This document shows, piece after piece, positions 1 to 38,122 of a DNA stretch of 38,122 nucleotides. Source of the DNA: Nitrospiraceae bacterium (GTDB taxonomy: Bacteria; Nitrospirota; Thermodesulfovibrionia; UBA6902); NCBI GenBank assembly GCA_003599425.1, contig QZKC01000080.1, forward strand, positions 1 to 38,122, in the 5' to 3' direction. The notes beneath the pieces are model-generated. The model was not told where the DNA came from and did not search any database. It worked only from the letters and a program-made list of their open reading frames with translations. The position numbers were made by a program, and so were the translations under genes. Within the stretch, counting starts at the first letter, position 1, and the number at the start of each line of letters is the position of its first letter.

Positions 1-2325
1 TAACAGTCCCACCCAGATAATATGAGGACCAAGGCCGTATGCAAAAATACTCTCCTGGGGATGCCTTGGCTGCCTGTTCATAACACCTTTTTCAGCCGGC
101 TCTGCTGCAAGGGCAAGTCCAGGCAGCCCGTCAGTCACAAGATTGATCCAAAGAATATGTACCGGCAAAAGAGGGATTGGCATGCCCAAAAGCGGCGCGA
201 GAAAAATCGTCCATATTTCTCCTGAATTACTTGTCATCGTATATCTGATGAATTTCCGGATATTATCAAAAATGCGCCTGCCCTCCTTTACAGCCTTCAC
301 TATAGTGGCAAAGTTGTCATCAAGAAGTATCATATGTGCAGCTTCTTTTGATACATCCGTTCCGGTAATTCCCATTGCAACACCAATGTCAGCCCTCTTT
401 AAAGCAGGGGCGTCATTCACCCCGTCACCGGTCATGGCAACAAACTGCCCTCTGTCCTGAAGCGCCTTTACTATCTTTAATTTCTGCTCAGGCGCCACCC
501 TCGCATAAACCCTTATGTGATCCACATGCTCTTCGAATTCCTCCTGGGTCAGTTTCTCAAGTTCTCTCCCTGTGATTATGGCCCTCGAATCATCCTGGAT
601 AATGCCAAGTCTCCTCGCGATCTCTCTCGCGGTAATAGGATGGTCCCCTGTTATCATCACAGGCCTGATCCCTGCTGTTTTACACAGCGCCACAGCTTCG
701 CGCGCCTCTTCTCTCGGCGGGTCCATCATGCCTGTGAGCCCCACTATAGTAAGTCCTGTCTCCACGCTGCCCGGGGACATGTCCTCAGGCATGCTGTTCC
801 ACGTTCTTATCGCAATGCAAAGAACCCGTAATCCGTCAGCAGCCATCCGATCGCTGACCTTGAGAATTTCTGCTCTGTCCACCGCTTCCAACCCCTCAGA
901 GGTCAGGATGTTATATGATCTGTCAATGAGGACATCCACTGCCCCCTTGGTGAAGGAAATATACGCCGTATTTTCATCTGATCGCTGACTGCTTACCGCT
1001 GATTGCCTGTGAAACGTCGTCATGCATTTTCTGTCCGAATCAAAGGGCAGTTCAGCAACACGGGGAAACCCCTTTTCGAGTTCCTGTTTGTGAAATCCGC
1101 TTTTACGGGCAATCTCAAAAAGGGCGATCTCTGTAGGGTCACCGACTGTGCTGCCGGAAGTCTCAACCTGCGCATCATTGCTCAAGGCAAGAGCAACAAA
1201 AAGTGCAGAAGCCGGTGAGTGCAGAAGTTCAAAAGGTTCAGTTGGTTTTACTTCTGCACTGTTGCTCTTCAGCTCTTCTGAACTTACAATCCTTCCGTCC
1301 ACATACATTTCCTCAACCGTCATTTTATTAAGTGTGAGGGTGCCTGTCTTGTCAGAACAGATATAGGTGACGGAGCCGAGAGTTTCGACCGCCGGAAGTT
1401 TTCTTATGAGTGCATTCTGTTTTACCAGCTTATTAGCCCCGAGGGCAAGAGAGATCGTTATAACCGCTGGAAGCGCTTCGGGAATTGCAGCAACCGCAAG
1501 GGAGATGGCGGTCAGGAGCATCAGCATGGGATCTTCCCCTCTTAAAACGCCAATGCCAAAAACTAATGCACAGATGGCAAGGACCGCAATGGCAAGCTTC
1601 CGGCCAAAGCTTGCAAGTCTTTTCTGAAGCGGTGTCTTCACCTCTTCCTCTTCCTGCAGCATAGTAGCGATCCTGCCAAGCTCTGTATCCATCCCAGTCG
1701 CCATAACTAAGCCGGTCCCGCGTCCATGGGCAACGAACGTGCCTTTGTATGCCAGATTCTTCCTGTCGCCTATCGGCAAGTGTTCGTCATGAAGAGGATA
1801 CGTATGTTTCTCAACTGGAACAGATTCTCCGGTCAGTGCAGCTTCCTCCATTTTCAACTGGGCTGACTCGATGAGCCTCATATCAGCAGCCACGATTTTC
1901 CCTGCCTCAAGGATGACAACATCCCCGGGAACAAGCTGCGAAGCCGCTATGATTTCATGCTGTCCGTTCCTTATGACAGTGGCTGAAGGCGCTGCCATCC
2001 TCTTGAGCGCTTCCATAGCCTTTTCAGCACGGTATTCCTGTATAAAACCGATAAGGGCATTCAGCGCCACAATGACAATGATTGCGATGGTGTCAACAAG
2101 GTCCCCGATAAAACCGGATATCACCGCAGCAGCGATCAGAACTATAATCATAAAGTCGCTGAACTGGGCCAGGAACATCACGAGAGGGGTTTTCTTCTTT
2201 GTTTCCTTCAGAACATTAGGCCCGTATTCTGAGAGGCGCCCTGCTGCCTCTTCCTGTGAAAGTCCCTGAGGTGAAGATGCCAGATCAGCAATTGCCTGTG
2301 TTATGTCCTTTTGATGCCAGCGCAC
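1..2325 (-). CDS. Cation-translocating P-type ATPase (Ca2+/Mn2+ type), partial
   Basis: P2A-type P-ATPase cut by the left edge; 775 codons are present and the last transmembrane helices are missing. Visible landmarks: A-domain TGES near residue 164, PEALP in M4 near 281, phosphorylation loop CSDKTGTLT with Asp324, GDGVNDAP hinge, M5 motif NSGE and M6 motif NLVTDG. These M4/M5/M6 residues match the two-site SERCA arrangement. I start at the GTG at 2325, which has GGGAGA about 9 bases upstream and gives the family-like start VRWHQKD; an in-frame TTG further upstream is possible. It lies downstream of a small zinc-ribbon gene and a Mn2+-type riboswitch, so manganese export is as likely as calcium export. 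Two repeat-derived stretches sit in frame in the nucleotide-binding domain. The family call is secure; the ion is inferred. Confidence 0.93.
978..1006 (-). repeat. AGTCAGC/AATCAGC-type short repeat inside the ATPase gene
   Basis: On the minus strand the bases read as degenerate tandem units of GCAATCAGC and AGCAGTCAGC. They are translated in frame as QSAVSSQRS within the ATPase N domain, between a conserved FDSDRKCM-type segment and YISFTKGA. The same unit, in the same reading frame, occurs in dapF at 14517-14550. Confidence 0.7.
1202..1260. repeat. AGTGCAGAAG repeat with an 11-bp inverted pair, inside the ATPase gene
   Basis: AGTGCAGAAG occurs at 1202-1211 and again at 1218-1227. An exact inverted copy of the 11-mer AGTGCAGAAGT (1218-1228) lies at 1250-1260. 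The stretch is in frame and codes for a poorly conserved segment just after the phosphorylation loop. Similar GTGCAAAAG-like units occur upstream of fhs at 2965-3017. Confidence 0.6.
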
Positions 2326-2348
2326 AGATAATGATCTCCCTGATATCC

Positions 2349-2420
2349 AAAACAAGAGACCAGAAATCAAAAAACAGGAATAACAGGACACCTGATTTAT
2401 TATTTCTGGTCTCTTGTTTT
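2349..2420. repeat. Perfect 19-bp inverted repeat between zinc-ribbon gene and ATPase
   Basis: Arms 2349-2367 and 2402-2420 are exact reverse complements, separated by 34 bases that contain a smaller CAGG/CCTG pair. The hairpin begins 4 bases past the stop codon of the zinc-ribbon gene and ends about 24 bases before the ATPase start. It could act as a weak terminator or attenuator (only a short T run follows on the minus strand), as an mRNA processing or stability hairpin, or be a small mobile palindrome. Confidence 0.75.
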
Positions 2421-2424
2421 ATTA

Positions 2425-2724
2425 TTATTTCTTAAATACGTTAAACAGTTTATCAAGGCCGCCTTTTTCAAGCTTTGATACGGCTTCAAGTTCTCCGGCA
2501 TCAAGCCATATGCCTTCGCACTCGGAGCACTTATCGACCTTTATATTTTTATAATCTATCTCTATAAGTTCCATTCCGCATTTGGGACATCTCATATAAT
2601 GAGTCTCTCTGATTTTTTTCTTTTCCTCATCCCTGAGTTTCCTGTGCTTTTCTTCCTCCAGCTTCTTTTTTCTTTCGTACTCCAGCCTTGCAACATACTC
2701 TTCTTCCCGTTCACTTGGTTTCAC
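2425..2724 (-). CDS. Small TFIIB-type zinc-ribbon (zf-TFIIB) protein
   Basis: A lysine/glutamate-rich, probably helical N-terminal half of about 45 residues is followed by a zinc ribbon: CPKCGMEL, then CSECEGIWLDAGELEAV. The CxxC...CxxCxGxWLDxGEL pattern is diagnostic of the zf-TFIIB family (PF13453), whose function is mostly unknown. I chose the GTG at 2724 because AGGAGG lies about 7 bases upstream; an ATG at 2745 adds seven residues but has no ribosome site. It is the first gene after the yybP-ykoY riboswitch and shares its direction with the P-type ATPase, so a metal-homeostasis role is plausible but not shown. Confidence 0.85.
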   Translation of the reverse strand: MKPSEREEEYVARLEYERKKKLEEEKHRKLRDEEKKKIRETHYMRCPKCGMELIEIDYKNIKVDKCSECEGIWLDAGELEAVSKLEKGGLDKLFNVFKK

Positions 2725-2757
2725 AGTCATTCCTCCTTCCGGCATGTATTGAAATTA

Positions 2758-2806
2758 ATAAAAAACCTTTACCACGAATACACCCTCATGCAACCATGGT
2801 AAAGGT
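2758..2806 (-). terminator. Riboswitch-controlled intrinsic terminator
   Basis: On the minus strand ACCTTTACCA (2806-2797) and TGGTAAAGGT (2774-2765) form a perfect 10-bp stem followed by a run of six T. The 5' arm of this stem contains the same CCTTTA that forms the 3' strand of riboswitch helix P1, so aptamer and terminator are mutually exclusive. Ligand binding should therefore turn transcription on. Confidence 0.82.
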
Positions 2807-2907
2807 CTCGCCTGTTAGTTTAACCTAACCAGTGTTACCGGCCCTGCGCAAAACTTTATGGCAGGAAGTCCTGACGATAACCACTGACATGGCTACTCCC
2901 CTTTATT
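2794..2907 (-). promoter_or_regulatory. yybP-ykoY (manganese) riboswitch aptamer
   Basis: Read on the minus strand, the element opens with TAAAGGGGAGTAGCC and closes with ACAGGCGAGACCTTTACC. These are the two most conserved blocks of the yybP-ykoY family (RF00080), which binds Mn2+. Helix P1 forms from TAAAGG (2905-2900) and CCTTTA (2805-2800), and the internal part can fold into stems. It sits just upstream of the zinc-ribbon gene and the P-type ATPase, a usual target class for this riboswitch. Confidence 0.85.
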
Positions 2908-2964
2908 TCGTAAAAAGATATCGTATTAATATAAATATGTCAAGACCTCATACAGCTTATTCAT

Positions 2965-3017
2965 CTTTGCACTTTTGCTCTTTTAAACTTTTGCCCTTCT
3001 GTGCTTTTGTACTTTTG
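2965..3017. repeat. Degenerate CTTTTG / GTGCAAAAG repeat
   Basis: About seven imperfect units of the type CTTTTGCA or CTTTTGTA are arrayed between the riboswitch and fhs. The rest of the gene-free stretch 2908-3233 holds the unseen riboswitch promoter and the fhs leader. TTGACA at 3060-3065 with TACGCT 18 bases on is a weak fhs promoter candidate. Confidence 0.5.
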
Positions 3018-3233
3018 TATTACATTTTCAAATAAATATATTGTATGACAAGATTTTGTTTGACAGTCCCTCATTCGCTATGCTACGCTTTTAGACCTTC
3101 AAATTCCACATGCAGTTTCACAACCTCAGAAGGCATTTGGAGAGGTAATGCATATTATCCGGCTTCAAAATAATTCAGGGAGATCTATCCTGAAATTATG
3201 CAACAAATCAACACGCAAAGGAGGGATTCAACA

Positions 3234-4997
3234 ATGCCGCTTGATCCAACTAAACATGCAGACTGGGAAATAGCAGAGGCCGCTGAAGCCCATATGAAAA
3301 CAGTCTACCAGCTCGGTGAAGAACTGGGGCTCGAAAAGGAAGAACTTCTTCCTCACGGTCATTATGTAGCAAAGCTTGATTTCAACAAAATACTGAAACG
3401 TCTGTCCAGTAAACCTGACGGAAAGTACGTTGACGTAACTGCCATAACCCCTACCCCGCTTGGGGAAGGAAAATCCACAACAACTATCGGCCTGACCCAG
3501 GGCCTTGGAAAACGCAAAAAGAATGTGATCGCGGCCATACGCCAGCCTTCCGGCGGCCCAACAATGAACATAAAAGGCTCTGCCGCAGGCGGCGGATTAT
3601 CACAATGCATTCCTTTGACACCATTTTCTCTGGGGCTCACCGGAGATATCAACGCGATAATGAACGCGCACAACCTCGCAATGGTGGCGCTTACATCACG
3701 CATACAGCACGAGTTCAACTACACGGACGAACAGCTTGCGAAACGCAAATTGAAGAGACTCAATATTGATCCGCGCAATGTTGAGATGAAATGGATAATG
3801 GATTTCTGTGCTCAGGCATTAAGGGATATCGTCATAGGACTTGGAGGCAAAAGCGATGGCTTCATGATGAACTCCGGATTTGCAATAGCGGTCTCATCTG
3901 AAGTTATGGCCATCCTGGCTGTTGCGACAGACCTGAAAGATATGAGAGAGAGGATGGGCAGGATCGTTGTTGCTTACGACAAGAGCGGCAAACCTGTCAC
4001 TACTGAAGACCTCAACGTTGCGGGCGCGATGACCGCATGGATGGTTGAGGCATTAAATCCAAATCTCATGCAAACCATTGAAGGCCAGCCTGTGCTTGTG
4101 CATGCAGGACCCTTTGCAAACATTGCTATCGGCCAGTCCTCGATCATAGCTGACAGGGTCGGACTGAAACTCGCTGATTACAACATAACCGAATCAGGGT
4201 TTGCCGCTGATATCGGATTTGAGAAGTTCTGGAACCTGAAGTGCAGGTTCTCCGGGCTAAAGCCTCACGCTGCTGTTCTCGTCGCAACTATCAGGGCCCT
4301 GAAATGCCACGGAGGCGCGCCAATCCCGGTTCCCGGAAGGCCGATCCCTGATGAATACAAAGGTGAAAACGTCGGTTGGGTCGAAAAAGGATGTGATAAC
4401 CTCATACACCTTGTAAATGTAGTAAAAAAGGCCGGCATCAATCCTGTTGTCTGCATTAATGCTTTCTACACTGACACCGATAACGAGATCAAGGCAGTCC
4501 GGAGGATCGCAGAAAAAGCAGGCGCGAGAGTTGCGCTTTCAAAACACTGGCAGTTTGGCGGTGAAGGCGCTCTTGAACTGGCTGATGCAGTTGTTGACGC
4601 TTGCAATGAACCAAATAATTTCAAGTTCCTCTATGAACTTTCTACGCCGTTGCGTCAGCGCATTGAACTGATAGCGAAAGAGGTTTACGGCGCTGACGGG
4701 GTCGAATATACTCCAGATGCTCTTGCAAAAGCAAAGAGGATGGAAGACGACCCTGAGACCTCAAAGCTCGGGACCTGCATGGTCAAAACACACCTGAGCC
4801 TTACGGATAACCCCAACCTGAAAGGAGTCCCGAAAGGCTGGAAGCTTCTCGTGCGCGACATTCTCTCATTCAAGGGAGCAGGTTTTGTAGTCCCTGTTGC
4901 AGGAGCGATCAAGCTGATGCCGGGAACTGCGTCAGATCCCGCTTACAGACGCGTTGACGTTGATGTCGAAACAGGCAAGGTAAAAGGTTTATTCTAA
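3234..4997 (+). CDS. fhs: Formate--tetrahydrofolate ligase
   Basis: ATP-dependent ligation of formate to tetrahydrofolate, giving 10-formyl-THF for purines or for the methyl branch of the Wood-Ljungdahl pathway. It has 587 residues, in the range of bacterial Fhs. The P-loop TPLGEGKS lies at residues 75-82, and the family blocks [28 protein letters not shown] and FGGEGA are visible. The ATG at 3234 is chosen over an upstream in-frame ATG at 3198 because AAAGGAGGG lies about 8 bases before it. It is monocistronic in appearance, with a strong terminator directly after it. The other C1-pathway genes are not in this window, so whether it serves acetogenesis or C1 metabolism in general cannot be told. 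Confidence 0.97.
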
Positions 4998-5006
4998 GAG
5001 AGAGCA

Positions 5007-5044
5007 AAAAGCCCCTGTTCAGTAGTGGATAGGGGCTTTTCATT
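5007..5044 (+). terminator. Intrinsic terminator after fhs
   Basis: AAAAGCCCCT (5007-5016) pairs perfectly with AGGGGCTTTT (5031-5040), ending in a T run. It begins 10 bases after the fhs stop codon. Confidence 0.9.
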
Positions 5045-5073
5045 TCAGGTTTAATAATAATTATTGACTCCTC

Positions 5074-5114
5074 AAATTTAAAATTTGAAATTGAAAATTT
5101 ATAATTTTAAATTT
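5074..5114. repeat. AT-only inverted repeat abutting the pgsA start
   Basis: AAATTTAAAATTT (5074-5086) is inverted, with one mismatch, at 5102-5114, and the right arm ends 5 bases before the pgsA ATG. It occupies the place where a ribosome site would be; none is visible. It resembles the AT-rich filler repeats common in such genomes and probably also carries promoter-like sequence. Confidence 0.5.
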
Positions 5115-5118
5115 AAAT

Positions 5119-5661
5119 ATGATCGGTAACCTTCCCAACATTCTGACTCTTTCAAGGATATTGCTTTTGCCTTTTTTTGCTGCTACGATAATATACAAAG
5201 AATATAATTTAGCGTTAATCATATTTATAATTGCTGCGGTAACAGATCTCTTCGACGGGCTTATCGCACGTCTAAGAAACCAGATAACATATTTCGGCTC
5301 AATCCTTGATCCTGTTGCCGATAAATTCTTTCTGATAACTTCATTCGTACTTATGAGCGCCTCAGGCGTGATCCCCAAATGGCTGACGATAGTTGTTATC
5401 AGCAAGGACGTGATCGTTCTGACAGGATGCGTAATACTTTATTTCGTTACCAACAGTTTAAAGATCGAACCGACGTTGTTGGGAAAACTTGCAAGCGCAT
5501 GCCAGTTCGTCCTCATCGGAGCTGTTCTTTTGTTCCTGAACATCAGGGGGGAGATGCAGATCCCGGTCCCGATATATATTGCTGTGGCCCTTATAACAGG
5601 CATCTCCGGGCTTCATTACAGTTATAAAGGATTAAAGCTGGTTCAATCAGAAAACACTTAA
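5119..5661 (+). CDS. pgsA: CDP-diacylglycerol--glycerol-3-phosphate 3-phosphatidyltransferase
   Basis: Committed step of phosphatidylglycerol synthesis at the inner membrane. The 180-residue protein shows the CDP-alcohol phosphotransferase signature with Asp43, Asp46-Gly47, Ala50-Arg51, Gly60, Asp64 and Asp68. About five hydrophobic segments are evident, and the N-terminal NLPNILTLSRI is typical of PgsA. No clear Shine-Dalgarno site precedes the ATG; the leader is an AT palindrome. The DUF512 gene follows 16 bases later, so the two are probably cotranscribed with aroE. Other CDP-alcohol transferases share the motif, but the N-terminal block favours PgsA. Confidence 0.92.
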   Translation: MIGNLPNILTLSRILLLPFFAATIIYKEYNLALIIFIIAAVTDLFDGLIARLRNQITYFGSILDPVADKFFLITSFVLMSASGVIPKWLTIVVISKDVIVLTGCVILYFVTNSLKIEPTLLGKLASACQFVLIGAVLLFLNIRGEMQIPVPIYIAVALITGISGLHYSYKGLKLVQSENT

Positions 5662-5677
5662 TTCAGCCAGGTATTTT

Positions 5678-6970
5678 ATGCAGGCAGTTATCAACAACAT
5701 CCTTGAAAGCAGTATCGCCCAGGACTCCGGGCTTGAAAAAGGCGATATCATTCTCAGCATCAACGGCAACCCTGTGAGGGACGTCATAGATTACATGTTC
5801 TATTCAAAAGATAATACCCTCGCCCTTAAAGTCCAGCGGGGAAACAAAACGCATCAGTTCAGGATAAAGAAAACTGACAATGATTATCTCGGAGTTGAGC
5901 TGAAATCTTTCAGGATCAAACCCTGCCGGAACAAATGCATATTCTGCTTTGTCGATCAGATGCCCAAGGGCATGAGAACCTCTCTCTATGTAAAAGATGA
6001 TGATTACCGCATGTCTTTTCTATATGGCAACTACATTACCCTTACGAACCTTACCAGTGCAGATAAAAAACGTATCATAGAACAGAAACTGAGCCCCTTG
6101 TATATATCAGTGCATACGACGAATAACGACCTTCGTAAAAAGATCATAGGCAATGCCAAGGCACCGGATATACTTAAAGAACTGCATGAACTTACAGCAC
6201 ATAAGATAAAGATACATGCTCAAGTAGTCATGACCCCTGGGGTAAATGACATTGAAGACCTTTCCAGGACACTCAAGGATCTCCTGAAGTTTTATCCCTA
6301 CGTCGCATCCATTGCAGTGGTCCCTGTCGGACTGACCAGATACAGGAAATCCCAGATCCAGCCGTATGAGAAGTCCGGGGCGCTCAAAGTCATTGACGCC
6401 GTAAAACAGGAACGGGCCAGGCTCAAAAAACGTCACGGAGACCCGGTCGTATACCTTGCGGATGAATTCTATATAAAGGCAGAATTGCCGCTGCCCCCGC
6501 TCAAGGAATACGGCGACCTTCCCCAGCTCGAGAACGGCGTCGGGCTCGTCTCATCGTTTCTTCATGCCGCAAAAAAACTAAAGCTCCCCAGGAAAATAGA
6601 TCCCCGGAAAGTTGCGACCTTTACAGGTACATCGTTCATGCCCTACCTCGAGGAGTTCGCTAAAAAAATGAATATGATCGAAGGACTCGGGCTGGATATC
6701 TTTAAGGTCGAAAATAAATTCTTCGGACAGACCGTAACAGTGACCGGCCTGCTCACAGGCAAAGACGTCATAAAGGCGATCGGAGGCAAGACAGATGCCG
6801 ACTGCCTTCTCGTCCCAAATGTAACTCTCAAGTATGGTTCGGATGTCTTCCTTGATAACGTGACTTTGCAAGATGTCGAAGAGTGTCTTGGCATGAATGT
6901 CAAGGCCATTGATCCGACACCGGAAGGCCTCTTGAAAGGAATAGCAAATGGATGTAAGTGGGAAAACTAA
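5678..6970 (+). CDS. DUF512 family PDZ / radical-SAM-like iron-sulfur protein
   Basis: A 430-residue protein in three parts: an N-terminal PDZ-like segment (about 1-60, GLEKGDIILSING), a radical-SAM-like core with CxxxCxxC cysteines Cys83, Cys87 and Cys90 followed by FVDQMPKGMR, and a C-terminal DUF512 region (PF04459). The family is widespread in Firmicutes, Nitrospirota and other anaerobes, and its reaction is not known. The last 23 bases overlap the start of aroE, implying translational coupling. Family assignment is firm; no substrate can be inferred from the sequence. Confidence 0.9.
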   Translation: MQAVINNILESSIAQDSGLEKGDIILSINGNPVRDVIDYMFYSKDNTLALKVQRGNKTHQFRIKKTDNDYLGVELKSFRIKPCRNKCIFCFVDQMPKGMRTSLYVKDDDYRMSFLYGNYITLTNLTSADKKRIIEQKLSPLYISVHTTNNDLRKKIIGNAKAPDILKELHELTAHKIKIHAQVVMTPGVNDIEDLSRTLKDLLKFYPYVASIAVVPVGLTRYRKSQIQPYEKSGALKVIDAVKQERARLKKRHGDPVVYLADEFYIKAELPLPPLKEYGDLPQLENGVGLVSSFLHAAKKLKLPRKIDPRKVATFTGTSFMPYLEEFAKKMNMIEGLGLDIFKVENKFFGQTVTVTGLLTGKDVIKAIGGKTDADCLLVPNVTLKYGSDVFLDNVTLQDVEECLGMNVKAIDPTPEGLLKGIANGCKWEN

Positions 6971-7775
6971 GATCATCGGCATCTTCGGCAGCCCCATTGA
7001 GCATACCCTCTCCCCGGCAATGCACAACTCAGCATTCGCGGCAATGGGACTTGATATGTGCTATATCCCTTTCAGGGTGCATCCGGAAGATCTCCCGGAC
7101 GCTGTAAAAGCTGTCAGGGGCCTCAATCTAACCGGTGTGAATGTTACCGTCCCGCACAAGGAAAACGTCATTCCCCTGCTTGACGAAATTGACAGTGAAG
7201 CGTCTTTCATCGGAGCCGTAAATACGGTGGTCAATTCAGACAGGAAACTGAAAGGCTATAATACTGACGGACGAGGGTTCATGAATTCTCTTTCAGAGGC
7301 GGGTATTTCTGTTGAAGGTAAAGACGTCCTTGTCATCGGCACCGGAGGCGCCTCACGGGCCATCAGTTATTATCTGACTGAACAGGCATCCAGGCTTCTC
7401 CTCTATGACATCGACAGGCCCAAGGCAGAAAAGCTGACAGCCGACCTGCAGAATATCCGCACCAACGTCACCCTTCTTGAAAAGATCGACGCCATCGGCA
7501 GTCCGCATATTGTCATTAATGCAACACCTCTCGGACTGAAACCTGAGGACCCTTTACCGTTCGATCCGGCTCATATCTCATCCGGGATGGTTCTCTGCGA
7601 TCTCGTGTACAAAAAGACAAGACTTCTGAAAGAGGCAGAATCAAAAGGGGCAAAAACGATAGACGGTTCCGGCATGCTTCTCTGGCAGGGGGTTCTTGCA
7701 TTTGAGCTCTGGACAGGGGAAAAACCGCCGGTTGATATCATGCGTCAGGCGTTGCTGTCACGGATCAGGCAATAA
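6948..7775 (+). CDS. aroE: Shikimate dehydrogenase (NADP+)
   Basis: Reduces 3-dehydroshikimate to shikimate in aromatic amino-acid synthesis. It has 275 residues. Substrate-site SPIEHTLSPAMHN (15-27), catalytic Lys71 in TVPHK, Asn92 in GAVNT and Asp107 in GYNTDG are all present, and the nucleotide-binding loop GTGGASRA follows. AAAGGA lies 8 bases before the ATG, inside the DUF512 gene that it overlaps. The overlap suggests one transcript from pgsA to aroE. No unusual residues were seen. Confidence 0.97.
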   Translation: MDVSGKTKIIGIFGSPIEHTLSPAMHNSAFAAMGLDMCYIPFRVHPEDLPDAVKAVRGLNLTGVNVTVPHKENVIPLLDEIDSEASFIGAVNTVVNSDRKLKGYNTDGRGFMNSLSEAGISVEGKDVLVIGTGGASRAISYYLTEQASRLLLYDIDRPKAEKLTADLQNIRTNVTLLEKIDAIGSPHIVINATPLGLKPEDPLPFDPAHISSGMVLCDLVYKKTRLLKEAESKGAKTIDGSGMLLWQGVLAFELWTGEKPPVDIMRQALLSRIRQ

Positions 7776-7778
7776 ACA

Positions 7779-9449
7779 CTATCTTTTGTTGTCGGCTGCA
7801 TTCTGTATGCCTGCAACCGGGTATACGCAGTTCTTCCCTGCAGCCTTGGCCCTGTATAGTTCATCATCAGCCTGCTTTATCACGCTTTCCCAGGATATAT
7901 ATTTGACATTCTCTGCAATATTGCACGCAACCCCGAGGCTGAGTGTTAACATTTTTGAAGGGGAACCGGCATGGGGGATAGCAAGGGACTCAACCGTTCC
8001 CCTGAGAGTTTCAGCAACCTTCAGGGCCGTTGTCAGATTCTGTTCGGGCAATATGAGAATGAACTCTTCTCCTCCCCATCTGAATATTTCATCGGTCCTT
8101 CTTATGGACGCCTTCATGGCATTCGCAATCGAGACAAGGGCATAGTCGCCTTTCTGGTGTCCATATGTATCGTTGTATGACTTGAACATGTCCACATCAC
8201 AGATGACAATGCTGTACGGATGATTATATCTGAGCGACAGCAGATGAACGCTATCCATTCTCTTTTGAAAACTCCTCCTGTTGCCGACCTCTGTAAGAGG
8301 GTCTGTGTCGATGAGGACATTGAGTTTTTCATTCAGTTTCTTCAATTGCTGGTGCTTGGTTTCCAGCAGCACCATCATGTTGTTGAAACTTTCCCCGATC
8401 AGGCTTATCCTGTCCTTGAATGCATTCTGGTAGATCTCGCATTTCCTGCAATCCCCGAATTTCTGGGCAAAAAATCCCTGCACGTTCCCTCCGCAGAACG
8501 TTCCTGAGACCTGCCAGCATCTCAGATTTTCGGATTTATAACTGGGGCAGCCCTGCTGATCACAATTCTTTACTTCCCAGCATTTCAGAAGGTTGTCGCA
8601 CTGCAGCCTTACATGAAAGCTCTCATGCTCAATGACCTGGTCAATAGCCTTTTTTATTCTTTTCTGCGCCTCTTCAAGTTCAGCTCTGTGCATGTCTATT
8701 TCATCATGCTGCCTGTTTATGATGGAGTTCGCATTCCTGATAATTATCTGCAGGAACAGATACAATACCCCCATTGAAAGGATCAGCAGCAGAGGGACCT
8801 TATAGAACTCGGCCCTCATGAGATTGAAAATTGGGCTCACATCCTTGTAAATTTCAAAAGCTCCTACGACTTCATCAGGCGATGCATTGGTTATATTCTT
8901 GTAAATGGGAGTGTAGACTTCAATAATATCGAAAGTGGACTGCATCCCCCTGTTGTCCGATTTACCGGAAAACTGCGAACCTTTTCTCGTAAGCTCAGAA
9001 AATACCAGCCCTGTCAAGGACCTTTTCAGGGCTTCGGCTTCACTTGTCAACCCAATATCTTTGGGATCGGTTGAGTAAATAACTTCCCCCTGCAGGTTGA
9101 AAATTTTAACTTTTTTTATGTCGCTGTAATCATGCAGAAAGGTCTCGGCGATCTTGTCCAGTTGCAGATATTGCTCTGAACTTGGATCAATCCTTAAATA
9201 ACTGTATCTTTGAAGATTGGCTTCGATAAAATCATCATGTATCCGGTTATTCAACTGCCTGGCAAAATCTTTTGCAGAAGATATTGAATACTCGATCAGG
9301 GTCTCTCTCTGGTTCCAGTAAACAAGAGCGCTTAGAATGACAGTCAACACAATAATGATCCCGATACTGAAGTGAGAGAAATATTTTCGCAGGTTAAATC
9401 TCTTCTGGGGACCCTCTGTGTTAAAGCTTGACTGCAGGTATATTGTCAT
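7779..9449 (-). CDS. Membrane diguanylate cyclase with extracytoplasmic sensor and two-CW-like Cys domain
   Basis: A 556-residue GGDEF protein. TM1 (about 28-46) and TM2 (about 218-237) flank a roughly 170-residue extracytoplasmic sensor. A helical linker follows, then a cysteine-rich module (Cys284, 290, 296, 301, 311, 319, 334, 337, with CW at 290-291 and 311-312) resembling the two-CW domain. The C-terminal GGDEF domain has the active site GGEEF at 459-463 and a product-inhibition I-site RRTD at 450-453 with the usual 5-residue spacing, so an active, feedback-controlled c-di-GMP synthase is expected. It is convergent with aroE (3 bases apart) and has its own promoter at 9489-9518. The Cys module may bind metal, an Fe-S cluster or heme, or sense redox; that is inference. 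Confidence 0.92.
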   Translation of the reverse strand: MTIYLQSSFNTEGPQKRFNLRKYFSHFSIGIIIVLTVILSALVYWNQRETLIEYSISSAKDFARQLNNRIHDDFIEANLQRYSYLRIDPSSEQYLQLDKIAETFLHDYSDIKKVKIFNLQGEVIYSTDPKDIGLTSEAEALKRSLTGLVFSELTRKGSQFSGKSDNRGMQSTFDIIEVYTPIYKNITNASPDEVVGAFEIYKDVSPIFNLMRAEFYKVPLLLILSMGVLYLFLQIIIRNANSIINRQHDEIDMHRAELEEAQKRIKKAIDQVIEHESFHVRLQCDNLLKCWEVKNCDQQGCPSYKSENLRCWQVSGTFCGGNVQGFFAQKFGDCRKCEIYQNAFKDRISLIGESFNNMMVLLETKHQQLKKLNEKLNVLIDTDPLTEVGNRRSFQKRMDSVHLLSLRYNHPYSIVICDVDMFKSYNDTYGHQKGDYALVSIANAMKASIRRTDEIFRWGGEEFILILPEQNLTTALKVAETLRGTVESLAIPHAGSPSKMLTLSLGVACNIAENVKYISWESVIKQADDELYRAKAAGKNCVYPVAGIQNAADNKR

Positions 9450-9488
9450 GCCCTATACTCGTCTTTATACATCAATATCTTTAATTTA

Positions 9489-9518
9489 ATTATAAAAATC
9501 ATTAGCAAAATCTGTCAA
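9489..9518 (-). promoter_or_regulatory. Sigma-70 promoter of the GGDEF gene
   Basis: On the minus strand TTGACA (9518-9513), an 18-base spacer and TATAAT (9494-9489) form a consensus promoter. A start near 9482 would give a leader of about 30 bases. A second TTGACA lies 10 bases further upstream. Confidence 0.75.
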
Positions 9519-9529
9519 ACCATGTCAAA

Positions 9530-9720
9530 CAACTCACCCTTCGGCAAGCTCAGGATAACACCAATCAGAGGAAGTCATTGTTACAACTGTCATGGTGAGA
9601 CTGTCGAACCATGGATTACCCGATCCTGCCTACCGGCAGGCGGGCAAATCTGGCAATGACACAAAACTTCAAGCAATGCAGGGGGATGACTTCGTCGCTA
9701 CGCCCATAATAATGACAACC
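9530..9720. repeat. Mosaic of short dispersed-repeat fragments in the gltX-GGDEF spacer
   Basis: The spacer contains CCCTTCGGCAAGCTCAGG, a CATGGT...ACCATG palindrome around GAGACTGTCGA, and CCTGCCTACCGGCAGGC with palindromic character. It also has several GTCATTG / AATGAC words. Such pieces are typical of non-coding repeat mosaics in this kind of genome. No ORF or RNA gene is seen. Confidence 0.5.
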
Positions 9721-9728
9721 TGCTCACG

Positions 9729-11153
9729 TCATTTACTATAATTTTCAATCGTCTGTATCGCTTTTTCAAGACGCTTCAAGGTCTTTTCTCTTCCAACAAT
9801 TTCAAGCACTTCAAATATGCCGGGACTTTCCGTGCCTCCTGTGAGCGCCACCCTGACAGGCTGCGCGAGGTCTTTCAGCTTAGCCCCGTGTTTTTCAACA
9901 ATGTCCTTAAAAATCTTTTCAATATCCTGATGTGTAAAACCGGGGGCCGCTTCAAGGCTGTTCTTTAACCCGACCAGCAGGTCACGGCTCTTATCATTCA
10001 AAAATTTTTCCCTGGCCTTTTCCTGATATTCAACAGAATCAGCAATATAATAACGGAGCGAACATGCAAGCTCTGCAAGTGTCTTGGCCCTTTCTTTTAA
10101 AGTATCAATTGCTTTTGCCAGCCATTCGTTATCTATCTCCTGCCCCTCGATCAAAATCTTTTCCCTTACAAGAAAAGGTGTTACCATCGCCGCAAGCCTT
10201 TCTGAAGGTGTATTGATGATATACTGTCCGTTCAGCCAGAGAAGTTTTTCAGGGTTGAACACAGCCGCTGCTTTTCCCACATGTTTAAATGAAAAATGCT
10301 TTATGAGTTCATCCCTTGAGAAAATCTCCTGGTCCCCGTATGACCAGCCGAGCCGCACCAGGTAATTCACAAGGGCATCAGGCAAATATCCCATTTCATG
10401 ATATGCCATGACCGATGTGGCCCCGTGCCTTTTGGAAAGGCGCGTCTTGTCAGAACCAAGTATCATCGGCAGATGCGCAAATAACGGGGTTTCATATCCA
10501 AGAGCTTTATAGATATGTATCTGCTTCGGCGTATTGTTCAAATGGTCATCTCCCCTGATAACATGAGTGATCTTCATGTCAACATCGTCAACCACGACCG
10601 TAAGATTGTATGTAGGCGTTCCGTCAGACCTTAATATTATGAGATCATCAAGCTGGCTGTTTTCAAACATCACGGTCCCGCGTATCATATCATCCACAAT
10701 GGTCTGCCCTTCCTGCGGCATCCTGAATCTCACTGCTGGAACAACCCCGGGAACAGGTTCTTTCAGGTTCCTGCACCTGTTGTCATACTTCGGTGGTTTT
10801 CCCATAGCAAGAGCCAGCTTCCGCCGTTCCTCAAGTTCTTCGGCTGAACAGTAGCAATGATACGCCTTGCCTTCTGTTACAAGCCGTTCCACGTATTGCC
10901 TGTAAACATCAAACCTGTCAGTCTGCCTGTAAGGGCCCTCATCCCAGTCAAGCCCCATCCATTTCATGCCGTTAATGATCGCCTCAATATATTCATCAGT
11001 GGAACGCGTCCGGTCCGTATCTTCTATGCGTAAAATGAACACGCCATTCCTGTTGCGTGTATAAAGCCAGTTGAACAATGCTGTCCTCGCGCCTCCGATA
11101 TGGAGATGCCCTGTCGGGCTCGGCGCAAATCTAACTCTAACCTGTACTGTCAC
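9729..11153 (-). CDS. gltX: Glutamyl-tRNA synthetase
   Basis: Class I aminoacyl-tRNA synthetase charging tRNA-Glu (and possibly tRNA-Gln where GatCAB operates). It has 474 residues. The HIGH motif appears as SPTGHLHIGGARTA near residues 11-24 and the KMSKS loop as KTRLSKRHG. The C-terminal anticodon-binding half is complete. It starts at GTG 11153, with AAGGAGGA 4-5 bases upstream; no in-frame ATG fits better. It lies downstream of tilS on the same strand, separated by 276 bases containing a long hairpin, so it probably has its own promoter. Confidence 0.97.
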   Translation of the reverse strand: MTVQVRVRFAPSPTGHLHIGGARTALFNWLYTRNRNGVFILRIEDTDRTRSTDEYIEAIINGMKWMGLDWDEGPYRQTDRFDVYRQYVERLVTEGKAYHCYCSAEELEERRKLALAMGKPPKYDNRCRNLKEPVPGVVPAVRFRMPQEGQTIVDDMIRGTVMFENSQLDDLIILRSDGTPTYNLTVVVDDVDMKITHVIRGDDHLNNTPKQIHIYKALGYETPLFAHLPMILGSDKTRLSKRHGATSVMAYHEMGYLPDALVNYLVRLGWSYGDQEIFSRDELIKHFSFKHVGKAAAVFNPEKLLWLNGQYIINTPSERLAAMVTPFLVREKILIEGQEIDNEWLAKAIDTLKERAKTLAELACSLRYYIADSVEYQEKAREKFLNDKSRDLLVGLKNSLEAAPGFTHQDIEKIFKDIVEKHGAKLKDLAQPVRVALTGGTESPGIFEVLEIVGREKTLKRLEKAIQTIENYSK

Positions 11154-11223
11154 ATATTCCTCCTTGAAGTGGTTTCATATAAATTCTGGCGATTATTCAT
11201 TGCGAACTATATTTCACATAAAG

Positions 11224-11373
11224 GCACAAAGGTAAGGCTGGCGAAGATTTCTATACGACACCTTTAAAGAAGAGACTTCGAATCTTATCGAAAAACTACA
11301 TCTGTAAAATGAAAAGATGAAATAAAAACAATTCTGTCGATTATAGAAATCCTGAGACAGGCTTACCTTTGTG
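11224..11373. repeat. Long imperfect inverted repeat (hairpin or MITE-like) between tilS and gltX
   Basis: Left arm 11224-11260 and right arm 11335-11373 match as imperfect reverse complements. There are exact blocks CACAAAGGTAAG, ATTTCTATA and CGACA, separated by a 74-base centre. The whole element is 150 bases. A 69-codon open frame inside it has no protein character. It could be a degenerate miniature transposable element, an RNA hairpin acting as terminator for tilS, or a small RNA. Confidence 0.6.
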
Positions 11374-11429
11374 GAATTAAAACATCCTGAACATTTCTCA
11401 AGAACTTTGCTTATTGATAGCATAATGGC

Positions 11430-12842
11430 TTAACTCGTCCTTGCTATTATAAGCCTTAAAATCTTTTCTGTCTCCGGTCTCACCCTGAACCTTTCATCGC
11501 CTCTCAATCCTGCGACCCAGACAATTTTATCTCCAGACAATACAATGGGCACGGTATCCCTCTCGTCCCTCGGTATCTTATTATCAACAAAGAAGTCCTG
11601 CAGCTTCTTTCTCCTGCCGAATCCTTCCGGATAAAAAAAGTCCCCTTTCTCCCGTGACCGTACAGTAAGAGTAGCGCCGGTTTTATCAGCATCAAACTCT
11701 GCCACGGTCCTGACATCTCCGCGCTCTTCTGTCTTATCATCAGTCATAAATGCCTTTATCACTGCCCTGCCCTCTTTCAAAACAACCTCCCCCGGCACAT
11801 TAAGGATGGCCTGATTAAGCTTTTGGTGTGTTCGGGATGTTATAACAAGTGTCGAATAGTCCTTTATCACCCTGATGCCTTTGGGCAGAAAGATCCTGTC
11901 TCCAGAACTGCCTTTTCTGATAAGATCGATCATGTCCTCTATATGAATGAAATCCATGCCCCTGAGTCCCTCGGTCTCATCAAGTACCCTCCTGAGGACG
12001 CGCCTCAGTATCGGCCTGTTTATAGTTCCGAGGGGAGAGAGGAAAAGCTCAACCGTATCATTGCTCTTTCGGCTGATTAGCCGTATTAGTGTCTTCGTAA
12101 CCGTGATCTCAAGATACTCATCTTCTTCCTGAAGGATGTCCATAGTCCTGCATATGTTCTGCACAACCGAGGGATTCTTTGATCTCATTTCTGCAAGGAG
12201 CTCAAGCCGTATCCAGTTCCTGAAATAGTTTTTTTTGAGATTGGACGAATCAACAATATAAGGCTGTGGCAAACCTGTAGGGGCGATTTGCAAATCGCCC
12301 TTTTTTTGCAGGAGGAACTCCTCGATCTCGCGGCGTTCAACCTCAATGAGCGGCCTGATTATCTTTCCCCTTACAGGAGGTATTCCGGACAATCCTCTTC
12401 TGCCGCTCCCTCTGAAAAGGTTTATAAGGAAAGTCTCTGTCCGGTCGTCAGCATTATGCCCAAGGGCTATTCTCACTGCATGCATGTCCCATGCAATCTT
12501 TTCAAAAATCCCGTATCTCAATTCCCGTGCTGCTTCTTGTATACTCAATCCTTTGTCCCGGGCATGTGCTTTCACATCGATTGTTTCACTGAAAAACTGT
12601 ATCCCCCGCTTGTCACAGAAAACTCTGCAGAATTCCCTCTCTCCCACTGTCTCTTCAGGCCTCAAACCGTGATCAATATAGACAGCAGAGAGGGACAGAT
12701 TGAAATCCGTCCTGAGTTTGTCTAAAATAACTGCAAGGCAAACTGAGTCAGGGCCTCCAGACAGCCCGATGAGGACACGGTCACCTTCTGAAAGCATTGA
12801 GTATGCGCTGATTGTATCTTTAATCTTTTTCAGCAGTTCCAT
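11430..12842 (-). CDS. tilS: tRNA(Ile)-lysidine synthase
   Basis: Modifies C34 of the CAU-anticodon tRNA-Ile to lysidine, using ATP and lysine; essential for AUA decoding. The 470-residue protein has the PP-loop GLSGGPDS at 26-33, HNADDRTET near 129-137 and RNWIR near 208-212. An N-type ATPase domain, a linker and a C-terminal TilS domain are all present. Residues about 180-192 (GDLQIAPTG) come from a perfect palindrome and interrupt a normally conserved stretch before DSSN, yet the frame is kept. It is divergent from lysA. No clear ribosome site precedes the ATG. Confidence 0.95.
   Translation of the reverse strand: MELLKKIKDTISAYSMLSEGDRVLIGLSGGPDSVCLAVILDKLRTDFNLSLSAVYIDHGLRPEETVGEREFCRVFCDKRGIQFFSETIDVKAHARDKGLSIQEAARELRYGIFEKIAWDMHAVRIALGHNADDRTETFLINLFRGSGRRGLSGIPPVRGKIIRPLIEVERREIEEFLLQKKGDLQIAPTGLPQPYIVDSSNLKKNYFRNWIRLELLAEMRSKNPSVVQNICRTMDILQEEDEYLEITVTKTLIRLISRKSNDTVELFLSPLGTINRPILRRVLRRVLDETEGLRGMDFIHIEDMIDLIRKGSSGDRIFLPKGIRVIKDYSTLVITSRTHQKLNQAILNVPGEVVLKEGRAVIKAFMTDDKTEERGDVRTVAEFDADKTGATLTVRSREKGDFFYPEGFGRRKKLQDFFVDNKIPRDERDTVPIVLSGDKIVWVAGLRGDERFRVRPETEKILRLIIARTS
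12281..12300. repeat. Perfect 20-bp palindrome inside tilS
   Basis: GGGCGATTTG followed directly by CAAATCGCCC is self-complementary. It is flanked by CCTGTAG and TTTTTTTGCAGG, which extend a weaker outer pairing to roughly 12274-12312. It belongs to the GGGCGATTTG-type palindromes often scattered between genes in environmental bacteria, and here it is translated in frame. Confidence 0.75.
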
Positions 12843-12874
12843 AAGAAGATTAATTATAACCTAAAAAATGAGTA

Positions 12875-12985
12875 AACCACAGAGCACACAGAGAACAGAA
12901 AAAGGGCCTTCTAAATAAATTTTCAAATTATTTGCGTAAATTTGCGTCATCTGCGGAATAATTTTATAGTTCCATCTCTGTGGTT
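12875..12985. repeat. AACCACAGAG inverted pair in the tilS-lysA spacer
   Basis: AACCACAGAG (12875-12884) is exactly inverted at 12976-12985. Intervening words such as CACACAGAGAACAG and TTTGCGTCATCTGCGG are of a well-known dispersed spacer-repeat type. The divergent promoters of tilS and lysA must lie here, but I see no convincing boxes. Confidence 0.5.
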
Positions 12986-13003
12986 AATCTTTAATTTGCA
13001 GCC

Positions 13004-14263
13004 ATGAATGATTTTACATACAGGAATTCGGAATTGTACGCTGAGCATGTTCCCGTCAGAAAGATAGTGGAAAAAGCCGGGACGCCGGTGTATATTTACA
13101 GTCACGAGACCCTGTTGCGGCATTACCATGCGTTCAGGGAAGCGTTCGACGGGTATCCGCACATCATATGTTTCGCCCTCAAGGCAAATTCAAATACCGC
13201 TCTGTTAAAGGTCCTTGCCAAAGAAGGCTGCGGCGCTGACGTCGTATCTGGCGGTGAGTTTTTCTTTGCTCAGGAATCCGGAATACCGCCGGAGAAGATT
13301 GTATATGCAGGGGTGGGAAAAACAGAGGCTGAAATCGAATATGCGCTGAGATCGCGCATCCTCATGTTCAACGTAGAGTCTTCCGATGAACTTGCAACTA
13401 TTGACAGGATCGCCGGCAAACTGAAAGTCAAAGCGCCGATAGCGCTCAGGGTCAATCCCGACATAAGCGCCTCCACTCATCCGTATATTTCGACAGGACT
13501 GAAAAAACACAAATTCGGCATCCCTATCCAGGACGCACTCGAATATTATAATCTGGCGAATAAACTGCGCAATGTAAGGGTTGTCGGCATTCACAAACAC
13601 ATTGGTTCGCAGATAACAAAGGTCACCCCTTTCGTTGACGCACTGAAAAAAGTGCTTGCGCTTGCAGATGACCTGAAATCACAGGGCATCGAGATCAAAT
13701 ATCTCGATATCGGCGGCGGGCTCGGCATCTCGTATACTGACGAAGAAATACCGCCGCATCCCCGTGACCTCGCGAAAGCAATATTCCCGCTCATAAAGAA
13801 ATATGATTTTACGCTGATCATGGAACCCGGGCGTGCCATAGTCGGAAACGCGGGGATACTTGTCACAAAAGTTCTCTATCTGAAAAAGAACTCAAAAAAA
13901 GAGTTCGTGATAGTTGACGCGGGAATGAACGATCTCATCAGGCCAAGCCTGTACGATGCATACCACCACATACAGCATGTGAAGAAGAACAACCGCCGCC
14001 TGACTCCTGTTGACATTGTCGGCCCCATCTGCGAATCAGGGGATTTCCTCGCGCGGGGAAGGACCATAAATCACCCTCAGCACGAAGACCTTCTTGCCGT
14101 CATGAGCGCCGGGGCCTACGGATTCTCAATGAGCTCTAATTATAACGGCAGGACGCGGGCCGCAGAAGTTCTGGTCAAGGGCAGGGAGTTTTTTGTAATT
14201 CGGGAAAGGGAGAATTATAAAGACCTCCTGAGCGGCATTAAAATCCCTGCATTCTTAAAATGA
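13004..14263 (+). CDS. lysA: Diaminopimelate decarboxylase
   Basis: PLP enzyme making L-lysine from meso-diaminopimelate. It has 419 residues. The PLP lysine is Lys60 in CFALKANSN; HKHIGSQI, GGGLGISY, MEPGRAIVGNAG, the active-site CESGDFLA and the C-terminal SSNYNGRTRAAEVLV are all conserved. It starts at the ATG at 13004 without a visible Shine-Dalgarno sequence and ends by overlapping dapF in ATGA, so the two are translationally coupled. It heads the lysA-dapF-yacG-dapB run. Confidence 0.97.
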   Translation: MNDFTYRNSELYAEHVPVRKIVEKAGTPVYIYSHETLLRHYHAFREAFDGYPHIICFALKANSNTALLKVLAKEGCGADVVSGGEFFFAQESGIPPEKIVYAGVGKTEAEIEYALRSRILMFNVESSDELATIDRIAGKLKVKAPIALRVNPDISASTHPYISTGLKKHKFGIPIQDALEYYNLANKLRNVRVVGIHKHIGSQITKVTPFVDALKKVLALADDLKSQGIEIKYLDIGGGLGISYTDEEIPPHPRDLAKAIFPLIKKYDFTLIMEPGRAIVGNAGILVTKVLYLKKNSKKEFVIVDAGMNDLIRPSLYDAYHHIQHVKKNNRRLTPVDIVGPICESGDFLARGRTINHPQHEDLLAVMSAGAYGFSMSSNYNGRTRAAEVLVKGREFFVIRERENYKDLLSGIKIPAFLK

Positions 14264-15129
14264 AACTTCAATTCACTAAAATGCATTCCCTCGGCAATGA
14301 TTTTATAGTCATTGACAACAGGCCCGCAAAGCTAAGAAACCTTCCAAAGCTTGCGCGATATCTTTGCAACAGACGGTTCGGAGTCGGAGCAGACCAGATG
14401 CTGCTGCTTTGCTCTTCTTCTGTGGCGGACTATAAAATGCGTATAATGAACGCAGATGGTTCAGAAGTTGAGATGTGCGGCAACGGGATCAGATGTTTTG
14501 GTAAATTCATATGGGAGTCAGCAGTCAGCAATCAGCAGTCAGCAATCAGCAGAACAATAAATGATACTAATAAAAAATTATCAATTGAGACTCTTGGAGG
14601 CATCAAGCATCTGAGAAAAATCGGGGAGCTTGTTGAGGTTGACATGGGCGAGCCGATATTCGATCCAGCACAAATTCCGTTAAAGGTGAGTTCAAAGTCA
14701 GGAGATATCATAATTAACTATCCCCTTAAAGTAAAAGACAAAACCCTTAAAATAACCTGTGTGTCCATGGGAAATCCTCACGCAGTGATATTTGTTAAAG
14801 ATGTTCAGGCAGTAGCTTTGCAAAAGTATGGCCCTCTGATCGAACATCACAGGATTTTTCCCAGAAGAATAAATGTCGAATTCATTCAGGTGCTCAACAA
14901 GAGCAACATTAAGATGAGGGTCTGGGAGAGGGGCGCCGGAGAGACACTTGCGTGCGGCACAGGAGCTTCTGCTTCAGCGGTTGCATCTATCCTGCACGGC
15001 CTTACAGGCAGGAAAATAACAGTACATTTGCCCGGAGGTAAACTGATCATCAACTGGGCAGCAAAAGATAACCACGTTTACATGACAGGCGACGCAGTGA
15101 AGGTTTTTGAAGGAGAGGTAGAGATATAA
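14260..15129 (+). CDS. dapF: Diaminopimelate epimerase with an in-frame repeat insertion
   Basis: Interconverts LL- and meso-diaminopimelate by a two-cysteine mechanism. Catalytic Cys73 lies in EMCGNGIRC and the second cysteine in LACGTGASAS; the substrate loop GNPHAV is present. It has 289 residues, slightly long for the family. Residues about 86-98 (ESAVSNQQSAISR) derive from tandem AGTCAGC/AATCAGC units and fall in a surface loop between GIRCFGKFIW and the beta strand SIETLGG, so activity is probably retained. The ATG overlaps the lysA stop. Confidence 0.95.
   Translation: MKLQFTKMHSLGNDFIVIDNRPAKLRNLPKLARYLCNRRFGVGADQMLLLCSSSVADYKMRIMNADGSEVEMCGNGIRCFGKFIWESAVSNQQSAISRTINDTNKKLSIETLGGIKHLRKIGELVEVDMGEPIFDPAQIPLKVSSKSGDIIINYPLKVKDKTLKITCVSMGNPHAVIFVKDVQAVALQKYGPLIEHHRIFPRRINVEFIQVLNKSNIKMRVWERGAGETLACGTGASASAVASILHGLTGRKITVHLPGGKLIINWAAKDNHVYMTGDAVKVFEGEVEI
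14517..14550 (+). repeat. Tandem AGTCAGC/AATCAGC repeat inside dapF
   Basis: Five alternating units of GTCAGCA and ATCAGCA lie in frame in dapF. The translation SAVSNQQSAIS matches the product of the related repeat in the ATPase gene (978-1006). Looser relatives (GCTGACAGCTATCGGTTATCAG) lie just after dapB at 16295-16316 and near 35020-35055. Confidence 0.75.
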
Positions 15130-15150
15130 TAATTGCTCTGAAAATTTTTA

Positions 15151-15289
15151 TGAAGCAAGCCATGGCTCATAAACATCTTGTACACGATACAATTTGGGAA
15201 TCGTTCATAAAGACCACTATCTTGTTGAGTAAATCTAACTGTCATCGCAGAGGTATCGCACAATATGTTTATTCGCCATACTTGCTTCA
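15151..15289. repeat. Long imperfect hairpin between dapF and yacG
   Basis: Left arm 15151-15190 and right arm 15253-15289 are imperfect inverted copies. Matched blocks are TGAAGCAAG, ATAAACAT, TTGT and CGATAC, around a 62-base centre. The size and layout (about 140 bases, 37-40-base arms) are like those of the element at 11224-11373, although the sequences are not clearly related. It sits inside an otherwise compact operon and ends 15 bases before yacG. Confidence 0.6.
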
Positions 15290-15304
15290 ATTTTTAATTT
15301 CTAT

Positions 15305-15493
15305 ATGAAAGTCAAATGTCCGACGTGCAGACAATGGACCGAATGGCAGGATAACCATTTCAGGCCTTTCTGTTCGGAAAGATGCAAGCTCATTGACCTT
15401 GGTGCGTGGGCATCGGAAAAATACAGGATTGAAAGCAAGTTGACGGATGAAGGAGAAAGCACTCCTTCGGAAAGAGAGGACCACCATGATTAA
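15305..15493 (+). CDS. yacG: DNA gyrase inhibitor-like zinc protein YacG
   Basis: A 62-residue protein with CPTC near 5-8, then [24 protein letters not shown]. This is the YacG family's CxxC...CxxxC zinc site and LGxWxxxxY signature. In E. coli YacG binds GyrB and inhibits gyrase; that function is inferred from the family only. The C-terminal tail is acidic and unstructured. Its last 8 bases overlap the dapB start. No strong ribosome site precedes the ATG, and the upstream region is a long hairpin. Confidence 0.92.
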
Positions 15494-16289
15494 AATAATC
15501 GTTTCAGGCGCAGCAGGAAGGATGGGCAGCCGCATCATTGCCTTATCAAGGGATATCAAAGACATTCATCTCAGCGGAGCGGTGGAACATAAGAATCACC
15601 CTGCCCTCGGCAGAGATATCGGAGAGGTAACAGGTATCGGAACGACAGGGATAAAGCTTACTGACAACGTCAGAAATGTAACAGAGAAAGCGGATGTTCT
15701 TATAGACTTTTCATCAACATCAGCAACAATAGAATGCCTGAAAAATCTCGCTGACAGGCCAATGTCCGTGGTCATCGGCACCACAGGCTTCAGCAAGGAT
15801 GAGATCGGCCACATCAGCCTTTATGCACAGAAGGCGCCCTGCGTTCTTGCACCGAACATGAGTGTAGGCGTAAACCTCCTTCTGAAGGTATTAGCAAACA
15901 TAGCAAAGGTGACTGGAGATGACTATGACGTCGAAATAATTGAAGCGCATCACCGCATGAAAAAAGACGCTCCTTCCGGCACTGCCATAAAAATGGCTCA
16001 GGTTGTAGCCTCTGCTCTAAACAGAAAGCTTGAGGATACTGCTGTATATGCCCGCCATGGCCTGATAGGGGAAAGGACCCAGAAGGAAATTGGCATTCAG
16101 ACCATACGCGCAGGAGACATCGTTGGAGAACACACCGTTATCTTCGGAACCCAGGGCGAAAGGATCGAGATCACTCACAAGGCCTCAAGCAGAGATACGT
16201 TCGCCAGGGGAGCATTAAAGGCCGCGCTCTGGGTTTACAAACAGACCCCGGGGCTTTACGACATGCAGGATGTGTTGGGGCTGAAGTAG
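15486..16289 (+). CDS. dapB: 4-hydroxy-tetrahydrodipicolinate reductase
   Basis: NAD(P)H-dependent step of diaminopimelate/lysine synthesis. The 267-residue protein starts at the ATG at 15486, preceded by GAAAGAGAGG. An upstream in-frame ATG at 15447 lies inside yacG and would spoil the Rossmann start [39 protein letters not shown] and the catalytic [13 protein letters not shown] are all intact. It is the last gene of the lysA-dapF-yacG-dapB run. dapA, its usual upstream partner, is not between dapF and dapB. Confidence 0.96.
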
Positions 16290-16334
16290 CTGTAAGCTGA
16301 CAGCTATCGGTTATCAGTTGCTGCAACAGGGCTC

Positions 16335-16811
16335 CTATTTACGCCGGTTCAAATCCGCCCTGACTTTGAAATTGTAAACGTGAAAGTCCCAGAATGCTGT
16401 AATAGAGTTTGAATCTTTGCTCATTTTTAATGTAATTGTGCAAGGACATTCTATTTTGTCATCGCCTATCTGCGGTAATTTATCCATTTTCCACTCAATA
16501 ACAGGCCCGGTAAGCACCATGCCTGTAGCGTAAAATTGCCCGGGCGTCTTGCCCCCGCAGCTAAAAAGTATATCCGCTTTCTGGTTATCTATTTTTTCTA
16601 TAACTATAATTGTCGTTTCATCCGACATCCCTCCCCACGTCCCTTCCCACATTCCGGAGAACGCAGCTATTTCAGGTGAAACATCTGCTGAAGGGGGAAC
16701 GATTTCGATTTTTTCCGGAAGCGGAGGAGGATAAGAAACAGCCATGCAACCAATCAATCCAAAACATGCAAGGATTAAAAATAATGATAACTTCTTATTT
16801 ACTATGTTCAC
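16335..16811 (-). CDS. Predicted lipoprotein, paralogue of the next gene
   Basis: A 158-residue protein with a signal peptide and lipobox LIGC (Cys22), so probably a membrane-anchored lipoprotein. The mature part begins with a proline-rich linker, then PSADVSPEIAAFSGMWEGTWGG, strikingly like the neighbouring gene's PPGPDVPPEIAAFTGVWVGMWN. The remainder is beta-rich, with two close cysteines (CPC). I do not recognise the family; a small beta-barrel or lipocalin-like fold is possible. It sits 24 bases downstream of its paralogue and converges with dapB. Confidence 0.8.
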   Translation of the reverse strand: MNIVNKKLSLFLILACFGLIGCMAVSYPPPLPEKIEIVPPSADVSPEIAAFSGMWEGTWGGMSDETTIIVIEKIDNQKADILFSCGGKTPGQFYATGMVLTGPVIEWKMDKLPQIGDDKIECPCTITLKMSKDSNSITAFWDFHVYNFKVRADLNRRK

Positions 16812-16835
16812 TCTTTTCCTCCCTGAAAATATTTT

Positions 16836-17276
16836 TTACTTTTTTTGTGTCATATATGCCCACAGTTTTGCCCCCGTGCCCTTTTCTTCCAAAGAACCCT
16901 TAATCTTCCCTGTTGCCTTATCCATCGTATAAGTAAATTTACTGCCTTCGTTATCTGTCCATTCGATTGCTGGTCCGGGAACAACTTTGGCTGTTGCATA
17001 AAAAAACCTCGCCTCAAATCCTTGTCCTGTGCCAAAACTGATAATGATTTCAGCTTGCTCTGCGTTAATTTTCTCAACTACCAGAATAGTATCCAAAGCA
17101 CTGTTCCACATTCCCACCCACACCCCCGTGAATGCCGCTATCTCCGGCGGGACATCAGGTCCAGGTGGAACTATGTTAAGGGTAGGAGGCAGTGGAGCAG
17201 TTGAAGCACAGCCGAGGACGAGCAATGCAAATACAAGCGGGAACGACAAAGATAAAATAATTCTGCGATTTTTCAT
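16836..17276 (-). CDS. Predicted lipoprotein, tandem paralogue
   Basis: A 146-residue protein with lipobox VLGC (Cys23). It shares the pattern PPxPDVxPEIAAFxGxWxGxW and the later YATxxVxPGPxIEW block with the gene at 16335-16811, so the pair arose by tandem duplication. The C-terminal half (FTYTMDKATGKIKGSLEEKGTG) looks like antiparallel strands. Family and function are unknown to me. A short gap separates it from the large VCBS-repeat gene upstream, and the three may share a transcript. Confidence 0.8.
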   Translation of the reverse strand: MKNRRIILSLSFPLVFALLVLGCASTAPLPPTLNIVPPGPDVPPEIAAFTGVWVGMWNSALDTILVVEKINAEQAEIIISFGTGQGFEARFFYATAKVVPGPAIEWTDNEGSKFTYTMDKATGKIKGSLEEKGTGAKLWAYMTQKK

Positions 17277-17314
17277 GCTCTTTATCTCCTATTCATAAGG
17301 GAAATAATCAAAAT

Positions 17315-19342
17315 TTATTGTTTTCTGCTTGTATTGATCCATACTGAATCGTAATGACTTGCGCCATTCACAATAATATCCATGTCTCCATCATTGTCAA
17401 TATCGCCTAATGCTGCCCTGGTACTCGGTTCAACTGACCAGCCCTGACCGCTGTAAGTAAATAGACCGTGGCCATTATTTATCCAGACTAAACAATTGCT
17501 GTTATAATTAACAACAAAAGCATCAATGTCTCCATCGCCGTCAAGGTCTCCCATTACTACATCCTCGCTGATATGCATGTCTCCCAGAGACTGATTGCTG
17601 TCTGTAAAAATGCTGTTACCATTGTTCAGCCATACAGTGCTGGGTTTATATGATTCAATTAAAAAAACGTCATTGTCTGTGTCACCGTCGAGGTCTCCCA
17701 CTGCCAAATCCACATTAGACGCATTCCCAATATTTTCGTTATATGAAAAATAGCCCTGTCCATCATTGGTCCATATCTCGGTTGGCGCGCCGGCATTGGC
17801 AACGATAACGTCAACGTCTCCATCTTTATCCATATCTCCAAAGTCTACTGAAATACTGGGGCTGCTCCCCAATCTTTGCCCGCTATCCGTAAAATTACCA
17901 TTGCCATCATTCATCCATACACTATTTGGCTGACCCTTGCCTTCATGAACAAAATTCGGATAAACAATTCGAAAGTAAGTACCCTTATTTGCTACAAATG
18001 CATCAATATCCCCATCACCATCCAGATCTGCGAGCGCTACATCCCGGCTGGCTTCGCTTCCCAATCTCTGTCCGCTGTCTGAGAAATTGCCTTTGCCGTC
18101 ATTTATGAATACCATATTGGCCTGACTGCCCTCTACCTGTGGCTCATTTTCCTGCAGTACATCTTTCAGGCCGTCTTTGGCAACAAAGGCGTCGAAGTCC
18201 CCGTCGCCATCAATATCTCCAAGGGCTACACTCTGACCAGCAGCTTCCGGAATTTGTCCATTCCCTGTGAATATGCCTTGACCGTTGTTAATCCATACGG
18301 CAGTACCGCCGGTAGTAAAGATATCAAGATCACCGTCGCCATCCAGATCTCCGAGAGCTATATCGCCTGACATCCCTGAACTCTGAATTCTGCTGACAAA
18401 CAGACTGCTGACATTGATTGTTCGGTCCGTTGTTGCGCAAGCCTGATCAGTCCATGCAGACTCAATATTTCCATAGTATGCGGTTACTGAATAACAGTAC
18501 TGTGTATCAGAGTATAGTTCGGATTCAAATAGATAGGTTGTTGCACTTTCATAACTCATGGTTCTATAAAATACTCCGTTACGGAAGATTTTATATCCCG
18601 TAAATCCCATAATACCGGATGGTGCATTCCATGATACCCGGATCTGATGATGGGAAGTTGCTGCGACTGTTAAGCCTGTAGGGGGGAGTGGATATGAAGA
18701 GAACCAGACCTTCATTGTAGTCCCGCAAGATTGGCTGCTTTGCGGTGATTCATTCCCCGCGACATCAACTGCGCTAACGGAATAACAATACTGAGTATAA
18801 TAATTAAGCCCTGTATCAGAAACAGAAGTTTCTGTTACTGTCTTCACGTATGTTCCGTCCCTGTAAATCTTATAGTTTCTCACTCCAATGTTGTCCGAAG
18901 GAGCCTTCCATGAAAGGCTTATCTCACTGTCTGATACTACAAAAACGGTAACCCCGCCCGGAGCAGTGGGAGGTGATTGATCGGGATGTCCGCTGCCAGG
19001 GTCTTCATCCCAATTTACTATTTTAGACCAGTCATAAAATCCGTCACCATCAGTATCAACCTCAACCGCATATTCGGTATTGGAAAGAATTACGAATCTG
19101 GCAGAGGTCCTCGAATTGCCAGTGAAGATAAATTCACCCCTCAAAGGCCATTTTTCATTATCATATATACGGAATGGCCTCTTCGTGGAAAGCTCTACAT
19201 ATCCATAAGCAGGTTCATAATATTTTCCGTTCATTTCAAAATCTATATAGTTTGCCCCTTCCATTAAAGTAATGGTGAAATTCTCATATTGAGATGGCTC
19301 AGCAGAACAACTGCATCGTAAAAGTAAATTTATAGTTGCCAC
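17315..19342 (-). CDS. FN3 and FG-GAP/VCBS repeat surface protein, probably 5'-truncated
   Basis: 675 residues from a GTG at 19342. Order: an N-terminal beta-rich segment (about 1-115), two fibronectin type III domains (about 125-210 and 219-305), then seven FG-GAP/VCBS blades (about 315-675), each with a DxDGDGDxD-type calcium loop such as GDLDGDGDLDIF. Such proteins are normally exported, but no signal peptide is present. The frame stays open and protein-like for 36 more codons upstream (19343-19450) with no ATG, GTG or TTG, up to a TAA at 19451-19453. I infer a lost 5' end, so the gene may be a remnant or pseudogene. Confidence 0.8.
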   Translation of the reverse strand: MATINLLLRCSCSAEPSQYENFTITLMEGANYIDFEMNGKYYEPAYGYVELSTKRPFRIYDNEKWPLRGEFIFTGNSRTSARFVILSNTEYAVEVDTDGDGFYDWSKIVNWDEDPGSGHPDQSPPTAPGGVTVFVVSDSEISLSWKAPSDNIGVRNYKIYRDGTYVKTVTETSVSDTGLNYYTQYCYSVSAVDVAGNESPQSSQSCGTTMKVWFSSYPLPPTGLTVAATSHHQIRVSWNAPSGIMGFTGYKIFRNGVFYRTMSYESATTYLFESELYSDTQYCYSVTAYYGNIESAWTDQACATTDRTINVSSLFVSRIQSSGMSGDIALGDLDGDGDLDIFTTGGTAVWINNGQGIFTGNGQIPEAAGQSVALGDIDGDGDFDAFVAKDGLKDVLQENEPQVEGSQANMVFINDGKGNFSDSGQRLGSEASRDVALADLDGDGDIDAFVANKGTYFRIVYPNFVHEGKGQPNSVWMNDGNGNFTDSGQRLGSSPSISVDFGDMDKDGDVDVIVANAGAPTEIWTNDGQGYFSYNENIGNASNVDLAVGDLDGDTDNDVFLIESYKPSTVWLNNGNSIFTDSNQSLGDMHISEDVVMGDLDGDGDIDAFVVNYNSNCLVWINNGHGLFTYSGQGWSVEPSTRAALGDIDNDGDMDIIVNGASHYDSVWINTSRKQ

Positions 19343-19627
19343 TACCGGGGACGCCGTATAATCATAATTTATGGTGCCCTGCGTAATGAAAGTATCATTT
19401 TGATATGTCGCATAAATTGGATTAAATGAAATGTTTAAGCGGAACCATATTTATTCTACGCAGTGGAATTATTAATTAAGAACCCATCGCTAATAAAAAA
19501 TTATAAACTTCCTGAATTCATTTGTACAGAAAAAAAATCAAAAGATCGTTATTTGCACCTATGCGCAAATAGATAGGCTTCTTAATGCAGACGAAATGGC
19601 AGAAACGGGGTTTTTGCAGCAGGCTGA
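19343..19627. other. Spacer holding the lost 5' end of the VCBS gene
   Basis: Bases 19343-19450 continue the VCBS gene's frame in coding style without a start codon. Beyond that, 19454-19627 is AT-rich with small inverted words (CCTAT...ATAGG near 19560-19580) and nothing else recognisable. No convincing terminator for the REC-HD-GYP gene was found. Confidence 0.5.
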
Positions 19628-20653
19628 TTAATACAGTGATACCTTGCCGTTCAGTATCATCGAAACGATCTCAGGATCAAACTGTGTACCTGAGTTGTCT
19701 TTTAATTCGCTCAGAACCCTTGCCATCGTGAGGGCGTTTCTGTAAGGTCTTTCGGACATCATTGCATCAACCGCATCAGCAACTATGACTATCCGCGCGG
19801 ACAGGGGAATTTTCTCGCCGGAGACCCCTTCAGGATATCCTTTGCCGTCATAGCGTTCATGATGATGCAGGATGACCGGGACCGCATCCTCAAGAAACGG
19901 CACTGACTGCACGATCCGTGCACCGATAGCAGGATGCCTTTTCATTTCTGTGTATTCTTCAGTTGTGAGGTGCCCTTTTTTCCTGAGAATATTCTCCTCG
20001 ATACCGATCTTTCCTATGTCGTGTATTGAAGCGGCATTTTCCACTTCCTGGACCATCCTTTTCGGGACGCCTAATACTGTTGCTATCGAAGAAGACAGCT
20101 TTGCCACACGGTTTGAATGGTTGTATGTGTAATGGTCTTTGGCGTCAATGGTCTGGATCAGGGCGTTCACAGTCCCTTCATAGCATCTCAGGATGTTGGA
20201 GCTCGCTTCCTGTATCTGGTTTTCAAGATACGAGGCCCTGTCCAGCAGGGTGTCCCTTTCCATCTTGAGGTCAGCGCTTGAACGTTTTTTTGCAAGCCCC
20301 TTCTCCACAACCATGAGGATGTCATCTTTGTCAAAAGGTTTCAGCAGATAATCAAAAGCGCCGAAGCGTATTGCATCCCTGGCAGTCTCAAGACTTGCGT
20401 AAGCTGTCAGGAGGATCACTTCCGTGTCAGGATGCACTTTCTTTATTTCCTGCAATGCTGTTATCCCGTCCATTTTCGGCATCTTGATGTCCATCACTAC
20501 CAGATCAACCGGATTTTGGGTCAGTAAGTTAAGGCCTTCCAGCGCTCCTGCTGCAGTGGAAACAGCATATTTGTCCTTTAAAACCATCCGTATCGATTCT
20601 CTTGGAGCCATTTCATCATCTATGACGAGGATTTTTTCTTTATGGTTCAGCAA
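19628..20653 (-). CDS. Response regulator with HD-GYP domain (c-di-GMP phosphodiesterase, RpfG-like)
   Basis: 341 residues. The N-terminal receiver domain has Asp12-Asp13, phosphoacceptor Asp55 in VVMDIKMPKMDG, Thr83 and Lys105. A coiled linker (about 125-155) is followed by the HD-GYP domain with HDIGKIG (HD at 211-212), HHHERYDGKGYPEG (GYP 272-274) and the downstream DAVDAMMSERPYR block. The metal-binding and GYP residues are intact, so c-di-GMP hydrolysis controlled by phosphorylation is expected. The start is TTG at 20653 with GGGAGGG just upstream, overlapping the preceding kinase gene by 14 bases; this coupling makes that kinase its likely partner. Confidence 0.94.
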   Translation of the reverse strand: MLNHKEKILVIDDEMAPRESIRMVLKDKYAVSTAAGALEGLNLLTQNPVDLVVMDIKMPKMDGITALQEIKKVHPDTEVILLTAYASLETARDAIRFGAFDYLLKPFDKDDILMVVEKGLAKKRSSADLKMERDTLLDRASYLENQIQEASSNILRCYEGTVNALIQTIDAKDHYTYNHSNRVAKLSSSIATVLGVPKRMVQEVENAASIHDIGKIGIEENILRKKGHLTTEEYTEMKRHPAIGARIVQSVPFLEDAVPVILHHHERYDGKGYPEGVSGEKIPLSARIVIVADAVDAMMSERPYRNALTMARVLSELKDNSGTQFDPEIVSMILNGKVSLY

Positions 20654-22673
20654 AATGCCCTCCCTGGTATGATATCGTACTTCCTCTTCTGTCGAGAACA
20701 GGTAATTTGATCATGAAACTCTGAACGCCATTATCACTCGTTATAGTGAGCGTTCCGTTATGCCCTTCTATTATTTTCTGGCTTATCGGTATGTTCAGCT
20801 CGGTCCCAAGATTGTCTATATCAAGCAATGGCTTTGCAATTTCCTGAGGGCCTGACTTCTCTCCTTCATATGATATCGAGATCTCTACTGCAAATATATC
20901 CCTGATGAACGCTTTGGCGCCAACGGTGATCAGCGCTCCGTCTGATGTACGGTCAACAATATTCTGAATAACATAATACATAGCCTTCACTATCTGTTTT
21001 TTATCGGCATTTACAAAAAAAAGTTTATCTATCGGGGTCTGAGATATCTTATGCGTAGCTGGCAGGTTCCTCGAAATGTAGGCCACTGCTTCAATGATGA
21101 TGTCGCTGATATTTTCTTTGCTGAAATTATAGTTCTGGGTGCTGGAGAAGGTTATCAGCTTATCGATCAGGTTATCCAGCCTGCTGATCGAGTGGCTGAC
21201 GGTAGCTGTATAGAAATTCTGCAGGTCATCATCTGTCCTCTTCTCATTAAGCAATTGTATATATGTCTGGATAGATGTCAATGGATTCCTTATTTCATGA
21301 GCTATCTTTGACATGAGGTCATTGACCGCTTTGAGTTTCTCCGCCGTCCTGTTCTGATCTTCCAGTTTTTTGGAGTCAGAAAGGTCTGTAAATATGATCC
21401 CGGCCCCCGCCGGTTTCTGCTCTTCATCAAGAAGCCGGTAACTGTTTATCCCAAGAGGCAGCTTATTAGGATGGATCACAACCTCATGCCTCCTGTAGGA
21501 ATTGCCTGTTTCCATGGTTTCATACAGAATATCCCCCAGCGGAGACGGCAAAGCCCTCAGGTCACTCCCTATCACGTCTGAAGATCTAAGATCAAGGATC
21601 TCAGATGCCTGCTGATTAAAAACTGTGATCTTCTCATTCCTGTCTATAGCGATCAGGCCGCTGCTCATACTCGAAATAATATTGTTGGTGAATTCCTTCT
21701 GGTACCACATATGGTTGTAAAGGTCTATATCCTTCACCGCTGCCGCGAGATAATTGCAAAGCACGAATATGATCTCCAGCTCTTCCCTGTAAAATGATTC
21801 CTCCGTTACCTTGCTGTCTATATTGAATATCCCTATGAGTTTTCCTTTGTGTATCATGGGAAAAGAAACGACGCATTGCAGAATTTCCATCTCGTTTTTG
21901 ACATTGACCGATTCTGAATCAAAAAAATTAACCGGTCTGTTCATAATACGCCCTGTCTTTGCAAGCCATACCGCCAGCGAACTGTCTTTTGTAAGATGGA
22001 TATTTTCCGCGAGATAAGGATCAAGCCCATATTGGGCTTTGATCCTGAATATCTCTCTTTCTCTGAGCATGATGGACATCCTGCTTACCCGCGCTATCTC
22101 CATGACGGAATCTATGAAATGGTTAAAGAGTTTTTTCATATCAAAACTTGCCGTAAGCATCTTGGCAAAATTGACAATGACTTTTTCATGAATGTACCTT
22201 CCGCTCGGGACCGAGTCATAACGGTTAGTAAACACTTCCACCTCAGGCCTGTTAATTACATTCATTTGCATGGGGGGCATCACATCCCGCGACTGCTTTA
22301 ACAAACGCAGCTCGTTCTTGAATCTGTGCCTCTCAAGAGCACGTTCGACAATAAGGGGAAGTTCAGTTCTTATCGCCTCAGCATTTATGGAATCAAATAC
22401 GCTTTTGGGAAGATTATCTTTGGTATATCTGTCGAGTTTCTCAGGGGTGATGAGCACCACCCTGTCCTGATCGAGCCGGTTCAGGAAATTCTCCACAGAA
22501 GAAAGCCGGTGTGATGACGTGTCAATAAGAAGGAGGTTCAGGGGGATATTACTGTACAGATCCTCAAGTTCTTCGACCGTTTTCAGCGGATATACAGTAT
22601 ACTGCTTCAGCGCCCCTTTTACATTCGGTACGACTACATCGTCCCTGCTGCTCAGTAATGCCAGAAGTTCCAT
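20640..22673 (-). CDS. GAF-PAS histidine kinase with degenerate ATP-binding domain
   Basis: 677 residues from the ATG at 22673 (GGGGGAG about 9 bases upstream; an in-frame start at 22769 lacks one). Order: a receiver-like domain (about 10-110) without the normal acidic pocket, GAF (about 165-315), PAS (about 325-440), HisKA with H-box IAHEIRNPLTS (His459), and an HATPase-like domain (about 520-660). The N-box reads NIVDR, the DxGxG box is replaced by YEGEKSG, and GLGL is replaced by ELNI, so ATP binding looks lost. No membrane segment is seen. It may act as a phosphorelay or scaffold partner of the upstream intact 7TM kinase. It overlaps the REC-HD-GYP gene. Confidence 0.9.
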   Translation of the reverse strand: MELLALLSSRDDVVVPNVKGALKQYTVYPLKTVEELEDLYSNIPLNLLLIDTSSHRLSSVENFLNRLDQDRVVLITPEKLDRYTKDNLPKSVFDSINAEAIRTELPLIVERALERHRFKNELRLLKQSRDVMPPMQMNVINRPEVEVFTNRYDSVPSGRYIHEKVIVNFAKMLTASFDMKKLFNHFIDSVMEIARVSRMSIMLREREIFRIKAQYGLDPYLAENIHLTKDSSLAVWLAKTGRIMNRPVNFFDSESVNVKNEMEILQCVVSFPMIHKGKLIGIFNIDSKVTEESFYREELEIIFVLCNYLAAAVKDIDLYNHMWYQKEFTNNIISSMSSGLIAIDRNEKITVFNQQASEILDLRSSDVIGSDLRALPSPLGDILYETMETGNSYRRHEVVIHPNKLPLGINSYRLLDEEQKPAGAGIIFTDLSDSKKLEDQNRTAEKLKAVNDLMSKIAHEIRNPLTSIQTYIQLLNEKRTDDDLQNFYTATVSHSISRLDNLIDKLITFSSTQNYNFSKENISDIIIEAVAYISRNLPATHKISQTPIDKLFFVNADKKQIVKAMYYVIQNIVDRTSDGALITVGAKAFIRDIFAVEISISYEGEKSGPQEIAKPLLDIDNLGTELNIPISQKIIEGHNGTLTITSDNGVQSFMIKLPVLDRRGSTISYQGGHFAEP

Positions 22674-22734
22674 CTGTAACTCTCCCCCATGACAACTCGA
22701 GATTGCTGAAAATCTTTTTCTGTTTGGAACCGGT

Positions 22735-22787
22735 ATTGGTTTTATCCCGCTGAAATCGAGTCTTACCAATCCCTTTGCAGGGATAAA
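22735..22787 (-). promoter_or_regulatory. Pseudoknot-capable leader before the GAF-PAS kinase
   Basis: In the 153-base gap between the two kinase genes, ATTGGT (22735-22740) pairs with ACCAAT (22765-22770). TTTATCCC (22741-22748) pairs with GGGATAAA (22780-22787). The order is interleaved, as in an H-type pseudoknot. It could be an RNA control element or chance; it matches no riboswitch I know. Confidence 0.25.
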
Positions 22788-22826
22788 GCACTCAGTATTT
22801 TTTCGGTTGTACTATTATAAACATAT

Positions 22827-24941
22827 TCATTCGTTCTGTATAGGCAATGTTACCGTAAACGTAGTCCCTCGTGACGGCTTGCTCCTTACATTTATCTTCC
22901 CATTATGGTCTTCAATAACCCGTCTGCTGATCGCAAGACCAAGGCCGACCCCCATTTCTTTTGTTGTGACGAATGGATCGAATATTTTCTGCAGGTCTTC
23001 TGCAGCTATCCCTTCGCCTGTATCCTCTATTGCGACATCAACCTGTTTCCCGTTCGGCCTGATATCTACGCGCAGGACGCCTTCGCCATGCATGGCCTGG
23101 CATCCGTTCAATATTATATTCCCGAATGCCTGCTGTAATTTTCCTGAATCCCCCAACATGTTTATTACGTCTCCATTATATTTTTTTTGAACTGTGATGT
23201 TTGCTTTTTCAAATGAGAGTTTACCCTGTACGTCATCCACAATTTTATCGATAAGCTCGGTCAGATTAAAGTTGTTCATTCGGGTTGATTTCTTGCTGGC
23301 TGAAAAATCGAGGAGGTCGGTAATGAGTCCGTTTATTTTCTCAATCTCTCCGACCACGATCTTTGAGAACATCTCCCTGAATTCAGTATCATTGTATTTT
23401 TCCGGCATCAACTGGGCAAAGGTCTTTAGAGATGTGAGCGGATTTCTTATCTCATGGGCAAAAGTCGCTGACATCATCCCAACAGATGCAAGCCTTTCGG
23501 AATTGATCTTCTCCTGATAAAGCCGCGCGTTTTTCAGAGCTATTGCTGTCTGATGAGAGATCGTTCTCAACAGGTCCAGGTCCTCATTGGAGAACATGTC
23601 CCCCGACATCTTCTCTCCGAGAATGATCAGGAGACCCAGTTTTTGATCAATAAAAACCGGAACTGATACTTCACCCTGTAAAGCTTCAAACTCATATTTT
23701 ACATCTGCAATGGTTTCGTTTCCGGATATTGTCTCGTTTAAAAGCAATTCATCTTTAATGATGATGTCATTATGTTTTTTGTAATATTTGACCAATCCTG
23801 AGCGGTTGTTGATTTTTAACTTTGTATCGCTGCCTTCCTGTTTCACATCAAGCCTGTTATGTTTACCTTTCTTGTTTGCGGCATAGACTTCCTCAAAACT
23901 GCCTGCTTGCACCGCTGCCAGAAGATGTATTTTTTTAAGTCCCAATGTTGTGAAAATAATGTTGCCGACAAAGTCATAAATTTTCCTGCAATCAAAAAGA
24001 GAGACGAGTTCATGGCTTACTTTCCTGACCGTTGAGTAGTAATCATATGATTGTTTATAGAATATCTTATCAATAATATTTTGAATCCTGTTTCTCAGCG
24101 GATTAAATAAAAGCGCAATCACAACTGCGGCAAAAATGCTGACTTTAAAGGAACTGACATATGCATACGATGAAAGGAAATTAGTAATAGTCATGACAAT
24201 TACAACAAAAAGGCCTGTGAGGAGCCCGGCAGCAAGGGAATAGGCAGCGGTTCTTTTGAAGACAATATTGATGTCCATTACTCTGTATCTCATAATTGAA
24301 TATGCAATCACTGAGACAAAAACAATTTCGAATAAAAAACCAAAAGGATAAAACTCAACGCCATATTTGGGGACATAATCTATGGCACCCATAAGCGCCG
24401 TAATATAACCGTAAAAAATGTATCTTATCTGATTGGTTTTTAGGGGAGACAATGATATTCTTTCTCTATATCCGCAATACAACAGCCAGAAGCTTCTTAT
24501 GAAAACAGCAAAAAAAATTATCAAGTATAGAGGATGCAGCGCCCCGGCTCTGGAGTAATATCCCCAATGATATTTATATACACCAGACAGAAAATAGTCA
24601 GATGTCATTGAGAACGGTGCAATTAAAAGAAATATGAAATAAGACGCCCATACAATGACTCTTTCTCTTTTTTTATTTAAATAACTTACCGAAAAGTGGT
24701 AACACGAAGGTGCAGCAAACATAGCACCTGTACAGGATATTCGTGCAAAAAATACGGCAATCTGTTCATCATTTATCGTATAGGTAACTGTATAACCAAA
24801 AAGCCAGACAAAAAGAGAAAGGCAAAATAAAGAGAAACTGATATGAATATCCGATTTTCTATCCTTCAGAAAAACAAATCCACCTAAAACAATAGAGAAG
24901 ATAGCTCCTATTAAAGGTGGAAGAGAATATATACTTACCAT
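22827..24941 (-). CDS. Multi-spanning (7TM-type) GAF sensor histidine kinase
   Basis: 704 residues. The first 280 residues hold seven to nine hydrophobic helices in the style of the HisKA_7TM/ComP-like input domain, followed by FNPLRNRIQNIIDKIFY and a GAF-like domain (about 310-470). HisKA has the H-box FAHEIRNPLTS (His496). The HATPase domain is complete, with N612 in the N-box, DTGEG at 640-644, FDPFVTTK and GVGLGL ending at 669. Its ATG overlaps the thioester-reductase stop by 7 bases, so it belongs to the ketosynthase operon. Such membrane inputs often detect small hydrophobic or peptide signals; here the ligand may be the product of the adjoining genes (inference). Confidence 0.93.
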   Translation of the reverse strand: MVSIYSLPPLIGAIFSIVLGGFVFLKDRKSDIHISFSLFCLSLFVWLFGYTVTYTINDEQIAVFFARISCTGAMFAAPSCYHFSVSYLNKKRERVIVWASYFIFLLIAPFSMTSDYFLSGVYKYHWGYYSRAGALHPLYLIIFFAVFIRSFWLLYCGYRERISLSPLKTNQIRYIFYGYITALMGAIDYVPKYGVEFYPFGFLFEIVFVSVIAYSIMRYRVMDINIVFKRTAAYSLAAGLLTGLFVVIVMTITNFLSSYAYVSSFKVSIFAAVVIALLFNPLRNRIQNIIDKIFYKQSYDYYSTVRKVSHELVSLFDCRKIYDFVGNIIFTTLGLKKIHLLAAVQAGSFEEVYAANKKGKHNRLDVKQEGSDTKLKINNRSGLVKYYKKHNDIIIKDELLLNETISGNETIADVKYEFEALQGEVSVPVFIDQKLGLLIILGEKMSGDMFSNEDLDLLRTISHQTAIALKNARLYQEKINSERLASVGMMSATFAHEIRNPLTSLKTFAQLMPEKYNDTEFREMFSKIVVGEIEKINGLITDLLDFSASKKSTRMNNFNLTELIDKIVDDVQGKLSFEKANITVQKKYNGDVINMLGDSGKLQQAFGNIILNGCQAMHGEGVLRVDIRPNGKQVDVAIEDTGEGIAAEDLQKIFDPFVTTKEMGVGLGLAISRRVIEDHNGKINVRSKPSRGTTFTVTLPIQNE

Positions 24942-26104
24942 TGTTTCAATTCTCTGGTGTTCCTATAATAAGAAACAAGTTTGTTCATAAGTTCTTCTGT
25001 AATCACAGGACATATATAATTAGTTCCTTCCAATATTGATTTAGTATTTTCATCTTTAAATACGGGTTCTTTTCTATTTAAATATGGCACAACATCCTGA
25101 ATGCTATCTAAATAAAATTTTTCCCATTCTGTCAAAGGCTGAGACTCTATTTCATCAGGATGAACAATCTTTATGCCCGTAATATTAAAAACAGAAATAA
25201 GCGACCTCATTAATTCACCTAAAGAAGGAGGAGCCGGATTTACAATGTGATATGTCTTTCCGGATGAATCCTTTTGCAAACTACACAAAATAACGTTCAC
25301 TGCATAATCGATAGGAATGATATTCAAAGTCTTGTCCTTGTCACCCGGTATTCTTAAAGGAATATGCAATTTATCATCTATGCGCGAGACACCAGCTGTC
25401 AACGCCCGTTTGCCAGCCTTAGCTAAATCACTATTAAATAATTCAGCTAAAAAAAATATAGCCTTAATGATGCTGTAAACACCAAGGAAATTCGCTGTCT
25501 TTCCTGTCACGGAGTTGCCGACGATAATGGAAGGACGATAAACAGAAATGTTTAGAGAGCTTTTTTTACCATACTGGTCTACTAATTTTTCAGTATGGAA
25601 CTTTGATTCCTCGTAAGGATTATTGAAGCTCTGCCCAACATCCAGATCATTCTCGGAAAAAATGGGGTTGCCTTGCCCACAAATATACGCTGTACTGATA
25701 TGGTGAAAATCCGGATGCTTGAGACCTAAAGCAAAGTCCAATACATTTTTTGTCCCCTCAACATTATATTGATATAATTGATTCCTGTATGATTCAGAAA
25801 AATTAGTAAGAGCTGCGCTATGGATAACAACATCGACTTCTGATCTGAGTCGTGAAAGGATTATTGGCTCTATCCCCAGAGATTCAAATATTATATCCCC
25901 ATGGACCACTTCAACATTCTTACTTAACCTTTCGTACTCATCCTGGCTGTTAATCAGATATGCTAAACATTTTTTCAACCGTTCTTCGGCAGTATCTTGT
26001 TTATCTCTTATAAGCAATTTAAGCTTGTAGCCGCTTTTCAACAATTCATGTGCTAAATTAGAACCAACAAAACCAGTAACCCCTGTTAGAAAAACAGTTT
26101 TCAT
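24935..26104 (-). CDS. NAD(P)-dependent thioester reductase-like / extended SDR
   Basis: 389 residues. The Rossmann motif TGVTGFVG (7-14) and SDR catalytic Ser137-Tyr164-Lys168 (YEESK) are present, with the NAD_binding_4 / Lys2-CAR-R-like layout (IHSAALTNF, NVEGTKNVLDFA). That family reduces carrier-bound or CoA acyl thioesters to aldehydes or alcohols, or acts on other lipid-linked substrates. Its start overlaps the ACP stop by 4 bases (ATGA) and its end overlaps the kinase gene by 7. Directly after ACP and ketosynthase, reductive release of an acyl chain is the natural reading; the product is unknown. A plain epimerase-like SDR is the alternative. Confidence 0.85.
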   Translation of the reverse strand: MKTVFLTGVTGFVGSNLAHELLKSGYKLKLLIRDKQDTAEERLKKCLAYLINSQDEYERLSKNVEVVHGDIIFESLGIEPIILSRLRSEVDVVIHSAALTNFSESYRNQLYQYNVEGTKNVLDFALGLKHPDFHHISTAYICGQGNPIFSENDLDVGQSFNNPYEESKFHTEKLVDQYGKKSSLNISVYRPSIIVGNSVTGKTANFLGVYSIIKAIFFLAELFNSDLAKAGKRALTAGVSRIDDKLHIPLRIPGDKDKTLNIIPIDYAVNVILCSLQKDSSGKTYHIVNPAPPSLGELMRSLISVFNITGIKIVHPDEIESQPLTEWEKFYLDSIQDVVPYLNRKEPVFKDENTKSILEGTNYICPVITEELMNKLVSYYRNTRELKQW

Positions 26105-26370
26105 GCTGTTCTTTGTTGATATAACCTATTCAATATGTATTCGACCATATCATTCACTGTCTTTATCCATGCAACTTCTGATGGCGGTACTTGTATATCA
26201 AATTCATCTTCGACTGCAAATATAATTCTTAAAGAATCAAAAGAATCAATTCCCAAATCATCCTTCAGCAAAGAAGTCTTGTTTATTTCATCTTCTTCAT
26301 AGCCCAATTTGTCCGTTATAATCTGTCTTATCTTATTTTCAATAATAATTACAGTTTCATTTTTCTTCAT
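26101..26370 (-). CDS. Acyl carrier protein
   Basis: An 89-residue carrier protein with the phosphopantetheine site GIDSFDS (Ser43), in which Phe replaces the usual Leu after Ser. The acidic helix II LRIIFAVEDEF is typical. The ATG at 26370 lies just after the ketosynthase stop; an overlapping TTG at 26376 is possible. It is a dedicated carrier distinct from a housekeeping AcpP, judging by its context between a ketosynthase and a thioester reductase. It needs an Sfp- or AcpS-type transferase, which is not in this window. Confidence 0.92.
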   Translation of the reverse strand: MKKNETVIIIENKIRQIITDKLGYEEDEINKTSLLKDDLGIDSFDSLRIIFAVEDEFDIQVPPSEVAWIKTVNDMVEYILNRLYQQRTA

Positions 26371-26372
26371 GA

Positions 26373-27632
26373 TCAATTTGCACTTCTCTTGTCAATAAAT
26401 CTGCTAAAGATAAGGCTCGCATTATTGTTGCCGACTCCACATGAATTCAACAAAACGCTGTTCAGTCTCGCCTTCCTTGCTTTATTTGGCACATAGTCTA
26501 AATCGCAATCAGGATCAGGACTACTGTAATTTATTGTAGGCGGAATAACGTTATTCTCCAAAGCAAGAATACAGGAAACCGCTTCGAGAGCTCCTGAAGC
26601 CCCAACTGCGTGTCCTATCATCGATTTAATAGAACTAACAGGAATATTATATGCGGCTTCATTGAATACTCTTTTTATACTTTGAGTCTCAGCCTTGTCA
26701 TAAAGTTGTGTGGCATTGCCATATGCGCTTATGTAATCTATGTCCTGCGGTTGCATTTCTGCATCATCAATTGCTGCCTTCATTACTTTTCCATTCTCTA
26801 TACCGCCAGGTTCAGGAAGTATCATGTGGTATGAACCGCAGTTTGTGGCGTAACCAGCGATTTCGGCATAAACATAAGCATTTCTTTTTATTGCATGTGT
26901 CAGTTCTTCAACTATAAGCACAGATCCTCCCTCACCAAGTACAAACCCGTCCCTTTCTTTATCATACGGCCTGCATGCTGTTTGAGGGGAACTGTTTCCC
27001 CTTGATAACAACTGCAAGTTACAAAAAGAGGCGAATGTTATCGGACTGATCGGTGCTTCTACCCCTCCGGCAAAAATAATATCTGCTTCATTATTTTGAA
27101 TAAAACTGAATGCCTGACCAATCGCGTTCGCTCCTGATGCGCATGCGTTAGAAACAACCAGATTCAATCCTGTAATGCCATACGTCATTGCAATATGGCT
27201 TGTTACAGAATTTGATGTAACTTTTGGAACTGTTAAAGGATCTACTCTGTTTAATTTTCCTTGACATCTGGCAATTATTTGAGACTCATGAAATAATACT
27301 CCTCCAAATACTGACCCAACAATAATACCGATTCTATCTCTGTTTTCTTTTTCAAGATTCAGGGAGGAATCATCCAGAGCCATTCTTGACGCAGCCAAAC
27401 CCAAATGTACAAATCTGTCAACTTTCCTTGCTAATTTCTTATCCATGTAATTCAACGGATCAAAATCAATAGATTGAGCAGCAATCTTAGAACTTAATTC
27501 AGATGTATCAAAGCTCATTATCAAATCAACACCGGATTTGCCATTTATCAAGGCATTCCAGAATTCATCCTTGCCGATGCCGTTCGGCGCCACAACACCC
27601 AATCCTGTTATAACGACCCTACGTTTTTTCAT
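26373..27632 (-). CDS. FabF-like beta-ketoacyl-ACP synthase with Cys-Tyr-His site
   Basis: A 419-residue thiolase-fold ketosynthase. The nucleophile is Cys164 in SNACASGANAI, and the second histidine is His341 in SMIGHAVGASGA. The first histidine, normally in NAHGT, is replaced: the sequence reads ISAYGNATQLYDKAE, placing Tyr304 there. The C-terminal GFGGTN loop is also altered to GVGNNN. Both changes are unusual for FabF and suggest a specialised enzyme or altered decarboxylation. I start at ATG 27632 (MKKRR), since the longer frame begins with TTG. ACP follows within 2 bases. The gene is AT-richer than the housekeeping genes around it, consistent with transfer. Confidence 0.92.
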   Translation of the reverse strand: MKKRRVVITGLGVVAPNGIGKDEFWNALINGKSGVDLIMSFDTSELSSKIAAQSIDFDPLNYMDKKLARKVDRFVHLGLAASRMALDDSSLNLEKENRDRIGIIVGSVFGGVLFHESQIIARCQGKLNRVDPLTVPKVTSNSVTSHIAMTYGITGLNLVVSNACASGANAIGQAFSFIQNNEADIIFAGGVEAPISPITFASFCNLQLLSRGNSSPQTACRPYDKERDGFVLGEGGSVLIVEELTHAIKRNAYVYAEIAGYATNCGSYHMILPEPGGIENGKVMKAAIDDAEMQPQDIDYISAYGNATQLYDKAETQSIKRVFNEAAYNIPVSSIKSMIGHAVGASGALEAVSCILALENNVIPPTINYSSPDPDCDLDYVPNKARKARLNSVLLNSCGVGNNNASLIFSRFIDKRSAN

Positions 27633-27647
27633 AATCAATTTTCATAA

Positions 27648-27863
27648 TTAATACGTTTTTGTCCCGCAACAATCATTAAAAGAATCTGGCTGGCGCGGAT
27701 AGACAGATAGGATCAATAGCGTGCCGTCAATACTTAGTGCAGAAAAAAAATCAGTGGAAAATTTCACTACAGTTTTGATTTGCTTATTTAATATCAGGGA
27801 ATCAATTAAATCTATAATGTATGTCATTAATGAGATTTCCTCATTTTGTTTTCCAAGATGCAA
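27648..27863 (-). CDS. Small hypothetical ORF at the head of the ketosynthase operon
   Basis: 71 codons from TTG 27863, or 59 from ATG 27827 (MTYIIDLIDSLI). The sequence IIDLIDSLILNK...VVKFSTDFFSALSIDGTLLILSVYP has a regular helix-strand pattern and faintly resembles the C-terminal part of DUF835-type domains found beside sensor kinases. It ends 15 bases before the ketosynthase start and lies downstream of a plausible promoter, so it would be first in the operon. It may be a real small protein, a leader ORF, or the remnant of a larger one. Confidence 0.4.
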   Translation of the reverse strand: MHLGKQNEEISLMTYIIDLIDSLILNKQIKTVVKFSTDFFSALSIDGTLLILSVYPRQPDSFNDCCGTKTY

Positions 27864-27896
27864 CGATTAATTTATAGTCTCATTAGAAGTCCAAAT

Positions 27897-27925
27897 ATTA
27901 TAAAGCTTATTTTACAACTTTTAAA
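27897..27925 (-). promoter_or_regulatory. Candidate promoter of the ketosynthase operon
   Basis: On the minus strand TTTAAA (27925-27920), a 17-base spacer and TATAAT (27902-27897) precede the small ORF. The -10 is perfect but the region is very AT-rich, so chance matches are likely. Confidence 0.4.
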
Positions 27926-28063
27926 GTAATTAATATTAAGCTATCTTACAGTGTTTTAATTTTTAACAAATTAGAGAACTAAAAATCAAGGATATCATGC
28001 CAATAAATCAATTTCTTTACCTTTATTTGTTAATATAGAAACTTCTATTCTTTTTTTATATAA

Positions 28064-28090
28064 ATGTATTAATATTAATTACTAATACAT
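28064..28090 (+). promoter_or_regulatory. Inverted repeat just upstream of the selenoprotein start
   Basis: ATGTATTA (28064-28071) and TAATACAT (28083-28090) form a perfect 8-bp inverted pair with an 11-base gap, ending 4 bases before GAGGAG. A TATATAAAT box lies just before it. Operator or mRNA hairpin are both possible. The rest of 27926-28063 shows nothing clear. Confidence 0.35.
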
Positions 28091-28108
28091 CTGCGAGGAG
28101 AAATTGAT

Positions 28109-28276
28109 ATGAAATGCAAGAAATGTAACGGGAAGCTTGATATCAGAATCGGCTGAAGGTCAGTCCAGTTGGTCTGCATGGAGTGCAGCCGGATTTTCTC
28201 ACTGGATGAATATATCGATGAATTAGATGCAAACACCTGGGAGAAATTATCGAATCGTTCTTGCGACAGGTTATAG
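28109..28276 (+). CDS. Dual-CxxC small selenoprotein (TGA read as selenocysteine)
   Basis: 55 residues if the in-frame TGA at 28154-28156 is read as selenocysteine (residue 16). GAGGAG (28095-28100) lies 8 bases before the ATG. The protein has CKKC at 3-6, Sec16 in IGUR, CMEC at 23-26, then FSLDEYIDELDANTWEKL and a final CDRL. This matches my recollection of the small 'dual CXXC motif (seleno)protein' family, in which the Sec position can be Cys. A SECIS-like hairpin follows the TGA directly. An ordinary gene caller would miss it because the TGA splits it. The role is unknown, with a redox or metal site likely. The alternative is a nonsense-mutated Cys form. Confidence 0.75.
28157..28190 (+). 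promoter_or_regulatory. Bacterial SECIS-like stem-loop
   Basis: Directly after the TGA, pairs C28161-G85, A62-T84, T64-A82, C65-G81, C66-G80, A67-T79, G68-C77 and T69-G76 (last two digits of 281xx) enclose the hexaloop TGGTCT. There is one G-G mismatch and a bulged A. The loop is nearly the AGGTCT loop of the E. coli fdhF SECIS, and it sits 13 bases after the TGA. Confidence 0.65.
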
Positions 28277-28348
28277 AAATATGTCTATGATCATTTCCAT
28301 GCTTTGATCTTCCTGTCTCACATTTGTAAAATAATTTCCTTTAGTCTA

Positions 28349-28378
28349 TTGACAATTAAAAGTATTTTTCAGTATCAT
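28349..28378 (+). promoter_or_regulatory. Sigma-70 promoter of rplM-rpsI
   Basis: TTGACA (28349-28354), an 18-base spacer and TATCAT (28373-28378) lie about 43 bases before the rplM start codon. Confidence 0.6.
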
Positions 28379-28420
28379 GTAATGTTTCTGCGTAATAATC
28401 TTTTTTCTGAAAGAGGAAAC

Positions 28421-28852
28421 ATGAAGACTTTATCCGCAAAGAGTAAAGACGTTGTAAAAAAATGGCATATAGTTGATGCCGATGGAATGGTTGTAGGACG
28501 GCTCGCATCAAAAGTGGCAACCATACTGCGGGGGAAAAACAAACCAATATTTACTCCCCATGCAGATACTGGAGACTTTGTGATCGTTGTCAACGCTGCC
28601 AAAGTGCGTTTTACAGGAAACAAACTCGACAATAAAATATACTATCACCATTCAGGGTATCCCGGGGGATTGAAAGAAAAAACTGCAAGGAATGTTATGA
28701 AAGATTCTCCTGAAGATATAATAATGCTGGCGGTCAGAGGAATGCTTCCCAAAAACAGACTGGGCAGGCAGCAGTTAAAAAAACTGAAAGTCTACAGCGG
28801 GCCTGAACATCCGCATAAAGCACAGAACCCTGAAATGTTAACTTTGAATTAG
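28421..28852 (+). CDS. rplM: 50S ribosomal protein L13
   Basis: 143 residues, the normal length for L13. [25 protein letters not shown], the [13 protein letters not shown] block, [23 protein letters not shown] and [14 protein letters not shown] are all classic L13. The ATG at 28421 with AAGAGG 5 bases upstream is chosen; the open frame extends 39 codons further up but through the promoter region. rpsI follows after 19 bases, the near-universal rplM-rpsI pair. Confidence 0.98.
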
Positions 28853-28871
28853 TACAAGGAGCTTCAACTAT

Positions 28872-29264
28872 ATGGCAGAAATTCAATATAACGCAACTGG
28901 CAGAAGGAAAACCTCAATTGCCCAGGTATTCATAAAACCCGGCACTGGCAACATTACTGTTAACAAAAAGCCCCTCAATGAATATTTTCCCTATGAAACC
29001 ATGAAAATGATCATCCAGCAACCCCTGAACGTTGTCGGGGTCAACGGGAAATATGACCTTACTATAAGAGTTAATGGAGGCGGGGTAACAGGCCAGGCGT
29101 CTGCCATAAGACATGGCATTTCACGCGTACTCATATTGGTCAACTCGGATTTCAGAGGGAAACTAAAAAAAGAAGGTTTCCTGACGAGAGATCCAAGGGT
29201 TGTTGAGAGAAAGAAATACGGGCAAAAGGGCGCAAGAAAACGCTTCCAGTTCTCAAAGAGATAA
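28872..29264 (+). CDS. rpsI: 30S ribosomal protein S9
   Basis: 130 residues ending in KKYGQKGARKRFQFSKR, the conserved S9 tail whose terminal Arg contacts P-site tRNA. ATGRRKTSIAQVFIKPG and the GGGVTGQASAIRHGISR block are also diagnostic. AAGGAG precedes the ATG. It is cotranscribed with rplM, and argC begins 84 bases downstream on the same strand. Confidence 0.98.
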   Translation: MAEIQYNATGRRKTSIAQVFIKPGTGNITVNKKPLNEYFPYETMKMIIQQPLNVVGVNGKYDLTIRVNGGGVTGQASAIRHGISRVLILVNSDFRGKLKKEGFLTRDPRVVERKKYGQKGARKRFQFSKR

Positions 29265-29348
29265 TTAAAAAGTTCGTGAAGAAGGATTTCATGAAGCCAA
29301 TACATAAAACCCTTCAGAGCTTTTTTATATTTACCACCAACATATTCA

Positions 29349-30407
29349 ATGGCTAAACCACTTCTTGAAGTTGCCATATTGGGAGGAAGCGGATATACCG
29401 GTTCTGAACTCCTCAGATTGCTTCTGTCCCATCCCCACGTAAAAGTAACAGCCGTTACATCAGAACGATCATCAGGCACTCCTGTTGCAGATTTATTTCT
29501 TCATCTCAGAAATACTGATTTGAGATTCGAGCCTCTTGACTTGAGGGCTTTAGCAAAGAAAGCAGACCTTTTTTTCCTATGTCTCCCTCATAAGACGTCA
29601 CAGGAAACCGCTGCTTTTCTTTTTAACGCAGGCAAAAAAATTATTGACCTTTCAGCAGATTACAGAATAAAAGACCCTAAGGTATACCGGGAATGGTATA
29701 ACACGCCACATTTATTTCATTCACTCCTGAAGAAAGCTGTATACGGACTTCCAGAAGTTTACCGGGAACAGATCAGGAAGGCATCGATCATAGCAAACCC
29801 CGGCTGTTATCCGATGAGCGCTATCCTTGGACTTGCTCCGATAATTAGAAAGAACTTTGTCGATCCCAATACAATTATCATAGATTCAAAGTCCGGCACA
29901 TCCGGTGCTGGAAGAAGTCCCTCTCAACCATTCATGTTTTGCGAAGTGAACGAATCGGTAAAGGCTTACGCCGTTACAAGCCACCGTCATACACCTGAAA
30001 TTGAACAGGAACTCCGCTCCATATCCAGAAAAAAAGTAAATATCGTCTTTACCCCCCATCTCATGCCAATGGACAGGGGGATTCTCAGCACCATTTATAT
30101 TCGGACCAGCAAAAAAATCGATCTTCAGAAGGTACAAAATCTCTATCAGGATTTTTACCGGGACAAACCGTTCGTAAGGGTTCTTGGAAATGGCATCTAT
30201 CCCGCAACAAAAGCCGTAAAGGGAAGCAACTTCTGTGATATTTCGGTATTTCTTAATAAACGTTCCTCTCAAGGGCAGACACTGATCATAGTTAGTGCAA
30301 TAGATAACCTCCTCAAGGGAGCGTCCGGTACAGCGGTGCAGAACATGAACATTATGTATGGATTTGATGAAACTGCCGGCCTTTTAAACGCTCCGCATTT
30401 CCCCTGA
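29349..30407 (+). CDS. argC: N-acetyl-gamma-glutamyl-phosphate reductase
   Basis: Third step of arginine synthesis, NADPH-dependent reduction of N-acetylglutamyl phosphate. The 352-residue protein has the nucleotide loop GGSGYTGSELLRLL near 12-25, catalytic Cys153 in NPGCYPM, and SGTSGAGR and HRHTPEIEQEL downstream. The start ATG has no obvious ribosome site, so it may rely on readthrough from rpsI or another promoter in the 84-base gap. Its stop overlaps the argJ ATG by one base (TGATG). Confidence 0.97.
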   Translation: MAKPLLEVAILGGSGYTGSELLRLLLSHPHVKVTAVTSERSSGTPVADLFLHLRNTDLRFEPLDLRALAKKADLFFLCLPHKTSQETAAFLFNAGKKIIDLSADYRIKDPKVYREWYNTPHLFHSLLKKAVYGLPEVYREQIRKASIIANPGCYPMSAILGLAPIIRKNFVDPNTIIIDSKSGTSGAGRSPSQPFMFCEVNESVKAYAVTSHRHTPEIEQELRSISRKKVNIVFTPHLMPMDRGILSTIYIRTSKKIDLQKVQNLYQDFYRDKPFVRVLGNGIYPATKAVKGSNFCDISVFLNKRSSQGQTLIIVSAIDNLLKGASGTAVQNMNIMYGFDETAGLLNAPHFP

Positions 30408-31597
30408 TGCCCAGGCATTCTGTCATTGTTCCTGGATTCAGTTTTTCCGGCATCCCTGCAGGAATAAAGAAATCAGGAGCGCTTGATCTTGCCCTGATAT
30501 TCTCTGAAAAACCGGCAACCACTGCTGGATCTTTTACTACAAATAAAATAAAAGCTGCACCAGTGAAGCTCTCCATGAAACAGATATCAGCACATCAAGG
30601 CCAGGCAATTATTATAAATAGCGGCAACGCAAACGCCTGCACTGGGAATGGAGGATATAAAAACGCTCAGGGAATGGCGAGAATGACTGCAAAAGCTCTC
30701 GGGATATCTTCCAGCCTCGTATATGTTTCATCAACTGGTGTTATCGGCAGGCCGCTTCCAATAGAAAAGATCAGAAAAGCCATCCCGCATCTTACAGGCA
30801 AGTTATCTCCTTTCGATCTGGACAAGGTTGCTTCATCAATAATGACAACCGATACATTTGCTAAAATTTACTCGAAAAAAATACGGATAGGGACAAACAC
30901 AGGTACCATGGCGGGCATAGCAAAAGGCGCCGGCATGATATGCCCGAACATGGCAACAATGCTCTGTTTCATAATGACAGATATAGCCATAACTCCTCAC
31001 GCTCTCACTTCAGCTCTCGGAGATGCCGTGAAAGAGTCATTTAACAGGATCTCCATTGATAATGATATGAGCACGAATGATACTGTGATGATCATGGCAA
31101 ATGGATTACTGAAAAATAAACCCCTTTCAAAGAACTCACCTTTCTTTAAAGCTTTTACAGATGGTTTATGTGACCTGACACATAAGCTATCTAAAATGAT
31201 CGTTACGGATGGTGAAGGCGCCACAAAATTTATTGAGATTACGATTACCGGAGCACGTACGGAAACAGATGCAGAGATCATTGCCAGGTCAGTCGCCAAT
31301 TCCATGCTCGTCAAAACTGCTATATACGGCAGAGACCCAAACTGGGGGCGGATTATAGCAGCCGTAGGTTATTCCGGCATTCAGGTCATCGAAAAGAAAA
31401 TCGATATCTACCTCAACAGGATCAAACTCGTCAACAAGGGCACAGGCACAGGCAAGGAATCCATTGCCACACATCAACTTGCACGTAAGAATATTTCTAT
31501 ATTGATCGATCTGGGGTTAGGGAGAAAAAGCGCAAAAGCTCTTACTTGTGATATGACGGAAAAATATGTTCAGATAAATGCACATTATACGACTTGA
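30407..31597 (+). CDS. argJ: Glutamate N-acetyltransferase / amino-acid N-acetyltransferase
   Basis: Transfers acetyl from N-acetylornithine to glutamate (cyclic arginine pathway); bifunctional forms also use acetyl-CoA. The 396-residue precursor self-cleaves before Thr184 in CPNMATML, giving alpha and beta chains. NSGNANACTG, SSTGVIG, GEGATKF, YGRDPNWGR and the C-terminal NAHYTT are visible. It is translationally coupled to argC. Whether it also performs the acetyl-CoA reaction cannot be read from the sequence. Confidence 0.97.
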   Translation: MPRHSVIVPGFSFSGIPAGIKKSGALDLALIFSEKPATTAGSFTTNKIKAAPVKLSMKQISAHQGQAIIINSGNANACTGNGGYKNAQGMARMTAKALGISSSLVYVSSTGVIGRPLPIEKIRKAIPHLTGKLSPFDLDKVASSIMTTDTFAKIYSKKIRIGTNTGTMAGIAKGAGMICPNMATMLCFIMTDIAITPHALTSALGDAVKESFNRISIDNDMSTNDTVMIMANGLLKNKPLSKNSPFFKAFTDGLCDLTHKLSKMIVTDGEGATKFIEITITGARTETDAEIIARSVANSMLVKTAIYGRDPNWGRIIAAVGYSGIQVIEKKIDIYLNRIKLVNKGTGTGKESIATHQLARKNISILIDLGLGRKSAKALTCDMTEKYVQINAHYTT

Positions 31598-31627
31598 CGG
31601 TAAATTGCAATAATGTGATTCCGTTAC

Positions 31628-31656
31628 TTGACACAAGCCACGCACTTATATATTGT
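31628..31656 (+). promoter_or_regulatory. Sigma-70 promoter of the LysM gene
   Basis: TTGACA (31628-31633), then 17 bases to TATTGT (31651-31656), or 15 to TATATT. AGGAG at 31677-31681 is the ribosome site of the LysM gene. Confidence 0.55.
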
Positions 31657-31688
31657 AAGTTATATTTTATAATTTTAGGAGATTTGAT

Positions 31689-32753
31689 ATGAAGAAAATA
31701 TATCTTATTTTGTCAGTTGCAATGTTAGCTTGCATAGTCCCTGGTTATGCCCAGAAAACCCTATCAGAAGAATATATAATTCAGGAGAAAGATACGCTTT
31801 GGGATATCTCCGATTCAAAATTCCAGGATCCATTCCTATGGCCCAAACTCTGGAATGTCAATCCTCATATTAATAATCCCGATCTGATATATCCAGGCGT
31901 CAAGATCATTATCCCCTCAAGAGAAGAGTTGATGCAACAGATTACCCCTCCCACAGTTGCCACCGAAAAAATTAAACTTCCTCTGAGAAAAGAAATGCTC
32001 CCAACAACAGAAAGTGTTTCGACGACCGTGGGAAAAACGGAAAAACTTCCCGCAGAAAAGCATAAAAAATATTTGATTGATAAAAACCTCTATTTATCTC
32101 TTGGGTGGATATCTGATAAATTTCCCGGCATAGGTAAAATAGTCTCAACGCCTTCCGGACGCGAGATCACAGGGAAAGATGACATTGTATATGTCGAAGT
32201 TTCACCAGCAAAGATTCTTTCAGGCACTGGCCAGCCATCTTTAATTATTGCCCGTGATGAAAGCTCAAAAAGCCATTATTTGATAATACGTGACATTAAA
32301 ACAGTTAAACATCCTGTATCAGGTTATAAAGTGGGTCATTTGATACGGGTGGCCGGGGTTTTAGAAATTATCGGTACTGACAGTGGAACTTCCAAGGCCA
32401 GGATACTTCGCTCCTTTGAAGACATCCAGGTTGGTGATGGGCTTATTCCATATAAAGAGACCGATCCCCCTGTCGCTCCGGAATCTGCCAGAACTCCAAA
32501 GATACAAGGTCATATTATCGAGTCACTTTTTACAAAAGAACTTTCCGCAGAAGGAGATATTGTCTTTATTGACAAGGGACAGAATGACGGACTTCAGGCT
32601 GGCGATGTTTTGTCAGTTTTTTCAGGTTCCCCGGTAGAAAAAGTTATTGGAAATGTACAGATCGTATCGTTACAGCCCACTACATCCGCTGCTCTTATTA
32701 TTAAAAGTGATGGAGAAATAATATCCGGATTGAAGCTGGGCCAGAAGGAATAA
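31689..32753 (+). CDS. Exported LysM-domain protein
   Basis: 354 residues with a signal peptide (about 1-21, cleavage near GYAQ). A LysM domain follows (about 28-75: YIIQEKDTLWDISDSKFQDPFLWPKLW...LIYPGVKIIIPS), then a linker and a long C-terminal region of mainly beta character (about 130-350) with two similar-looking sections. LysM binds peptidoglycan glycan strands, so a periplasmic wall-associated role is likely. Proteins of this layout are common in Nitrospirota and Deltaproteobacteria without an assigned function. It has its own promoter and a shared terminator with rpoD. Confidence 0.9.
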   Translation: MKKIYLILSVAMLACIVPGYAQKTLSEEYIIQEKDTLWDISDSKFQDPFLWPKLWNVNPHINNPDLIYPGVKIIIPSREELMQQITPPTVATEKIKLPLRKEMLPTTESVSTTVGKTEKLPAEKHKKYLIDKNLYLSLGWISDKFPGIGKIVSTPSGREITGKDDIVYVEVSPAKILSGTGQPSLIIARDESSKSHYLIIRDIKTVKHPVSGYKVGHLIRVAGVLEIIGTDSGTSKARILRSFEDIQVGDGLIPYKETDPPVAPESARTPKIQGHIIESLFTKELSAEGDIVFIDKGQNDGLQAGDVLSVFSGSPVEKVIGNVQIVSLQPTTSAALIIKSDGEIISGLKLGQKE

Positions 32754-32772
32754 TTAATAACTTTCTCTAAAA

Positions 32773-32811
32773 AAGACTCCCTGTGTCAAGTAGAACACAG
32801 GGAGTCTTATT
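32773..32811. terminator. Bidirectional terminator between the LysM gene and rpoD
   Basis: AAGACTCCCTGTGT (32773-32786) pairs perfectly with ACACAGGGAGTCTT (32795-32808) around an 8-base loop, with A and T runs on either side. It serves the convergent LysM gene and rpoD. Confidence 0.9.
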
Positions 32812-32834
32812 ACTTTCAAAATATAAAATCTTGT

Positions 32835-34262
32835 TTATGAACTGACAAGTGCTTTAAGCGCCTTTAATCTGCTGGGATGTTTCAATTTTCTCAAGGCCTT
32901 TGCCTCAATCTGCCTTACCCTCTCTCTTGTTATAGTGAGGTGCCTGCCGACTTCTTCCAGAGTATGATCTCTGTCAACCCCGATGCCGAACCGCATTCTG
33001 ATAACCTTTTCTTCTTTTGGAGTAAGTGTGCCAAGAACTTTTTTAATATAACCGGATATTTCCTTGCTTTCAGCATCTGTATAAGGAGAAGGACTGTTCT
33101 TGTCACCAATAAAGTCCTCTAACTCGGTATCCTCATCCCCAACCGGTGTTTGCAAGGCTATTGGATCCTGAATGGCCCTGAATACTTCCTCAACTTTTTT
33201 AGTCGGAACAGAAAGCCTCTTTGCTATCTCTTCGTCGGTAGGCTCTCTGCCAAGTTCCTGAGTGAGTTCCCGTGAAGCCTTTGTAACCCTGTTATAAAAT
33301 TCCATCATATGAACAGGCACTCTAATTGTTTTTGTCTGGTCAATAAGCGCTCTTGTTATGGCCTGCCTGATCCACCATGTTGCATATGTACTGAATTTAA
33401 ATCCCTTCTCATACTTGAATTTATCAACGGCCTTCATAAGGCCTATGTTACCCTCCTGGATCAGATCAAGCAGAGGAAGCCCTCTTCCTACATAATTCTT
33501 AGCGATATTGACAACAAGCCTAAGGTTTCTTGTAATAAGTTCATTTTTTGCTTCAAGGACATAGGCCTGGGCCTTGCTGATCCTTTCCCATTTGGCTAAA
33601 AGCTCTTCTATTCTTATTCCAACCTCTCCTTCGATCTTTTTAAAGACGATTTGAATACGGTTGAAAAGATCTTCCATTATATTTAATTTTGCGCTTCTTA
33701 TTATTTTTTTGCTTTTTTCATTCTTTATGTGATTTTTAAGAGACTTAAGGGTGCCGCCATAAGGCTCTAATTCATCAGTAAATATTTTTGCTTTTTTTAC
33801 CAACGTCTCAAGCCTGATCAAAGTAAAATCCATTATCTGAGATATGCGTTCGTCTTCTTCGAGCACCTCTTCTTCACTGGTTACAAAATTTTCTTCGATC
33901 TTTTTGGTGATAGGAAGGGGTTGAATGATGTCTGCTATTATCCCTTTCCCTTCTTCAAGCTTTTTGGCAAGTTCAACTTCCTCATCCTTAGTAAGGATGG
34001 ATATATCTCCCATGGAATGGAAATATGCTTGAACAAGGTCCTCAGTCTTCTCATATTCCTGGGCTTCTGCTTCTTCTAAAGGCAATGCCTGCTCTTCATC
34101 GACTATACGAACACCCATATCACTGAGAAGGTCCATGAGGTCTTCGATTTCATCAGGCGTAAAAAATTCTGAAGGTAGTGCTTCGTTTATCTCATCATAG
34201 GTAAGAACACCTCTCCGCTTACCTACTTCGATTATCTCATCAAAAATGTCTTTTTCCTTCAT
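32835..34262 (-). CDS. rpoD: RNA polymerase primary sigma factor (sigma-70)
   Basis: 475 residues with region 1.1 (about 1-70), region 1.2 near 80-110, a moderate non-conserved spacer, region 2 (DLIQEGNIGLMKAVDKFKY...FSTYATWWIRQAI), region 3, and region 4 with the helix-turn-helix TLEEVGRHLTITRERVRQIEAKALRKLKHP. The presence of region 1.1 and the full core marks it as a group 1 housekeeping factor, not an alternative sigma. AAGGAG precedes the ATG. It stands alone here, without dnaG beside it. Confidence 0.97.
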   Translation of the reverse strand: MKEKDIFDEIIEVGKRRGVLTYDEINEALPSEFFTPDEIEDLMDLLSDMGVRIVDEEQALPLEEAEAQEYEKTEDLVQAYFHSMGDISILTKDEEVELAKKLEEGKGIIADIIQPLPITKKIEENFVTSEEEVLEEDERISQIMDFTLIRLETLVKKAKIFTDELEPYGGTLKSLKNHIKNEKSKKIIRSAKLNIMEDLFNRIQIVFKKIEGEVGIRIEELLAKWERISKAQAYVLEAKNELITRNLRLVVNIAKNYVGRGLPLLDLIQEGNIGLMKAVDKFKYEKGFKFSTYATWWIRQAITRALIDQTKTIRVPVHMMEFYNRVTKASRELTQELGREPTDEEIAKRLSVPTKKVEEVFRAIQDPIALQTPVGDEDTELEDFIGDKNSPSPYTDAESKEISGYIKKVLGTLTPKEEKVIRMRFGIGVDRDHTLEEVGRHLTITRERVRQIEAKALRKLKHPSRLKALKALVSS

Positions 34263-34291
34263 AGAATCTCCTTTTGAGCAATCAACTTAGA

Positions 34292-34300
34292 AGTATAGCA
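34292..34300 (-). promoter_or_regulatory. Extended -10 promoter of rpoD
   Basis: The minus strand reads TGCTATACT, an extended -10 with TATACT at 34297-34292, about 30 bases before the rpoD start. No good -35 is seen at 17 bases. The rest of the spacer 34301-34467 is AT-rich and empty. Confidence 0.55.
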
Positions 34301-34467
34301 TAAAAAACTGTTATTTTACATACAAGATATACAGCTCTATTAATTTAGAATCATTTATTACCCATAACTTCTCGATATTTCTATTTATTATCCCATTTTT
34401 TTAGCTCATTTCACAGTGTCTTCACCATTTATTAAAACGCGTTCTATCATGCAGTTTCCCCGCATAT

Positions 34468-34992
34468 TCAATTTGTACGATTATTACTCAACTTTTCAGC
34501 AGATTTGAAAATTCTAGTGAGTTTTTTGAACGTAGCATTCAAATGTTCAGGCATTACCCGGGTTTCAGCAATTATCGGCATGCTATCAGTATCACCTGCC
34601 CAGCGCGGGACAATGTGTAAATGCATATGTGATTCCATACCGGCGCCGGCAACCTTGCCAAAATTGAGTCCAAGATTGAAACCGTCAGGATTTAACGCCT
34701 TCTTTAAAATATCCACCGAAAGTTTGACAATTTTGATGAACTCAAAAAGTGCATCATCTGTCAAACCATTAAATGTAGGAGTATGGAAATATGGCACAAC
34801 CATCAGATGTCCACTGTTATATGGATATTTATTCATCAAAACGAATGAATATTCCCCTCTGAAAAGTATTAAATTTATTTTGTCTTTTGTTTTATTGATC
34901 TTCCCTGAAGATATGTCACAAAACAGGCAACTTTTGCTCTTGTTTTTATCAAGAATGTATTCTATTCTCCACGGTGCCCATAACCTCTTCAT
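34468..34992 (-). CDS. HIT-family hydrolase / Ap4A phosphorylase-like
   Basis: 174 residues. A zinc-type CLFC at 22-25 follows the N-terminal LWAPWRIEYI, and the histidine triad is HMHLHIVPRW (122-131). The LWAPWR start and this length match the group that includes mycobacterial Rv2613c (Ap4A phosphorylase), so a dinucleoside polyphosphate substrate is likely but not proven. AGGAGAGG lies 5 bases before the ATG. It has the same orientation as rpoD, but a 205-base gap separates them. Confidence 0.9.
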   Translation of the reverse strand: MKRLWAPWRIEYILDKNKSKSCLFCDISSGKINKTKDKINLILFRGEYSFVLMNKYPYNSGHLMVVPYFHTPTFNGLTDDALFEFIKIVKLSVDILKKALNPDGFNLGLNFGKVAGAGMESHMHLHIVPRWAGDTDSMPIIAETRVMPEHLNATFKKLTRIFKSAEKLSNNRTN

Positions 34993-35274
34993 ATAACCTC
35001 TCCTATATTGGAAGTAGTCAGCAGGCCGTCAAAGCCGCTGAGCAGTCAAGTTTAATGTTCTCATAACGTTAAAGCCCTGAGTTGTTCAACTGTGAAAGTA
35101 AACATTATATATAATATTCATGGAAAATCAATCTTTTTTTCTGATAGCTAAAACCCTCTTCTAACTATTGCACCTATAGCGCACACCTTGATCATTTCTT
35201 GCGCGAATACCAGATGATATAATCATCAACAAGACCTGGATCAGACGCAACTGACAGCTTCACTTTATTAGAAC
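34993..35274. other. Spacer between divergent HIT and spermidine-synthase-like genes
   Basis: Contains a GTCAGCAGGCCGTC...GAGCAGTCAAG stretch loosely related to the AGTCAGC repeat family, and a TATATATAATATT box near 35107-35119. No ORF or RNA gene is seen. Both divergent promoters presumably lie here, but none is convincing. Confidence 0.4.
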
Positions 35275-37776
35275 ATGAGATATGAGATAGGAAATAAGAG
35301 TTTTTCCGCAGGAATATATATTACTGTTTTCCTGGTCTCATGCTCTGTGCTTATGTTCGAGATCGCCTTAACAAGGCTATTTTCTGTAACTCTATGGTAC
35401 CACTTCACCTTTATGGTAATAAGCATTGCAATGCTTGGGATAGGATCTGCAGGCACCGTGCTCTCAGTGTTCACAAAAGGGTATGCAAGTTACGTCCCCA
35501 GCGAGCGAGAAAACCCATTAAAGTCGAACATCATCTCGTGGTTATTTCGGAGAGAGACTCTTGTCAGCGTATATCCTCTCCTTGCAGGCTTTTCAATATA
35601 TTCTTCACTCGTCATCTCCAGCCTGATCCCTTTTGACCCTGCACAGTTTTTATGGGACCGTGCACAAATCTTCTATCTTGCTCTTTACTGTCTCTCGTTA
35701 AGCCTGCCTTTTTTCTTTTCAGGACTGCTGATAGCCACTGCATTTTCCCTCTACAGCGGAAGATCCGGCCTTATTTATGGATCAGACCTCCTGGGTGCAG
35801 GGACTGGCTCTGTTCTTGTTCTCGTGCTTCTCAAGTCAGGCCCTCCCGAATACTCTGCCATTACTGCATCGCTGCTCTGTGCAGCCGGCGCATTCCTTTC
35901 AGGGGGAAAACCTGTAAAAATCACGGCTCTTTTTTTTGCAATGATCATTCTCATGATCCTTTCCTTTTATCCTGACCTTATCAGAATGAAAATGTCCCCT
36001 TTTAAACCACTTTCCGTGTATCTGAAATTTCCGGGAGCAGAACATTTAAAAACGTTCTATAGCCCATATTCACAGATAGATGCCTTTAAAAGCCCTGCTG
36101 TAAGATTTGCTCCTGGATTAAGCCTCCTATACTCTGAACCGCTTCCTGATCAGATCGGCCTTTCACGTGATGGCGACCGGATAGATGTCATAACTGACGG
36201 ACGTAACAAAGACGGTTTACTGTTCCTTGAATTCCTTCCTTCCTCAGCAGGATATGAAATGGGACAGAAAAAAAATGATGTTCTCATCCTTGACCCAGGT
36301 GGAGGGCTCGCTGCGCTTGCTGCCGCATATTACGGTTCTGAAAATATTTACAATGTTGAAAGTAACCCTTTAGTGGTAGAGGCTGTACGGGACGACTATC
36401 ACACGTTCTCAGGTAATGTTTTTGAAAAAAATACATCTGCCGGGCATGGGCGTTCCTTCCTTCAGTCACGGGATGGCGCATCTTTTGATCTGATCGATCT
36501 GTCAATAACCGGGGTATCAGTAAGCAGTACATTAGGGATTTCAGAAGATTACCGTTTTACAGTAGAGGCATTCCTGCAATATATGAAGGCCCTCAAAAAA
36601 AATGGAATGATAAGTATAAGCCTTTATCTAACTCCACCACCACGGACAGAATTCAGGATCTTATCAACTCTGGCCGCCGCAGTTGAGCAGACAGGTACTG
36701 GAGATATTATCTCACGGTTTGTTGCGCTCAGAAGCTGGGACAGCATGACCATCCTGGCAAAGAATACCCCTTTCACCTTACAGGAGACAGAACAATTAAA
36801 AGAATTCTCATACTCAAAGCGCTTCGATCTCCTCTATTACCCTGGGATAAAAAAAGGAGAATCCTCTGAGTTTATTAAGACAGCTTCAGATGATTATTTC
36901 AGTGGTTTTCAGAAAATCCTCGATCCAGCAACACGTCAAGTATTTATCGATGAGTATCCCTTTGATATCCGCCCGGTTTATGATGAAAATCCTTTCTTTC
37001 ATGATTATTTCAAACTGAACAACATTAAAGCAATATATGAGACAATGGGACGAAACTGGCTGTATTTTATGGAAGGGGGATATCTGCTCCCAGTAATATT
37101 TCTCATAATCATATTGTCGGCTGCAGTTATTATATCGATCCCGTTTATATTCGGGAAGTCTTTTAAGGCCGCCTTGAGACATATCGTAACAGCGCAGTCC
37201 GGGCCATCTCTCCTTGTCCCTGTTATAGTTTTTTTTTCAATGTTAGGCCTTGGATTCATGTTCGCTGAAATTACATTTATACAGAAGACTATTCTTCTGC
37301 TCGAAAATCCGGCATATTCATTTGTCGTGGTCATTACCGCGATCCTTACAGGTTCCGGATTAGGCAGCATCACAAGCTCCAGATTTCCCCGGAGCACCCC
37401 TCCTTTTTTGCTGCTTGTCCTATCGTTCATCATCATAACCTACATTTTCATTTACCCGATGCTGCCGCCTCTGCTGTATCCTTTTCACCCCATGCTCAGG
37501 ACTACCATAGTATTCATAATTCTGCTTCCTCCAGGATTCCTCATGGGCATGCCTTTCCCGGCTGGAATGAAACTGCTTGGTGAAAAGTGCCAAATCCTGA
37601 TCCCATGGGCATGGGCCGTTAATGCGTGTATGTCTGTCCTCGCCCCGATTTTGGCTCTTATGATCGCCCTTTCGGCTGGTTTCAGTACAGTCCTCTGGAT
37701 AAGCGCCCTGGCTTATTCCATTGCGTCCTTCTGTCTTGGAATCATGAAAAGATGGCAGTCCCAGTTCAGAATATGA
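35275..37776 (+). CDS. Membrane protein with embedded spermidine-synthase-like domain
   Basis: 833 residues. The N-terminal membrane part (about six helices, residues 12-230) is followed by a soluble SAM-dependent methyltransferase/spermidine-synthase-like fold (about 240-590). That fold has LILDPGGGLAALAA (337-350) as motif I, acidic Glu362 in NVESNP, and DLIDLS near 405-410. A C-terminal block of about six helices (about 605-825) completes it. This is the fused membrane/spermidine synthase-like layout seen in many environmental genomes. The aminopropyl-donor pocket is not obviously conserved, so true polyamine synthesis is doubtful. The ATG at 35275 has a weak ribosome site. A receiver gene follows 27 bases downstream. 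Confidence 0.85.
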   Translation: MRYEIGNKSFSAGIYITVFLVSCSVLMFEIALTRLFSVTLWYHFTFMVISIAMLGIGSAGTVLSVFTKGYASYVPSERENPLKSNIISWLFRRETLVSVYPLLAGFSIYSSLVISSLIPFDPAQFLWDRAQIFYLALYCLSLSLPFFFSGLLIATAFSLYSGRSGLIYGSDLLGAGTGSVLVLVLLKSGPPEYSAITASLLCAAGAFLSGGKPVKITALFFAMIILMILSFYPDLIRMKMSPFKPLSVYLKFPGAEHLKTFYSPYSQIDAFKSPAVRFAPGLSLLYSEPLPDQIGLSRDGDRIDVITDGRNKDGLLFLEFLPSSAGYEMGQKKNDVLILDPGGGLAALAAAYYGSENIYNVESNPLVVEAVRDDYHTFSGNVFEKNTSAGHGRSFLQSRDGASFDLIDLSITGVSVSSTLGISEDYRFTVEAFLQYMKALKKNGMISISLYLTPPPRTEFRILSTLAAAVEQTGTGDIISRFVALRSWDSMTILAKNTPFTLQETEQLKEFSYSKRFDLLYYPGIKKGESSEFIKTASDDYFSGFQKILDPATRQVFIDEYPFDIRPVYDENPFFHDYFKLNNIKAIYETMGRNWLYFMEGGYLLPVIFLIIILSAAVIISIPFIFGKSFKAALRHIVTAQSGPSLLVPVIVFFSMLGLGFMFAEITFIQKTILLLENPAYSFVVVITAILTGSGLGSITSSRFPRSTPPFLLLVLSFIIITYIFIYPMLPPLLYPFHPMLRTTIVFIILLPPGFLMGMPFPAGMKLLGEKCQILIPWAWAVNACMSVLAPILALMIALSAGFSTVLWISALAYSIASFCLGIMKRWQSQFRI

Positions 37777-37803
37777 CCGGTTCATCCGATAACATACTGT
37801 ATC

Positions 37804-38122
37804 ATGGACAATAACAGCATCGAGATGACAGGAACAGTATTGTTCGTAGACGACGAGAATTCAATACTTAATTCCATCGGCAGACTTTTTTCCGATCACT
37901 CTATGAAGATCCTTAAGGCAGATAACGCAGCCTCAGCCTTAACTCATTTTGAAACAGAATCAATAGCAGTTATTGTCACAGATAATCATATGCCCGGCAT
38001 GAAGGGAACAGAACTTCTTGCCAGAGTAAGAGATATCTCCCCTGACACCGTAAAAATACTGATGACCGGACACGCTGAGCTCTCAGTTGCCATCGATGCG
38101 ATAAATAAAGGCGAGGTCTTCC
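37804..38122 (+). CDS. Response regulator receiver-domain protein, partial
   Basis: 106 codons, cut by the right edge. The receiver domain has VLFVDDEN (acidic pair Asp17-Asp18), phosphoacceptor Asp in VTDNHMPGMKG, and the switch Thr in ILMTGHA. The family pattern VDDEXXIL...TDNHMPGMKGxELL is typical of receivers attached to HD-GYP, GGDEF or kinase domains; the output part lies outside the window. It is 27 bases after the membrane gene, so perhaps cotranscribed. Confidence 0.88.
   Translation, partial: MDNNSIEMTGTVLFVDDENSILNSIGRLFSDHSMKILKADNAASALTHFETESIAVIVTDNHMPGMKGTELLARVRDISPDTVKILMTGHAELSVAIDAINKGEVF

Follow-up and report, generated by a model that had tools for sequence, protein, structure and literature searches.

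A small selenoprotein gene of the NF041197 family, with a putative in-frame SECIS hairpin, in a Nitrospiraceae bacterium

In bacteria, the SECIS element is a stem-loop located just 3' of the UGA, with a loop about 16-37 nt away that carries a G in its first two bases. Because the codon that inserts selenocysteine (Sec) is the stop codon UGA, ordinary gene calling cuts the gene short. Among the small selenoproteins, the NCBIfam model NF041197 (CxxC_Se_CxxC) describes the dual CXXC motif small (seleno)proteins. In the accessible part of a review on the selenoproteome of prokaryotes published in 2026, NF041197 is listed for OS_HP3 and for “hypothetical protein DW”; OS_HP3 is traced there to a 2007 paper on an Olavius symbiont, and the motif of OS_HP3 is given as RxU, that of DW as GxU (PMC13188914). 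According to the accessible parts of two further papers, OS_HP3 is also listed in a 2022 review (PMC9312934), and DW was described as a new selenoprotein with the deep-Sep tool, which missed OS_HP3 in Desulfosarcina widdelii (PMC12013277). No tested function of OS_HP3 or of NF041197 was found in the accessible portions of this literature.

The gene described here lies in a 38,122-nucleotide contig from a Nitrospiraceae bacterium (GCA_003599425.1, QZKC01000080.1), the whole of which is called the window. It was initially noticed by reading the letters of the window, and it illustrates that a small recoded gene truncated by ordinary ORF calling can be found just by reading the sequence. The features discussed are collected in Table 1.

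Table 1. Positions of the selenoprotein gene, its signals and the genes that follow it in the window.
Feature	Position	Strand	Basis or remark
Selenoprotein CDS	28109..28276	+	55 residues and TAG stop; NCBIfam NF041197 member
Shine-Dalgarno AGGAG	28096..28100	+	8 nt ahead of ATG; sequence
In-frame TGA, probable selenocysteine 16	28154..28156	+	Family alignment; Sec machinery in genome
Putative SECIS hairpin	28171..28190	+	Conserved pairs, synonymous-codon bias, predicted folds
rplM (ribosomal protein L13)	28421..28852	+	Next gene downstream; PF00572
rpsI (ribosomal protein S9)	28872..29264	+	Context; PF00380

A single TGA in a conserved reading frame

The frame consists of ATG and 14 codons, TGA at codon 16, 39 codons and TAG. 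TGA is the sole interruption among 55 residues, and the protein reads MKCKKCNGKLDIRIG-U-RSVQLVCMECSRIFSLDEYIDELDANTWEKLSNRSCDRL. Frame, TGA and coordinates are all as given by the initial annotation, which had also pointed to a good ribosome site, present as AGGAG, and to a 15-codon stub from standard ORF calling; indeed, standard translation ends after 15 codons. Coding continuity across the TGA, another of its claims, is borne out by comparison with six close relatives. In 6/6, the third codon position is the most divergent both before and after the TGA, so that both halves look protein-coding. For the relative L010, the differences from the window by codon position are 3, 2 and 11 before the TGA and 5, 1 and 19 after it; the weakest case is L011 before the TGA (3, 2 and 4).

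When the TGA codon was submitted to the programs as Cys, the read-through protein matched NF041197 from position 1 to 53 of the 53-position profile, with 62.6 bits and E = 2.7e-17 (curated cut-off, 40 bits). At the level of sequence, this match is far beyond chance. It is the only match to the family at E 0.001 in its own genome, and all of the 70 family proteins submitted to NCBIfam matched the model at the same threshold. No Pfam match of the 55-residue protein reached its cut-off. Both CxxC motifs are present, C3-C6 and C23-C26, with U16 between them, which is the CxxC - TGA - CxxC layout first proposed.

Family members were collected from 115 loci: that of the window, 5 from Nitrospirae, Nitrospiraceae or Nitrospira contigs, 29 from a search of the phylum and 80 taken by place. 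The loci examined are most, not all, of the 150 matches listed by the phylum search. Codon 16 is TGA in 109 of the 115 loci and a Cys codon in the other 6 (110 distinct genes), and no residue other than Sec or Cys was found at this position. The main table of codon 16 counts 108 TGA and 6 TGT or TGC in 114 loci; it leaves out L052, which is truncated at a contig edge; this locus likewise carries TGA and resembles L053, from the same genome, in sequence. Removal of 4 repeat loci gave 104 Sec genes and 6 Cys genes. Among 108 distinct proteins, C6, C23 and C26 occur in all, C3 in 107 and C52 in 94. Among distinct Sec proteins, 91/102 have C52, vs. 3/6 Cys proteins (p 0.03, without regard to relatedness).

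The check on homologues asked for at the outset gives TGA or Cys throughout, and the locus is almost certainly a genuine selenoprotein gene, a further member of the already catalogued NF041197 family. The description of the gene as “missed” is correct for ordinary ORF calling; it does not hold for the family, already modelled by NCBIfam and listed in the literature.

The in-frame hairpin and the decoding of TGA

The putative SECIS hairpin of the window is made up of GG, a bulged U (28173), CUGCA, the loop UGGAG (28179-28183), UGCAG and CC, and 22 nt separate the UGA from the loop. It has an energy of -8.5 kcal/mol and is part of the minimum-energy fold whether the first 42, 48 or 60 bases are folded; the folded minimum has an extra U-G pair, which leaves the loop GGA.

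Because the family aligns without gaps, pairs can be read by codon position, and an in-frame SECIS can be seen clearly in the alignment (104 Sec genes and 6 Cys genes). Gap-free six-pair stems with loops of 3-11 were scanned, the T of TGA being position 0. The best-conserved stem joins positions 19-24 with 35-30 around a five-base loop and is 97% paired: over the 104 Sec genes, its six pairs are formed in 606/624 cells, and the outermost pair is broken in 12/104. In the window, the bulged U stands in place of this outermost family pair and is followed by two more G-C pairs. In 100/104 Sec genes, a G is one of the two bases that open the loop.

Since the stem is almost invariant, there are few compensatory changes to count. 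The mean hairpin energy of the Sec genes is -7.23, vs. -3.39 for synonymous-codon shuffles, a value reached by 0/200 shuffled sets. For the six Cys genes, a small control because they are few and partly close kin, the mean is -2.85 vs. -2.36 for shuffles, and 54/200 sets reach it; these genes pair in 31/36 cells with G-U counted, many of the pairs being G-U. Cys23 and Cys26, located in the stem, are encoded with a TGC preference of 199 to 9, vs. 127 to 80 for Cys3 and Cys6 of the same genes, and the third base of codon 22 is C in 101/104. To judge from these counts, the synonymous codons of Sec genes are biased toward keeping the stem, a bias absent from the Cys genes. When the window copy is shuffled on its own, its hairpin energy over the family interval is reached by 6.5% of the synonymous shuffles. 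This copy is thus not decisive by itself, and the case for a SECIS depends on the family. Against Rfam, nothing in the window reached the gathering score; three sub-threshold matches close to the gene fall far short of their gathering scores and are read as chance.

The initial annotation had assigned the SECIS to another hairpin, with a TGGTCT loop 13 bases after the TGA. This candidate was set aside in favour of the conserved hairpin further 3'. It is weak (-3.2 kcal/mol) and not conserved, with 270/520 cells paired vs. 606/624 and all five pairs in only 3/104 Sec genes. The two hairpins are mutually exclusive because they share bases.

The genome has what Sec insertion calls for. A tRNA-Sec (74.5 bits, anticodon TCA), selB (349 bits), selA (626 bits) and selD (327 bits) were all found, in line with the selA/selB/selC/selD system that had been predicted from the gene. 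This selD (L131, G000:C40) has an in-frame TGA of its own in a GGU context and is a second likely selenoprotein gene. It is almost certain, on sequence grounds, that the gene is a genuine NF041197 selenoprotein gene in which codon 16 would be decoded as Sec via SelB and tRNA-Sec, with the hairpin within the reading frame directing the decoding. Selenocysteine at residue 16, as originally proposed, agrees with TGA or Cys at codon 16 in 115/115 loci and with the machinery of the genome. If the TGA were instead an ordinary stop, followed by a chance or decayed ORF or by an assembly error, the 15-codon translation would be explained, and TGA is a real stop elsewhere, since it ends 7 of 22 longer ORFs picked; yet exactly this codon is TGA or Cys in every locus, and the half downstream is conserved in 108 distinct proteins with third-position-biased differences, so that this explanation is very improbable. 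A reading of UGA as Trp, Arg or Gly, whether through suppression or through a variant code, would fit a frame that is open whatever TGA encodes, but hardly survives Cys in six relatives and Trp, Arg or Gly in 0/115 loci, termination of the same 7/22 ORFs by TGA, the presence of tRNA-Sec, selA, selB and selD, and a conserved hairpin at 22 nt from the UGA.

Distribution, gene neighbourhood and upstream signals

Among 395 sampled genomes of the phylum, the NF041197 family occurs in 152 at E 0.001, 139 of them above the curated cut-off. tRNA-Sec was found in 161 (E 1e-9; this search used stricter filters, and weak matches can be lost) and selB in 177 at E 1e-60, 172 being above its cut-off. tRNA-Sec or selB accompanies the family in 149/152 genomes, vs. 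41/243 family-free genomes. The full match contains one TGA in 143 of the family genomes and no stop in 6; the 3 genomes without a listed stop status were counted as TGA genomes, giving 146, of which 145 have tRNA-Sec or selB. Neither was found in G351, a TGA-bearing draft that is 91% complete. Of the six Cys genomes, 2 have neither, 2 have both, 1 has tRNA-Sec only and 1 selB only; hence, replacement by Cys is not a simple consequence of the loss of the machinery. No family match was found in 26 phylum genomes that have both tRNA-Sec and selB. tRNA-Sec is matched two to four times in several phylum genomes (e.g., G289, G079, G285, and G166), and selB two or three times in some.

No fixed operon partner was found among 109 loci, and a plasmid search gave no match. 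Downstream neighbours vary by lineage: relatives of rplM (18 loci), CxxCxxCC-like proteins (15), YacP-like NYN proteins (10), a purH-like gene (8; one member tested gave 131 bits, as a fragment, under the cut-off of 402) and a gene that we take to be rpsT-like (7). A UbiD-like gene lies upstream in 5/109 loci. The largest neighbour cluster (23 loci, opposite strand, both sides) was set aside, as it looks like antisense ORFs. PF03692 (CxxCxxCC) is a zinc- or iron-chelating domain. One member of the Cys-rich PF03692-like group was tested (L063) and scored 24.9 bits against a cut-off of 23; the 15 loci are L020, L025, L041, L043, L056, L063, L071, L075, L085, L086, L100, L120, L121, L127, and L129.

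The 50 bases upstream of the start codon were scanned in 100 copies, 10 of 110 having been dropped for an unclear start or a short flank. In 30/100 copies (e.g., L067, L104, L065, and L040), a TATAAT-like hexamer is found ending 5-9 nt ahead of the start codon. The background at offsets 10-44 is about 1.3 per offset, although 8 are also found at the single offset 33; these counts take no account of relatedness. A Shine-Dalgarno-like site is present in 24/100 copies, and only 1 copy has both signals. This suggests that some family copies may be carried by leaderless mRNAs, the window copy having a Shine-Dalgarno sequence.

Likely structure and function of the product

An AlphaFold2 model, built from an alignment of 70 rows (70/110 distinct genes), has strands at 9-14, 19-23 and 29-31 and a helix at 41-48 (mean pLDDT 72.8, pTM 0.48). 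In this model, Sec16 sits in the turn (15-18) between the first two strands. Foldseek gave 0/255 matches at E 0.001 or better (best E 0.37), the listed matches, all weak, being for the most part to zinc ribbons or zinc fingers. A sequence search of the PDB with the family profile gave 21 matches with E values no higher than 1, again chiefly zinc fingers and ribbons, the best being a designed zinc finger (E 4e-4). Taken together, the conserved Cys, the model and the Foldseek matches suggest that four Cys hold a zinc and that the selenol stands apart from them, at the tip of the hairpin. With moderate confidence, we regard a small zinc ribbon with four Cys and with Sec in a beta-hairpin turn as the most likely product; C3, C6, C23 and C26 would hold the zinc, and Sec16 would be a reactive selenol apart from the zinc site. 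No literature linking a zinc ribbon with a selenoprotein was found.

A redox role of Sec16 is the most likely function, although we propose it tentatively. Sec16 would react with an oxidant or a disulfide, and the mostly conserved C52 could serve as a resolving thiol. C52 as an obligatory partner of Sec was considered and is a weak candidate: it is missing in 11/102 distinct Sec proteins and so cannot be obligatory.

The main rival, which ranks next and is rather unlikely, is that Sec16 and the CxxC pairs bind a soft metal or metalloid (Hg, As, Ni, or Cu), in a chaperone or sensor free of redox catalysis. The Cys-rich arrangement resembles metal-binding proteins, a PF03692-like protein is encoded just downstream in 15/109 loci from four families, and Sec may serve as a metal ligand in some small selenoproteins, according to the accessible part of the recent review (PMC13188914). 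However, the model places Sec16 in the turn of the hairpin, ten residues away from the nearest Cys of one CxxC pair and seven from that of the other, and the PF03692-like neighbour is limited to those 15 loci, the window copy adjoining rplM-rpsI. Neighbouring genes, differing by lineage, do not settle the choice between redox and metal binding.

An improbable reading is that the selenol at the hairpin tip of this 55-residue zinc ribbon acts as a free-standing redox or metal switch near the translation apparatus, since the gene adjoins rplM-rpsI in its own taxonomic family and rpsT-like genes or YacP-like nuclease genes in others. Such a protein would be a Sec-based regulator and not a classical thioredoxin-like selenoenzyme. 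With its presence in 152/395 phylum genomes and no tested function found in the accessible literature, the NF041197 family is a fair target for biochemistry.

The product can finally be set against known systems. The CxxC, two-strand, CxxC part bears a weak fold likeness to RPC10 of RNA polymerase III, RPB9, the topoisomerase I ribbons and ZifS (8yoz), which, to our knowledge, are without Sec; identity to zinc ribbons and fingers is about 20% over some 30-50 columns (best 50 of 255 matches). The Sec-containing SelD of the same genome is likewise encoded by a gene with an in-frame TGA that relies on the same decoding, but it is an unrelated protein, selenophosphate synthetase, an enzyme of Sec synthesis. 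The closest system remains NF041197 itself, in which both CxxC pairs occur with Sec between them, as here. Within it, residues 14-16 of the window protein are I-G-U, to be compared with RxU for OS_HP3 and GxU for DW, as these motifs are stated in the accessible part of the review.
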